Part shown: positions 1 through 39,706 of the stretch, piece by piece
How the letters are laid out: the number at the start of each line of letters is the position of its first letter
Position numbering within the stretch: position 1 is the first letter of the stretch
Origin: Bacteroidales bacterium
GTDB lineage: Bacteria; Bacteroidota; Bacteroidia; Bacteroidales; JAADGE01
DNA: 39,706 nucleotides
NCBI GenBank assembly: GCA_029934705.1
Contig: JAOZLS010000003.1
Location: forward strand, 1 to 39,706
Direction: 5' to 3'
Made by a program: the position numbers and the translations under genes
The notes under the pieces: model-generated
Databases searched by the model: none
What the model was told of the DNA's origin: nothing
What the model saw: the letters and a program-made list of their open reading frames with translations, nothing else

Positions 1-164
1 TTTGATAAATAACGAGTTGTTCTATTCATCTCAACCAATAGATTACCAGCTTCTAATTCGCTAGAGTCATACCGTTCTGGCAAAAACAATAACCATGCAG
101 CTAAGCCTACCATTATTATATTAATAACGATGTAGCGTTTTTTTGTATTTTTGATGTCTTTCAT
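1..164 (-). CDS. Membrane-anchored protein, N-terminus only (probable rhodanese-like protein)
   Basis: This gene is too short for the ORF track and runs off the left edge of the window. The readable part encodes about 54 residues starting MKDIKNTKKRY, then one hydrophobic segment (IVINIIMVGLAAWLLFL), then a soluble stretch ending in MNRTTRYLS. A single N-terminal anchor followed by a linker of this type is what I recall from membrane-anchored periplasmic rhodaneses of Bacteroidetes, where the text continues into the sulfurtransferase domain. That fits its place as the last readable gene of an operon with two YeeE/YedE transporters and a polysulfide-reductase complex. The catalytic domain lies outside the window, so the rhodanese assignment is inference; the coding region itself is well supported. 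Confidence 0.5.
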   Translation of the reverse strand, partial: MKDIKNTKKRYIVINIIMVGLAAWLLFLPERYDSSELEAGNLLVEMNRTTRYLS

Positions 165-233
165 CTTTTTATATTTTATGTTAAAAGTTATACCGAAATA
201 TTTATAGTAAAAACTTATTAACGTGTAATATTT

Positions 234-821
234 TTAATATTTTTTTGTTTTTGCAGATACTTTCTTTTGAATATATGCTGTAGCATAGAAAACTGCAATA
301 GCAAAAACTACAAAAAGAAAAATAAATACTTCTCTTGATATTCCTAAAACATCGTAAAGCATTTGAGGTCCTTTTGCTCCGCTTACTAAAAACTCGTCGT
401 ATAAAGGATATCCAAGGTCAAAAATTATTGCTCCAAGAATAACTCCTCCAATAAATACCATTGCATCTATTTTACCAATTGCAGCAGCACATGCACTAGT
501 TCCAGGGCAAAAGCCTCCAATTATAAACCCTAAGCCCATAATTATTCCACCTACAATAGCAGGTCCAACAAAAAATGAGTTTGTATATATTTCATTTATA
601 TCAATTAGTTGAAAGTAGTCGAAAAAAGCTAGTCCAACGGCAGCAGTTAGTGCAGCCATAAAAAACACTCTTAATACTACGAAATCGTATCCATAAAAAA
701 CTCCAGCAAGTTTTCTTGAAGAAGAAAAGCCTGCACTTTCAAGTATTATCCCAAAAAAGATTCCTATAACCAAGGCTAATACGAAGCTCCATTCGTCTGA
801 TGCTGTAAATAGTGGTCCCAT
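234..821 (-). CDS. YeeE/YedE family sulfur transporter, half-size
   Basis: A 195-aa, very hydrophobic protein with about five membrane segments. It belongs to the Sulf_transp family (PF04143, YeeE/YedE), whose studied members move thiosulfate or related sulfur compounds across the inner membrane through conserved cysteines. The signature seen here is GGFCPGTSACAAAIGK around residues 102-117, with two cysteines in the pore-type motif. Full-length YeeE proteins are about 350 aa; this is one half, and the next gene upstream encodes the other, so the two probably act together. It lies in the psr-like operon 53 bp after its partner, which suggests import or cycling of the sulfur species handled by the reductase. 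Family assignment is firm; the substrate is inferred. Confidence 0.85.
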   Translation of the reverse strand: MGPLFTASDEWSFVLALVIGIFFGIILESAGFSSSRKLAGVFYGYDFVVLRVFFMAALTAAVGLAFFDYFQLIDINEIYTNSFFVGPAIVGGIIMGLGFIIGGFCPGTSACAAAIGKIDAMVFIGGVILGAIIFDLGYPLYDEFLVSGAKGPQMLYDVLGISREVFIFLFVVFAIAVFYATAYIQKKVSAKTKKY

Positions 822-874
822 TTTATATAATATTTATTATGTATTTGTCTTTAAAAAAATTAATTTCATTTACT

Positions 875-1393
875 CTATATCCAAAGCTTTCTAAATAGCC
901 ATGCAAAAATATAGCCTGAGCCAAATATTGCAGCAACTACAACAAAACCTGACGTAGCAAGTACTGCCATTCCATCTAATCCGGCACCACTAGTACAACC
1001 TCTACCAAAAGATGCTCCTATTCCAAATAATGCACCACCAATTAAGGCAGCAACGAGTCTTTTCTTAGATGTAATTTTAGGAGAATGTTCTACTTTCAGC
1101 TTTAACCTACCAGCAATTGCTCCCGAAATAAAACCTCCAATAAAAACTCCAAGTATCATAAATACAAGTCTGTTTTTTAAAGGATTTTTTCCATCTTTAA
1201 AATATTTTGAAGAATAAGTATCCGCAGCATGTGTGTGGCTAGGTGCTACAACATTTACAATTTCAGCCCCTACTCTTTTAAATGCTCCACTTGCCCCCAA
1301 GCCTTCGCGGGTTAAGTAAAACGAGAATAATATTACTATGCCTAATAGAACTCCCGCTAAATATGAGTTCATATATTTTTTTGTACCTTCCAT
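875..1393 (-). CDS. YeeE/YedE family sulfur transporter, half-size partner
   Basis: A 172-aa membrane protein with hydrophobic segments near residues 10-27, 77-95, 112-130 and 145-168. The motif FGRGCTSGAGLDGMAVL is the YeeE/YedE cysteine signature, so this is the second half-size Sulf_transp protein of the operon. Met8 (MNSYLAGVL) is an alternative start that would put the first membrane helix closer to the N-terminus. The loop at residues 50-70 contains HTHAADTYSSKYF, a His-rich stretch absent from the partner. It starts 26 bp after the NrfD gene ends and precedes the other YeeE gene by 53 bp, which implies co-transcription and a heteromeric transporter. Confidence 0.85.
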   Translation of the reverse strand: MEGTKKYMNSYLAGVLLGIVILFSFYLTREGLGASGAFKRVGAEIVNVVAPSHTHAADTYSSKYFKDGKNPLKNRLVFMILGVFIGGFISGAIAGRLKLKVEHSPKITSKKRLVAALIGGALFGIGASFGRGCTSGAGLDGMAVLATSGFVVVAAIFGSGYIFAWLFRKLWI

Positions 1394-1419
1394 TTTATCT
1401 AATTTTATATATTTTTTAA

Positions 1420-2439
1420 TTAGTAAAGATATCTAATAACTTGACCTGCATCTACCATTATAAAACGGAAAGCTAAACCTCCCCAGATAATTAATAATCC
1501 AGGAACAATTACAGGTATTTTAAACTTCATTAACTCCATTACTTCTAATATTAAAGGAATTGTTAATCCTAAGATTATAACATTTACCCAAAAAGTTACA
1601 GTAAACTCTCCACCAAGAAAATAACTAACAGTATGAACTTTTATTTCAGAACCTGCTTGATATCCCATAAACCAGTGAGTTATAAAGAACAACTCAATTA
1701 TTACTAATAGTATATCAATTTTACTATATGAAATTCTTTCAAAATGATCTTTTGTCATTATCATAAGTAAAGCAGCTCCTGTTGACAAGCCTGATGTAAG
1801 AAACAGTGGGCCTAATATTGCTGTATTCCATAAAGGACGTGCATTAAATGCCGACAATAAAATTCCAGTATAAACTCCTAGTACAATTGCTAATATTGCC
1901 ATTGCCCAAGCTAATGGTTTTCTATCCTTAACTATATACTTTTCAAAATCTCTAATGATTTTATGTTTCCAATCCCAGTCTTGTTCGGGCTTTGTGTCGT
2001 TGGTTGTAATAATCCAAGCTGCTATTTTTCGAATAAAGCCTAATTTACATTTGTGTACTGGGTAAATATCTTTTAAATACGAAAAAATCCAAATCATATT
2101 TAAAGGCATTATTAACATTAGAGTCCAAGCTCCCCATGACATAGGCGAGTCTAGTCTAATTGTTGTATATAGTTGCCAAAAATATAATGGATGATGCAAA
2201 TCATAAAGTAAAGCCATTAGTCCAATAACAATTGCACCAAATGCCACGATAGGACCGATTCTTACTGATGTTAAAAACTTTTTGTCTTTACCCATTATTG
2301 TTTGGTAGGCTGCAAAAAACAATAGTCCTGCAGCTAGTCCTCCTAAAAATAGATAAAGAGGAATTGACCAGTGCCATATATTCATTACAGGGTCAATATG
2401 AGGATTCATCCTCCCGCTTATTATAAGTTCTTCTTTCAT
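1420..2439 (-). CDS. NrfD/PsrC-type membrane subunit of a molybdopterin oxidoreductase
   Basis: A 339-aa polytopic protein with eight or more predicted membrane helices, of the NrfD/PsrC family (polysulfide reductase NrfD). These subunits anchor the catalytic and iron-sulfur subunits on the outer face of the cytoplasmic membrane and exchange electrons with the quinone pool. The N-terminal helix pair (WHWSIPLYLFLGGLAAGLLFF) is typical. It starts 23 bp after the ferredoxin subunit gene, giving the classic A-B-C order. A cytosolic loop at roughly residues 130-175 is rich in charged residues. Whether the quinone serves as donor (reductase) or acceptor (oxidase) cannot be read from the sequence. 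Confidence 0.9.
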   Translation of the reverse strand: MKEELIISGRMNPHIDPVMNIWHWSIPLYLFLGGLAAGLLFFAAYQTIMGKDKKFLTSVRIGPIVAFGAIVIGLMALLYDLHHPLYFWQLYTTIRLDSPMSWGAWTLMLIMPLNMIWIFSYLKDIYPVHKCKLGFIRKIAAWIITTNDTKPEQDWDWKHKIIRDFEKYIVKDRKPLAWAMAILAIVLGVYTGILLSAFNARPLWNTAILGPLFLTSGLSTGAALLMIMTKDHFERISYSKIDILLVIIELFFITHWFMGYQAGSEIKVHTVSYFLGGEFTVTFWVNVIILGLTIPLILEVMELMKFKIPVIVPGLLIIWGGLAFRFIMVDAGQVIRYLY

Positions 2440-2462
2440 TTATAAATGAATTTAGAGTTAAT

Positions 2463-2996
2463 TTATACTAAATAGAAAATTTGTGGCTTTGTTCCTGCTT
2501 CTGCTGCTAAAACTTTTATTCTTCTTACAGCTGTAATTCTAGAAACCTCACTATTTGGGTCATCTAAATCGCCAAAATACATACAAGTTGTTGGACAAAC
2601 CGACACACATGCAGGATCTTGCCCATTATTTATTCTATGGTCGCAGAATGTACACTTATCAACCCAACCTTCTGGGTGAACATAGCGAGCATCGTAAGGA
2701 CAGGCTTCAATACAAGAGCCACATCCAATACACTCTTCTGGTGTAACTTTAACAATTCCGCCTTCAATAACATGGCTTGCTCCTGTTGGGCAAGTTCTTA
2801 CACATGGAGTATCTTCACAATGATTACATCTCTCTGATCTAATTTGAAGATGTAGCCCAGGATATGTTCCTTCGACTGTTTCTGTTATCCAATCTCGTGA
2901 GTAACCTATAGGTATGTTATTTTCTGTTTGGCATGCGACTACGCAGTCACTACATCCGACACATTTCTTAGTGTCAATCGCCATTGCATATCTCAT
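2463..2996 (-). CDS. Four-cluster ferredoxin subunit (PsrB/PhsB-like)
   Basis: A 177-aa ferredoxin of the DMSO-reductase B-subunit type, transferring electrons between the molybdopterin subunit and the NrfD membrane subunit. Four cysteine groups are visible: CVGCSDCVVAC, CNHCEDTPCVRTC, CIGCGSCIEAC and CTFCDHRINNGQDPACVSVC, which would hold four [4Fe-4S] clusters. There is no signal peptide, as expected for a subunit co-exported with its Tat-bearing partner. It lies 18 bp downstream of the catalytic subunit gene. Length and cysteine spacing match PsrB/PhsB/NrfC proteins with no missing ligands. The two plus-strand ORFs over this gene are shadows. Confidence 0.93.
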   Translation of the reverse strand: MRYAMAIDTKKCVGCSDCVVACQTENNIPIGYSRDWITETVEGTYPGLHLQIRSERCNHCEDTPCVRTCPTGASHVIEGGIVKVTPEECIGCGSCIEACPYDARYVHPEGWVDKCTFCDHRINNGQDPACVSVCPTTCMYFGDLDDPNSEVSRITAVRRIKVLAAEAGTKPQIFYLV

Positions 2997-3014
2997 AATA
3001 TTAATTATTTATAT

Positions 3015-5294
3015 TTAAATAATATTTACTTTTCTTGTTAATGGTTTATCAGAAGGATGTGGGTTTTCTGTAATAAATTTCACAAAGTTACCTCTCATTC
3101 CTGTTCCTCCCATTATTTTATCGTGCATTATGTGTGTTATTAGTTCTGAATCACTAGCACCTTTTCCATAAGACCTAGAAAGTCTATCGTCCTGTCGTCC
3201 AAATCCATGAACCATATATACCATGTCTTGCCTAATACGTTCTGTTATACGCACTTTAATTGGGAATGAAGAAATTACATCATCCTGATTTTTCAACCAA
3301 ACCTCTTGCCCAGCAGATAAATCCTCTAATTGAGCAATTTTAGGATTAACCCATAAGACATTTTCATCCATTAAATCATTTAAGTGTGGATTATTAACAG
3401 TTCTACCAAAGGTGTGCATTGGTGCTCTACCATAATTCAACCTATAAAACCCTGGTTGAGGTTCTGGGTGAGCAGTATATTTAGGCATAGCATCAAAACC
3501 CTCTTCAACTAAAGCTGTTGAGTATAGTTCAATTTTGCCAGTATTTGTTGAGAACTCGTGCTCTTCGCCATTTAAGAAATATAAATCGTTATACTCTCTG
3601 TCTATTTTCTTAACCCCTATTTTTTGCATTTCATCTAAAGAGCTCCCTATTTGCTTTAATTGCCAATCTAGCAGTTCTGTTATATCATTATAAGGTACAT
3701 AAGCACCTAAGCCAAGTTTTTCTGCTAACATTTTAGCCATTTCCCAGCCTGGCTTTGAGTCATATTTTGGTTTTGCAGCTGGCATTCTTAATGCAATTGA
3801 AGGTTCTCTGTGTTTTGACGTTCTAAGCATATCATATCTTTCAAGATATGTACATTCAGGTAAAACAACATCAGCATAACCTGTAATTTCGGCAGGCATT
3901 GTGTCAATCACAACTACTAATTCTAAATTTTGTAAAGCAGCTATTGTATTTTTTCTATCGGGTAAAGTTGTTATTAAGTTTGTACCATTAATAATCCAAG
4001 CTTTATACGAGCAATCTCTGTCAGGCGAAGGGATTGTTGCATCGCAAATTCCAGAAGCAAGAGCTAAGTCGGCAAGTTTAAATTTACCAGGTGTAGCATC
4101 TCTCCATGTATGACTAATTTTAGGATAAGCTGGATGTGGCATGCTTTTAAGTTTAATACCTTCCGGCTGGTAAAATCCACCACGTCGTCCCCAAGAACCA
4201 AGTATTGCATTTAAAATTGCAACAGCTCTTAGTCTCTGTGTATCATCCCCATACCAAGTTACGTGCCGTCCTGGATGTACAATTACTGCTGGTGAAGCAT
4301 TACCCATTGCACGAGCCGTTTTTCTTATTAAATCTGGTTTTAAACCGGTAATTCCATAAGCCCACTCAGGAGTGTTATTTTTAACATGTTCTTTTATTTG
4401 TTCAAATCCATAAGTATATTTTTCAACATACTCTTTATCATAAAGTTCTTCTTCAATAATAACATTAATCCATGTTAATAGTAATGCAAGGTCGGTTGCA
4501 GGTTTTATAGGAAGCCAAAAATCTGACTTACTTGCTGCGGTAGAAAATCTAGGGTCAACAGTTATGATTGTTGCTCCATTATCAATAGCCTGCGACATTT
4601 CCTGAACTTGCCCGTTATGCATATTTTCTCCAATATGCGAACCTATGAGTACAAGACATTTAGTATTTCTTATATCTGTTGGTTCAGGAGAACCAATACC
4701 TTTTCCAAAAGTTGCTATAAAACCAACTTCTCTAGGTCCACGACACTGTGCATAAGAAGGAGCAGATATACTATTTGTTCCGTAAGCCTTTAAAACATTA
4801 CCCCAAAACTTACCACCTGAACCATGAGAAAACATTGCAACACAGTTTGGCGAATATTTTTGAGCAACATTTTTAAGTTTATCGGCAATAACAGTAATTG
4901 CCTCGTCCCAAGTTGCTTTTCTAAAATATTGATTTCCATCTTCATCTTTCTCTCTAATAAGAGGATGTTTAAGCCTGTCTTCATCTTCGTACATTCCAAC
5001 TCCGCCTGTTCCTCTGGGGCAAAAACGTCCACTAGAATGTTGGTCGTCATTATTTCCAATAATTTTCCATATTTTTTCTTTTCCATCAACATTTTTAGTA
5101 TATGTCCATCCTGCACACTTCCAAAAACATATTTCGCAGTAGGTTGGATATCTTTTAGCTTTGGAATCATCTGGAATATCATTGTCCTTTTTTAAAAAAC
5201 TAGGAACCCAGTTTAAAATAGGAGTTGCAGCTAAAGCTAACCCACCAACCCCCATTGATGATATTTTTATAAATTGTCTTCTAGTAGTTTTCAT
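3015..5294 (-). CDS. Tat-exported molybdopterin oxidoreductase, polysulfide/thiosulfate reductase catalytic subunit type
   Basis: The ORF track begins at 5330, but the Met at 5294 is preferred. It starts a clear Tat signal (TTRRQFIK at residues 3-10, then a hydrophobic stretch), and the earlier start would place codons inside a CRP-like palindrome. The resulting 759 aa is the usual size for PsrA/PhsA. A [4Fe-4S] site is formed by C53, C56, C60 and C92, and C184 in AQCRGP is the likely molybdenum ligand. These enzymes reduce polysulfide, thiosulfate or related sulfur oxyanions, and some relatives run oxidatively. Gene order A-B-C with YeeE transporters supports a sulfur substrate; sequence alone cannot tell polysulfide from thiosulfate or tetrathionate. 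Confidence 0.92.
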   Translation of the reverse strand: MKTTRRQFIKISSMGVGGLALAATPILNWVPSFLKKDNDIPDDSKAKRYPTYCEICFWKCAGWTYTKNVDGKEKIWKIIGNNDDQHSSGRFCPRGTGGVGMYEDEDRLKHPLIREKDEDGNQYFRKATWDEAITVIADKLKNVAQKYSPNCVAMFSHGSGGKFWGNVLKAYGTNSISAPSYAQCRGPREVGFIATFGKGIGSPEPTDIRNTKCLVLIGSHIGENMHNGQVQEMSQAIDNGATIITVDPRFSTAASKSDFWLPIKPATDLALLLTWINVIIEEELYDKEYVEKYTYGFEQIKEHVKNNTPEWAYGITGLKPDLIRKTARAMGNASPAVIVHPGRHVTWYGDDTQRLRAVAILNAILGSWGRRGGFYQPEGIKLKSMPHPAYPKISHTWRDATPGKFKLADLALASGICDATIPSPDRDCSYKAWIINGTNLITTLPDRKNTIAALQNLELVVVIDTMPAEITGYADVVLPECTYLERYDMLRTSKHREPSIALRMPAAKPKYDSKPGWEMAKMLAEKLGLGAYVPYNDITELLDWQLKQIGSSLDEMQKIGVKKIDREYNDLYFLNGEEHEFSTNTGKIELYSTALVEEGFDAMPKYTAHPEPQPGFYRLNYGRAPMHTFGRTVNNPHLNDLMDENVLWVNPKIAQLEDLSAGQEVWLKNQDDVISSFPIKVRITERIRQDMVYMVHGFGRQDDRLSRSYGKGASDSELITHIMHDKIMGGTGMRGNFVKFITENPHPSDKPLTRKVNII

Positions 5295-5315
5295 AAAAAA
5301 TCCTTTAATATTTAA

Positions 5316-5331
5316 TGTGATATACATCACA
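5316..5331. promoter_or_regulatory. CRP-like palindromic operator upstream of the molybdoenzyme gene
   Basis: TGTGATATACATCACA is a perfect 6-bp inverted repeat with a 4-bp spacer, and its TGTGA-N6-TCACA layout is that of Crp/Fnr-family sites. On the minus strand it begins about 21 bp before the Tat-signal ATG and lies just downstream of the candidate -7 box at 5344-5351. That position suits a repressor or roadblock better than a classic activator. The Crp/Fnr protein at 10201 is one possible ligand; no binding evidence exists. Confidence 0.65.
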
Positions 5332-5343
5332 TTTACGTTTGTG

Positions 5344-5351
5344 CAAATCTA
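5344..5351 (-). promoter_or_regulatory. Candidate Bacteroidetes -7 promoter element for the molybdoenzyme operon
   Basis: Read on the minus strand the sequence is TAGATTTG, a perfect match to the Bacteroidetes -7 consensus TAnnTTTG. The -33 region is a T-rich tract without a clear TTTG. A start site here would give a leader of about 45 nt before the ATG at 5294. Confidence 0.5.
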
Positions 5352-5371
5352 ACTATTTTTATATAAAAAAA

Positions 5372-5460
5372 AAGGATAAATCATCGTCTTGTGCTGATTT
5401 TAAAATAGATATAACTAAATTATTATGCGATTAGCTTAATAATCAGAGAACTTTATCCTT
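5372..5460. repeat. Nested inverted repeats between the divergent respiratory operons
   Basis: AAGGATAAA (5372-5380) is repeated inverted as TTTATCCTT (5452-5460). Inside these arms CTGATT (5394-5399) pairs with AATCAG (5441-5446), and CTAA (5415-5418) with TTAG (5431-5434). The arms nest in register, so a folded DNA or RNA structure of about 90 nt is possible. It lies upstream of the octaheme cytochrome promoter and of the molybdoenzyme promoter. I do not recognise it as a known riboswitch or MITE. Confidence 0.4.
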
Positions 5461-5512
5461 ATTTAGATTTTATATAAAGAAGAAAGTTGCTTTATAACAT
5501 GATAAATTACAG

Positions 5513-5542
5513 TTGATAAAGTATTAATAATCTATAAATTTG
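5513..5542 (+). promoter_or_regulatory. Bacteroidetes-type promoter of the octaheme cytochrome operon
   Basis: TTG at 5513-5515 is followed after 19 bp by TAAATTTG at 5535-5542, a perfect TAnnTTTG. The -7 box overlaps the TTG codon used as start by the ORF track, so translation must begin later, at the ATG at 5600, after a leader of about 50 nt. Confidence 0.6.
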
Positions 5543-5599
5543 CTGATAAGTAATTTTAATATTATTATATATCAACTTTTAATTATAAAAAAATCAAAG

Positions 5600-7228
5600 A
5601 TGCTAAACACTACTAAATCACGTAAAGCTTTTTTTAAGACTTTGGTTACTTTTACACTAATTTTGTTTCCATGGTTTTTTGCCATAATATACTTAAATTA
5701 TGTAGAAGATGACACAAAGCCTAAGCAGCTTATGCTAAAACATTACAAAGTCGATAGGCGAAAACTTGTTGACCACACAAAATTTGAAATTTTACAACAA
5801 GATTTTGAGACAGCTCACGATGTTACAGAAGCATGTTTATCATGCCACAATAAAACAGCCGAAGAGTTTATGACTTCTAACCACTGGAACTGGTCAAAAA
5901 CAGATAGTGTTAACGGAGAGCCTATAACTATTGGGAAAGAAAATGTTCCTAATAACTATTGTATAGGAATTAAAAGTAATGAGAAACTATGCTCTCATTG
6001 TCATGCAGGCTATGGTTGGGCTGATAATGATTTTGACTTTAAAGCAGAAAAAAGTGTAGATTGTTTAGTTTGTCATGATAATACAGGAAGATATAAAAAA
6101 CCAGGACCTGGCAAAGGTAATGTTGGAGCTGGTTATCCAGACCATAAAATAGACCTAAGGTTTATAGCATCTCATGTTGGAGCTACAAGTAAAAAAACTT
6201 GTGGATATTGTCACTTTTATGGTGGTGGTGGTAACAATGTTAAACATGGTGATTTAGAAGCAGCTCTTTTAAGTAAAAAAGATTGTACTAAAGAAGTTGA
6301 TGTTCACATGAACCATGAAGGCAAAAACATGGACTGCTCAGAATGTCATACTACAAGCCATCACGAAATTAGTGGTAATATGTACACATTATCAACTTCC
6401 CCTGAGAATGCAACAACTTGTGTTCAGTGTCATACCGACTCGCCTCATAAGAGCAAATTATTAAATACTCACTTTAATACAATTGCTTGTCAAACATGCC
6501 ATATACCTGAATATGCAAAAGTAAACCCAACGCGAGTATGGTGGGACTGGTCAACATCTGGCAAACATAAAGATGGAAAACCATATAATGCAGAAGATAT
6601 TGAAAGAAATGATTCAACATTCCAATATCATGCTAAACATGGAGATTTAATTGCTATTAAAAATGCTACTCCAGACTATATATGGTTTAATGGGCATGCC
6701 GACATTCATTTATTTGGCGACAAATTTGAAGGAGACACTCTAGTTATGAATAAGCTTGAAGGTTCATTTGAAGATCATATAAATCCAGCACATCCGGAGC
6801 ACCCTTCGAAAATATACCCTGTAAAAATCATGAGAGGTAAACAACCTTACGATACAGAACACAGAATGCTACTTCAACCTAATACTTTTGGACCAAAAGG
6901 ATCAGGTGCATATTGGGCAGATTTTGATTTAGATAAAGCTTTTGAAAATGGTATGAAAGCACGGAATTTACCATATAGTGGCAAATATGATTTTGTTTAC
7001 ACAGAAAGTTACTGGCCTTTAAATCACATGGTATCTCCATCAGACAAGGCATTATCTTGTAAAGAATGTCATAGTAGAGATGGTAGATTAAGTAAATTGT
7101 CTGGATTTTACATACCAGGAAGAGACAATAATAACTTAGTTGATACAATAGGAATTTTATTAATTATCTCCGCATTAATTGGAGTTGTTATTCATGCTAC
7201 AATAAGAATTATAAGTAAACGTAACTAA
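5600..7228 (+). CDS. Octaheme c-type cytochrome, tetrathionate-reductase (OTR) family
   Basis: The start is moved from the TTG at 5540 to the ATG at 5600 (MLNTTKSRKAFF), giving 542 aa. Eight CxxCH heme motifs are present: CLSCH, CSHCH, CLVCH, CGYCH, CSECH, CVQCH, CQTCH and CKECH. The spacing and phrases such as CHAGYGW and GYCHFYGGGGNNVKHGD are those of the octaheme tetrathionate reductase family known from Shewanella, whose members reduce tetrathionate, nitrite or hydroxylamine in vitro. A membrane helix lies at the N-terminus (LILFPWFFAIIYL) and another at the C-terminus (IGILLIISALIGVVIHATI), so the hemes should face the periplasm. The next gene, a cytochrome b, probably supplies electrons from quinol. 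The physiological substrate is unknown. Confidence 0.9.
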   Translation: MLNTTKSRKAFFKTLVTFTLILFPWFFAIIYLNYVEDDTKPKQLMLKHYKVDRRKLVDHTKFEILQQDFETAHDVTEACLSCHNKTAEEFMTSNHWNWSKTDSVNGEPITIGKENVPNNYCIGIKSNEKLCSHCHAGYGWADNDFDFKAEKSVDCLVCHDNTGRYKKPGPGKGNVGAGYPDHKIDLRFIASHVGATSKKTCGYCHFYGGGGNNVKHGDLEAALLSKKDCTKEVDVHMNHEGKNMDCSECHTTSHHEISGNMYTLSTSPENATTCVQCHTDSPHKSKLLNTHFNTIACQTCHIPEYAKVNPTRVWWDWSTSGKHKDGKPYNAEDIERNDSTFQYHAKHGDLIAIKNATPDYIWFNGHADIHLFGDKFEGDTLVMNKLEGSFEDHINPAHPEHPSKIYPVKIMRGKQPYDTEHRMLLQPNTFGPKGSGAYWADFDLDKAFENGMKARNLPYSGKYDFVYTESYWPLNHMVSPSDKALSCKECHSRDGRLSKLSGFYIPGRDNNNLVDTIGILLIISALIGVVIHATIRIISKRN

Positions 7229-7278
7229 ATTTAAGTTGTTACATTTGACCTTTTAAAAAAAATAAAAAAATAAAAAAA

Positions 7279-8613
7279 ATGAAAAAGCAAACATATATAT
7301 ATAGTGTCTTCGAAAGATTTTGGCATTGGTCTCAAGCATTACTAATCTTCTTTTTAATGCTTACAGGTTTTGAAGTACATAGCTCATTTGAACTATTTGG
7401 CTTTGAGAGCTCAGTTGAATGGCATAACACAGCAGGTTGGGCATTTCTAGTTTTAATTATATTTGCCATATTTTGGCATTTTACAACAGGAGAATGGAAA
7501 CAATATATTCCGACATTAGAACTTGTAAAAGCTCAAATAAATTATTACATTTTTGGTATATTTAAAGGAGCACCCCACCCTACTCACAAAACTAGACACA
7601 CTAAATTTAACCCATTACAACGACTTATTTATTTAGGACTTAAATTATTAGTAATTCCAATACAAGTTGTAACTGGTTTTATTTATCTTTCCTACATGCA
7701 CCCTGAACACTCAGTTGGTGCAGGGAATATAGAATTTATTGCAATTTTACATACAATTGGTGCTTTTGCATTAATAGCATTTGTTATTGCACACGTATAT
7801 TTAACTACTACTGGCGAAAAAGTTTTTATGAGCATAAAAGCAATGCTTACTGGTTGGGAGGTTGTTGATGTAGATGAAAAAGAAGAATATATTACAAACA
7901 TGAAGCAAGCAGTAGAGCATAGTACTGCAGGTTATTATAGACTTGACAATGAAGGTATTTTAACACAGGTAAACAAAGCTTGGTTAGAGATATATGGATT
8001 TAACAAAAAAGAAGATGTTGTTGGAAACCATTACAGTGCAACAAGAGATGAAAAACAAGTTAAAGTTTTAAAAAGCATTGTTGATAGAGTACTAGAGGGT
8101 GAAAAAATAATTGGACAACATGTTGTTAGAAAAAATAAAGATGGTAGCATTGGACAACACATTCTATCGGCAAACCCTATTGTTGAAAACGGCAAAACAG
8201 TTGGTTTAGAGGGTTTCATACTTGATATTACTGATATGGGTAAGGACTCGCAACACATGTATTCAGCAATAAGAAATAGTAGTGCAGGTTATTATAGAAT
8301 AAATGCCAAAGGTTATTTTGAAGAAGTAAATGAAGCTTGGTTAAAAATTTACAAGTGTGATGATAAATCTAATGTTATTAATCAACATTACTCAATAACA
8401 AGAAATCCTGAGAATGCAAAAGAGCTAGATGCAGTTGTTGAAAAAGTATTAAACGGAGGAAGTATTGCTAGTAAATTAGCCATCAGAAAATGTAAGGATG
8501 GTACAGTAGGAAAGCATATTCTTTCTGCAAATCCTGTTTACAAAAAAGACAAGATTGTTGGAATGGAAGGTTTTATTATTGATGTTACACTTGAAGAAGA
8601 AAAGAGTATCTAA
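7279..8613 (+). CDS. Cytochrome b (thiosulfate-reductase/b561 type) fused to two PAS domains
   Basis: A 444-aa protein. Residues 1-195 form a four-helix di-heme cytochrome b of the Ni/Fe-hydrogenase/thiosulfate reductase type, with candidate heme ligands H16 (FWHW), H49, H158 and H172. Residues 205-318 and 325-437 are two tandem PAS domains that are clear duplicates: compare SAGYYRLDNEGILTQVNKAW with SAGYYRINAKGYFEEVNEAW. No kinase, cyclase, methyl-accepting or HTH output domain follows, and the protein ends after the second PAS. It starts 50 bp after the octaheme cytochrome gene, so the pair probably forms a quinol-to-periplasm electron branch. The PAS domains would sit in the cytoplasm and could sense redox state or bind a partner. 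The architecture is clear; the role of the PAS pair is inference. Confidence 0.88.
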   Translation: MKKQTYIYSVFERFWHWSQALLIFFLMLTGFEVHSSFELFGFESSVEWHNTAGWAFLVLIIFAIFWHFTTGEWKQYIPTLELVKAQINYYIFGIFKGAPHPTHKTRHTKFNPLQRLIYLGLKLLVIPIQVVTGFIYLSYMHPEHSVGAGNIEFIAILHTIGAFALIAFVIAHVYLTTTGEKVFMSIKAMLTGWEVVDVDEKEEYITNMKQAVEHSTAGYYRLDNEGILTQVNKAWLEIYGFNKKEDVVGNHYSATRDEKQVKVLKSIVDRVLEGEKIIGQHVVRKNKDGSIGQHILSANPIVENGKTVGLEGFILDITDMGKDSQHMYSAIRNSSAGYYRINAKGYFEEVNEAWLKIYKCDDKSNVINQHYSITRNPENAKELDAVVEKVLNGGSIASKLAIRKCKDGTVGKHILSANPVYKKDKIVGMEGFIIDVTLEEEKSI

Positions 8614-8635
8614 TTATAATCACGAACAAAACTTT

Positions 8636-8667
8636 AAAAAGCCAGAGACTAACTCTGGCTTTTTTTA
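8636..8667. terminator. Bidirectional terminator between cytochrome b and superoxide reductase
   Basis: The stem GCCAGAG/CTCTGGC with loop ACTAA is flanked by an A-run on the left and a T-run on the right. It can end the plus-strand cytochrome operon and the convergent minus-strand gene. Confidence 0.85.
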
Positions 8668-8689
8668 TGTTTAATGAAATATTATATTT

Positions 8690-9190
8690 TTATTCATAAT
8701 GAACACTACTTTCCCAAATTCCGTGAATATTGCAACCTAATACAATTTTTACAACATCGCCATTTTTTAAAGGTGCAAAAAAATCTTGTTTGTTACTTCC
8801 TTCTCCATTTTGTATTTCAATATGCTTATATTGTTCTCCATTAATAAACAATGTCATAAAATCAATCCAATGTTCTTCTACTGATGGATGAACAATTCCA
8901 GCAGAACCAACTAATACATTTATTACAACATAGCCTTTCTCGTCTTTTTCGCCAAATGTAATATCAGGAGTATGCTTATTCTCAAAGTCTGTTACATTAT
9001 TATAATCAGAAATTGTTATAGTATCCCTATTTATAATTAACTCTTCTCTTATTTTTTTTATAATCTCAGTTTTTTGCACAGTATCTGCTACCACATCTGT
9101 ATTTTCATCGCCATGCTCACAGCAACTATTTAAACTAAATACTGTTACCAGCATTACCGATGTTCCGAATAAAATTTTCTTTATACTCAT
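8690..9190 (-). CDS. Exported lipoprotein superoxide reductase (desulfoferrodoxin/neelaredoxin-like)
   Basis: A 166-aa protein. Residues 1-23 form a lipoprotein signal with lipobox LNSC (C23). The C-terminal hundred residues match the superoxide reductase fold, and all five ligands of the Fe(His)4Cys centre are present: H73 (NKHTP), H101 (VHP), H107 (EEHW), C153 and H156 (GCNIHG). K72, next to the first ligand, is also conserved. Superoxide reductase reduces superoxide to peroxide without making oxygen, a defence typical of anaerobes. Most members are cytosolic; a lipid-anchored one would act at the envelope. A linker of about 45 residues separates lipobox and domain. The next gene upstream on this strand has its own terminator, so this is probably monocistronic. 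Confidence 0.85.
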   Translation of the reverse strand: MSIKKILFGTSVMLVTVFSLNSCCEHGDENTDVVADTVQKTEIIKKIREELIINRDTITISDYNNVTDFENKHTPDITFGEKDEKGYVVINVLVGSAGIVHPSVEEHWIDFMTLFINGEQYKHIEIQNGEGSNKQDFFAPLKNGDVVKIVLGCNIHGIWESSVHYE

Positions 9191-9216
9191 TTTTAATTAT
9201 TTTAAGTTAGAAAACA

Positions 9217-9248
9217 CAAAGTTATTATAAAGTATTGTTTTACATCAA
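9217..9248 (-). promoter_or_regulatory. Bacteroidetes-type promoter of the superoxide reductase gene
   Basis: On the minus strand TTG (9248-9246) is followed after 21 bp by TAACTTTG (9224-9217), matching TAnnTTTG. The -33 element overlaps the small palindrome CAATTG, a possible regulator contact. Confidence 0.5.
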
Positions 9249-9280
9249 TTGTCCCGTTTTTTTTATTAATCTAATTGAAA

Positions 9281-9306
9281 TAAAAAAAACCAGAGAATAT
9301 CTCTGG
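9281..9306 (-). terminator. Terminator of the 229-aa unknown gene
   Basis: The stem CCAGAGA/TCTCTGG with loop ATA is followed, on the minus strand, by a run of eight T. It lies just after the stop of the gene ending at 9335. Confidence 0.8.
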
Positions 9307-9334
9307 CTTTCTATTATATTTCAATAAATACGGA

Positions 9335-10024
9335 CTATTCTATTCTTGCCCATTGTGTTTTAATTTCACTTTGCAACTGTACAAGATGTTCTTTATTAAA
9401 GCTTTTAGAATAAATTCTTATGAAATCAAAAATTCCTTCTTCATTATATAATGTAAACTGAGCTGCATCAAATAAAGGTAGTTGTTTTGAATTTCTAACA
9501 TTTTTAATCATACAAGTAAATTTTTTCCAACTTAATTTATCTTGAACAGCTATATAGAAGAAAAAATCATCTGATCCTGAATAAATATCATCAGATAAAG
9601 GTTCAATAACTGCAAACTTTCGTACCTGAATGCGACTAGTGTACGGTTTTACAGTAGTTGTTTTCAAAAACTCAATTCCAGATTCCTCAATATATATTAA
9701 TAAGTCGTCTATTTTTGTTACATCACTAATAATTATTGCTATACAAGGAGTCATCTTATTTAAAAGACGTAAATGAGAATAATTCATGCTAAAGTCAAAA
9801 TCAACTTTGGCTTTTATTTCCATATTTAATCTTACAACCCTATTTTCAATACATTCATTTGACGACTTAATCATCAAAAATATTTTTTCGGGCACCTCCA
9901 TTCCTTTCCTGTTAGAAGAGTAATAACCTGGAAAAGGCATTTCACTTCTTAATACTAATCCCTTACTACATACAGTACAAACATTTAATTGTTCTTCTTT
10001 TTCAATACAGCCTAGTCCTTTCAT
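9335..10024 (-). CDS. Unrecognised 229-aa protein with an N-terminal CxxC
   Basis: I do not recognise the family. The protein is soluble, without signal peptide or membrane helix. It starts MKGLGCIEKEEQLNVCTVCSKGL, giving C6, C16 and C19, so the N-terminus could bind zinc or an Fe-S cluster or act in redox chemistry. The rest is a mixed alpha/beta sequence with hydrophobic strands such as PCIAIIISDV and FFFYIAVQD and no catalytic motif that I can name. It lies divergent from a Crp/Fnr regulator across a 176-bp region with operator-like repeats, and next to superoxide reductase, so a role in the redox response is a guess from context. It has its own terminator and looks monocistronic. Confidence 0.75.
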   Translation of the reverse strand: MKGLGCIEKEEQLNVCTVCSKGLVLRSEMPFPGYYSSNRKGMEVPEKIFLMIKSSNECIENRVVRLNMEIKAKVDFDFSMNYSHLRLLNKMTPCIAIIISDVTKIDDLLIYIEESGIEFLKTTTVKPYTSRIQVRKFAVIEPLSDDIYSGSDDFFFYIAVQDKLSWKKFTCMIKNVRNSKQLPLFDAAQFTLYNEEGIFDFIRIYSKSFNKEHLVQLQSEIKTQWARIE

Positions 10025-10096
10025 ATTTTATAAATTATATATGTGTATAAATACTAATGTTTTTGCAAATATTAATTATGTAACTAAATTAACGAT

Positions 10097-10131
10097 AATT
10101 CTAAATATTAACAAATTTAATTCTAAATATT
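10097..10131. repeat. 13-bp direct repeat in the crp/fnr divergent promoter region
   Basis: AATTCTAAATATT occurs at 10097-10109 and again at 10119-10131. The repeats are 22 bp apart, about two helical turns, so a dimeric or cooperative regulator could bind both on one face. The second copy directly abuts the palindromic operator. Confidence 0.5.
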
Positions 10132-10147
10132 TTACAAAACCTTGTAA
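10132..10147. promoter_or_regulatory. Palindromic operator TTACAA-N4-TTGTAA upstream of the Crp/Fnr gene
   Basis: This is a perfect inverted repeat with 6-bp arms and a 4-bp spacer, the geometry of Fnr/Dnr/Crp sites. It overlaps the place where the -33 element should be for the -7 box at 10157, which suggests autorepression by the gene 54 bp downstream. Confidence 0.6.
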
Positions 10148-10156
10148 TAAAATAAG

Positions 10157-10164
10157 TACCTTTG
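10157..10164 (+). promoter_or_regulatory. -7 promoter element of the Crp/Fnr gene
   Basis: TACCTTTG is a perfect match to TAnnTTTG, 36 bp before the ATG. TTTACA, 26 bp upstream, could serve as a degenerate -33 element. Confidence 0.55.
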
Positions 10165-10200
10165 TATTAAATAAAACATTTATAATATAATTATACCTTC

Positions 10201-10890
10201 ATGCCCAGATTATCAAAACCAGAAAGTTGTAGTAGATGCCCATATAGATGGAAATACATGGACTTGTTAGGACTACCAAATATAGATAAAATCCAAAACA
10301 ATTGCATTATTATTAAATTTAAAAAAGGAGAAACAATTTGCAAGCAAGGTACAGAAGTTACTCATGCATTATATTTGGCAAAAGGTGTTGTAAAATTATA
10401 TATTGAAGGGAAAAAGAATTTAATTCTAAAATTAATTAAAGGAGGAAGTTACATTGACCTACAAACTTTATTTGGCGACAAAAGATACAAATACTCGGTA
10501 GTTGCAACTGAAGAAAGTATGGTTTGTATGACTCCTATTGATTTAATGTTAGATTTAGCAAAAGAAAACTCTGAATTCCTATTTGAATTAACAAAAACAA
10601 TAAGCAATACTACTAACTTTGTATATCAAAAAATAAGTGATTTAAATAGGAAGCACCTTCGTGGACGACTTGCTGACACATTAATTTATCTTTCTGAAGA
10701 GATATACATGTCCAACAATTTTCACTTAACATTAACAAGAAACGAATTAGCAGAATTCTCATCTATGTCTATGGAAAATGCGGTTCGTATTTTAACTGAA
10801 TTTCGAAAAGACGAAATAATTAGTTTGAACGGACGAGAAATGGAAATAATTCACCCCGAAATGCTTGCTAGGATTAGTGAACTTGGATAA
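10201..10890 (+). CDS. Crp/Fnr family transcriptional regulator with four cysteines
   Basis: A 229-aa regulator. A cyclic-nucleotide-type beta-barrel spans about residues 30-120 (FKKGETICKQGTEVTHALYLAKGVVKLYIEG), followed by a dimer helix and a winged helix-turn-helix at about 155-225 with recognition helix SMSMENAVRIL. Cysteines are at 10, 13, 35 and 47. The pair C10-x2-C13 in SCSRCPYRW resembles the N-terminal cysteines of Fnr proteins that hold an oxygen- or NO-sensitive [4Fe-4S] cluster, though the spacing is not that of E. coli Fnr. Its promoter carries a Crp/Fnr-type palindrome, which suggests autoregulation. Neighbours (superoxide reductase, anaerobic respiratory operons) fit a sensor of anoxia, NO or redox state. 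Family firm, ligand unknown. Confidence 0.88.
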   Translation: MPRLSKPESCSRCPYRWKYMDLLGLPNIDKIQNNCIIIKFKKGETICKQGTEVTHALYLAKGVVKLYIEGKKNLILKLIKGGSYIDLQTLFGDKRYKYSVVATEESMVCMTPIDLMLDLAKENSEFLFELTKTISNTTNFVYQKISDLNRKHLRGRLADTLIYLSEEIYMSNNFHLTLTRNELAEFSSMSMENAVRILTEFRKDEIISLNGREMEIIHPEMLARISELG

Positions 10891-10905
10891 AGAGAAAAAC
10901 TTTCC

Positions 10906-11928
10906 CTACATTAATATATAGCCAACTGTTTTTAATTCTTTAATTGTACCGTCAGGCATTAGTATTTCTACATTTTTGATATAAAAATTACTTCCTTCTG
11001 TTAAATTCCTTATAAAATTTATTTGATGAGGAGTAAAGTTTTCAGAACTCGACGATTTGCCAGCATTCCCTATATAAACATCCGAAATAATAAAACTTTT
11101 AATTTTGTATTTATCACTAGGAATGTTTTCATGAAACATAAGAGATAAACAGCCTGCAAGCAATACTTGGTCTTTAGAAATTAAACCTCCAGGGTTACTT
11201 TGAATAGATATATAAGGTACAGGAAGTTCTTTTACAACAAATTCTTTTGATAATTCCTCTACTATATTATTTGAACTATCTTTAACTACAGCTTTTATTG
11301 TAACAACACCCAATGTATCAGCTATAAAATAGAAAGCTCCTTCGCTGTATTCCAAACGCCCAGTGTTAGCGGTAACAGTTTGTTTATATGAATCATCTAT
11401 TAAAGATTCTATTATTAACTTGTTTTTCATTCCCATAAATAATGCTTCCTTTGGTAAAAAAGCATTTTTATCTGGCAATTCAATTTCGGTAGTATCGCCT
11501 ATTATTAATGATAAAACTCCAACGGCACAGCCAGACTTCCCTTCTATAAAAGATAACAGAATATCATAAGAGCCACTTCGCCGACAATAAAACTCAAATG
11601 ATTGTTTATACTCTTGTGTTTTTAAATTAAGTGTACTTCCTTTTAGTTTACTATTTTTAAATAGCTGAAGCACTACCCTACCCTCATACTCTCGGGCGTT
11701 GGCAACATTAAATTTATATTTGTATCCGGCCTTTAAAAAGGTAGAGTATTTGGCGACTCGCACTGGTTGAGAGGTTTTTGTTTTATCAAATTTTACTTTA
11801 AATTCTTTTAAAAATAAAACATCTTCGCCTGAATTGCTTACTGCAATTTGAACTAATGAATCGTTGCATTGAGAAAAAGTTTCTAAAAATGCGAACAATA
11901 ATATAGAAAATATAAAAAATTTCGTCAT
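10906..11928 (-). CDS. Exported stand-alone protein with GldM C-terminal-like domains
   Basis: A 340-aa protein with a signal peptide (residues 1-19, ending ETFSQC). Residues about 160-340 resemble the two C-terminal periplasmic domains of GldM: an Ig-like strand region beginning ALFMGMKNKLIIES, then the GGLISKDQVLLAG segment, the KSFIISDV strand, and an ending like the GldM terminus (MPDGTIKELKTVGYIL). GldM with GldL drives the type IX secretion/gliding motor, but it has an N-terminal membrane helix and is about 510-520 aa. Here that helix and the first periplasmic domain are missing, and an unrelated N-terminal region of about 140 residues replaces them. It is the last gene of the kinase-sigma-FecR-STN cluster, 126 bp after the STN gene. 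A role in sensing or adapting the secretion machinery is inference. Confidence 0.72.
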   Translation of the reverse strand: MTKFFIFSILLFAFLETFSQCNDSLVQIAVSNSGEDVLFLKEFKVKFDKTKTSQPVRVAKYSTFLKAGYKYKFNVANAREYEGRVVLQLFKNSKLKGSTLNLKTQEYKQSFEFYCRRSGSYDILLSFIEGKSGCAVGVLSLIIGDTTEIELPDKNAFLPKEALFMGMKNKLIIESLIDDSYKQTVTANTGRLEYSEGAFYFIADTLGVVTIKAVVKDSSNNIVEELSKEFVVKELPVPYISIQSNPGGLISKDQVLLAGCLSLMFHENIPSDKYKIKSFIISDVYIGNAGKSSSSENFTPHQINFIRNLTEGSNFYIKNVEILMPDGTIKELKTVGYILM

Positions 11929-11982
11929 AGCTTTTTATTTACTCTTAGGTGTTTCATCTGTTTATAAATTATTTAAAAGGTT

Positions 11983-12002
11983 AGATGCGACACCCGCATG
12001 CT
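11983..12002 (-). terminator. Weak hairpin between the STN gene and the GldM-like gene
   Basis: ATGCG/CGCAT with loop ACACC forms a short stem extended by AG/CT, with T-rich sequence on both sides. It could reduce readthrough from the STN gene into the GldM-like gene. Confidence 0.35.
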
Positions 12003-12054
12003 AGCTTTTTATGTGTTTACTTGTATAAAATTGCAATAATAATTTCCCTATGTG

Positions 12055-13224
12055 TTAATTCTTAATTATGGGTGTTTCATTATATCTTATTACGGTTTTT
12101 ATCATTACATTAAATCTTTTTTTACTCGTTTTAAACCATGTGTGAGACAATGAGTAATGCCAAGTGTTATTTTTCCCAAAACGATTATAACAAAGTCGCT
12201 GTCCATACTCGGTTAAAGTATTTTTTTCTTCTGAAATATTATTAAAATCGCTATTTGTAAAGTAGTTATTAAAATCATTTGGGAAAACGCCCTCAATTGC
12301 GACAAAAAAGCCATTTAACGGTAAATAAATATCATAAGACGATATATCAATTTCAAACCAAGAGCTATTACCAACGGGTTTTACAACCAAAATATCGTGA
12401 AGTAAATCTTTTCCTGGTTTATTATTTTTATCACTCTCATAAATCCTTATTCTAAAGGGTGCATAAGCATTTCCATTATCAGATAACTTATATTTTATTT
12501 TTATTATTTTTCCTTTCCTTGCTTTCTTGTTTTTAATATACAAAGCAGTTTGCTGTCCGTGTGTATCGATATACATAGAGCCTGTTACTAGTGGACTTCT
12601 GTTTCCAAACACAACTATTTTATAATTAGGTTCTATTATTTCAACTCCATCAATTTTAAATTCTTTTTTTTTAAGATAGATAATAGCATCAGTATTTAGT
12701 CTTTTTATTGGAATTTCAATTTTATTATAGCTAAAAGCATATATAATAAGAGTATCGGTACTTATATCTTTGTCTAAATCTATTTCAAATACACCTTTAC
12801 TATCTGATATAATAAATTCATTTGCATTTTTAATTTTTACTGTAGAAAAAGGAACTCCCACATTTGCCTCTCTATCAATTATTTTACCTTTATAAATTTT
12901 AGTTTGAAAAACCTTTTTTGCTTCTATTAAAATAATTTGATTTGAATAACTTATAAATCGAATACTTGTATTTGCAAAAACTGATATTAACAAGTATTTC
13001 AGCGTTTTATCTTCAACATTAATACTTACTTTTGTTTGTAATTCTGAAATATTTGAATCATAAGAAAAATCTATATTATGCTTTGTATTCAAATCTGCTA
13101 TTATATTTAATATTGATGTGTTTTTATAATTAACACTTAGCTTGGTTAATAATAAATCGCCTTGCGAATAGCAACTTTTCAGTGCAATAATGCTAAAAAG
13201 TATTATTATATTAATTTTTAGCAT
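12055..13224 (-). CDS. Secreted STN plus carboxypeptidase-regulatory-like domain protein, no TonB barrel
   Basis: A 389-aa exported protein. After the signal sequence (LKSC may even be a lipobox) comes an STN domain at about residues 28-103 (VNYKNTSILNIIADLNTKHN...), the secretin/TonB short N-terminal fold that contacts FecR-type anti-sigma factors. Residues about 113-195 are a carboxypeptidase-regulatory-like domain (YKGKIIDREANVGVPFSTVKI). Residues about 205-385 form a beta-rich, jelly-roll-like region (YAPFRIRIYESDKNNKPG) that I cannot assign. The stop codon precedes any plug or 22-strand barrel, so this is not a SusC/FecA receptor. It overlaps the fecR stop by 14 bp, implying translational coupling. 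It probably presents a surface or periplasmic signal to FecR. Confidence 0.82.
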   Translation of the reverse strand: MLKINIIILFSIIALKSCYSQGDLLLTKLSVNYKNTSILNIIADLNTKHNIDFSYDSNISELQTKVSINVEDKTLKYLLISVFANTSIRFISYSNQIILIEAKKVFQTKIYKGKIIDREANVGVPFSTVKIKNANEFIISDSKGVFEIDLDKDISTDTLIIYAFSYNKIEIPIKRLNTDAIIYLKKKEFKIDGVEIIEPNYKIVVFGNRSPLVTGSMYIDTHGQQTALYIKNKKARKGKIIKIKYKLSDNGNAYAPFRIRIYESDKNNKPGKDLLHDILVVKPVGNSSWFEIDISSYDIYLPLNGFFVAIEGVFPNDFNNYFTNSDFNNISEEKNTLTEYGQRLCYNRFGKNNTWHYSLSHTWFKTSKKRFNVMIKTVIRYNETPIIKN

Positions 13225-14194
13225 TATTTGATTTTATTATAATAACGTTATTTACAGTATCAATATTCAATTGCATTGTTATTTCTAATAATTTAAGAAT
13301 TTCGTTTATTTCTACATTTTTAAACTCTTTTGTTGTATTAAATTTTCTGTCTTTTATTGTAGCTAAAACTTTGATTTCTACTCCATAATGCTTTGATAAA
13401 TCGCTAGCAACATTTTCTAATCTAATGTTTGAAAAGGATAATTCTCCAGTTTTCCACGACATATAGTTAACATTGTAAGTGTTGTCTTTTGTAAACAAGC
13501 CCGTATTCCTATTCATAGTAACAAGCTCATTCTCAACAAGAAGACTTGAATTACCTGTGTTTACATTTGTAAATTCAACTTTACCTTTAGTCAAGTTTAA
13601 TTTAATTTCAGTTTTATTTGTTTTCAAATTAAACTGAGTTCCTAGCACACGAGTTTCGGAATTAAATGATTTTACAATAAATGGTTTTGACTTATTATGT
13701 GCTACTATAAAATAGGCTTCACCTTCAAAATCGATAAGTCTATCTTCTTCGTTAAAATCGGAATTGTAAGAAATAGTTGTATTTTTATTTAACCAAATAA
13801 CTGTACCATCGGCTAGTTCTATTTTTTTTATTTCGTCATTAGTACTAATAACGGTAGTTGCGTGATTGTTAGATAAATAAACGAACGAAAATATTGAGAT
13901 AAACAGACCTACAACCAAAACTGCTGCAATTTTATAGGCAAGTGGTGTTATATGAAATTTAGGTTTAGACTGAGTAATTTTTTCTGTAACTTTATTTAGT
14001 GCTGCCTCGGTTTTATCAGAAAAATCAGGAATAGCACTTTCTGTATTTGAAAATATTATTTTCAAATCATTATATATATTGCGGTTTTCAGCACTTTCAT
14101 TCAAAAGTTTTTTCAATAATACTTTTTCTTCTTCTAAAATTTCTTTAGAAAATTCTTTTGCTGCAAGTTCAAATATTTGATTATCGTTTTTCAT
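13211..14194 (-). CDS. FecR family anti-sigma factor
   Basis: A 327-aa protein with the FecR layout: a cytoplasmic N-terminal region of about 80 residues, one membrane helix at about 84-105 (YKIAAVLVVGLFISIFSFVYL), the FecR periplasmic beta domain (ELADGTVIWLNKNTTISYNSDF, then FEGEAYFIVAH), and a C-terminal STN-like tail (LENVASDLSKHYGVEI). FecR proteins hold an ECF sigma factor and release it when an STN-bearing outer-membrane protein signals. It lies 141 bp downstream of the sigma gene and overlaps the STN gene by 14 bp. Size and order match standard Bacteroidetes cell-surface signalling sets. Confidence 0.92.
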   Translation of the reverse strand: MKNDNQIFELAAKEFSKEILEEEKVLLKKLLNESAENRNIYNDLKIIFSNTESAIPDFSDKTEAALNKVTEKITQSKPKFHITPLAYKIAAVLVVGLFISIFSFVYLSNNHATTVISTNDEIKKIELADGTVIWLNKNTTISYNSDFNEEDRLIDFEGEAYFIVAHNKSKPFIVKSFNSETRVLGTQFNLKTNKTEIKLNLTKGKVEFTNVNTGNSSLLVENELVTMNRNTGLFTKDNTYNVNYMSWKTGELSFSNIRLENVASDLSKHYGVEIKVLATIKDRKFNTTKEFKNVEINEILKLLEITMQLNIDTVNNVIIIKSNNAKN

Positions 14195-14335
14195 ATAAGT
14201 TTTGGTTCTTCTATACTAAATTGCTGTTATAATTGTGATTTTTAAAATGAATTATTATAATAGCATTTTAGTATTAATAACTAGAACCTTTTTTTATTAA
14301 GACATTGTTTAAAATTAAAACCCTCAAAAAATAAA

Positions 14336-14893
14336 CTACGAATCGTAAAATATTTTTAAATATGGTTTAAGAATTTTCCTTATTTTTTTTAATGCTATGC
14401 CAATATGGTTTTCTACAGTTTTTTGAGAGATATTCAAATAGATAGCTATTTCTGCATAAGTCAAACCATCGTCTCGGCTAAGTGTATATACCTGAGCGGT
14501 TTTAGGTGGAAGTTGCTCAATACTTTCTTCATAAATATGCTTAAATTCCTGGGAGTTAAACTCTAGTGATTCGCCTGAAAAATGTTTTCTGTCTATAGAG
14601 TTGCTTCCATGAAACTCTCTTAGCTTTATTTTTTTTATTTCGTTAAGCGAAAGATTCTTTACCGAAGTGTAAAGGTATGATTGTAACGAAGTAATTATTT
14701 TTATCTTTTTTTTCTTTGTCCATAAATTAATAAACATGCCTTGCACAACATCTTCTGCTATATCTGCATCTTTCACATACGTGTAGGCAAAGCGGCATAA
14801 TTGAGAATAGTATTTTCTAAAAATTATGTCATAAGAATCTTTATTGCCCTCTGCTATTCTGTTAAAAAGATATATATCGTCCTTTTCTTTCAA
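14336..14893 (-). CDS. ECF RNA polymerase sigma-70 factor, Bacteroidetes type
   Basis: A 185-aa ECF sigma factor. Region 2 spans about residues 22-90 (RKYYSQLCRFAYTYVKDADIAEDVVQGMFINLW) and region 4 about 120-175 (LPPKTAQVYTLSRDDGLTYAEIAIYLNISQKTVENHI). It is of the type usually paired with FecR in Bacteroidetes. It starts 21 bp after the stop of the PAS histidine kinase gene on the same strand, so kinase and sigma factor may be co-transcribed, which is unusual for a FecR-controlled sigma factor. Confidence 0.93.
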   Translation of the reverse strand: MKEKDDIYLFNRIAEGNKDSYDIIFRKYYSQLCRFAYTYVKDADIAEDVVQGMFINLWTKKKKIKIITSLQSYLYTSVKNLSLNEIKKIKLREFHGSNSIDRKHFSGESLEFNSQEFKHIYEESIEQLPPKTAQVYTLSRDDGLTYAEIAIYLNISQKTVENHIGIALKKIRKILKPYLKIFYDS

Positions 14894-14914
14894 ATTTTGT
14901 TTTTTTAAAAAACA

Positions 14915-17011
14915 TTATTCTGCTTGAGTGTTTTTGCTAATATCAATTGGGATTGTAAACCACAGTTTAGAGCCTTTATCTTGCTCCGATTCTAAACTCA
15001 TTTTTCCACCTAATAAATTCACCAAGCCTAATGAAATTGACAAGCCCAAGCCTGTTCCTCCATATTTTTTACTAATAAACTCTTCGGATTGTTGAAATCG
15101 GTCAAAAATTAATTTTTGTTTTTCCTTTCTTATTCCAATTCCTGAGTCTTTTACATAAAATGTTATGAGTTTTTCGGTACAAGTTGCTCCTAACTCTACA
15201 AAACCTGTTTCAGTAAATTTTATTCCATTCTGAATTAAGTTCGTTAATATTTGACTTATCCTATTTTCATCTGAAATAATACTAATATCTATGTCGCAAG
15301 TCTTGGTAAAAATAAGTTCAAGACCTTTTTCTTCGACCATTGGGGTGAAGATAGCAAATAACCTATCAAGCAATTTCTTAACATTAAATTTTTCGGGATA
15401 AATTTTAAGTTGTCCCACTTCTAATTTTGAAATTTCAAGTATATCATTTATTACTGTAAGCAGCTGATTACCGCTCGAATCAATAACTTCTAAATATCTT
15501 TTTCGTTCTTCTTTAGTTAATAAGTCATTATCTAATAATTGTGAAAAGCCTAATATACCATTAAGTGGTGTTCTTATTTCGTGAGACATATTGGCCAAAA
15601 ATGCTGATTTTAAGCGGTCTGCTTCTTCTGCTTTTTCTTTTGCATGAAGTAAATTCTGTTCGGCTTCTTTTTTTTCCGATATATCCTCTACAATTCCTTC
15701 ATGATACATAAATTGTCCTGAACTATCATAAAAAGCTGTTGCATTTTCTCGTATATGAATTATTTTTCGGTTATTATTCATCCAACGACTCTCAAAACCT
15801 ACAACTTCTCCTTTTTCTCTAATTATTTTATTAAAACGAAGTTTATCTTCAATATTTGCGTATCCTATATTTATTTTATTACTCGATATTTGGGCAAATG
15901 ATGTAAAACCAAGCAATTTTATTAATGCTGGATTTGCCATAATTATTTCACCTTTGGAGGATACTCTATAAAAGCCTAGTGCTGAATTATTATATATTGA
16001 TTTAAAACGTTTTTCGCTACTTTCTAAATCTTCTTGAGCTGATTTACGTTTTGTAATATCTGTAACATAACCATAAAAGTTAGTAATATTCATGTTTTCA
16101 TCATAAATTTGTGTTACAAATTGAGATAGCCAAATAATACTTCCATCTTTTTTTATTACTCTATAATCATCAACACTAAAATTTAAAATATTATGACTTT
16201 GTGCGGATTCTAAAGCTTTCCTTGGAATATCTACGTCTTCTGGATGTATAATTGATTTATAATGTATTTTTCCCGACAAGAATTCAGTATCGGTATAGCC
16301 AAAAATTTCTTTAACATTTGGCGAAACATATTCAATAGGCCAATTTGCACTATTTCCCCAATGAAAAACTACAACGTTACCACTCATAAACATGCTTCGT
16401 TCTTTAAGCAAGCTCAAATAAAGTTTGTAGTTTTCTCTTTCTGATGATTTTCTTTTACTTATGTCAAACCAAATTTCACCAATATATTTTACATTTCCAA
16501 ACTTATCTTTTATAGGAAAAAACCTTAGTTCTTTATAAATATTTGCAACAGAATCCCAAACTTCTTTCTTTACAAATGTACTAAATTTATTCACCGACTT
16601 AACAGGACAAAAATCGCAGGGTGTAGTTCTATTATAATGTAAATTATAGCATTTAGTAGTAGAAGAATCTATATCTTCAAATTTATTCTTATTTGTTTTT
16701 ATAATATTAAAATCATCATCTAAAATAATTAAATTTCCGGGCATAGCATCTAACACACTTTCATATAAAGTTTTTTGCTCTTCTATTTTATTCTTTAAAA
16801 CAGAAACATGGTCATAACTTTCTTTTAAAGCGTCGTTTGATGTTGCCAGCTCTTCATTAGAGGCTCTTAATTCTTCATTAAGTAGTGTATATTCTTGAAA
16901 TAAATACTCTGGTAACTCTTCTTCATTAGTATCTTGTTGCTTAACATGCAGAATATTCTCTAATTCTCTTACTCTCAGCCTTAAAACATCAATTTCAGAT
17001 AATGAATTCAT
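14915..17011 (-). CDS. Cytoplasmic sensor histidine kinase with three PAS domains
   Basis: A 698-aa kinase without membrane helices. An N-terminal coiled coil (about 1-85, with LNEELRASNEELATSNDALKE) is followed by PAS 1 (about 86-190, containing CYNLH...PCDFCPV), PAS 2 (about 210-325, EYVSPNVKEIFGYTDTEF), PAS 3 (about 335-450, RVSSKGEIIMANPALIKLLGF), HisKA (about 465-535, phosphoacceptor in FLANMSHEIRTPLNG) and HATPase_c (N box NLIQNGIKFT, DSGIGI, GGTGLGLSI). There is no receiver domain and no response regulator nearby. The three cysteines in PAS 1 (C, then PCDFCP) could bind a metal or respond to redox state. It precedes the ECF sigma gene by 21 bp, so it may feed into the same pathway. Confidence 0.92.
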   Translation of the reverse strand: MNSLSEIDVLRLRVRELENILHVKQQDTNEEELPEYLFQEYTLLNEELRASNEELATSNDALKESYDHVSVLKNKIEEQKTLYESVLDAMPGNLIILDDDFNIIKTNKNKFEDIDSSTTKCYNLHYNRTTPCDFCPVKSVNKFSTFVKKEVWDSVANIYKELRFFPIKDKFGNVKYIGEIWFDISKRKSSERENYKLYLSLLKERSMFMSGNVVVFHWGNSANWPIEYVSPNVKEIFGYTDTEFLSGKIHYKSIIHPEDVDIPRKALESAQSHNILNFSVDDYRVIKKDGSIIWLSQFVTQIYDENMNITNFYGYVTDITKRKSAQEDLESSEKRFKSIYNNSALGFYRVSSKGEIIMANPALIKLLGFTSFAQISSNKINIGYANIEDKLRFNKIIREKGEVVGFESRWMNNNRKIIHIRENATAFYDSSGQFMYHEGIVEDISEKKEAEQNLLHAKEKAEEADRLKSAFLANMSHEIRTPLNGILGFSQLLDNDLLTKEERKRYLEVIDSSGNQLLTVINDILEISKLEVGQLKIYPEKFNVKKLLDRLFAIFTPMVEEKGLELIFTKTCDIDISIISDENRISQILTNLIQNGIKFTETGFVELGATCTEKLITFYVKDSGIGIRKEKQKLIFDRFQQSEEFISKKYGGTGLGLSISLGLVNLLGGKMSLESEQDKGSKLWFTIPIDISKNTQAE

Positions 17012-17084
17012 AATAATAATTTATTTTGAATTGTAAATTTATAATAAATTTATGAAATAAATAGTTTTAAAATCTACATTTGCA

Positions 17085-17092
17085 TAATTTTA
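17085..17092 (+). promoter_or_regulatory. -7 promoter element of the sodium:solute symporter gene
   Basis: TACATTTG matches TAnnTTTG and ends 16 bp before the ATG at 17109, giving a very short leader. Confidence 0.5.
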
Positions 17093-17108
17093 TTTAAAAA
17101 AAGCATAA

Positions 17109-18566
17109 ATGAGCCCATTATTAATTTTTACTGTAATTAGTATATATTTCGTATTTTTAATACTTATATCCTATATAACTGGCAAGAAAAGCAACTTTGC
17201 TTCTTTTTTTACTGCTAACCGAAAATCGCCTTGGTATTTAGTTGCGTTTGGTATGATTGGTGCATCTCTTTCGGGTGTTACTTTTATTTCAATTCCGGGC
17301 GAAGTTGGTAAAAGTAATTTTACATACTTTCAAATGGTTTTGGGCTACCTTGTAGGCTATTTTGTTATTATTAAAATTCTACTTCCATTGTATTACAAAC
17401 ATAATTTAGTTTCAATTTACACATACTTAAAAACTCGCTTTGGCTTTTGGTCTCACAAAACCGGTTCCGCATTTTTTATATTATCTAGGGTTATTGGTGC
17501 ATCTTTTAGGTTATTTCTTGTTGCAAATGTTTTGCAAATAGGACTTTTTAATGCACTTGGTATTCCTTTTTATGTAACAGTACCTATAACAATTGCACTT
17601 ATTTGGGTATATACTTACCGGGCAGGTATAAAAACAATTGTTTGGACAGATACTTTACAAACTCTTTTTATGCTAGTTGCCGTTGTAGTAAGTATAATTA
17701 TTATTGCTGGCGAACTAAACCTAAATACAAGCCAACTTATTGATAAAATACGAGAAAGCGAAATGTCAAACATTTTTGATTGGGATATAAATTCTCCAAC
17801 AAACTTCTACAAACAATTTATTGCAGGTGCTTTAATTGCGATAGTTATGACAGGATTAGACCAAGACATGATGCAAAAAAACTTAACCTGCAAAAATTTA
17901 AAAGAAGCTCAAAAAAATATGTTCTGGTTTAGTATTGTTCTTGTTCCTGTAAATTTACTTTTCTTATCATTAGGTGCTTTATTATATATTTACTCTAACG
18001 AAATGGGCATAGAAATCCCAACAAACACTGATAATTTATACCCTTTACTTGCTTTTAATAACTTTTCAGTTTTTGCAGGAATTACTTTTCTTTTAGGAAT
18101 TACAGCAGCTGCATTTTCCAGTGCTGACTCTGCTCTTACAGCCCTTACAACCTCATTTGCTGTGGATATTCTTGAAATAGACATAACTAAAAACTCAAAA
18201 AAAGCCCGAAGAACCAAAATACTTATACATATCATGTTTTCTATATTATTATTTGCAATAATATTAATTTTTAATAGTATAAATAAGCCAAGTGTTATAA
18301 CGGCAGTATTTAAGGCAGCATCCTACACTTATGGACCAATTTTAGGAATGTTTATGTTCGGAATTTTTACAAAACTTAAATCAAAAGATATTGCAATACC
18401 ATTTATTGCTATAAGTTCTCCTATAATATCATATTTTTTAAATATATATTCCGAAGAATTATTAAATGGATATAAATTTGGATTTGAACTACTTGGAGTA
18501 AACGCTATTATTACATTTTTAGGCATGCTTGCATTTGCAAATTATAAAGCTAAGTTTACAAAATAA
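17109..18566 (+). CDS. Sodium:solute symporter (SSS) family protein
   Basis: A 485-aa polytopic membrane protein with about 13 hydrophobic segments, of the SSS family (SLC5-like, PF00474). Signature regions include SFASFFTANRKSPWYLVAFGMIGASLSGVTF near the N-terminus and GITAAAFSSADSALTALTTSFAVDI in the later half, where the sodium site normally lies. The family imports sugars, amino acids, carboxylates or other solutes with sodium; the substrate cannot be predicted here. It is divergent from the histidine kinase gene across a 97-bp gap and shows no clear functional link with ruvA downstream. Confidence 0.9.
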   Translation: MSPLLIFTVISIYFVFLILISYITGKKSNFASFFTANRKSPWYLVAFGMIGASLSGVTFISIPGEVGKSNFTYFQMVLGYLVGYFVIIKILLPLYYKHNLVSIYTYLKTRFGFWSHKTGSAFFILSRVIGASFRLFLVANVLQIGLFNALGIPFYVTVPITIALIWVYTYRAGIKTIVWTDTLQTLFMLVAVVVSIIIIAGELNLNTSQLIDKIRESEMSNIFDWDINSPTNFYKQFIAGALIAIVMTGLDQDMMQKNLTCKNLKEAQKNMFWFSIVLVPVNLLFLSLGALLYIYSNEMGIEIPTNTDNLYPLLAFNNFSVFAGITFLLGITAAAFSSADSALTALTTSFAVDILEIDITKNSKKARRTKILIHIMFSILLFAIILIFNSINKPSVITAVFKAASYTYGPILGMFMFGIFTKLKSKDIAIPFIAISSPIISYFLNIYSEELLNGYKFGFELLGVNAIITFLGMLAFANYKAKFTK

Positions 18567-18619
18567 TATAAATTTATAAAACCATTACAAAAATTGCAAC
18601 AAATTTGAATTCTTTTGCC

Positions 18620-18627
18620 TAAATTTG
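18620..18627 (+). promoter_or_regulatory. -7 promoter element of ruvA
   Basis: TAAATTTG matches TAnnTTTG, 21 bp before the ATG. A TTG at 18594-18596 lies 23 bp upstream, at the long end of the usual spacing. Confidence 0.5.
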
Positions 18628-18648
18628 TCGTTAAATTAAAAATATACT

Positions 18649-19230
18649 ATGTACGAATTTATTTCAGGAAAATTTACAGAAAAAAAACCAACTTTTGTCG
18701 TTATTGAAAATAATGGTATAGGTTATTTCGTTAATATCTCATTATTTACAAATGCTAAAATAGAAAACATTGAAAATGGTACATTATATATACATCAAGT
18801 TTTAAAAGAAGACTCAAGTTCTTTCTATGGTTTTTTTGACAAAAGTGAACGACAAATATTTAGACTATTAATCTCAGTTTCAGGCATTGGTGCTAATACT
18901 GGAAGACTAATGCTATCATCACTTAGTCCCGAAGAAATAAAAAATGCTATACAAACAGACAATGTAAATTTAATAAAAAGCGTTAAAGGAATTGGGGTAA
19001 AAACTGCACAAAGAGTAATTCTTGATTTAAGAGATAAAATAGATAAGACAGAAATAGAAGGAGGAACAGTCTCAATTATAGATAATTCTAAAAAAGAAGA
19101 GGCATTATCAGCACTTATTATGCTAGGCTTTGCTAAAAAAATTGCAGAAAAGCATATAGATAATATAATTAAAGAAAATCCAGATATTAATATTGAAAAT
19201 ATTGTGAAATTATCATTAAAAACTTTATAA
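18649..19230 (+). CDS. ruvA: Holliday junction branch migration protein RuvA
   Basis: A 193-aa protein of normal RuvA length. It has the N-terminal OB-fold (MYEFISGKFTEKKPTFVVIENNGIGYFVNI), tandem helix-hairpin-helix motifs (LISVSGIGANTGRLML and IKSVKGIGVKTAQRVILDL), and the small C-terminal domain that contacts RuvB (EALSALIMLGFAKKIAEKHID). RuvA tetramers bind four-way junctions and load the RuvB motor. ruvB is not adjacent. The placement of ruvA directly before sprA is, as I recall, frequent in Bacteroidetes. Confidence 0.97.
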   Translation: MYEFISGKFTEKKPTFVVIENNGIGYFVNISLFTNAKIENIENGTLYIHQVLKEDSSSFYGFFDKSERQIFRLLISVSGIGANTGRLMLSSLSPEEIKNAIQTDNVNLIKSVKGIGVKTAQRVILDLRDKIDKTEIEGGTVSIIDNSKKEEALSALIMLGFAKKIAEKHIDNIIKENPDINIENIVKLSLKTL

Positions 19231-19256
19231 ATACTTTTAATAATACACAAAACTTC

Positions 19257-19264
19257 TAATTTTG
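19257..19264 (+). promoter_or_regulatory. -7 promoter element of sprA
   Basis: TAATTTTG matches TAnnTTTG. A start site near 19270 leaves about 45 nt before the GTG at 19317 and excludes the short ATG frame at 19268, which stops after seven codons. Confidence 0.5.
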
Positions 19265-19316
19265 CCTATGAATAAACTTTACGTAAATTAATAAAAACAT
19301 AAACCTACAATATCAA

Positions 19317-22300
19317 GTGAGAAATTATAGTAAAGACTTATTGAACTTAACAGCCATAGCTTTAATATTTATAACCGTTGTTTCGTTTAGCTCAAGCCCG
19401 TCTGGAATAACTATGTCCGAATTTGAATTCGGCGTTAACGATACTATCGTTGACGATTCTACATTATTATTCCCTTTTAATGACTATACAAATACGCCAG
19501 CAATAGTATCTTATCAATCGCCATTATTTTTAAATAATCCTGAAAATATTAGCTCTACTGTTGTTTACGACTCAAAAACCAACAAGTTTGTATTTTACGA
19601 CAAAATAGGCAATTTTAATTACAGAAACCCATACTACATGAGTGCCGACGAATACTTTGACTACAAAATGAAGAAATCGACACAGGAATATTGGATGGAA
19701 CGCTCGTCTCTTGAAACAACAAGAGATGGAAACAGCCTAGTTGACAAACTTGTAAACCAAAGTTTAATTGTTCCACTAAAAGGTTTTGAAGACATATTTG
19801 GAAGTAATGTTATAAACATAAAACCTCAAGGAAATGCCGAACTTATTTTTGGTTTAAACATTTCGAAAGTTGAAAATCATACATTACCAGAAAATCTTCA
19901 GAAAAATGTAACATTTGCCTTCGATATGAAAATAAAGATGGGCGTTAGCGGACAAATTGGCGACAAACTAAAAATGGGTATAAATTATGATACCGAAGCA
20001 ACTTTTGAATTTGAAAATAACATAAAACTTGCCTACGAAGGAAAAGAAGACGAGATTTTACAAAAAATTGAAGCAGGAAACGTATCAATGCCACTCACAG
20101 GAACTCTTATTACTGGAAGCAGTAGCCTTTGGGGAATTAAAACTGAACTTAAATTTGGTAAACTTACCGTAACAACTGTTCTTTCTCAGCAAAAAGGCGA
20201 AATACAAACAATTGAGGTTGAAGGCGGTGCATCAACTACTCCTTATGAAATTACTGCCGACAAATACGAAGCTAATAAGCATTATTTCTTAGCACAATAT
20301 TTTAGAGACCACTACAACTCAGCTCTTGAAAATCTTCCTATAATTAGGTCAAACATAACTATTACAAAGGTAGAAGTTTGGGTAACAAATAGAAGTGGAA
20401 ACTTTGAAAACTCTAGAAACATTGCTGCATTTATTGATTTAGGAGAAGCCCAACAGCACATTCACTCCCCAGAAAACTTTACAGGTGGAGGAATGTATCC
20501 CGACAATGCTACAAACAATCTTTATAACCAAATGATTACATCTTATAGTGGAATTAGAGATATAAACACTATAAGTTCAACTCTTACATCTTTACCTAAT
20601 TTTCATCAAGGCGAAGATTATGAAAAAGTTCAAAATGCAAGACTTCTTAATCAGTCAGAATACACACTAAACCCTAACTTAGGATATATATCATTAAACT
20701 CATCACTAAATAATGACGAAGTTTTAGCAGTTTCCTACGAATTTAATGCTGGAGGACAAACATACAGAGTTGGTGAATTTTCAAACGAAACACCTCCTGC
20801 CCCTGAGACATTAATTCTTAAACTAATAAAACCTACAACTTTATCAACAGAACTTCCTACTTGGAACTTAATGATGAAAAATGTTTATGCCATAAATGCA
20901 TATCAAATTAATAGTGAAAACTTCACTTTTGATGTTATGTATAGAGACGATAAAACAGGATCATCTCTAAATTATATTCCTGCTGGCGAAATTAATGGTA
21001 AAATATTACTAAGCGTTCTAAGACTCGACAACTTAAATAAAAATAACGAAGCTGGTGCCGACGGCTTTTTCGATTTTATTGATAAAATAACAATTAATGC
21101 AACAAATGGTAAAATATATTTCCCAGTACTTGAGCCTTTTGGCGAGTATTTAAGAGATAAAATAACAGGAGGTACTACCAGCAATCCTGAACTTAACCGA
21201 ATTGCAGACCAATACGTTTTTGAAGAATTATATACAAAAACACAAAGTCAAGCACAACAAATTGCTGAAAAAAATAAATTTTTCTTCAAAGGCTCATATC
21301 GTTCCGCTGGAGGTTCCGACATAAACCTAAATGCAATGAATGTACCCGAAGGCTCGGTAAAAGTTACTGCTGGAGGTAGAGAATTACAAGAAAACACAGA
21401 CTATACTGTAGATTATAACTTAGGGCGAGTATCAATACTAAACCAAAGTTTGCTTGAGTCAGGAACTCCAATTAAAATATCCTTAGAAAGTAACTCAATG
21501 TTCAATATTGGAACAAAATCGTTAATAGGAACACACCTCGATTATCGTTTTTCTGAAAAATTTAATATTGGAGCTACAGTAATGCACCTTAATCAAAAAC
21601 CTTTAACATCAAAAGTAAACATCGGAAACGAACCAATATCAAATACAATATGGGGAACCGATATTAACTATAATCAAGAAGTTCCTTTCTTTACAAATTT
21701 AGTAGATAAAATACCTTTTATTCAAACTAAAGAAATGTCAGTTTTTGATTTTAGTGGAGAATTTGCTCAACTAATTCCTGGACATCCTAAAATTGTGGGA
21801 GAAGAAGGCTTTGCTCATATTGATGATTTTGAAGCAACAAAAACAACTATCGACTTAAAAACACCATCGAGCTGGTACTTGGCAAGTACACCTCAAGGTC
21901 AATCAGATTTATTTCCCGAAGCAGATTCAACAAATGCTCTTTCCTACGGATTTAATCGTGCTAAACTTGCTTGGTACACAATTAATCCTGATTTTTTAAG
22001 AAACACAGCCTCTGTTCCCGACTATATTACAACCGACGACCAGTCTGACCACAGAGTTAGAGAAGTTATGGAACAAGAACTTTTTCCAGACAGAGATCCT
22101 CTACACGGAGTACCGCCTGTAATTTCTGTTTTAAACTTAGCATACTATCCTAAAGAAAAAGGACCTTACAATTACGACACAGAAGGAATGCCTGGAATAT
22201 CAGCTGGTATTGATCAAAACGGAGAACTAAACCAGCCAGACACTAGATGGGGTGGTATAATGAGAAGTCTTATTACAAACGACTTTGAAGATGCAAACAT

Positions 22301-25300
22301 CGAATTTATAGAATTTTGGGTTATGGATCCATTTATTTATGATGACAACCAAACTGGTGGCGATGTATATTTTAATCTAGGAAATGTTTCAGAAGATATA
22401 CTAAAAGACTCCAGACAATCTTTTGAGAATGGACTACCAACTGGCTCTTTAATTGATGATGTTGATACTACTGTTTGGGGACGTGTACCTATTCTTCCTA
22501 GAATAACAGAAGGCTTTGCCAACGAACCTGTTAATGCTCGTGAATTTCAGGACACTGGACTCGATGGACTAGCAAATGCTGACGAACAATCATTTTTTGC
22601 TTCATACTTAAATAAAATATCATCAATGCATGGTATAAACTCTCCTGCATACACAAAAGCTGCAGCAGACCCTTCAAGTGATGATTATCGATTTTTCAAA
22701 GCTCCAGCCTTTGATGACGAACAGGCTTCAATAATGCAAAGATATAAGCAATTTAATAGCATGGAGCGAAACTCCTCTATTGCAAGTACTGGAGGCAATA
22801 CCATGTCAGCAGGCACACAACTTCCAGACATGGAGGATATTAATAGAGACTATACTTTAAGTGAAACAGAAACTTACTTTCAATACAAGTTGCATTTAGT
22901 ACCAGAAGAAATGGAAATTGGTAAGAATTTCATTACAGATATTAAAGAAAGTACCGTAAAACTTAAAAATGATAATAAAGAAACAGTAAAATGGTATCAT
23001 TTTAAAGTACCAATTAAAGAATACGAAAAAAGTGTAGGAACAATTCAAGACTTTAAATCTATTAGATTTATGAGACTTTTTATGCACGGATGGGACGAAG
23101 ATATTGTTCTTAGATTTGCTGAATTAAATTTAGTTCGTGGCGAATGGAGAAAATATACGGCATCCATGCTAGAAGGAACAGAAGGCACAGGTGTTGGTGA
23201 AATTACCGATGCTCATTTTGACATTTCAGCTGTAAATATTGAAGAAAACACTTATCGCCAGCCAATTAACTACATAATGCCTCCAGAAATAACAAGAGAA
23301 ATTTCTCCCGACCAGCCTCAACTTAGAGAGCTTAACGAGCAAGCCATTGTTCTTAAAGTCCTTGATTTAGATGATGGAGATGCACGTGCTGCCTACAAAA
23401 ACGCAGCCTTAGATGTAAGGCAATTTAAACGGCTTCAAATGTTTATACATGCCGAAGCTGTTGACGATGAAATACTAAATGATGGCGACCTATGTGCTTT
23501 TATTCGATTAGGCTCTGATTATCAAGAAAATTATTACGAATACGAAGTACCACTTACTGTTACCGAACACGGTTGGTATGATAAAGAAACTGAAAACGAA
23601 CTTGTATGGCCAACGGATAACATGATGAATATTGAGTTTGAAATACTTCAGCGTGTTAAGCAAAATAGAAATAATAAAATAAGAGAAGTTGGAGCAACAC
23701 TGCAAACAAGCTCTGTTTATAGCGAAGTTATTGATACTTATGGAAGAACTGTAAGCATTATTGGAAACCCAAATCTTAGCAATGTTAGGACAATAATGAT
23801 TGGTATAAGAAACCGTAGTCAAGACTCAAACCCATTAGAAGATGATGGAATGCCAAAGTCGGTAGAAGTCTGGATGAATGAGCTACGACTAACAGAATTT
23901 AATGAAGATGGTGGTTGGGCTTCGCAAGCTCGAATGTCTCTAAGACTTGCCGATTTTTCAAATATTGCAATTGAAGGTAATATTAGTACCCCAGGTTTTG
24001 GTAGTATTGAAAAAAGAGTTAGCGAAAGACAAAAATCTACCGATTATGGCTACAGTATGTCATCAAGTTTTGAACTTGGTAAATTCTTTCCTAAAAAATA
24101 TAATGTAAGAGTTCCATTATACTTTGCTTACTCTGAAACCTTTAGTAATCCACAATACAACCCATTAGATCCTGACATATTACTTAGTACAACCTTGTCG
24201 GATCCAACTTATTCGCAAGCAGAAAAAGATTCTATATTAAGAATATCACAAGATTACGTTAAACGAAAAAGTTTTAATGTTACGAATATGAAAATTGGTG
24301 GTAATTCTGAAAAGAAACCTAAAAAAGTTGCCGAAAATAAAAAAAGTAATGGAAAAGGAAGACTTCCTAATAAAAATAAAAATAAACCTTTTTATCATGT
24401 TTCAAATTGGAGTGCTAGTTATGGCTACAACGAATTATTTATAAGAAACATTAATACTGAGCATAACTTAATGAAAATATATACTGGTGGAATTTCGTAT
24501 AACTACAATATTTCGCCTAAAAATATTGCTCCATTTAAAAGAGTTAAGCTATTTAAGAAAAAAGCTTTTAAACTTGTAAAAGATTTTAACTTTTACTATG
24601 CTCCATCTATGTTATCTTTCCGTAACGATGTTAGAAAATCTTATAACGAAATTCAACTTAGAAATGTAGAACAGCAAGGAATGTATATTCCTCCAACTTT
24701 TGATAAACAATTTACATGGCAGCGAACCTACGATTTAAGATATAATCTTACTAGAGACTTAAAATTTACATACAGTGCAACAAATGCCTCTTGGGTTGAA
24801 GAACCTTATGGAAGAATTGATAAAGAAGACCCATTATACGAGCAAAAAGTAGATACAATTTGGAATAGCCTACAAAATCTTGGAAAAACAACAGATTATA
24901 GGCAAAAAGTTCAACTTAGTTGGAGAATTCCTATAAATAAACTTCCTTTTTTAGACTGGACATCGGCAAATGCAAAGTATGGAGCAGACTATTTTTGGAC
25001 TTACACTCCTCAACCTGCTGATTCAACAATAAACTTAGGAAATAACATCCGAAATGCTCAAAACATACAGCTTTCGGGGCAACTAAACATGACTAAGCTA
25101 TACACGAAAATAAAATACTTAAAAGAAGTTGATAACAAGTTTAAGAAAAACAAGAAGAATAAGAAGAAGAAATTTAAAGATGTAAAATTTGAAGTAGCAA
25201 ACATAAAATTAAAAGAAAATAGAGCAAAAACTATTACTCACAATCTCAGAACAATTGATGTTACAGCAAAAGTTGTTGATGGACAAGGAAAAGTAGTTGC

Positions 25301-26846
25301 TGGAGAAACAGAAATTGTAAGTGAAAATAAAATAAAATTCACGCCAGACTCTACTCATAAAGATGTAAAAATAGTAGTTAGTGGAAAACGTGAAGTAAAA
25401 GACAATGCTCTAAAAATAATTTCAGATTATACACTATATTCATTAATGTCGGTAAGAAACATTTCGCTAACATATACCGAGAACAACGGAACAATAGTTC
25501 CAGGCTATCTACCTAAAACAAAATATTTAGGAATGGATGAAAGCTGGATTGCTCCTGGTTGGGAATTTATTGGCGGTATTCAGAATAATGAATTCGGACG
25601 ACTGGCAGCCGAAAGTGGCTGGTTATCAGGCGATACTTTAATTAATTCTCCAATAATTACAAATAATGAAGCCTCATATAATTTTAAAGCAACAATTAAA
25701 CCACTAAAAGGACTAAGAATTGATGTTACAGCAAATATGAGAACTAGTCAAACACGTAATGAGTATTGGGTATCAAGAGATGGTGGGTTTAATTCAGAAA
25801 ACCAATATTATCAAGGAAACTTTTCGATGACAACCCTTTCGATAAAAACAGCATTTTGGGGTATTAACGATTCAACTTATGAATCTCAGGCTTATGATAC
25901 ATTCCTTGAAAACAGGCAAATTATTGCTGGAAGAATTGCAAACGACAGGTATAATTTAATAGGAACATCTTATAACCCTGGTGATATACTAATAAACCCA
26001 GCTACTGGAGACACGCTTAGTTCTAGCTACCCTAACGGTTACAGTGCTACTTCGCAAGAAGTATTGCTTCCTGCTTTTTTAGCTGCTTACACAGGGCAAA
26101 GTGCATCGGATATTTCAACAAGCGCATTCCCTAAACTTCCTCTTCCAAACTGGAGATTAAAATACGATGGACTTACTTATTTTGATGCTGTTAAAAAGGT
26201 ATTTAAAAAGGTAATTTTAAATCATGGATATACCTCTAGCTATAGAGTAAACTCATATAGTACAAACTCTGGCTATAATTTTGAAGAACAACAGCAAATA
26301 GGTATGAGTTTTGAAAGAGATGAACTTAGTCAAATGTTTATCCCAGAATTCCAATTAGATGGAATTGCTATTGATGAAAAATTTGTTCCACTCTTTGGAC
26401 TCGATTTAACATTGAAAAATGATATGTCAACAAAATTAGAATATAAACAAGCTAGAAATATTGCACTTAGTTTTGCAAACAATCAAATTTTAGAAGCCCG
26501 AAGTAAAGAATACACTATTGGAGTTGGATATAAAATTCCTAATTTAGAAATACCACTTAGTATAGGAGGAAACCAACAACTATTTAAAAGCGACTTAAAT
26601 TTGCGTGTTGACCTTACTTACAGAGATATGCTAACAATTGTTAGAAGGATAAACGAAGCAGACAACCAACTATCGGCAGGACAAAAGAACTTTTCGTTAA
26701 AATTTAATGCCGATTATAATCTTGATAAAGTAACAATTAGAATTTTTTATGATCAAGTAATTAATACTCCTAGAGTTTCAACTTCATACAGAACATCTAA
26801 TACAAAAGTTGGCTTTAGCATAAGGTTTAATCTTGCTTCCATATAA
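19317..26846 (+). CDS. sprA: SprA, giant outer-membrane translocon of the type IX secretion system
   Basis: A 2509-aa protein, the size of SprA/Sov proteins, which form the 36-strand outer-membrane barrel through which type IX cargo passes. It starts with GTG (an in-frame stop at 19284 rules out an upstream extension) and has a signal peptide (LTAIALIFITVVSFSSS). Recognisable SprA text includes DYFDYKMKKSTQEYW, HIDDFEATKTTIDLKTPSSW and a C-terminus of alternating barrel strands ending VGFSIRFNLASI. Two lysine/asparagine-rich insertions, at about residues 1660-1685 and 1940-1955, look like flexible extramembrane loops. No other gld/spr/por genes are adjacent, except the distant GldM-like protein at 10906. 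Cargo proteins should carry a type IX C-terminal signal; none was seen in this window. Confidence 0.96.
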   Translation: MRNYSKDLLNLTAIALIFITVVSFSSSPSGITMSEFEFGVNDTIVDDSTLLFPFNDYTNTPAIVSYQSPLFLNNPENISSTVVYDSKTNKFVFYDKIGNFNYRNPYYMSADEYFDYKMKKSTQEYWMERSSLETTRDGNSLVDKLVNQSLIVPLKGFEDIFGSNVINIKPQGNAELIFGLNISKVENHTLPENLQKNVTFAFDMKIKMGVSGQIGDKLKMGINYDTEATFEFENNIKLAYEGKEDEILQKIEAGNVSMPLTGTLITGSSSLWGIKTELKFGKLTVTTVLSQQKGEIQTIEVEGGASTTPYEITADKYEANKHYFLAQYFRDHYNSALENLPIIRSNITITKVEVWVTNRSGNFENSRNIAAFIDLGEAQQHIHSPENFTGGGMYPDNATNNLYNQMITSYSGIRDINTISSTLTSLPNFHQGEDYEKVQNARLLNQSEYTLNPNLGYISLNSSLNNDEVLAVSYEFNAGGQTYRVGEFSNETPPAPETLILKLIKPTTLSTELPTWNLMMKNVYAINAYQINSENFTFDVMYRDDKTGSSLNYIPAGEINGKILLSVLRLDNLNKNNEAGADGFFDFIDKITINATNGKIYFPVLEPFGEYLRDKITGGTTSNPELNRIADQYVFEELYTKTQSQAQQIAEKNKFFFKGSYRSAGGSDINLNAMNVPEGSVKVTAGGRELQENTDYTVDYNLGRVSILNQSLLESGTPIKISLESNSMFNIGTKSLIGTHLDYRFSEKFNIGATVMHLNQKPLTSKVNIGNEPISNTIWGTDINYNQEVPFFTNLVDKIPFIQTKEMSVFDFSGEFAQLIPGHPKIVGEEGFAHIDDFEATKTTIDLKTPSSWYLASTPQGQSDLFPEADSTNALSYGFNRAKLAWYTINPDFLRNTASVPDYITTDDQSDHRVREVMEQELFPDRDPLHGVPPVISVLNLAYYPKEKGPYNYDTEGMPGISAGIDQNGELNQPDTRWGGIMRSLITNDFEDANIEFIEFWVMDPFIYDDNQTGGDVYFNLGNVSEDILKDSRQSFENGLPTGSLIDDVDTTVWGRVPILPRITEGFANEPVNAREFQDTGLDGLANADEQSFFASYLNKISSMHGINSPAYTKAAADPSSDDYRFFKAPAFDDEQASIMQRYKQFNSMERNSSIASTGGNTMSAGTQLPDMEDINRDYTLSETETYFQYKLHLVPEEMEIGKNFITDIKESTVKLKNDNKETVKWYHFKVPIKEYEKSVGTIQDFKSIRFMRLFMHGWDEDIVLRFAELNLVRGEWRKYTASMLEGTEGTGVGEITDAHFDISAVNIEENTYRQPINYIMPPEITREISPDQPQLRELNEQAIVLKVLDLDDGDARAAYKNAALDVRQFKRLQMFIHAEAVDDEILNDGDLCAFIRLGSDYQENYYEYEVPLTVTEHGWYDKETENELVWPTDNMMNIEFEILQRVKQNRNNKIREVGATLQTSSVYSEVIDTYGRTVSIIGNPNLSNVRTIMIGIRNRSQDSNPLEDDGMPKSVEVWMNELRLTEFNEDGGWASQARMSLRLADFSNIAIEGNISTPGFGSIEKRVSERQKSTDYGYSMSSSFELGKFFPKKYNVRVPLYFAYSETFSNPQYNPLDPDILLSTTLSDPTYSQAEKDSILRISQDYVKRKSFNVTNMKIGGNSEKKPKKVAENKKSNGKGRLPNKNKNKPFYHVSNWSASYGYNELFIRNINTEHNLMKIYTGGISYNYNISPKNIAPFKRVKLFKKKAFKLVKDFNFYYAPSMLSFRNDVRKSYNEIQLRNVEQQGMYIPPTFDKQFTWQRTYDLRYNLTRDLKFTYSATNASWVEEPYGRIDKEDPLYEQKVDTIWNSLQNLGKTTDYRQKVQLSWRIPINKLPFLDWTSANAKYGADYFWTYTPQPADSTINLGNNIRNAQNIQLSGQLNMTKLYTKIKYLKEVDNKFKKNKKNKKKKFKDVKFEVANIKLKENRAKTITHNLRTIDVTAKVVDGQGKVVAGETEIVSENKIKFTPDSTHKDVKIVVSGKREVKDNALKIISDYTLYSLMSVRNISLTYTENNGTIVPGYLPKTKYLGMDESWIAPGWEFIGGIQNNEFGRLAAESGWLSGDTLINSPIITNNEASYNFKATIKPLKGLRIDVTANMRTSQTRNEYWVSRDGGFNSENQYYQGNFSMTTLSIKTAFWGINDSTYESQAYDTFLENRQIIAGRIANDRYNLIGTSYNPGDILINPATGDTLSSSYPNGYSATSQEVLLPAFLAAYTGQSASDISTSAFPKLPLPNWRLKYDGLTYFDAVKKVFKKVILNHGYTSSYRVNSYSTNSGYNFEEQQQIGMSFERDELSQMFIPEFQLDGIAIDEKFVPLFGLDLTLKNDMSTKLEYKQARNIALSFANNQILEARSKEYTIGVGYKIPNLEIPLSIGGNQQLFKSDLNLRVDLTYRDMLTIVRRINEADNQLSAGQKNFSLKFNADYNLDKVTIRIFYDQVINTPRVSTSYRTSNTKVGFSIRFNLASI

Positions 26847-26930
26847 GTAGCAAGTCATACTTAATGTTTTTGAACATAATAAAAATTGCATGAAAAGTTT
26901 TTTAAATATTGCATAAATACTAAATTTGTA

Positions 26931-26938
26931 AAAATACA
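26931..26938 (+). promoter_or_regulatory. -7 promoter element of gcvH
   Basis: TAAATTTG matches TAnnTTTG, 28 bp before the ATG. No convincing -33 element is seen. Confidence 0.45.
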
Positions 26939-26966
26939 TATAACTAAATTTTAAAAAGAAATAACG

Positions 26967-27347
26967 ATGAGTGCACCTGAAAATTTAAAATACACAAAAG
27001 ACCACGAATGGGTACGTGTTGAAGGAAACGAAGCTTTCGTTGGAATTACTCAATTTGCTCAAGGCGAATTAGGCGACATAGTTTTTGTTGAAGTAGAAAC
27101 AGCTGGAGACGAACTAAAAGAAGGCGAAACGTTTGGAACTATTGAAGCAGTAAAAACTGTTTCGGATATGTTTATGCCAATTTCTGGTGAAGTGTTAGAA
27201 TTTAACGAGAAGTTAGAAGACACTCCCGAACTTATTAACAATAATCCTTATGGCGAAGGTTGGATTATTAAAATTGCAATTGCCGACCAAAGTGAATTAG
27301 ACACTTTACTTGACAGCAAACAATATGATGAACTAACAAATTCGTAA
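26967..27347 (+). CDS. gcvH: Glycine cleavage system H protein
   Basis: A 126-aa H protein carrying the lipoyl arm that shuttles the aminomethyl group between P, T and L proteins. The lipoylated lysine is K63 in [14 protein letters not shown], and the start ([14 protein letters not shown]) is classic. Length is normal and nothing is missing. The other gcv genes are elsewhere. It has its own promoter and terminator. Confidence 0.97.
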
Positions 27348-27362
27348 AGTATTATATTATAT

Positions 27363-27399
27363 AAAAAGAGAGTTTGAATTTATCAAGCTCTCTTTTTTT
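27363..27399. terminator. Terminator between gcvH and the MIP18-like gene
   Basis: AAAGAGAGTTTGA pairs with TCAAGCTCTCTTT (one wobble) around loop ATTTA and is followed by a T-run. It sits between convergent genes and has A-rich sequence on the left, so it may work in both directions. Confidence 0.85.
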
Positions 27400-27443
27400 A
27401 TAAACTATTTTTATACTAACATCAAGTATAATACCAAATTATA

Positions 27444-27737
27444 CTACAAACCCTTCCAGCCTTCTGCTTCTAATTTCATAAATTTAGCTTTTTCTTCTTC
27501 GCTCATTAGCACAGTTTCGTACTTAAATTTTATATCTAAATTCATAATTGGCTGCGAAACAGAAAATATTAAGTCATTTATAATTGGGATTTTTGGAAAT
27601 GGGAGTGCAAAAATAACTGTAGCTATATCATCTTCAACTATAATATCCTTTACTATACCTAAATTTACTAATGAATTATTAATTGCAGGGTGCATTACTC
27701 CTGAAATACTTTCTAAAATTTCTTCTTTTGTTTTCAT
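27444..27737 (-). CDS. MIP18/DUF59 family protein (iron-sulfur assembly-like)
   Basis: A 97-aa protein matching the MIP18 (DUF59) fold: LESISGVMHPAINNSLVNLGIVKDIIVEDD then TVIFALPFPKIP. Family members include SufT, PaaD and the N-terminal domain of some Mrp/ApbC proteins, most of them linked to iron-sulfur cluster maturation. The conserved DPE motif is HPA here and there is no cysteine, so this is a divergent copy. No suf or paa gene is adjacent. It faces gcvH and is divergent from elbB. A general role in Fe-S protein maturation is likely but unproven. Confidence 0.85.
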   Translation of the reverse strand: MKTKEEILESISGVMHPAINNSLVNLGIVKDIIVEDDIATVIFALPFPKIPIINDLIFSVSQPIMNLDIKFKYETVLMSEEEKAKFMKLEAEGWKGL

Positions 27738-27819
27738 AATTAATTTCGTTTTAACACTTTTTTTTCGTAAAATTGTTTAAGCTCAAATTTAGTAAAACAT
27801 ATCTATAAAACAGTATAAA

Positions 27820-28476
27820 ATGGAAAATTCTAAAAAAATTGCTTTAATTCTTTCAGGTTCGGGAGTTTATGATGGTACTGAAATACATGAAGCCACAATG
27901 ACAATGTATGCTATTGTAAAACAAGGTGGTGAATATCAGACATTTGCTCCAGATATAAAACAACATCATGTAATAAATCATATTACTGGCGAAGAAATGA
28001 ATGAGACAAGAAATGTGCTTATTGAATCGGCTCGTATTGCTCGTGGAAATATAAAAAACATTAACGAATTGGTTATTAATGATTTTGATGCAATAATGTT
28101 TCCTGGTGGCTTTGGTGTTGCTAAAAACTTATCGGATTTTGCTTTTAAAGGAGCCAATTGTACTGTTGTTTCTGAAATAGAGAAAGTAATAAAAGAAGCT
28201 GTTACTGCTAAAAAGCCAATTGGTGCTTTATGTATTTCACCTGCAATAATTGCTCGTGTTTTAGAGGGTGTTGAACTTACAATTGGGCAAGACGAAGGTA
28301 CTGCCAAGGCTATTGAAGCAATGGGAGGAAGACATAAAACAACAAACCACGGCGATGTAATTGTTGATACTAAATATAAAGTTGCTACAACTCCTTGCTA
28401 TATGCTTGATGCTACAATTACAGATATTGCTGATGGTGCAATTAATGTTACTAAAGCTGTTTTTGAAATGATGTAA
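27820..28476 (+). CDS. elbB: Isoprenoid biosynthesis glyoxalase ElbB (DJ-1/PfpI superfamily)
   Basis: A 218-aa protein of the DJ-1/PfpI superfamily, ElbB (YhbL) branch, length as expected. Key text: LSGSGVYDGTEIHEA near the N-terminus, MFPGGFGVAKNLSDFA, the nucleophile-elbow cysteine C138 in GALCISP, and TNHGDVIVDTKYKVATTPCYM at the end. E. coli ElbB has weak glyoxalase activity and a genetic link with isoprenoid synthesis; the physiological role is not settled. It is monocistronic in appearance and followed at once by a heptamer repeat tract. Confidence 0.93.
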   Translation: MENSKKIALILSGSGVYDGTEIHEATMTMYAIVKQGGEYQTFAPDIKQHHVINHITGEEMNETRNVLIESARIARGNIKNINELVINDFDAIMFPGGFGVAKNLSDFAFKGANCTVVSEIEKVIKEAVTAKKPIGALCISPAIIARVLEGVELTIGQDEGTAKAIEAMGGRHKTTNHGDVIVDTKYKVATTPCYMLDATITDIADGAINVTKAVFEMM

Positions 28477-28477
28477 A

Positions 28478-28512
28478 TAGATGCTAGATGTTAGACAATA
28501 GACATTAGATAA
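28478..28512. repeat. Degenerate tandem heptamer repeat, five units of TAGAYNN
   Basis: Starting 2 bp after the elbB stop, five contiguous 7-bp units occur: TAGATGC, TAGATGT, TAGACAA, TAGACAT and TAGATAA. Each begins TAGA and the next base is T or C. It resembles the TTAGACA-type heptamer tracts I recall from intergenic regions of other Bacteroidetes genomes. Confidence 0.6.
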
Positions 28513-28674
28513 AATGTGTGTTCTTGCCTCACTAACATACGAAACTTGATGCTTTTGTTTATCTGGTAATTCGTTTATTTGTTTATATCAATCTTGTATT
28601 AATAACTTGTTATATTGTTTTTTTACCTAAAATAAGTTAACTCTATTTTAGTGGAATTTAGTGAATTGTGAAGA

Positions 28675-28715
28675 CAAAAATACCAAAGCCTTCTTTTTAA
28701 ACGAAGGCTTTGGTG
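28675..28715 (-). terminator. Terminator of the Rrf2-DUF438-chimera cluster
   Basis: ACCAAAGCCTTC pairs perfectly with GAAGGCTTTGGT around a nine-base loop. On the minus strand the stem is followed by ATTTTTG. It lies 29 bp after the stop of the 1143-aa gene. Confidence 0.85.
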
Positions 28716-28743
28716 TTAATTTAGAAACATATATATATAAAAA

Positions 28744-31700
28744 TTACATTTTAAATATTTCTAAAAATTCTTCATCTACTTCTGTTTCAACAATACCTTG
28801 TTCTGTAAGAATATCAAAATAATCTTTTACTTTTTTCACTAAAACATCACCTTCAACATATTCAAAATTAACCCTATCCAAAAATAGCTCAACTCTATCA
28901 ACTGGTTGTCGCATCATATCATAAGATAAACGAGCCGACTCGTTTCTGTGAGTATTAACCCAATTTATTGACTCTTTTAATTCTTCAAGTAAAACTTCTG
29001 TTACTTCGGGATTATTTCTTACAAACTCGCCTTTTAAAACAATACCTGCATTAGGAAAACTACCAAAACCTTTGTTATATTCATTCCATATTTTATTGTA
29101 TGATAGAATTGAAATAGGTTCGCCTCTATCTTCCATAATTTTTATTGCATAGCTAGCTTCTGGCTCTCTAAGAATTACTGTATCGGCTTGTCCTGTAACA
29201 AAATCTGCATAAATCTTTTCTGGTCTGCCAAATGGTTGTCCATAAACAAAATTAAAATCGGCAGGATTTAATCCACTTGCTTTAATCAAATATTTTGTGA
29301 TTTTTGCTGGTGGTGCTTCTTCAAAAAGTGGTGTATGAATTGTTTTTCCTATTAAATCTTTTAAATTTCTAGCTTGATAACCTCTTGTAAGAATTACAAA
29401 ATTATCCCAAACAAAAAGTGCTGGTATTTTAACATCACTATTTCTTAATTTAGCTGAAGTAATTAATGCTGAAAAACTTATATCAGCTTTTCCATTAGCA
29501 ATCCAAGCTAAATGTTTTTCGGTTTCCTCCCAAACTTTTAGTTCTTTAATGTTAACTGCTTTTCGTATTTTTTCAGACTGTAACAATCTCATCATCACAG
29601 GATATGCAACTGGAGTTGCCGACTGAATTACTACATCAAGTTTATTTGATTTTTCTTCATCTGTTTCGCCTTCTGTAACTTTTTTATGAAAATATATCCA
29701 AATTTCTTGATCATCTCTAACTTCGGTAACATGCTCGTAGCCCATTTCCGATAGCATATTAATCATTGGTGTAGGTTCAAATCGTTGAATTAATGTAAAT
29801 CCAGAGTCTTCTTCTATTTCATAAGATTTTTTTATAATTATATCGAAAGGGTCGGTCGTCATTGCCCTAACATCGAGTATTTCAAAATCTTCCTTACGCT
29901 CTTGCCAGTTTACAAGCTTTAATTTTTCATTATTAAAAATTGAAACTCTAAATTCTCGTGTTTTTTCTATATTGAAAGAAAAGTTTAAACCTGAAACTAA
30001 TTTTAATAGCTCAACAGGGTTTTCAACTGAAATTATTACAATATTTTCTTGAGCTTTTAAGGCTGAAACTTTTTGTATAATTTCTGGCATACTATCGTGG
30101 TTGTAAATATAGCGTTCAGCACTTTCGTCCCACGAAATATCGACTCCTGAAATATCTTCATCTTCCAAATTCATTTGTACACACTCAGGCATATTTTTAA
30201 GAAGCTTATTTTCTACTCCTAAAAATTTATTTAATGTATGAAGTATTTCACAAATTGAAATTCCTGTAATTTTTGCTGCATCTTTGAAAGAAGCATATCT
30301 GGCCAAAGTATTATACAAGGCAGGGTTCTGCAATTTTTTTAATTTTGGCGACAAAGTTGTTAATACATCTTTCAATTCAGGATGTCTATCTAAAACTTGC
30401 TTAATGTTAGACTTTGCTAAAACTGGCTCAATATCATTCTCCACCTCTTGCTCTTGCATAACAATTGCATTTACTGGGCAAACATTAAGTGCATCCTGAC
30501 AAAGCTTTTCTTCTTCAGCATTTTTAGGTTGTTTTTTTACAAATGCAACATTGCTATCGTTCATCTCAAAGTTCTTATCAGCAACTTCAACACAAGCTCT
30601 ACAAGAAATACATTCTTCCGTAACTAAATATTTGTTAGTTTCCATAATTTGTATATTATTATTTTTATTATTTTTTCTATATAATTTATACCAAACTATA
30701 AAGCCCGAAATAAGTATAAATAAAATACCTAAGCCTGAAAGTGGTATAAAAAGTATGTAATATTTTCCGAAAAATATTTTATAAAACCTAGCTGTATGAA
30801 TTTCTAAAGCCAAGTTCCATAACGATAATGGCGATTTTTCAATAATAACTTTGGGCATTTTAGTTAATTGCAAACTATTATTAATATTTGCTGCTCCAAA
30901 ATTATAATCAAATATTATTTCTTCTCCAAAAAAGTCTGTTGTAAAACCCGAAACTTTAAATTCACCTATCGGTGGTCCTGCCTTTTTTGGTGCAATATAT
31001 GGAGTCTTCTTTATATAATCTAATATTTCACCTGTTTCGGTATTCCATGCAAAAAGCCCTTCAAATGAGCCTACTAAATAAACATTAGTTGCCATTTTTT
31101 TAAAAACGGTTACCCCCATCATACTTGCTGGTGGCTGAGTTTTATATTTTTTTAGCTTAGTATTAAAATTATCATCGGAATAATAAAAGCCTTCTAAAGT
31201 TGCTATAATAAAACGGTCTTTTTCTTGATCATAAGTTATACGTCGTAAATTATCAAACCACGGGTTTGGTGAATCTAACTTGGTAAACGGGATTTTATCT
31301 ACTTTTGAATAACCAATAAGTGCAATTAATGGCGGACGAAGAAACATTCCTGTAAAAGTTGTTATTACTAGAAAAATTAAGGTTATCCAACCTATTTTAT
31401 TGTGCCATTTTAAATTCCATTTATTAGCTTTTTTAATTGATGATGCTCTTTTCTTTTTTTTCTTTCTACCTTTTAACCTAAAACCATTAACAAAAAAGAT
31501 AAGACCTGTAATACTTAAAAATATAAATATCAAACCTATTAAATCTACGAGTAATTTACCTATCTCGCCATAAATTTCGCCACTATGAATTAGCCAAAAG
31601 GTTTTAAAAAGTCCTATTTTGTTATCATAATTTTCTGGTTCAGGTAATATTTTTGTTTCAAAATTTATTGCATCAACTGTTGTTAATAAATGCGAACGAG

Positions 31701-32175
31701 TTAATACAAATAAAGTATCTTGTTTATATAATAAATCGACTATGCGTTTTTCGTGAACTGGTAACTCTTTTATTTTCCATAGTTTATTTGCAAAATCGTA
31801 TTTATATAAACCGAAAAAAGTTGCAGCAAAAAGCTCCTTTTTATCTGTTTGCAATAATTTACATACCTTACGATTATCAATTCCGCTAGGAAAACCTGTA
31901 TTAAAATCGGTAAATTTATTGAGTGATGAGTTACTTAACCAAATACCAATATTACCATAAGTTAACACACTGTCCTTATTTATTTTAAGTGTTGATTTAA
32001 CGGCTGCATTATTCCAGTTTTTATATTCAAAATCTTTAGGTAAATACTTTCTATCAACATCCATAAACGAGAATGCTTCGCGATGATTTAAAACAATTCC
32101 CGATAATGAAAATAAAATAATAAATATTGTAAGTATGACTCCTAGCCATTTATGGTATTTCTTAAAAAAACTCAT
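28744..32175 (-). CDS. Chimeric protein: PepSY-TM, 4Fe-4S ferredoxin, DUF1858, DUF2249 and substrate-binding domain
   Basis: A 1143-aa ORF with two parts. Residues 1-510 are a PepSY-associated membrane protein with four helices (about 8-28, 205-228, 258-282, 472-498) and two large periplasmic loops. From M511 (METNKYLV) it continues as a soluble protein: a ferredoxin with C522, C525, C528 and C566, a DUF1858-like helical region (about 580-660), a DUF2249 domain (ILDVRAMTTDPFDII, about 755-830) and an NMT1/THI5-like periplasmic-binding fold without signal peptide (about 835-1143). The join is a low-complexity stretch, RKNNKNNNIQI, that looks like translated intergenic DNA; one more A in the six-A run at 30671-30676 would create tandem TAA stops. 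It is downstream of an Rrf2 regulator and a DUF438-hemerythrin protein, which suggests electron transfer and NO or redox sensing. Confidence 0.72.
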   Translation of the reverse strand: MSFFKKYHKWLGVILTIFIILFSLSGIVLNHREAFSFMDVDRKYLPKDFEYKNWNNAAVKSTLKINKDSVLTYGNIGIWLSNSSLNKFTDFNTGFPSGIDNRKVCKLLQTDKKELFAATFFGLYKYDFANKLWKIKELPVHEKRIVDLLYKQDTLFVLTRSHLLTTVDAINFETKILPEPENYDNKIGLFKTFWLIHSGEIYGEIGKLLVDLIGLIFIFLSITGLIFFVNGFRLKGRKKKKKRASSIKKANKWNLKWHNKIGWITLIFLVITTFTGMFLRPPLIALIGYSKVDKIPFTKLDSPNPWFDNLRRITYDQEKDRFIIATLEGFYYSDDNFNTKLKKYKTQPPASMMGVTVFKKMATNVYLVGSFEGLFAWNTETGEILDYIKKTPYIAPKKAGPPIGEFKVSGFTTDFFGEEIIFDYNFGAANINNSLQLTKMPKVIIEKSPLSLWNLALEIHTARFYKIFFGKYYILFIPLSGLGILFILISGFIVWYKLYRKNNKNNNIQIMETNKYLVTEECISCRACVEVADKNFEMNDSNVAFVKKQPKNAEEEKLCQDALNVCPVNAIVMQEQEVENDIEPVLAKSNIKQVLDRHPELKDVLTTLSPKLKKLQNPALYNTLARYASFKDAAKITGISICEILHTLNKFLGVENKLLKNMPECVQMNLEDEDISGVDISWDESAERYIYNHDSMPEIIQKVSALKAQENIVIISVENPVELLKLVSGLNFSFNIEKTREFRVSIFNNEKLKLVNWQERKEDFEILDVRAMTTDPFDIIIKKSYEIEEDSGFTLIQRFEPTPMINMLSEMGYEHVTEVRDDQEIWIYFHKKVTEGETDEEKSNKLDVVIQSATPVAYPVMMRLLQSEKIRKAVNIKELKVWEETEKHLAWIANGKADISFSALITSAKLRNSDVKIPALFVWDNFVILTRGYQARNLKDLIGKTIHTPLFEEAPPAKITKYLIKASGLNPADFNFVYGQPFGRPEKIYADFVTGQADTVILREPEASYAIKIMEDRGEPISILSYNKIWNEYNKGFGSFPNAGIVLKGEFVRNNPEVTEVLLEELKESINWVNTHRNESARLSYDMMRQPVDRVELFLDRVNFEYVEGDVLVKKVKDYFDILTEQGIVETEVDEEFLEIFKM

Positions 32176-32280
32176 CTTTTATATATCTTTTTCTATAAGC
32201 TGTTTTTTCTATTTTATGAAACAACTCGTAATTTACAATCTAGTAAAACTTTATTAATCTGCATTAAATAATTATTAAAC

Positions 32281-33468
32281 TTACCAGTCTAATAATTTTC
32301 TATCTCCTTCAATTTTCTGTATTTCAGATATTTCTTGCGAAACTTCCAAAACTCCTTTGTATTCGTTATTTTTATTTCGTACTGCAAAATATTGAATAAG
32401 AACATATTTTGGTCCTAAATGTAGCCAAAATGAAGCAACATTTTTTTCTCCCGACTTAAATGATTCAACTATTTTGTCAACAATATGAACACTTTCTGGG
32501 GGATGACAATTTTGCAATTTACGTCCTACAATTGATGCTGTTCTTGGGAAAATACGATGTACTGGGTCCGAAAAAAATCTTACTGTATCATTTTCATCTA
32601 CATAAGTAATGTCAACAGGCAAATGATTAAAAATCATTTCTATTTGTTGAACAGAAACTTCACCTGTCGCAAATTTTATAACATCATCCTTATTTACAAC
32701 AGATTGTATTTTCTTTTTAGTAGCCTCAACTTCAACAAAAGGTAAACCTAATTCGACAGTTTGCTCAAGCATATTTTCCAATACCTCATGCTTAATTGTT
32801 TCAAGCATTATCGGAAATAACACTTTTTCTTCTCTAAAAATAATTGTATTAATATTGAAAAACACAACACTACTTATTTTATTAAAAGCGGTTAAATCGA
32901 AGTTTTTTGCTTCCAATAATTCTAATGTCTTTTTTATGTTTCGCCTAATATCATCGTGAAAGGACCACATAAGTTTTACACATTGATGCTGCTCCCATTT
33001 TTGCTCTAAAATAGGGAATAATATGTTTTCTTTTACTGTGTAATGAAGTGTGAATTTTTCAAACTCTTTAAAAGTAAGAATAAGCTCTTTAACTGCGTTT
33101 ACATTATATTTTACATTAAGCTCTTTTATATATTTTCTAGAATCTTTTAATTTTTGTAAAATTATAGCGTTATCTTGTTCTAATAAGTTTATAAAAGAGC
33201 TTTTTTGAGCTTTTATTGCGGGGTAATTAGATAAAGTTTTATATAAAATATTAAATAATTTATTAGACACAGTTTTCATGTCTTCAATATTTACATTTTG
33301 CTCAAAAAGTACATCAAAAGTGCTTAAAATATCTTGAGGAATATAGTTTTCAGTTATTATTCCATATTTTTTTACGAGTTCGCCTCCTTTTTCGCCCTTT
33401 ATAACTCCCAACATATACATAGTAAGGTCGTTAACTCTTTTTTCTGCGGTATTTGAAAATTTTGACAT
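32281..33468 (-). CDS. DUF438, hemerythrin and PAS domain protein
   Basis: A 395-aa soluble protein. Residues about 8-80 match DUF438 (VNDLTMYMLGVIKGEKGGELVKKYG), about 90-235 a hemerythrin HHE domain with conserved His/Glu positions (TLHYTVKENILFPILE, LMWSFHDDIRRNIKK, REEKVLFPIML), and about 280-390 a PAS domain (MIFNHLPVDITYVDENDTVRFFSD, then HPPESVHIVDKIVESFKSG). This is a standard DUF438 architecture. Hemerythrin domains bind a di-iron site that senses oxygen or NO or supports Fe-S repair, as in ScdA/YtfE. It lies 11 bp downstream of an Rrf2 regulator gene and 105 bp upstream of the chimeric gene, so the three probably form one regulatory unit. Confidence 0.9.
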   Translation of the reverse strand: MSKFSNTAEKRVNDLTMYMLGVIKGEKGGELVKKYGIITENYIPQDILSTFDVLFEQNVNIEDMKTVSNKLFNILYKTLSNYPAIKAQKSSFINLLEQDNAIILQKLKDSRKYIKELNVKYNVNAVKELILTFKEFEKFTLHYTVKENILFPILEQKWEQHQCVKLMWSFHDDIRRNIKKTLELLEAKNFDLTAFNKISSVVFFNINTIIFREEKVLFPIMLETIKHEVLENMLEQTVELGLPFVEVEATKKKIQSVVNKDDVIKFATGEVSVQQIEMIFNHLPVDITYVDENDTVRFFSDPVHRIFPRTASIVGRKLQNCHPPESVHIVDKIVESFKSGEKNVASFWLHLGPKYVLIQYFAVRNKNNEYKGVLEVSQEISEIQKIEGDRKLLDW

Positions 33469-33479
33469 ATTATATATTT

Positions 33480-33893
33480 TTAAAATTTTGATATTTCATT
33501 ATAATCTAAATCAGATAAGGATTTATTTCTAAATACCTCATCAAATTTATCTCTTACACTTACCCATGAACTATGCATAATACAAGGGTTTTCGTCTGAA
33601 CATTGATCAAAGCCCAAGACACAACCACTATATTTATCACTCCCATCAACTGACTCTAAAATATCAATTAATAATATTTGATCTGTGCTTTTATCAAAAG
33701 AATAGCCACCATCTCGTCCTTGAATACTCTTTATAAAACCAGATTTTGACAAAGCTGTTAGTAACCTTCTTAAATACTTGTCAGAAATATGTAAGTTGTC
33801 TATAAGATATTTTGCAGAATATAACTTTTCTGGCTCTTTAGCCATAAAACCTAATATTCTTAATGCATACTCCGATGTTTTGGATAACTTCAT
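33480..33893 (-). CDS. Rrf2 family regulator with three-cysteine Fe-S motif
   Basis: A 137-aa Rrf2 protein: winged helix at residues 1-65 (MKLSKTSEYALRILGFMA, then DKYLRRLLTALSKSGFIKSIQGRDGGY) and a C-terminal segment with C91, C98 and C104. This three-cysteine arrangement matches the cluster ligands of IscR and NsrR, which sense Fe-S status and NO respectively. It is first in a cluster with a DUF438-hemerythrin protein, typical of NO or nitrosative-stress regulons, so an NsrR-like role is the best guess. An inverted repeat 30 bp upstream of the ATG may be its operator. Confidence 0.9.
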   Translation of the reverse strand: MKLSKTSEYALRILGFMAKEPEKLYSAKYLIDNLHISDKYLRRLLTALSKSGFIKSIQGRDGGYSFDKSTDQILLIDILESVDGSDKYSGCVLGFDQCSDENPCIMHSSWVSVRDKFDEVFRNKSLSDLDYNEISKF

Positions 33894-33922
33894 CTACTTA
33901 TATTTTATTAAAAACCTGCACA

Positions 33923-33955
33923 TTAGATATGTAAAATTTATTTTTTAGTATCTAA
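33923..33955. promoter_or_regulatory. Inverted repeat upstream of the Rrf2 gene, candidate operator
   Basis: TTAGATA (33923-33929) and TATCTAA (33949-33955) are perfect 7-bp inverted arms separated by 19 AT-rich bases. The position, 30-62 bp before the Rrf2 ATG, suits an autoregulatory operator. AT-richness raises the chance of coincidence. Confidence 0.4.
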
Positions 33956-34156
33956 AAGAAGTAAAATATATAAGTTATTCTCTTGTGTATTTTTAAATTA
34001 AACCAAGAGCCTTTTATAAATACTACTTATCTGTATTATTATGCAAATAACGGAATTAATTTTATCATAAGCAAATTATTTAGAATGATTTCAAATAAAG
34101 AAATGTTTTTTTTATTCGTTATTTTTTTATTCATTTGTAACTCACAAAACATAAAA
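33956..34156. other. AT-rich intergenic stretch upstream of the trp leader
   Basis: This is part of the 527-bp region between the Rrf2 gene and trpB. Apart from the Rrf2 inverted repeat, the Trp-rich leader ORF, the terminator and the second small ORF listed separately, I see no gene here. The plus-strand 82-aa ORF at 33983 has no family resemblance and its first 58 codons look like random AT-rich sequence. A promoter for the leader should lie here, but no exact TAnnTTTG box was found. Confidence 0.4.
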
Positions 34157-34231
34157 ATGATAAGAATAACATTAAATAATTGGTGGCAAACAAGAGAATT
34201 TCTACAAATAGGAAAAGTTCCCTTGGTATAA
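34157..34231 (+). CDS. Putative trp leader peptide with tandem Trp codons
   Basis: A 24-codon ORF (MIRITLNNWWQTREFLQIGKVPLV) with adjacent TGG TGG codons at 34181-34186. A strong intrinsic terminator starts about 65 nt after these codons, and the next full gene is trpB. This is the arrangement of ribosome-mediated trp attenuation, with distances close to those of E. coli trpL. I could not find a convincing long antiterminator pairing by eye, so the call rests on tandem Trp codons, spacing and context. It is in frame with the end of the 82-aa track ORF. Confidence 0.45.
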   Translation: MIRITLNNWWQTREFLQIGKVPLV

Positions 34232-34252
34232 TTGTGTCATCACAAAAAATAT

Positions 34253-34284
34253 AAAGCCGTTGGATTTTCCAACGGCTTTTTTTT
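34253..34284 (+). terminator. Intrinsic terminator/attenuator upstream of trpB
   Basis: AAAGCCGTTGGA pairs perfectly with TCCAACGGCTTT around a TTT loop and is followed by more T. It lies between the Trp-rich leader ORF and trpB, with no other plus-strand gene that needs ending, so it probably acts as a conditional terminator. Confidence 0.8.
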
Positions 34285-34297
34285 ATGTCTAATTTTA

Positions 34298-34393
34298 ATG
34301 AAAATGAAAAACGAAATTATTATAACTTGGATTAACAAGACTGAAAATCGTTGGCGTTACTCAAATAGAGTAGAACAAAACAACAATTTTTAA
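34298..34393 (+). CDS. Second small ORF with two Trp codons before trpB
   Basis: ATG at 34298 opens a 31-codon ORF (MKMKNEIIITWINKTENRW...) with Trp at positions 11 and 19, ending 27 bp before the trpB ATG. It lies after the attenuator-like hairpin. It may be a second regulatory leader or chance; there is no homology evidence. Confidence 0.25.
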   Translation: MKMKNEIIITWINKTENRWRYSNRVEQNNNF

Positions 34394-34420
34394 AAATTCA
34401 TTAATAATAAAGTTAATACA

Positions 34421-35593
34421 ATGACAACAAATACAACAACAATACAGGAAAAAAGACAAGGTTATTTCGGACAATTTGGAGGAGCTTATGTGCCACCAGC
34501 TATTGCAGATAAATTACAAAACTTAGCCGAAGAATTTTATCGAATAAAAAAAGACAAGGAGTTCGAAAAAGAGTACATTGAATTATTAAAAACTTATGTT
34601 GGTCGTCCTTCACCGCTATTTTATGCAAAAAGATTATCGGAGAAAGTGGGCAGTAAAATTTATTTAAAGCGAGAAGATTTAAACCATACTGGAGCTCACA
34701 AAATAAACAATACTATTGGTCAAATTCTGTTAGCAAAAAAAATGGGAGCAAAAACTATTTTGGCAGAAACAGGAGCAGGACAGCATGGAGTAGCAACTGC
34801 TACTGCTGCAGCACTTTTTGGTCTGAAATGCAAAGTGTTTATGGGAGCGACAGATATTGAGCGACAAGCACTTAATGTAAACAGAATGGAGCTTTTAGGA
34901 GCAGAAGTTATTAGTGTAACACAAGGACAAGGAACATTAAAAGATGCCGTTGATTTTGCTTTAGGATATTACATTGAACACCCAGATGCTTATTATTTAC
35001 TAGGTTCGGCAGTTGGTCCACACCCCTACCCTGAAATGGTTGGATATTTTCAAAGCATAATTGGAAAAGAAGCAAAAAAACAAATACTTGAGGTTGAAGG
35101 CAAGCTCCCTGACTCACTAATAGCATGTATCGGAGGAGGTTCAAATGCAATTGGTCTTTTTAAAGAATTTTTAGATGATGAAAATGTTAAGATTTATGCT
35201 GCCGAAGGTGCAGGCGAAGGACTTGATTCAGGAAGAACTGCAGCAACTCTAAATTTAGGTAAAAGAATGGTTTTTCAAGGAGCCGATTCATTTTGTTTAG
35301 CTGATGAAGACGGAAATCCAATTGGTTCATATTCAATTGCGGCAGGATTAGATTACCCCGGAATTGGTCCAGAACATGCACACCTAAACGATATTAACAG
35401 GGTAGAATATCATGGAATAACAGATAAAGAAGCAATTGATGCTTTTAAAGAGCTATCTCATTTAGAAGGAATAATACCAGCAATTGAATCGGCACATGCA
35501 ATTGCTTTAGCCATGAAATTACTGAAAAATAAAAATGAAGTAACAATTGTAAACCTCTCGGGAAGAGGCGACAAAGATGTTGTTAGAATGTAG
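34421..35593 (+). CDS. trpB: Tryptophan synthase beta subunit
   Basis: A 390-aa TrpB1-type enzyme that condenses indole with serine in a PLP-dependent reaction. The PLP lysine is K94 in HTGAHKINN, the catalytic glutamate E116 is in AETGAGQHGVA, the phosphate-binding loop is GGGSNAIG, and SGRGDKD is at the C-terminus. Length is normal. No trpA or other trp gene follows: a terminator comes directly after the stop. A solitary trpB can salvage indole or pair with a distant trpA. The leader with tandem Trp codons suggests tryptophan-responsive attenuation. Confidence 0.95.
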   Translation: MTTNTTTIQEKRQGYFGQFGGAYVPPAIADKLQNLAEEFYRIKKDKEFEKEYIELLKTYVGRPSPLFYAKRLSEKVGSKIYLKREDLNHTGAHKINNTIGQILLAKKMGAKTILAETGAGQHGVATATAAALFGLKCKVFMGATDIERQALNVNRMELLGAEVISVTQGQGTLKDAVDFALGYYIEHPDAYYLLGSAVGPHPYPEMVGYFQSIIGKEAKKQILEVEGKLPDSLIACIGGGSNAIGLFKEFLDDENVKIYAAEGAGEGLDSGRTAATLNLGKRMVFQGADSFCLADEDGNPIGSYSIAAGLDYPGIGPEHAHLNDINRVEYHGITDKEAIDAFKELSHLEGIIPAIESAHAIALAMKLLKNKNEVTIVNLSGRGDKDVVRM

Positions 35594-35609
35594 AAATAAC
35601 TATTTATCA

Positions 35610-35649
35610 AAAGAAACTCCAACAAAATTTAATTTGTTGGAGTTTCTTT
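35610..35649. terminator. Bidirectional terminator between trpB and the 297-aa exported protein gene
   Basis: AAAGAAACTCCAACAAA pairs with TTTGTTGGAGTTTCTTT around a short AT loop. The genes on the two sides converge on it. Confidence 0.85.
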
Positions 35650-35667
35650 ATCAACTTTTAAAAAAAT

Positions 35668-36561
35668 CTATTTTGTTAAAGCTTCAAAAGCATCTTCGAC
35701 ATAACCTGGCGTACTAGAAATTTTCATAAACTGCGACATTGTTAATTCTGGCCAAAGCAAAGCAAAACGATATTTCCCGTGTAACATATAAGCTTTATTA
35801 TTAATAACAATTATTTCGTAAGGCATTGCGGCTAAATGCTCCTGCCCTATTATTGGTAAAAAATATCTTTCACCTTTATTACCATCCATTAAACCAATAC
35901 CATAAATAGCGATTTTTGAGCTTGTAAATTTTATTTGATAAACTTTTTTTGTATTACCTTTTTTAGACTTCAAGTTTGCTTCAATAGTTCTACAAGCTGT
36001 ATTATAGTCTGAAAAGCTATTTAATTCAACAGGGTCCGTAAAATAAGGCATTCCCATCATGTAATGATACTTTTTAAGATCACTTTTTGATAATTGACCT
36101 CCAAAACCAGTAAAGTTTTTACCCATTTTTTTCAATATACCTATTGTTTCATTTGAAATTGCTTTCAGCTTAGCATGTTGTTTTGTATTATCTCCCATAT
36201 AAGCATGAAAAATATACTCTGGATTTAAAAGTGTAACTTCAATATTTGTAGAACTCTTTTTATAAATAGAAAACTTTAAAACACTAGCTAATGCTCTTTG
36301 TGTTTTACCAGATACTGCGATACTACTTAAATCGTTACGAGTAAAAGCAACTGTGTACATTATTGATTTTCCTTGAGGATTATAAGATCCCAATACTCTA
36401 AATCCGCTTGCTTTTAATTCTCCTAACAATTTAGTTCTAGCATCAGCTAAAGTTCCTGATGCTGTAACTTTATAGTATGCATGTAACTTCTCTTGAGCAT
36501 TAGATTTTAAGGTAAATACTACTAATAATGCTACTAAAATAATTAAATTCCTTTGTTTCAT
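35668..36561 (-). CDS. Exported protein of unknown function, possible DUF302-like N-terminal region
   Basis: A 297-aa protein with signal peptide (MKQRNLIILVALLVVFTLKSNAQ). The segment HAYYKVTASGTLADARTKLLGELKASGFRVLG recalls the DUF302 pattern, in which a YY/T...A...L...GF motif begins the domain, but the match is weak. The middle (DDN/GKNFTGFGGQLSKSDLKKYHYMMGMPYF) and the C-terminus (MLHGKYRFALLWPELTM) show no motif that I can name. It is probably periplasmic or outer-membrane associated. It stands alone between two terminators, convergent with trpB. Confidence 0.75.
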   Translation of the reverse strand: MKQRNLIILVALLVVFTLKSNAQEKLHAYYKVTASGTLADARTKLLGELKASGFRVLGSYNPQGKSIMYTVAFTRNDLSSIAVSGKTQRALASVLKFSIYKKSSTNIEVTLLNPEYIFHAYMGDNTKQHAKLKAISNETIGILKKMGKNFTGFGGQLSKSDLKKYHYMMGMPYFTDPVELNSFSDYNTACRTIEANLKSKKGNTKKVYQIKFTSSKIAIYGIGLMDGNKGERYFLPIIGQEHLAAMPYEIIVINNKAYMLHGKYRFALLWPELTMSQFMKISSTPGYVEDAFEALTK

Positions 36562-36744
36562 CTTTTAATAATTTATGTTAAATATTAATTCTTATTTATC
36601 TACACTTGTATATATCACAAAGGTTAGATAAATAGATATGAAAAAGGCTGACTTTTGTCATGCTTATTTATTTACAAGAACTATTTTGATTGTTCAAAGG
36701 GAAACAAAAAAATTAACACCCACATAACAAGATAAATACAGATC

Positions 36745-36793
36745 AAATAAAAAAAAATCATTCGCTTCTAATTAATATAGAAAAGAATGATTT
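36745..36793 (-). terminator. Terminator of the 108-aa protein gene
   Basis: AAATCATTC pairs with GAATGATTT, with inner TTCTA/TAGAA, and on the minus strand is followed by a run of T. It lies 24 bp after the stop at 36817. Confidence 0.8.
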
Positions 36794-36816
36794 ATGTTTT
36801 ATAACAATGTTTTAAA

Positions 36817-37143
36817 TTATTGTATTTGTGTTTGAAATTCGGCTTTTAAAACCTCTGCTATTTCTTCTAAAACTTTTCGCTGTGCACTAGATAAAAATAA
36901 TATAACAATTAGACCTCCAAAAAAAGCTCTTGCTATATCCGAAGGTATTGCTTTTATTAATTGAACTCTATCCTTCTTCTCAAAAATTCTTATCCAAGCT
37001 CCAACAAAAGCAGATTTTTTAACTACAATATATTCAAAACGTAGCAAAGGATTCTTCTTTATTTTCACTTCGTAAGTTAATTTTTCAGACAACACTCGTT
37101 CCATTTCAGGGAAAGTCATTTTTTCATTTAATTGTAAATTCAT
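36817..37143 (-). CDS. Small hypothetical protein with one membrane segment
   Basis: A 108-aa protein that I do not recognise. It starts MNLQLNEKMTFPEMERVLSEKL, a charged amphipathic region, and has one hydrophobic segment (ARAFFGGLIVILFL, about residues 72-86) followed by a helical tail (KVLEEIAEVLKAEFQ). The middle (YIVVKKSAFVGAWIRIFEKKDRVQLIKAIPS) is basic and could face the cytoplasm. A clear terminator and codon use like the neighbours support a real gene. Confidence 0.65.
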   Translation of the reverse strand: MNLQLNEKMTFPEMERVLSEKLTYEVKIKKNPLLRFEYIVVKKSAFVGAWIRIFEKKDRVQLIKAIPSDIARAFFGGLIVILFLSSAQRKVLEEIAEVLKAEFQTQIQ

Positions 37144-37250
37144 AATAATTATTTTTAGTTATTAGTTATTATAAACTACAAAATACGGCATATTTAAGTA
37201 AATAGCAATTTTTACAAATACTTTTTATAATTATAAACTAAATGAATCAA

Positions 37251-37469
37251 CTAAAATCGCCTACCACGGCGAGGTCTCCCCTGTCCTCCTCGAAACTGAT
37301 TACCATTAGCAACACCTCGCCCAAATCCTCTACCTGCAAATCGTTCCTCTTCTATGGTTTCGTTTTGGTTATCATTTGAGTTTTGAGAATTATCATCATT
37401 ACATTTTCCTAATCCTCTTCCTGTTTTTGAACCTTTACCTTGTGGTCCTCTTCTATTAAAATTTGGCAT
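37251..37469 (-). CDS. Small Gly/Arg-rich protein, DUF5320-like
   Basis: The track starts at 37502; the Met at 37469 (MPNFNRRGPQGKGSKTGRGLGKC) is preferred because this text matches the start of DUF5320-type proteins (MPxxxxxGPxGxGxxTGRGxGxC). That gives 72 aa: the N-terminal motif with one cysteine, an acidic/Asn-rich middle, and a Gly/Arg-rich tail (GRGFGRGVANGNQFRGGQGR). Related proteins are often found near NifX/NifB-type (dinitrogenase iron-molybdenum cofactor) genes in anaerobes; none is visible here. Function unknown; the tail could bind nucleic acid. Confidence 0.7.
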   Translation of the reverse strand: MPNFNRRGPQGKGSKTGRGLGKCNDDNSQNSNDNQNETIEEERFAGRGFGRGVANGNQFRGGQGRPRRGRRF

Positions 37470-37556
37470 AACTTTATATTTATTTAGATTGAATAAAAAC
37501 AAAGTTACGAAAAAGAAAGATACAAATCAAGTAAAGTCGATATGTTTTAAAATATG

Positions 37557-37594
37557 AAATATGCCAATTTCTTACTTTAGAAATTGGCATATTA
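37557..37594 (-). terminator. Long hairpin ending the LYS1-like transcript or a small RNA
   Basis: AATATGCCAATTTCT-type arms of about 15 bp pair around TACTTT. On the minus strand the stem is followed by a T-rich stretch. It lies about 145 bp after the stop of the gene ending at 37737. Confidence 0.65.
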
Positions 37595-37736
37595 AGAGTA
37601 GGCAAAAATATCACAACTGTAAATACTAGTGACAAATTAAACTGACGCTACATTGTCCTACGGACGAATGCAGGTCAACCTCTACTATAAACAGCTTCTA
37701 TTTAGTTAAAAATCAGAAACATAAAATTTACAGGTA

Positions 37737-38951
37737 TTATTTACCTTCTGAAAAATCTTTAAGATATTTAAAGTAAGTACCTAGTTCGCCATTAAATGTA
37801 ATAGATGCTCTTTCGATAATTCCATCAGAATCGTTAACAAATAATGATGGAAAAACTTTTTCGATTAAACCTTTACCAAAATCAACAGAGGCATCACGAG
37901 GAACTTCCCCTGGTAAATTATCAACTGCCATTACAGTAATATTATTAGCCTCAAAGGCGTTAGATTCTGAGTCGTTTTTTGCATTATAGCCATAAAATGG
38001 ATCAGCTATTTCCGATGGACGAATTGTACAAGGTACTGGTCCATCTATATCACAACTAACATCTGCGACTACTGAAATATTAAAATCACTAGCCTTCATA
38101 TCTTCTTTTGTAAAGAAAGCAGGTGATTTTTGATCCCAAAAATGACAAGGAATATACATGTCGGTAACTTTTGTAAAAGGAGAAAAAGACGACTTATACA
38201 TTCCTGGGTTTTTAAAGAAATGATTTAGTTCAAACTCTGAACCATCTTTCCTCTCAACATAATATTGAGGATCTAACTGAGTGTAAACAGCTTCGTCATA
38301 TTTTTTACTTAAAAAATCTTCGGGGGAAACATGTTTTATATTTAATGGTGCAAGTGTTTCAATAGCTCCATGTGCAACACGTCCGCCACCTGTAATAAGA
38401 ATTTTAATTGGTGGAAGTTTTACTTTTTTTAATTCGCCAAACATTTCTTCTACATCATGGCAATCAATAGCTCGTTTTAAATCAAATAGACCTGTTCTTT
38501 TTCCTATACCAATTAATCCGTTATAAGCACCAACTAAACCAGCCCAACGTCCAAAAGCAACTAATCTATATCCTTCTTTTGCAGTAAGATATTCATGATC
38601 GACCATTCGGATATTTTTCTGAAGTAATTTTTGCAATAGTGGTCTGTTATACTCTTGTTTTTTTGCTATATGAGAAAAGAAAAGGTAGGTTTTATCTGCT
38701 ATAAGTTCTTCAATTTCAACTTCTTTTACTCCAATAAGAATATCACAATCCGACACATCGTCAACTAATGTTAAGCCAAGAGCTGAATATTCTTCATTTT
38801 TATAGGCTCTAATATCACTTTTCTGAATTACAAGCTCAACGTTAGGGAATTTTTCGATTAACTCTATTGCTTGTTTAGGAGCTATTGCCGTTCTTCTATC
38901 TGGAGGAGTTTTTGTTTCTTTTAGTATTGCTACCTTTAAATTTTTATTCAT
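37737..38951 (-). CDS. NAD(P)-dependent oxidoreductase, LYS1/alanine-dehydrogenase-like
   Basis: A 404-aa protein of the AlaDH/PNT superfamily, closest in appearance to LYS1-type saccharopine dehydrogenase (lysine-forming). N-terminal catalytic part: VAILKETKTPPDRRTAIAPKQAIELIEKFP; dinucleotide-binding loop ITGGGRVAHGAIETL; further family text FGRWAGLVGAYNGL, VADVSCDIDGPVPCTIRPS and DNLPGEVPRDASVDFG. LYS1 proteins interconvert saccharopine and lysine plus 2-oxoglutarate; bacterial relatives are poorly studied and the substrate may differ. Divergent from the tmRNA gene. Family firm, exact reaction uncertain. Confidence 0.85.
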   Translation of the reverse strand: MNKNLKVAILKETKTPPDRRTAIAPKQAIELIEKFPNVELVIQKSDIRAYKNEEYSALGLTLVDDVSDCDILIGVKEVEIEELIADKTYLFFSHIAKKQEYNRPLLQKLLQKNIRMVDHEYLTAKEGYRLVAFGRWAGLVGAYNGLIGIGKRTGLFDLKRAIDCHDVEEMFGELKKVKLPPIKILITGGGRVAHGAIETLAPLNIKHVSPEDFLSKKYDEAVYTQLDPQYYVERKDGSEFELNHFFKNPGMYKSSFSPFTKVTDMYIPCHFWDQKSPAFFTKEDMKASDFNISVVADVSCDIDGPVPCTIRPSEIADPFYGYNAKNDSESNAFEANNITVMAVDNLPGEVPRDASVDFGKGLIEKVFPSLFVNDSDGIIERASITFNGELGTYFKYLKDFSEGK

Positions 38952-38997
38952 ACGTTCTTCTTTTTATTTTTTATTTATATAACAAAATACAATGATT

Positions 38998-39029
38998 TTT
39001 GTAATGATAATAAAAAAGTCATATCTTTG
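38998..39029 (+). promoter_or_regulatory. Promoter of the tmRNA gene
   Basis: TTTG (38998-39001), 20 bp, then TATCTTTG (39022-39029) matches the Bacteroidetes housekeeping consensus fully. Transcription would start near 39036, leaving about 38 nt to be removed from the tmRNA 5' end. Confidence 0.7.
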
Positions 39030-39046
39030 CAAAAATACATTATACT

Positions 39047-39064
39047 TTGTGCAAAAAAGCACAA
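39047..39064. repeat. Inverted repeat in the tmRNA 5' leader
   Basis: TTGTGC and GCACAA are perfect 6-bp arms around six A. The repeat lies between the predicted start site and the mature tmRNA 5' end, so it could be a leader hairpin or an operator. Confidence 0.45.
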
Positions 39065-39073
39065 TACAAATTT

Positions 39074-39470
39074 GGGGTCGTTTTTGGTTTTGACTGCAAG
39101 GATAATGGATTTGTAAGCATGTCGAGCTATGTGGATTAACTCGTAAAACTGATTTGCAACTTTTTAAACGGCGAAAATAACTACGCTCTTGCTGCATAAT
39201 CGAAGTTTAGTAGATTAAGCTTAATTCTGGTACTAGGTATTAGAACGAGACATCTCGCAAACAGGACTGTCTGATTCCAGTTTGCTTATGAGGTGTGATA
39301 AATTTCAGAATTGCTTGAACGATATCTTGACGTTTGGGTGAAATAAAGAGAATAAGGTTTTGCTTTGGGTGCTTTTTCCCGTACAAAGCTCGAAAATTAA
39401 TAAAGAGATAAACATGTAGAAAGCACTTTTGTTACTTGTTTGGACGAGGGTTCGAACCCCTCCGGCTCCA
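39074..39470 (+). ncRNA. ssrA: Transfer-messenger RNA
   Basis: This is a one-piece tmRNA of 397 nt. The 5' end GGGGTCG pairs along seven positions (with wobbles) with the 3' end CGGCTCC, followed by discriminator A; the CCA end is not encoded. The T arm GAGGG-TTCGAAC-CCCTC is perfect. The tag frame at 39170-39199 encodes GENNYALAA and a TAA stop, ending in the usual ALAA degradation signal. tmRNA with SmpB frees stalled ribosomes and marks the unfinished protein. The antisense 77-aa ORF at 38964 is a shadow. Confidence 0.96.
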
Positions 39471-39477
39471 CAACAAA

Positions 39478-39512
39478 AACACCGAAAGATAATTTATCTT
39501 TTGGTGTTTTTT
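39478..39512 (+). terminator. Terminator of the tmRNA gene
   Basis: AACACCGAAAGATAA pairs with TTATCTTTTGGTGTT (one wobble) and is followed by T. It lies 7 bp after the tmRNA 3' end. Confidence 0.85.
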
Positions 39513-39515
39513 GGT

Positions 39516-39706
39516 TTAAGACTGAATTTTCCAACACCCATGTTTTGTAGAACCTATACGTTTTAATATTCCAATTTTCTGTAATTTTTGAATTTTTCGT
39601 TCTATTGTTCTCGATGATTTATCAACTATTAAAGCAATTCCTTTTGCTGATATTTTGGGGTTTTTACTAATAATTAATAGAATTTCTTCCGACACCTCTT
39701 CCGACA
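39516..39706 (-). CDS. C-terminal winged-helix end of a DNA-binding protein (AlbA_2/RecG-like regulator type), truncated by window edge
   Basis: The ORF track misses this gene because its start is outside the window. The last 62 codons read SEEVSEEILLIISKNPKISAKGIALIVDKSSRTIERKIQKLQK and onward to HGCWKIQS and a TAA. This is a winged helix-turn-helix with a recognition helix (SSRTIERKIQKLQKIGIL) and a wing. The VSEE-type lead-in and the GSTKHGCWKI ending are typical of the C-terminus of AlbA_2 (Schlafen-like) HTH proteins, often annotated as RecG-like or ATP-binding regulators. The gene ends 46 bp downstream of the tmRNA 3' end, convergent with it. Such genes are frequently accessory. Confidence 0.7.
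   Translation of the reverse strand, partial: SEEVSEEILLIISKNPKISAKGIALIVDKSSRTIERKIQKLQKIGILKRIGSTKHGCWKIQS

Follow-up and report, generated by a model that had tools for sequence, protein, structure and literature searches.

A single reading frame joins a PepSY membrane protein to a ferredoxin-DUF1858-DUF2249 protein

The DNA analysed, referred to here as the window, is a 39,706-nucleotide stretch from a Bacteroidales genome. On its minus strand, between positions 28744 and 32175, is an open reading frame (ORF) encoding a protein of 1143 amino acids and 132.1 kDa. The protein has two parts. Part A (30685 to 32157, minus strand) is a PepSY_TM protein (PF03929) with four transmembrane (TM) helices, two periplasmic loops modelled as beta-rich, and five invariant histidines. 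Part B (28744 to 30645, minus strand) has its own ATG codon, at 30643-30645, and comprises 633 amino acids (72.9 kDa). The two meet at a linker, LYRKNNKNNNIQI, that extends 13 residues beyond a WYK motif (30646 to 30684, minus strand). Pfam searches and inspection of the reading frame agree with the ORF, domains, and coordinates of the original prediction, which left the strand unstated.

The PepSY_TM match spans residues 7-497 and scores 81.8 bits, against a Pfam cut-off of 28.8. Part B begins with a single 4Fe-4S ferredoxin domain, Fer4_13 (30463 to 30621), in which Cys 522, 525, 528, and 566 are invariant. This is followed by DUF1858 (30244 to 30411; 47.7 bits, cut-off 32.2), where C642 and H646 are invariant, and by DUF2249 (29686 to 29877; 32.6 bits, cut-off 29.5). 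All four domains, each encoded on the minus strand, pass their Pfam cut-offs. Part B has a single DUF2249 that does so. Residues C665 and H888 of part B are also invariant. The last ~250 residues of part B form a class-II binding-protein-like domain (28774 to 29505, minus strand), which resembles the Thi5/SsuA fold by structure (Foldseek, E about 1e-9). Compared with Thi5/SsuA proteins, the domain is cytosolic, has no signal peptide, and matches the SsuA family only weakly, below the NCBIfam cut-off.

A search of PDB sequences with part A gave no meaningful match. For part B, the same search returned nothing beyond ferredoxins, SsuA proteins, and, aligned to DUF1858, a small domain protein. 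Weak binding-protein matches were the only result from a plasmid collection. The domain architecture is new, and the component parts are known.

Similarity to heme reductases and DrpB

In part A, His 8, 31, 197, 258, and 460 are invariant across 43 sequences. Of these, H8 and H258 are at the cytosolic ends of TM1 and TM3, while H31, H197, and H460 are on the periplasmic side. The PepSY_TM heme reductases FoxB, FsrB, and CrpH have the same plan: four TM helices, large periplasmic loops, and histidines on both faces of the membrane. In FoxB these histidines bind two hemes, and CrpH, which supports heme-copper oxidoreductases, has and needs histidines at similar positions (PMC13038864). By analogy, the invariant histidines of part A are predicted heme ligands. 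There are also differences. Unlike the heme reductases, the fusion has a C-terminal half consisting of ferredoxin, DUF1858, DUF2249, and binding-fold domains. Furthermore, the part A loops are modelled as beta-rich, with propeller-like matches, unlike those of FoxB, FsrB, and CrpH. These loops (residues 38-185 and 300-450) appear as beta-rich blades in the model, whose weaker PDB matches include Bacteroides beta-propeller sensors (3ott, 4a2l).

The four hydrophobic helices of part A are accompanied by a Lys-rich loop between TM2 and TM3, and by the sequence WYKLYRK after TM4. From these positive residues, and from hydropathy, the junction with part B is predicted to be cytosolic. An AlphaFold model of the fusion has a mean pLDDT of 75.7 and a pTM of 0.47. 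Here, TM4 extends to residue 507, and pLDDT falls below 50 at junction residues 503-513. The domains are modelled as separate units, with a mutual arrangement that is not fixed.

Part B has a DUF1858-DUF2249 core in common with DrpB of Thermus thermophilus, which consists of DUF1858 and two DUF2249 domains. What distinguishes part B is the N-terminal 4Fe-4S ferredoxin, the C-terminal binding-protein fold, and the single DUF2249 scoring above cut-off. Because only one DUF2249 does so, we describe part B as having the DrpB core, not as DrpB. Note that DrpB is a cytosolic protein that associates with membranes, and is encoded in a nitrogen-oxide respiration cluster (PMC6282519). By contrast, part B in the fusions is covalently membrane-bound.

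The A6 run at the junction is ordinary

The codons at the junction are AGA AAA AAT AAT AAA AAT AAT AAT ATA CAA ATT ATG. They include six consecutive A bases (30671 to 30676, minus strand; T6 on the plus strand), within the heptamer A AAA AAT. As the original prediction had it, one A added to this run yields AGA AAA AAA TAA TAA, ending part A, and METNKYLV begins at 30645, in the part B frame. The prediction also saw the whole gene as hinging on this run. Such a hinge is not unusual. Whichever of the 156 possible single-base insertions is made in the 39-nt linker, a stop follows within 10 codons. In addition, the main ORFs of the window, 28 in number, contain 122 A/T runs of 6-9, without visible damage. 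In-frame A AAA AAN heptamers are also common: there are 44, in 19 of the 28 genes, with seven in the fused gene. For 25 of the 44, a -1 shift meets a stop within 10 codons. A special role for the A6 run is not indicated.

The linker DNA is AT-rich, and an in-frame linker of 13 codons would be open by chance with a probability of about 0.11-0.13. Hence, the window by itself is insufficient to settle between fusion and error, and relatives are needed.

Fused, adjacent, and separate genes in relatives

Our first sample, of 60 relatives, contained separate genes only. Part A stood alone, ending soon after the WYK motif, as did part B, with about 630 amino acids. We therefore leaned, early on, toward a sequence error. 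This view was overturned by a scan of GTDB contigs and a wider family search. In the scan, part B orthologues were fused in frame to part A in contigs JALVBA010000052.1 and JAOZOF010000095.1, both labelled Marinilabiliaceae (genomes G409 and G410, respectively). A search of 71 genomes from the G409 family added fusions in G436 and G437, and a phylum-wide sample of 396 genomes contained no further fusion. Thus, in-frame A-B fusions are found in five Bacteroidales genomes: that of the window and, from other species and independently assembled, G409 (L108), G410 (L113), G436 (L146), and G437 (L145).

Most relatives encode parts A and B in separate genes, and these are often not on the same contig. 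Among genomes with both halves, five have them fused, two have them adjacent but unfused, and in seven the halves are on different contigs. In G341, the adjacent genes are in the same frame and split by TAA and about 40 nt. In G272, they overlap in different frames. This set of fused, adjacent, and separate states matches what is predicted for a stop-loss fusion of an operon pair. We conclude that the window very probably contains a true gene fusion, and not a sequence error or a product of slippage.

Evolution of the linker

After WYK, the linkers comprise 13 residues in the window, 19 in G409, 21 in G437, and 24 in each of G410 and G436. All are open. The original prediction looked to orthologues fused through a conserved linker as the mark of a true fusion. 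Fusion in frame was indeed found, in four genomes, but the linker sequence is not conserved, and no slippery run or heptamer is common to the five. Only the G410 and G436 linkers can be aligned. They differ by 7, 1, and 11 changes at codon positions 1, 2, and 3, respectively. This third-position bias indicates that these two linkers are translated and under protein-level constraint. The window has no close relative; hence, the case for its fusion depends on an uninterrupted frame and on its relatedness to the other four.

In the tree of part A, the window, the four other fusions, and a solo part A from G178 form a clade (99/96). Within this clade, the solo part A groups with the four other fusions, and the window is outside (98/83). 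The part B tree does not resolve the place of the window. A single clade of five fusions was not rejected for either part (AU p = 0.579 for B and 0.123 for A). A remnant of part B was sought behind the solo part A of G178, and none was found. Possibly, fusion occurred twice, or once with subsequent loss of part B in G178.

These results bear on whether the true run is A7. If so, as a consequence of sequencing, assembly, or strain-level error, part A would end at TAA TAA and the genes would be separate, as they are in G341. The separation of A and B in most relatives fits with this, as do the chance of an open linker calculated above, the fact that the window species is known from one assembly (a MAG), and the failure of the part A tree to cleanly group the window with the other fusions. 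However, four orthologues are fused in frame, by linkers without a common run, and the AU test does not reject a single fusion clade. Moreover, ORFs of the same contig remain open despite their many comparable A/T runs. Hence, the homopolymer error raised by the original prediction is very unlikely, and the real fusion that it listed beside it is supported by the four fused orthologues and the third-position bias of the close linker pair.

The same prediction raised slippage, by RNA polymerase or the ribosome, at A6 or A AAA AAT. This would generate free part A, of roughly 58 kDa, besides the fusion, in the manner of dnaX. Certainly, the window and dnaX (A9 in Thermus; A AAA AAG in E. coli) both have an A-run with stops directly after it in another frame. 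In the window, a -1 shift on the in-frame A AAA AAT leads straight to TAA TAA. The linker of G437 also holds a heptamer, A AAA AAC. This is a canonical -1 slippery sequence, probably present by chance in an A-rich linker. However, it is not homologous in position to that of the window, and the G409, G410, and G436 junctions have no such heptamer. Unlike at dnaX, the window run is six A long, is not conserved at the junction, and is equally common elsewhere in the contig. Over half of all the in-frame heptamers counted above lead quickly to a -1 stop. For bacterial transcriptional slippage, runs usually hold nine or more A/T, and nine is the length at which slippage is commonly selected against (PMC1088944); six is shorter. 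Slippage is, in our estimation, highly improbable.

Operon context and nitric oxide

The fused gene is in an operon with two upstream genes, on the same strand. The first gene encodes an Rrf2-family regulator (33480 to 33893, minus strand). The next, immediately upstream of the fusion, encodes a protein with hemerythrin (HHE) and PAS domains (32281 to 33468, minus strand). The intergenic gaps are 11 and 105 nt, respectively. In relatives, there is a recurring order: Rrf2, a quinol nitric oxide (NO) reductase (qNOR), an optional hemerythrin/PAS gene, and then A and/or B. Rrf2-qNOR-fusion is found in G410, G436, and G437, and Rrf2-qNOR-A in G178 and G002. The longer versions are Rrf2-qNOR-HHE/PAS-A, in G244, and Rrf2-qNOR-HHE/PAS-B, in G119. 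At L120 and L126, hemerythrin/PAS orthologues lie between qNOR and A or B. Where A and B are adjacent but unfused, the order is qNOR-A-B (G272) or A-B divergent from Rrf2-qNOR (G341). In G409, an Rrf2-qNOR pair reaches the end of its contig and the fusion starts another; these contig ends are consistent with the order Rrf2-qNOR-fusion. In the window genome, qNOR is on contig C9 (G000:C9), without Rrf2 or HHE genes beside it.

The qNOR proteins (~745 amino acids) have COX1 (PF00115) and NorB cytochrome-c-like (PF22085) domains (L113, L126, L120, and L111). They belong to the heme-copper oxidoreductase superfamily. Note that part A neighbours qNOR, whereas CrpH tracks aerobic heme-copper oxidoreductases and copper. 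The NO sensor NsrR is a member of the Rrf2 family, and the Rrf2 regulator of the window scores below cut-off with the NsrR model. Hemerythrins and proteins with DUF2249 are repeatedly encountered in the context of NO and denitrification (PMC11218638, PMC6282519). In the four open-access papers found to mention both PepSY and nitric oxide reductase, PepSY is named once per paper. From homology and gene neighbourhood, we favour a role for the fusion in NO/redox defence.

Part B is also encoded at a distance from qNOR, next to genes for MinD-like/ferredoxin ATPases, Nitro_FeMo-Co proteins, and DUF59 proteins. Given this second conserved neighbourhood, part B is not confined to NO operons. Stand-alone B genes are accompanied by MinD-like ATPases, Nitro_FeMo-Co proteins, and a pyridine nucleotide-disulphide oxidoreductase at L054, L055, L057, L058, L124, L150, and L151; the one such MinD-like ATPase checked carries ferredoxin domains. 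DUF59 homologues adjoin stand-alone B at L057, L058, L094, L150, and L151, hinting at a link between part B and Fe-S assembly. In the window, a DUF59/FeS_assembly_P gene is located two genes downstream of the fusion (27444-27737, minus strand).

Other redox genes were also observed in the window. Positions 234-8613 hold an apparent sulfur/redox cluster, with YeeE/YedE-type transporters, an NrfD-like membrane protein, a 4Fe-4S protein, and a molybdopterin oxidoreductase. The cluster further includes a multiheme cytochrome (5540-7228), in which there are eight CxxCH motifs, and a cytochrome b561-PAS-PAS chimera (7279-8613). At 8690-9190, on the minus strand, a desulfoferrodoxin domain is part of a protein with a lipoprotein-like signal (LNSC). 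This protein is possibly exported, which would be an unusual place for the domain.

Retention of the part B start codon

We also considered whether part B might be made separately from the fusion. The start methionine of part B is retained in all five fusions, although the residues on either side of it and the length of the linker differ among them. In each of the five genes, the 30 nt before this methionine are the most A-rich of those preceding any in-frame ATG. All five also have A at positions -11 and -12, and predicted folding of -0.8 to 0 kcal/mol at the part B start. In the Bacteroidetes, which do not use Shine-Dalgarno sequences, A-rich unstructured leaders promote initiation and, in Flavobacterium, A at -12/-13 and -3/-6 does so (PMC6847099). 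We also compared codon usage between the fusions. Raw codon conservation is inflated by amino-acid content, so an amino-acid-matched version was used; in this comparison, made with few sequences and a gapped alignment, codon identity at the part B start modestly exceeded expectation (68 observed and 54.6 expected, of 108 cells). The top-scoring segments, of 1137, overlap the start of part B.

These observations can be read in two ways, and both accept the fusion. In one, the gene has a single product, and the methionine and A-rich leader of part B are leftovers of an ancestral intergenic region. A-rich codons for K, N, and I would be cheap in a flexible linker of AT-rich genomes, and amino-acid content does explain part of the codon conservation. 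However, the methionine is kept in five of five fusions amid changing surroundings. Similarly, the leader is unstructured in every fusion, and excess codon identity, even when amino-acid-matched, peaks at the part B start of a 1143-codon gene. We rate the single-product reading at just short of an even chance. In the other, two products are made: the 132-kDa fusion and, from the internal start, a free 73-kDa part B. For this dual output, suggested by sequence features, we consider the chances to be even. As a route to separate part B, internal translation initiation is likelier than slippage.

Discussion

Our preferred explanation begins with an Rrf2-regulated NO/redox operon, in which loss of the part A stop codon would have merged A and B into one frame. 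The product would be a membrane protein with its Fe-S half on the cytosolic C-terminus. Part A would most probably hold two hemes across the membrane, and exchange electrons with the periplasmic side. In the cytosol, the tethered Fe-S/DUF half would supply, accept, or sense electrons. In this way, the fusion would support NO detoxification by the co-regulated qNOR. The kept start of part B, with its A-rich unstructured leader, would permit production of both the 132-kDa fusion and the free 73-kDa protein. Taken as a whole, a membrane heme/Fe-S fusion for NO defence, coupled with a soluble Fe-S module from a selectively kept internal start, is a tentative proposal. If true, the kept internal start sets the ratio between tethered and free Fe-S modules.

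Gene fusion implies that the halves work together. Here, the fusion connects two uncharacterised families, and operon context associates both with NO reduction in Bacteroidales. This suggests a role for part B as a cytosolic Fe-S partner of the PepSY heme protein, and for the DUF1858/DUF2249 module in NO defence. The locus also provides a clear case of gene fusion in which an internal start has apparently been kept.
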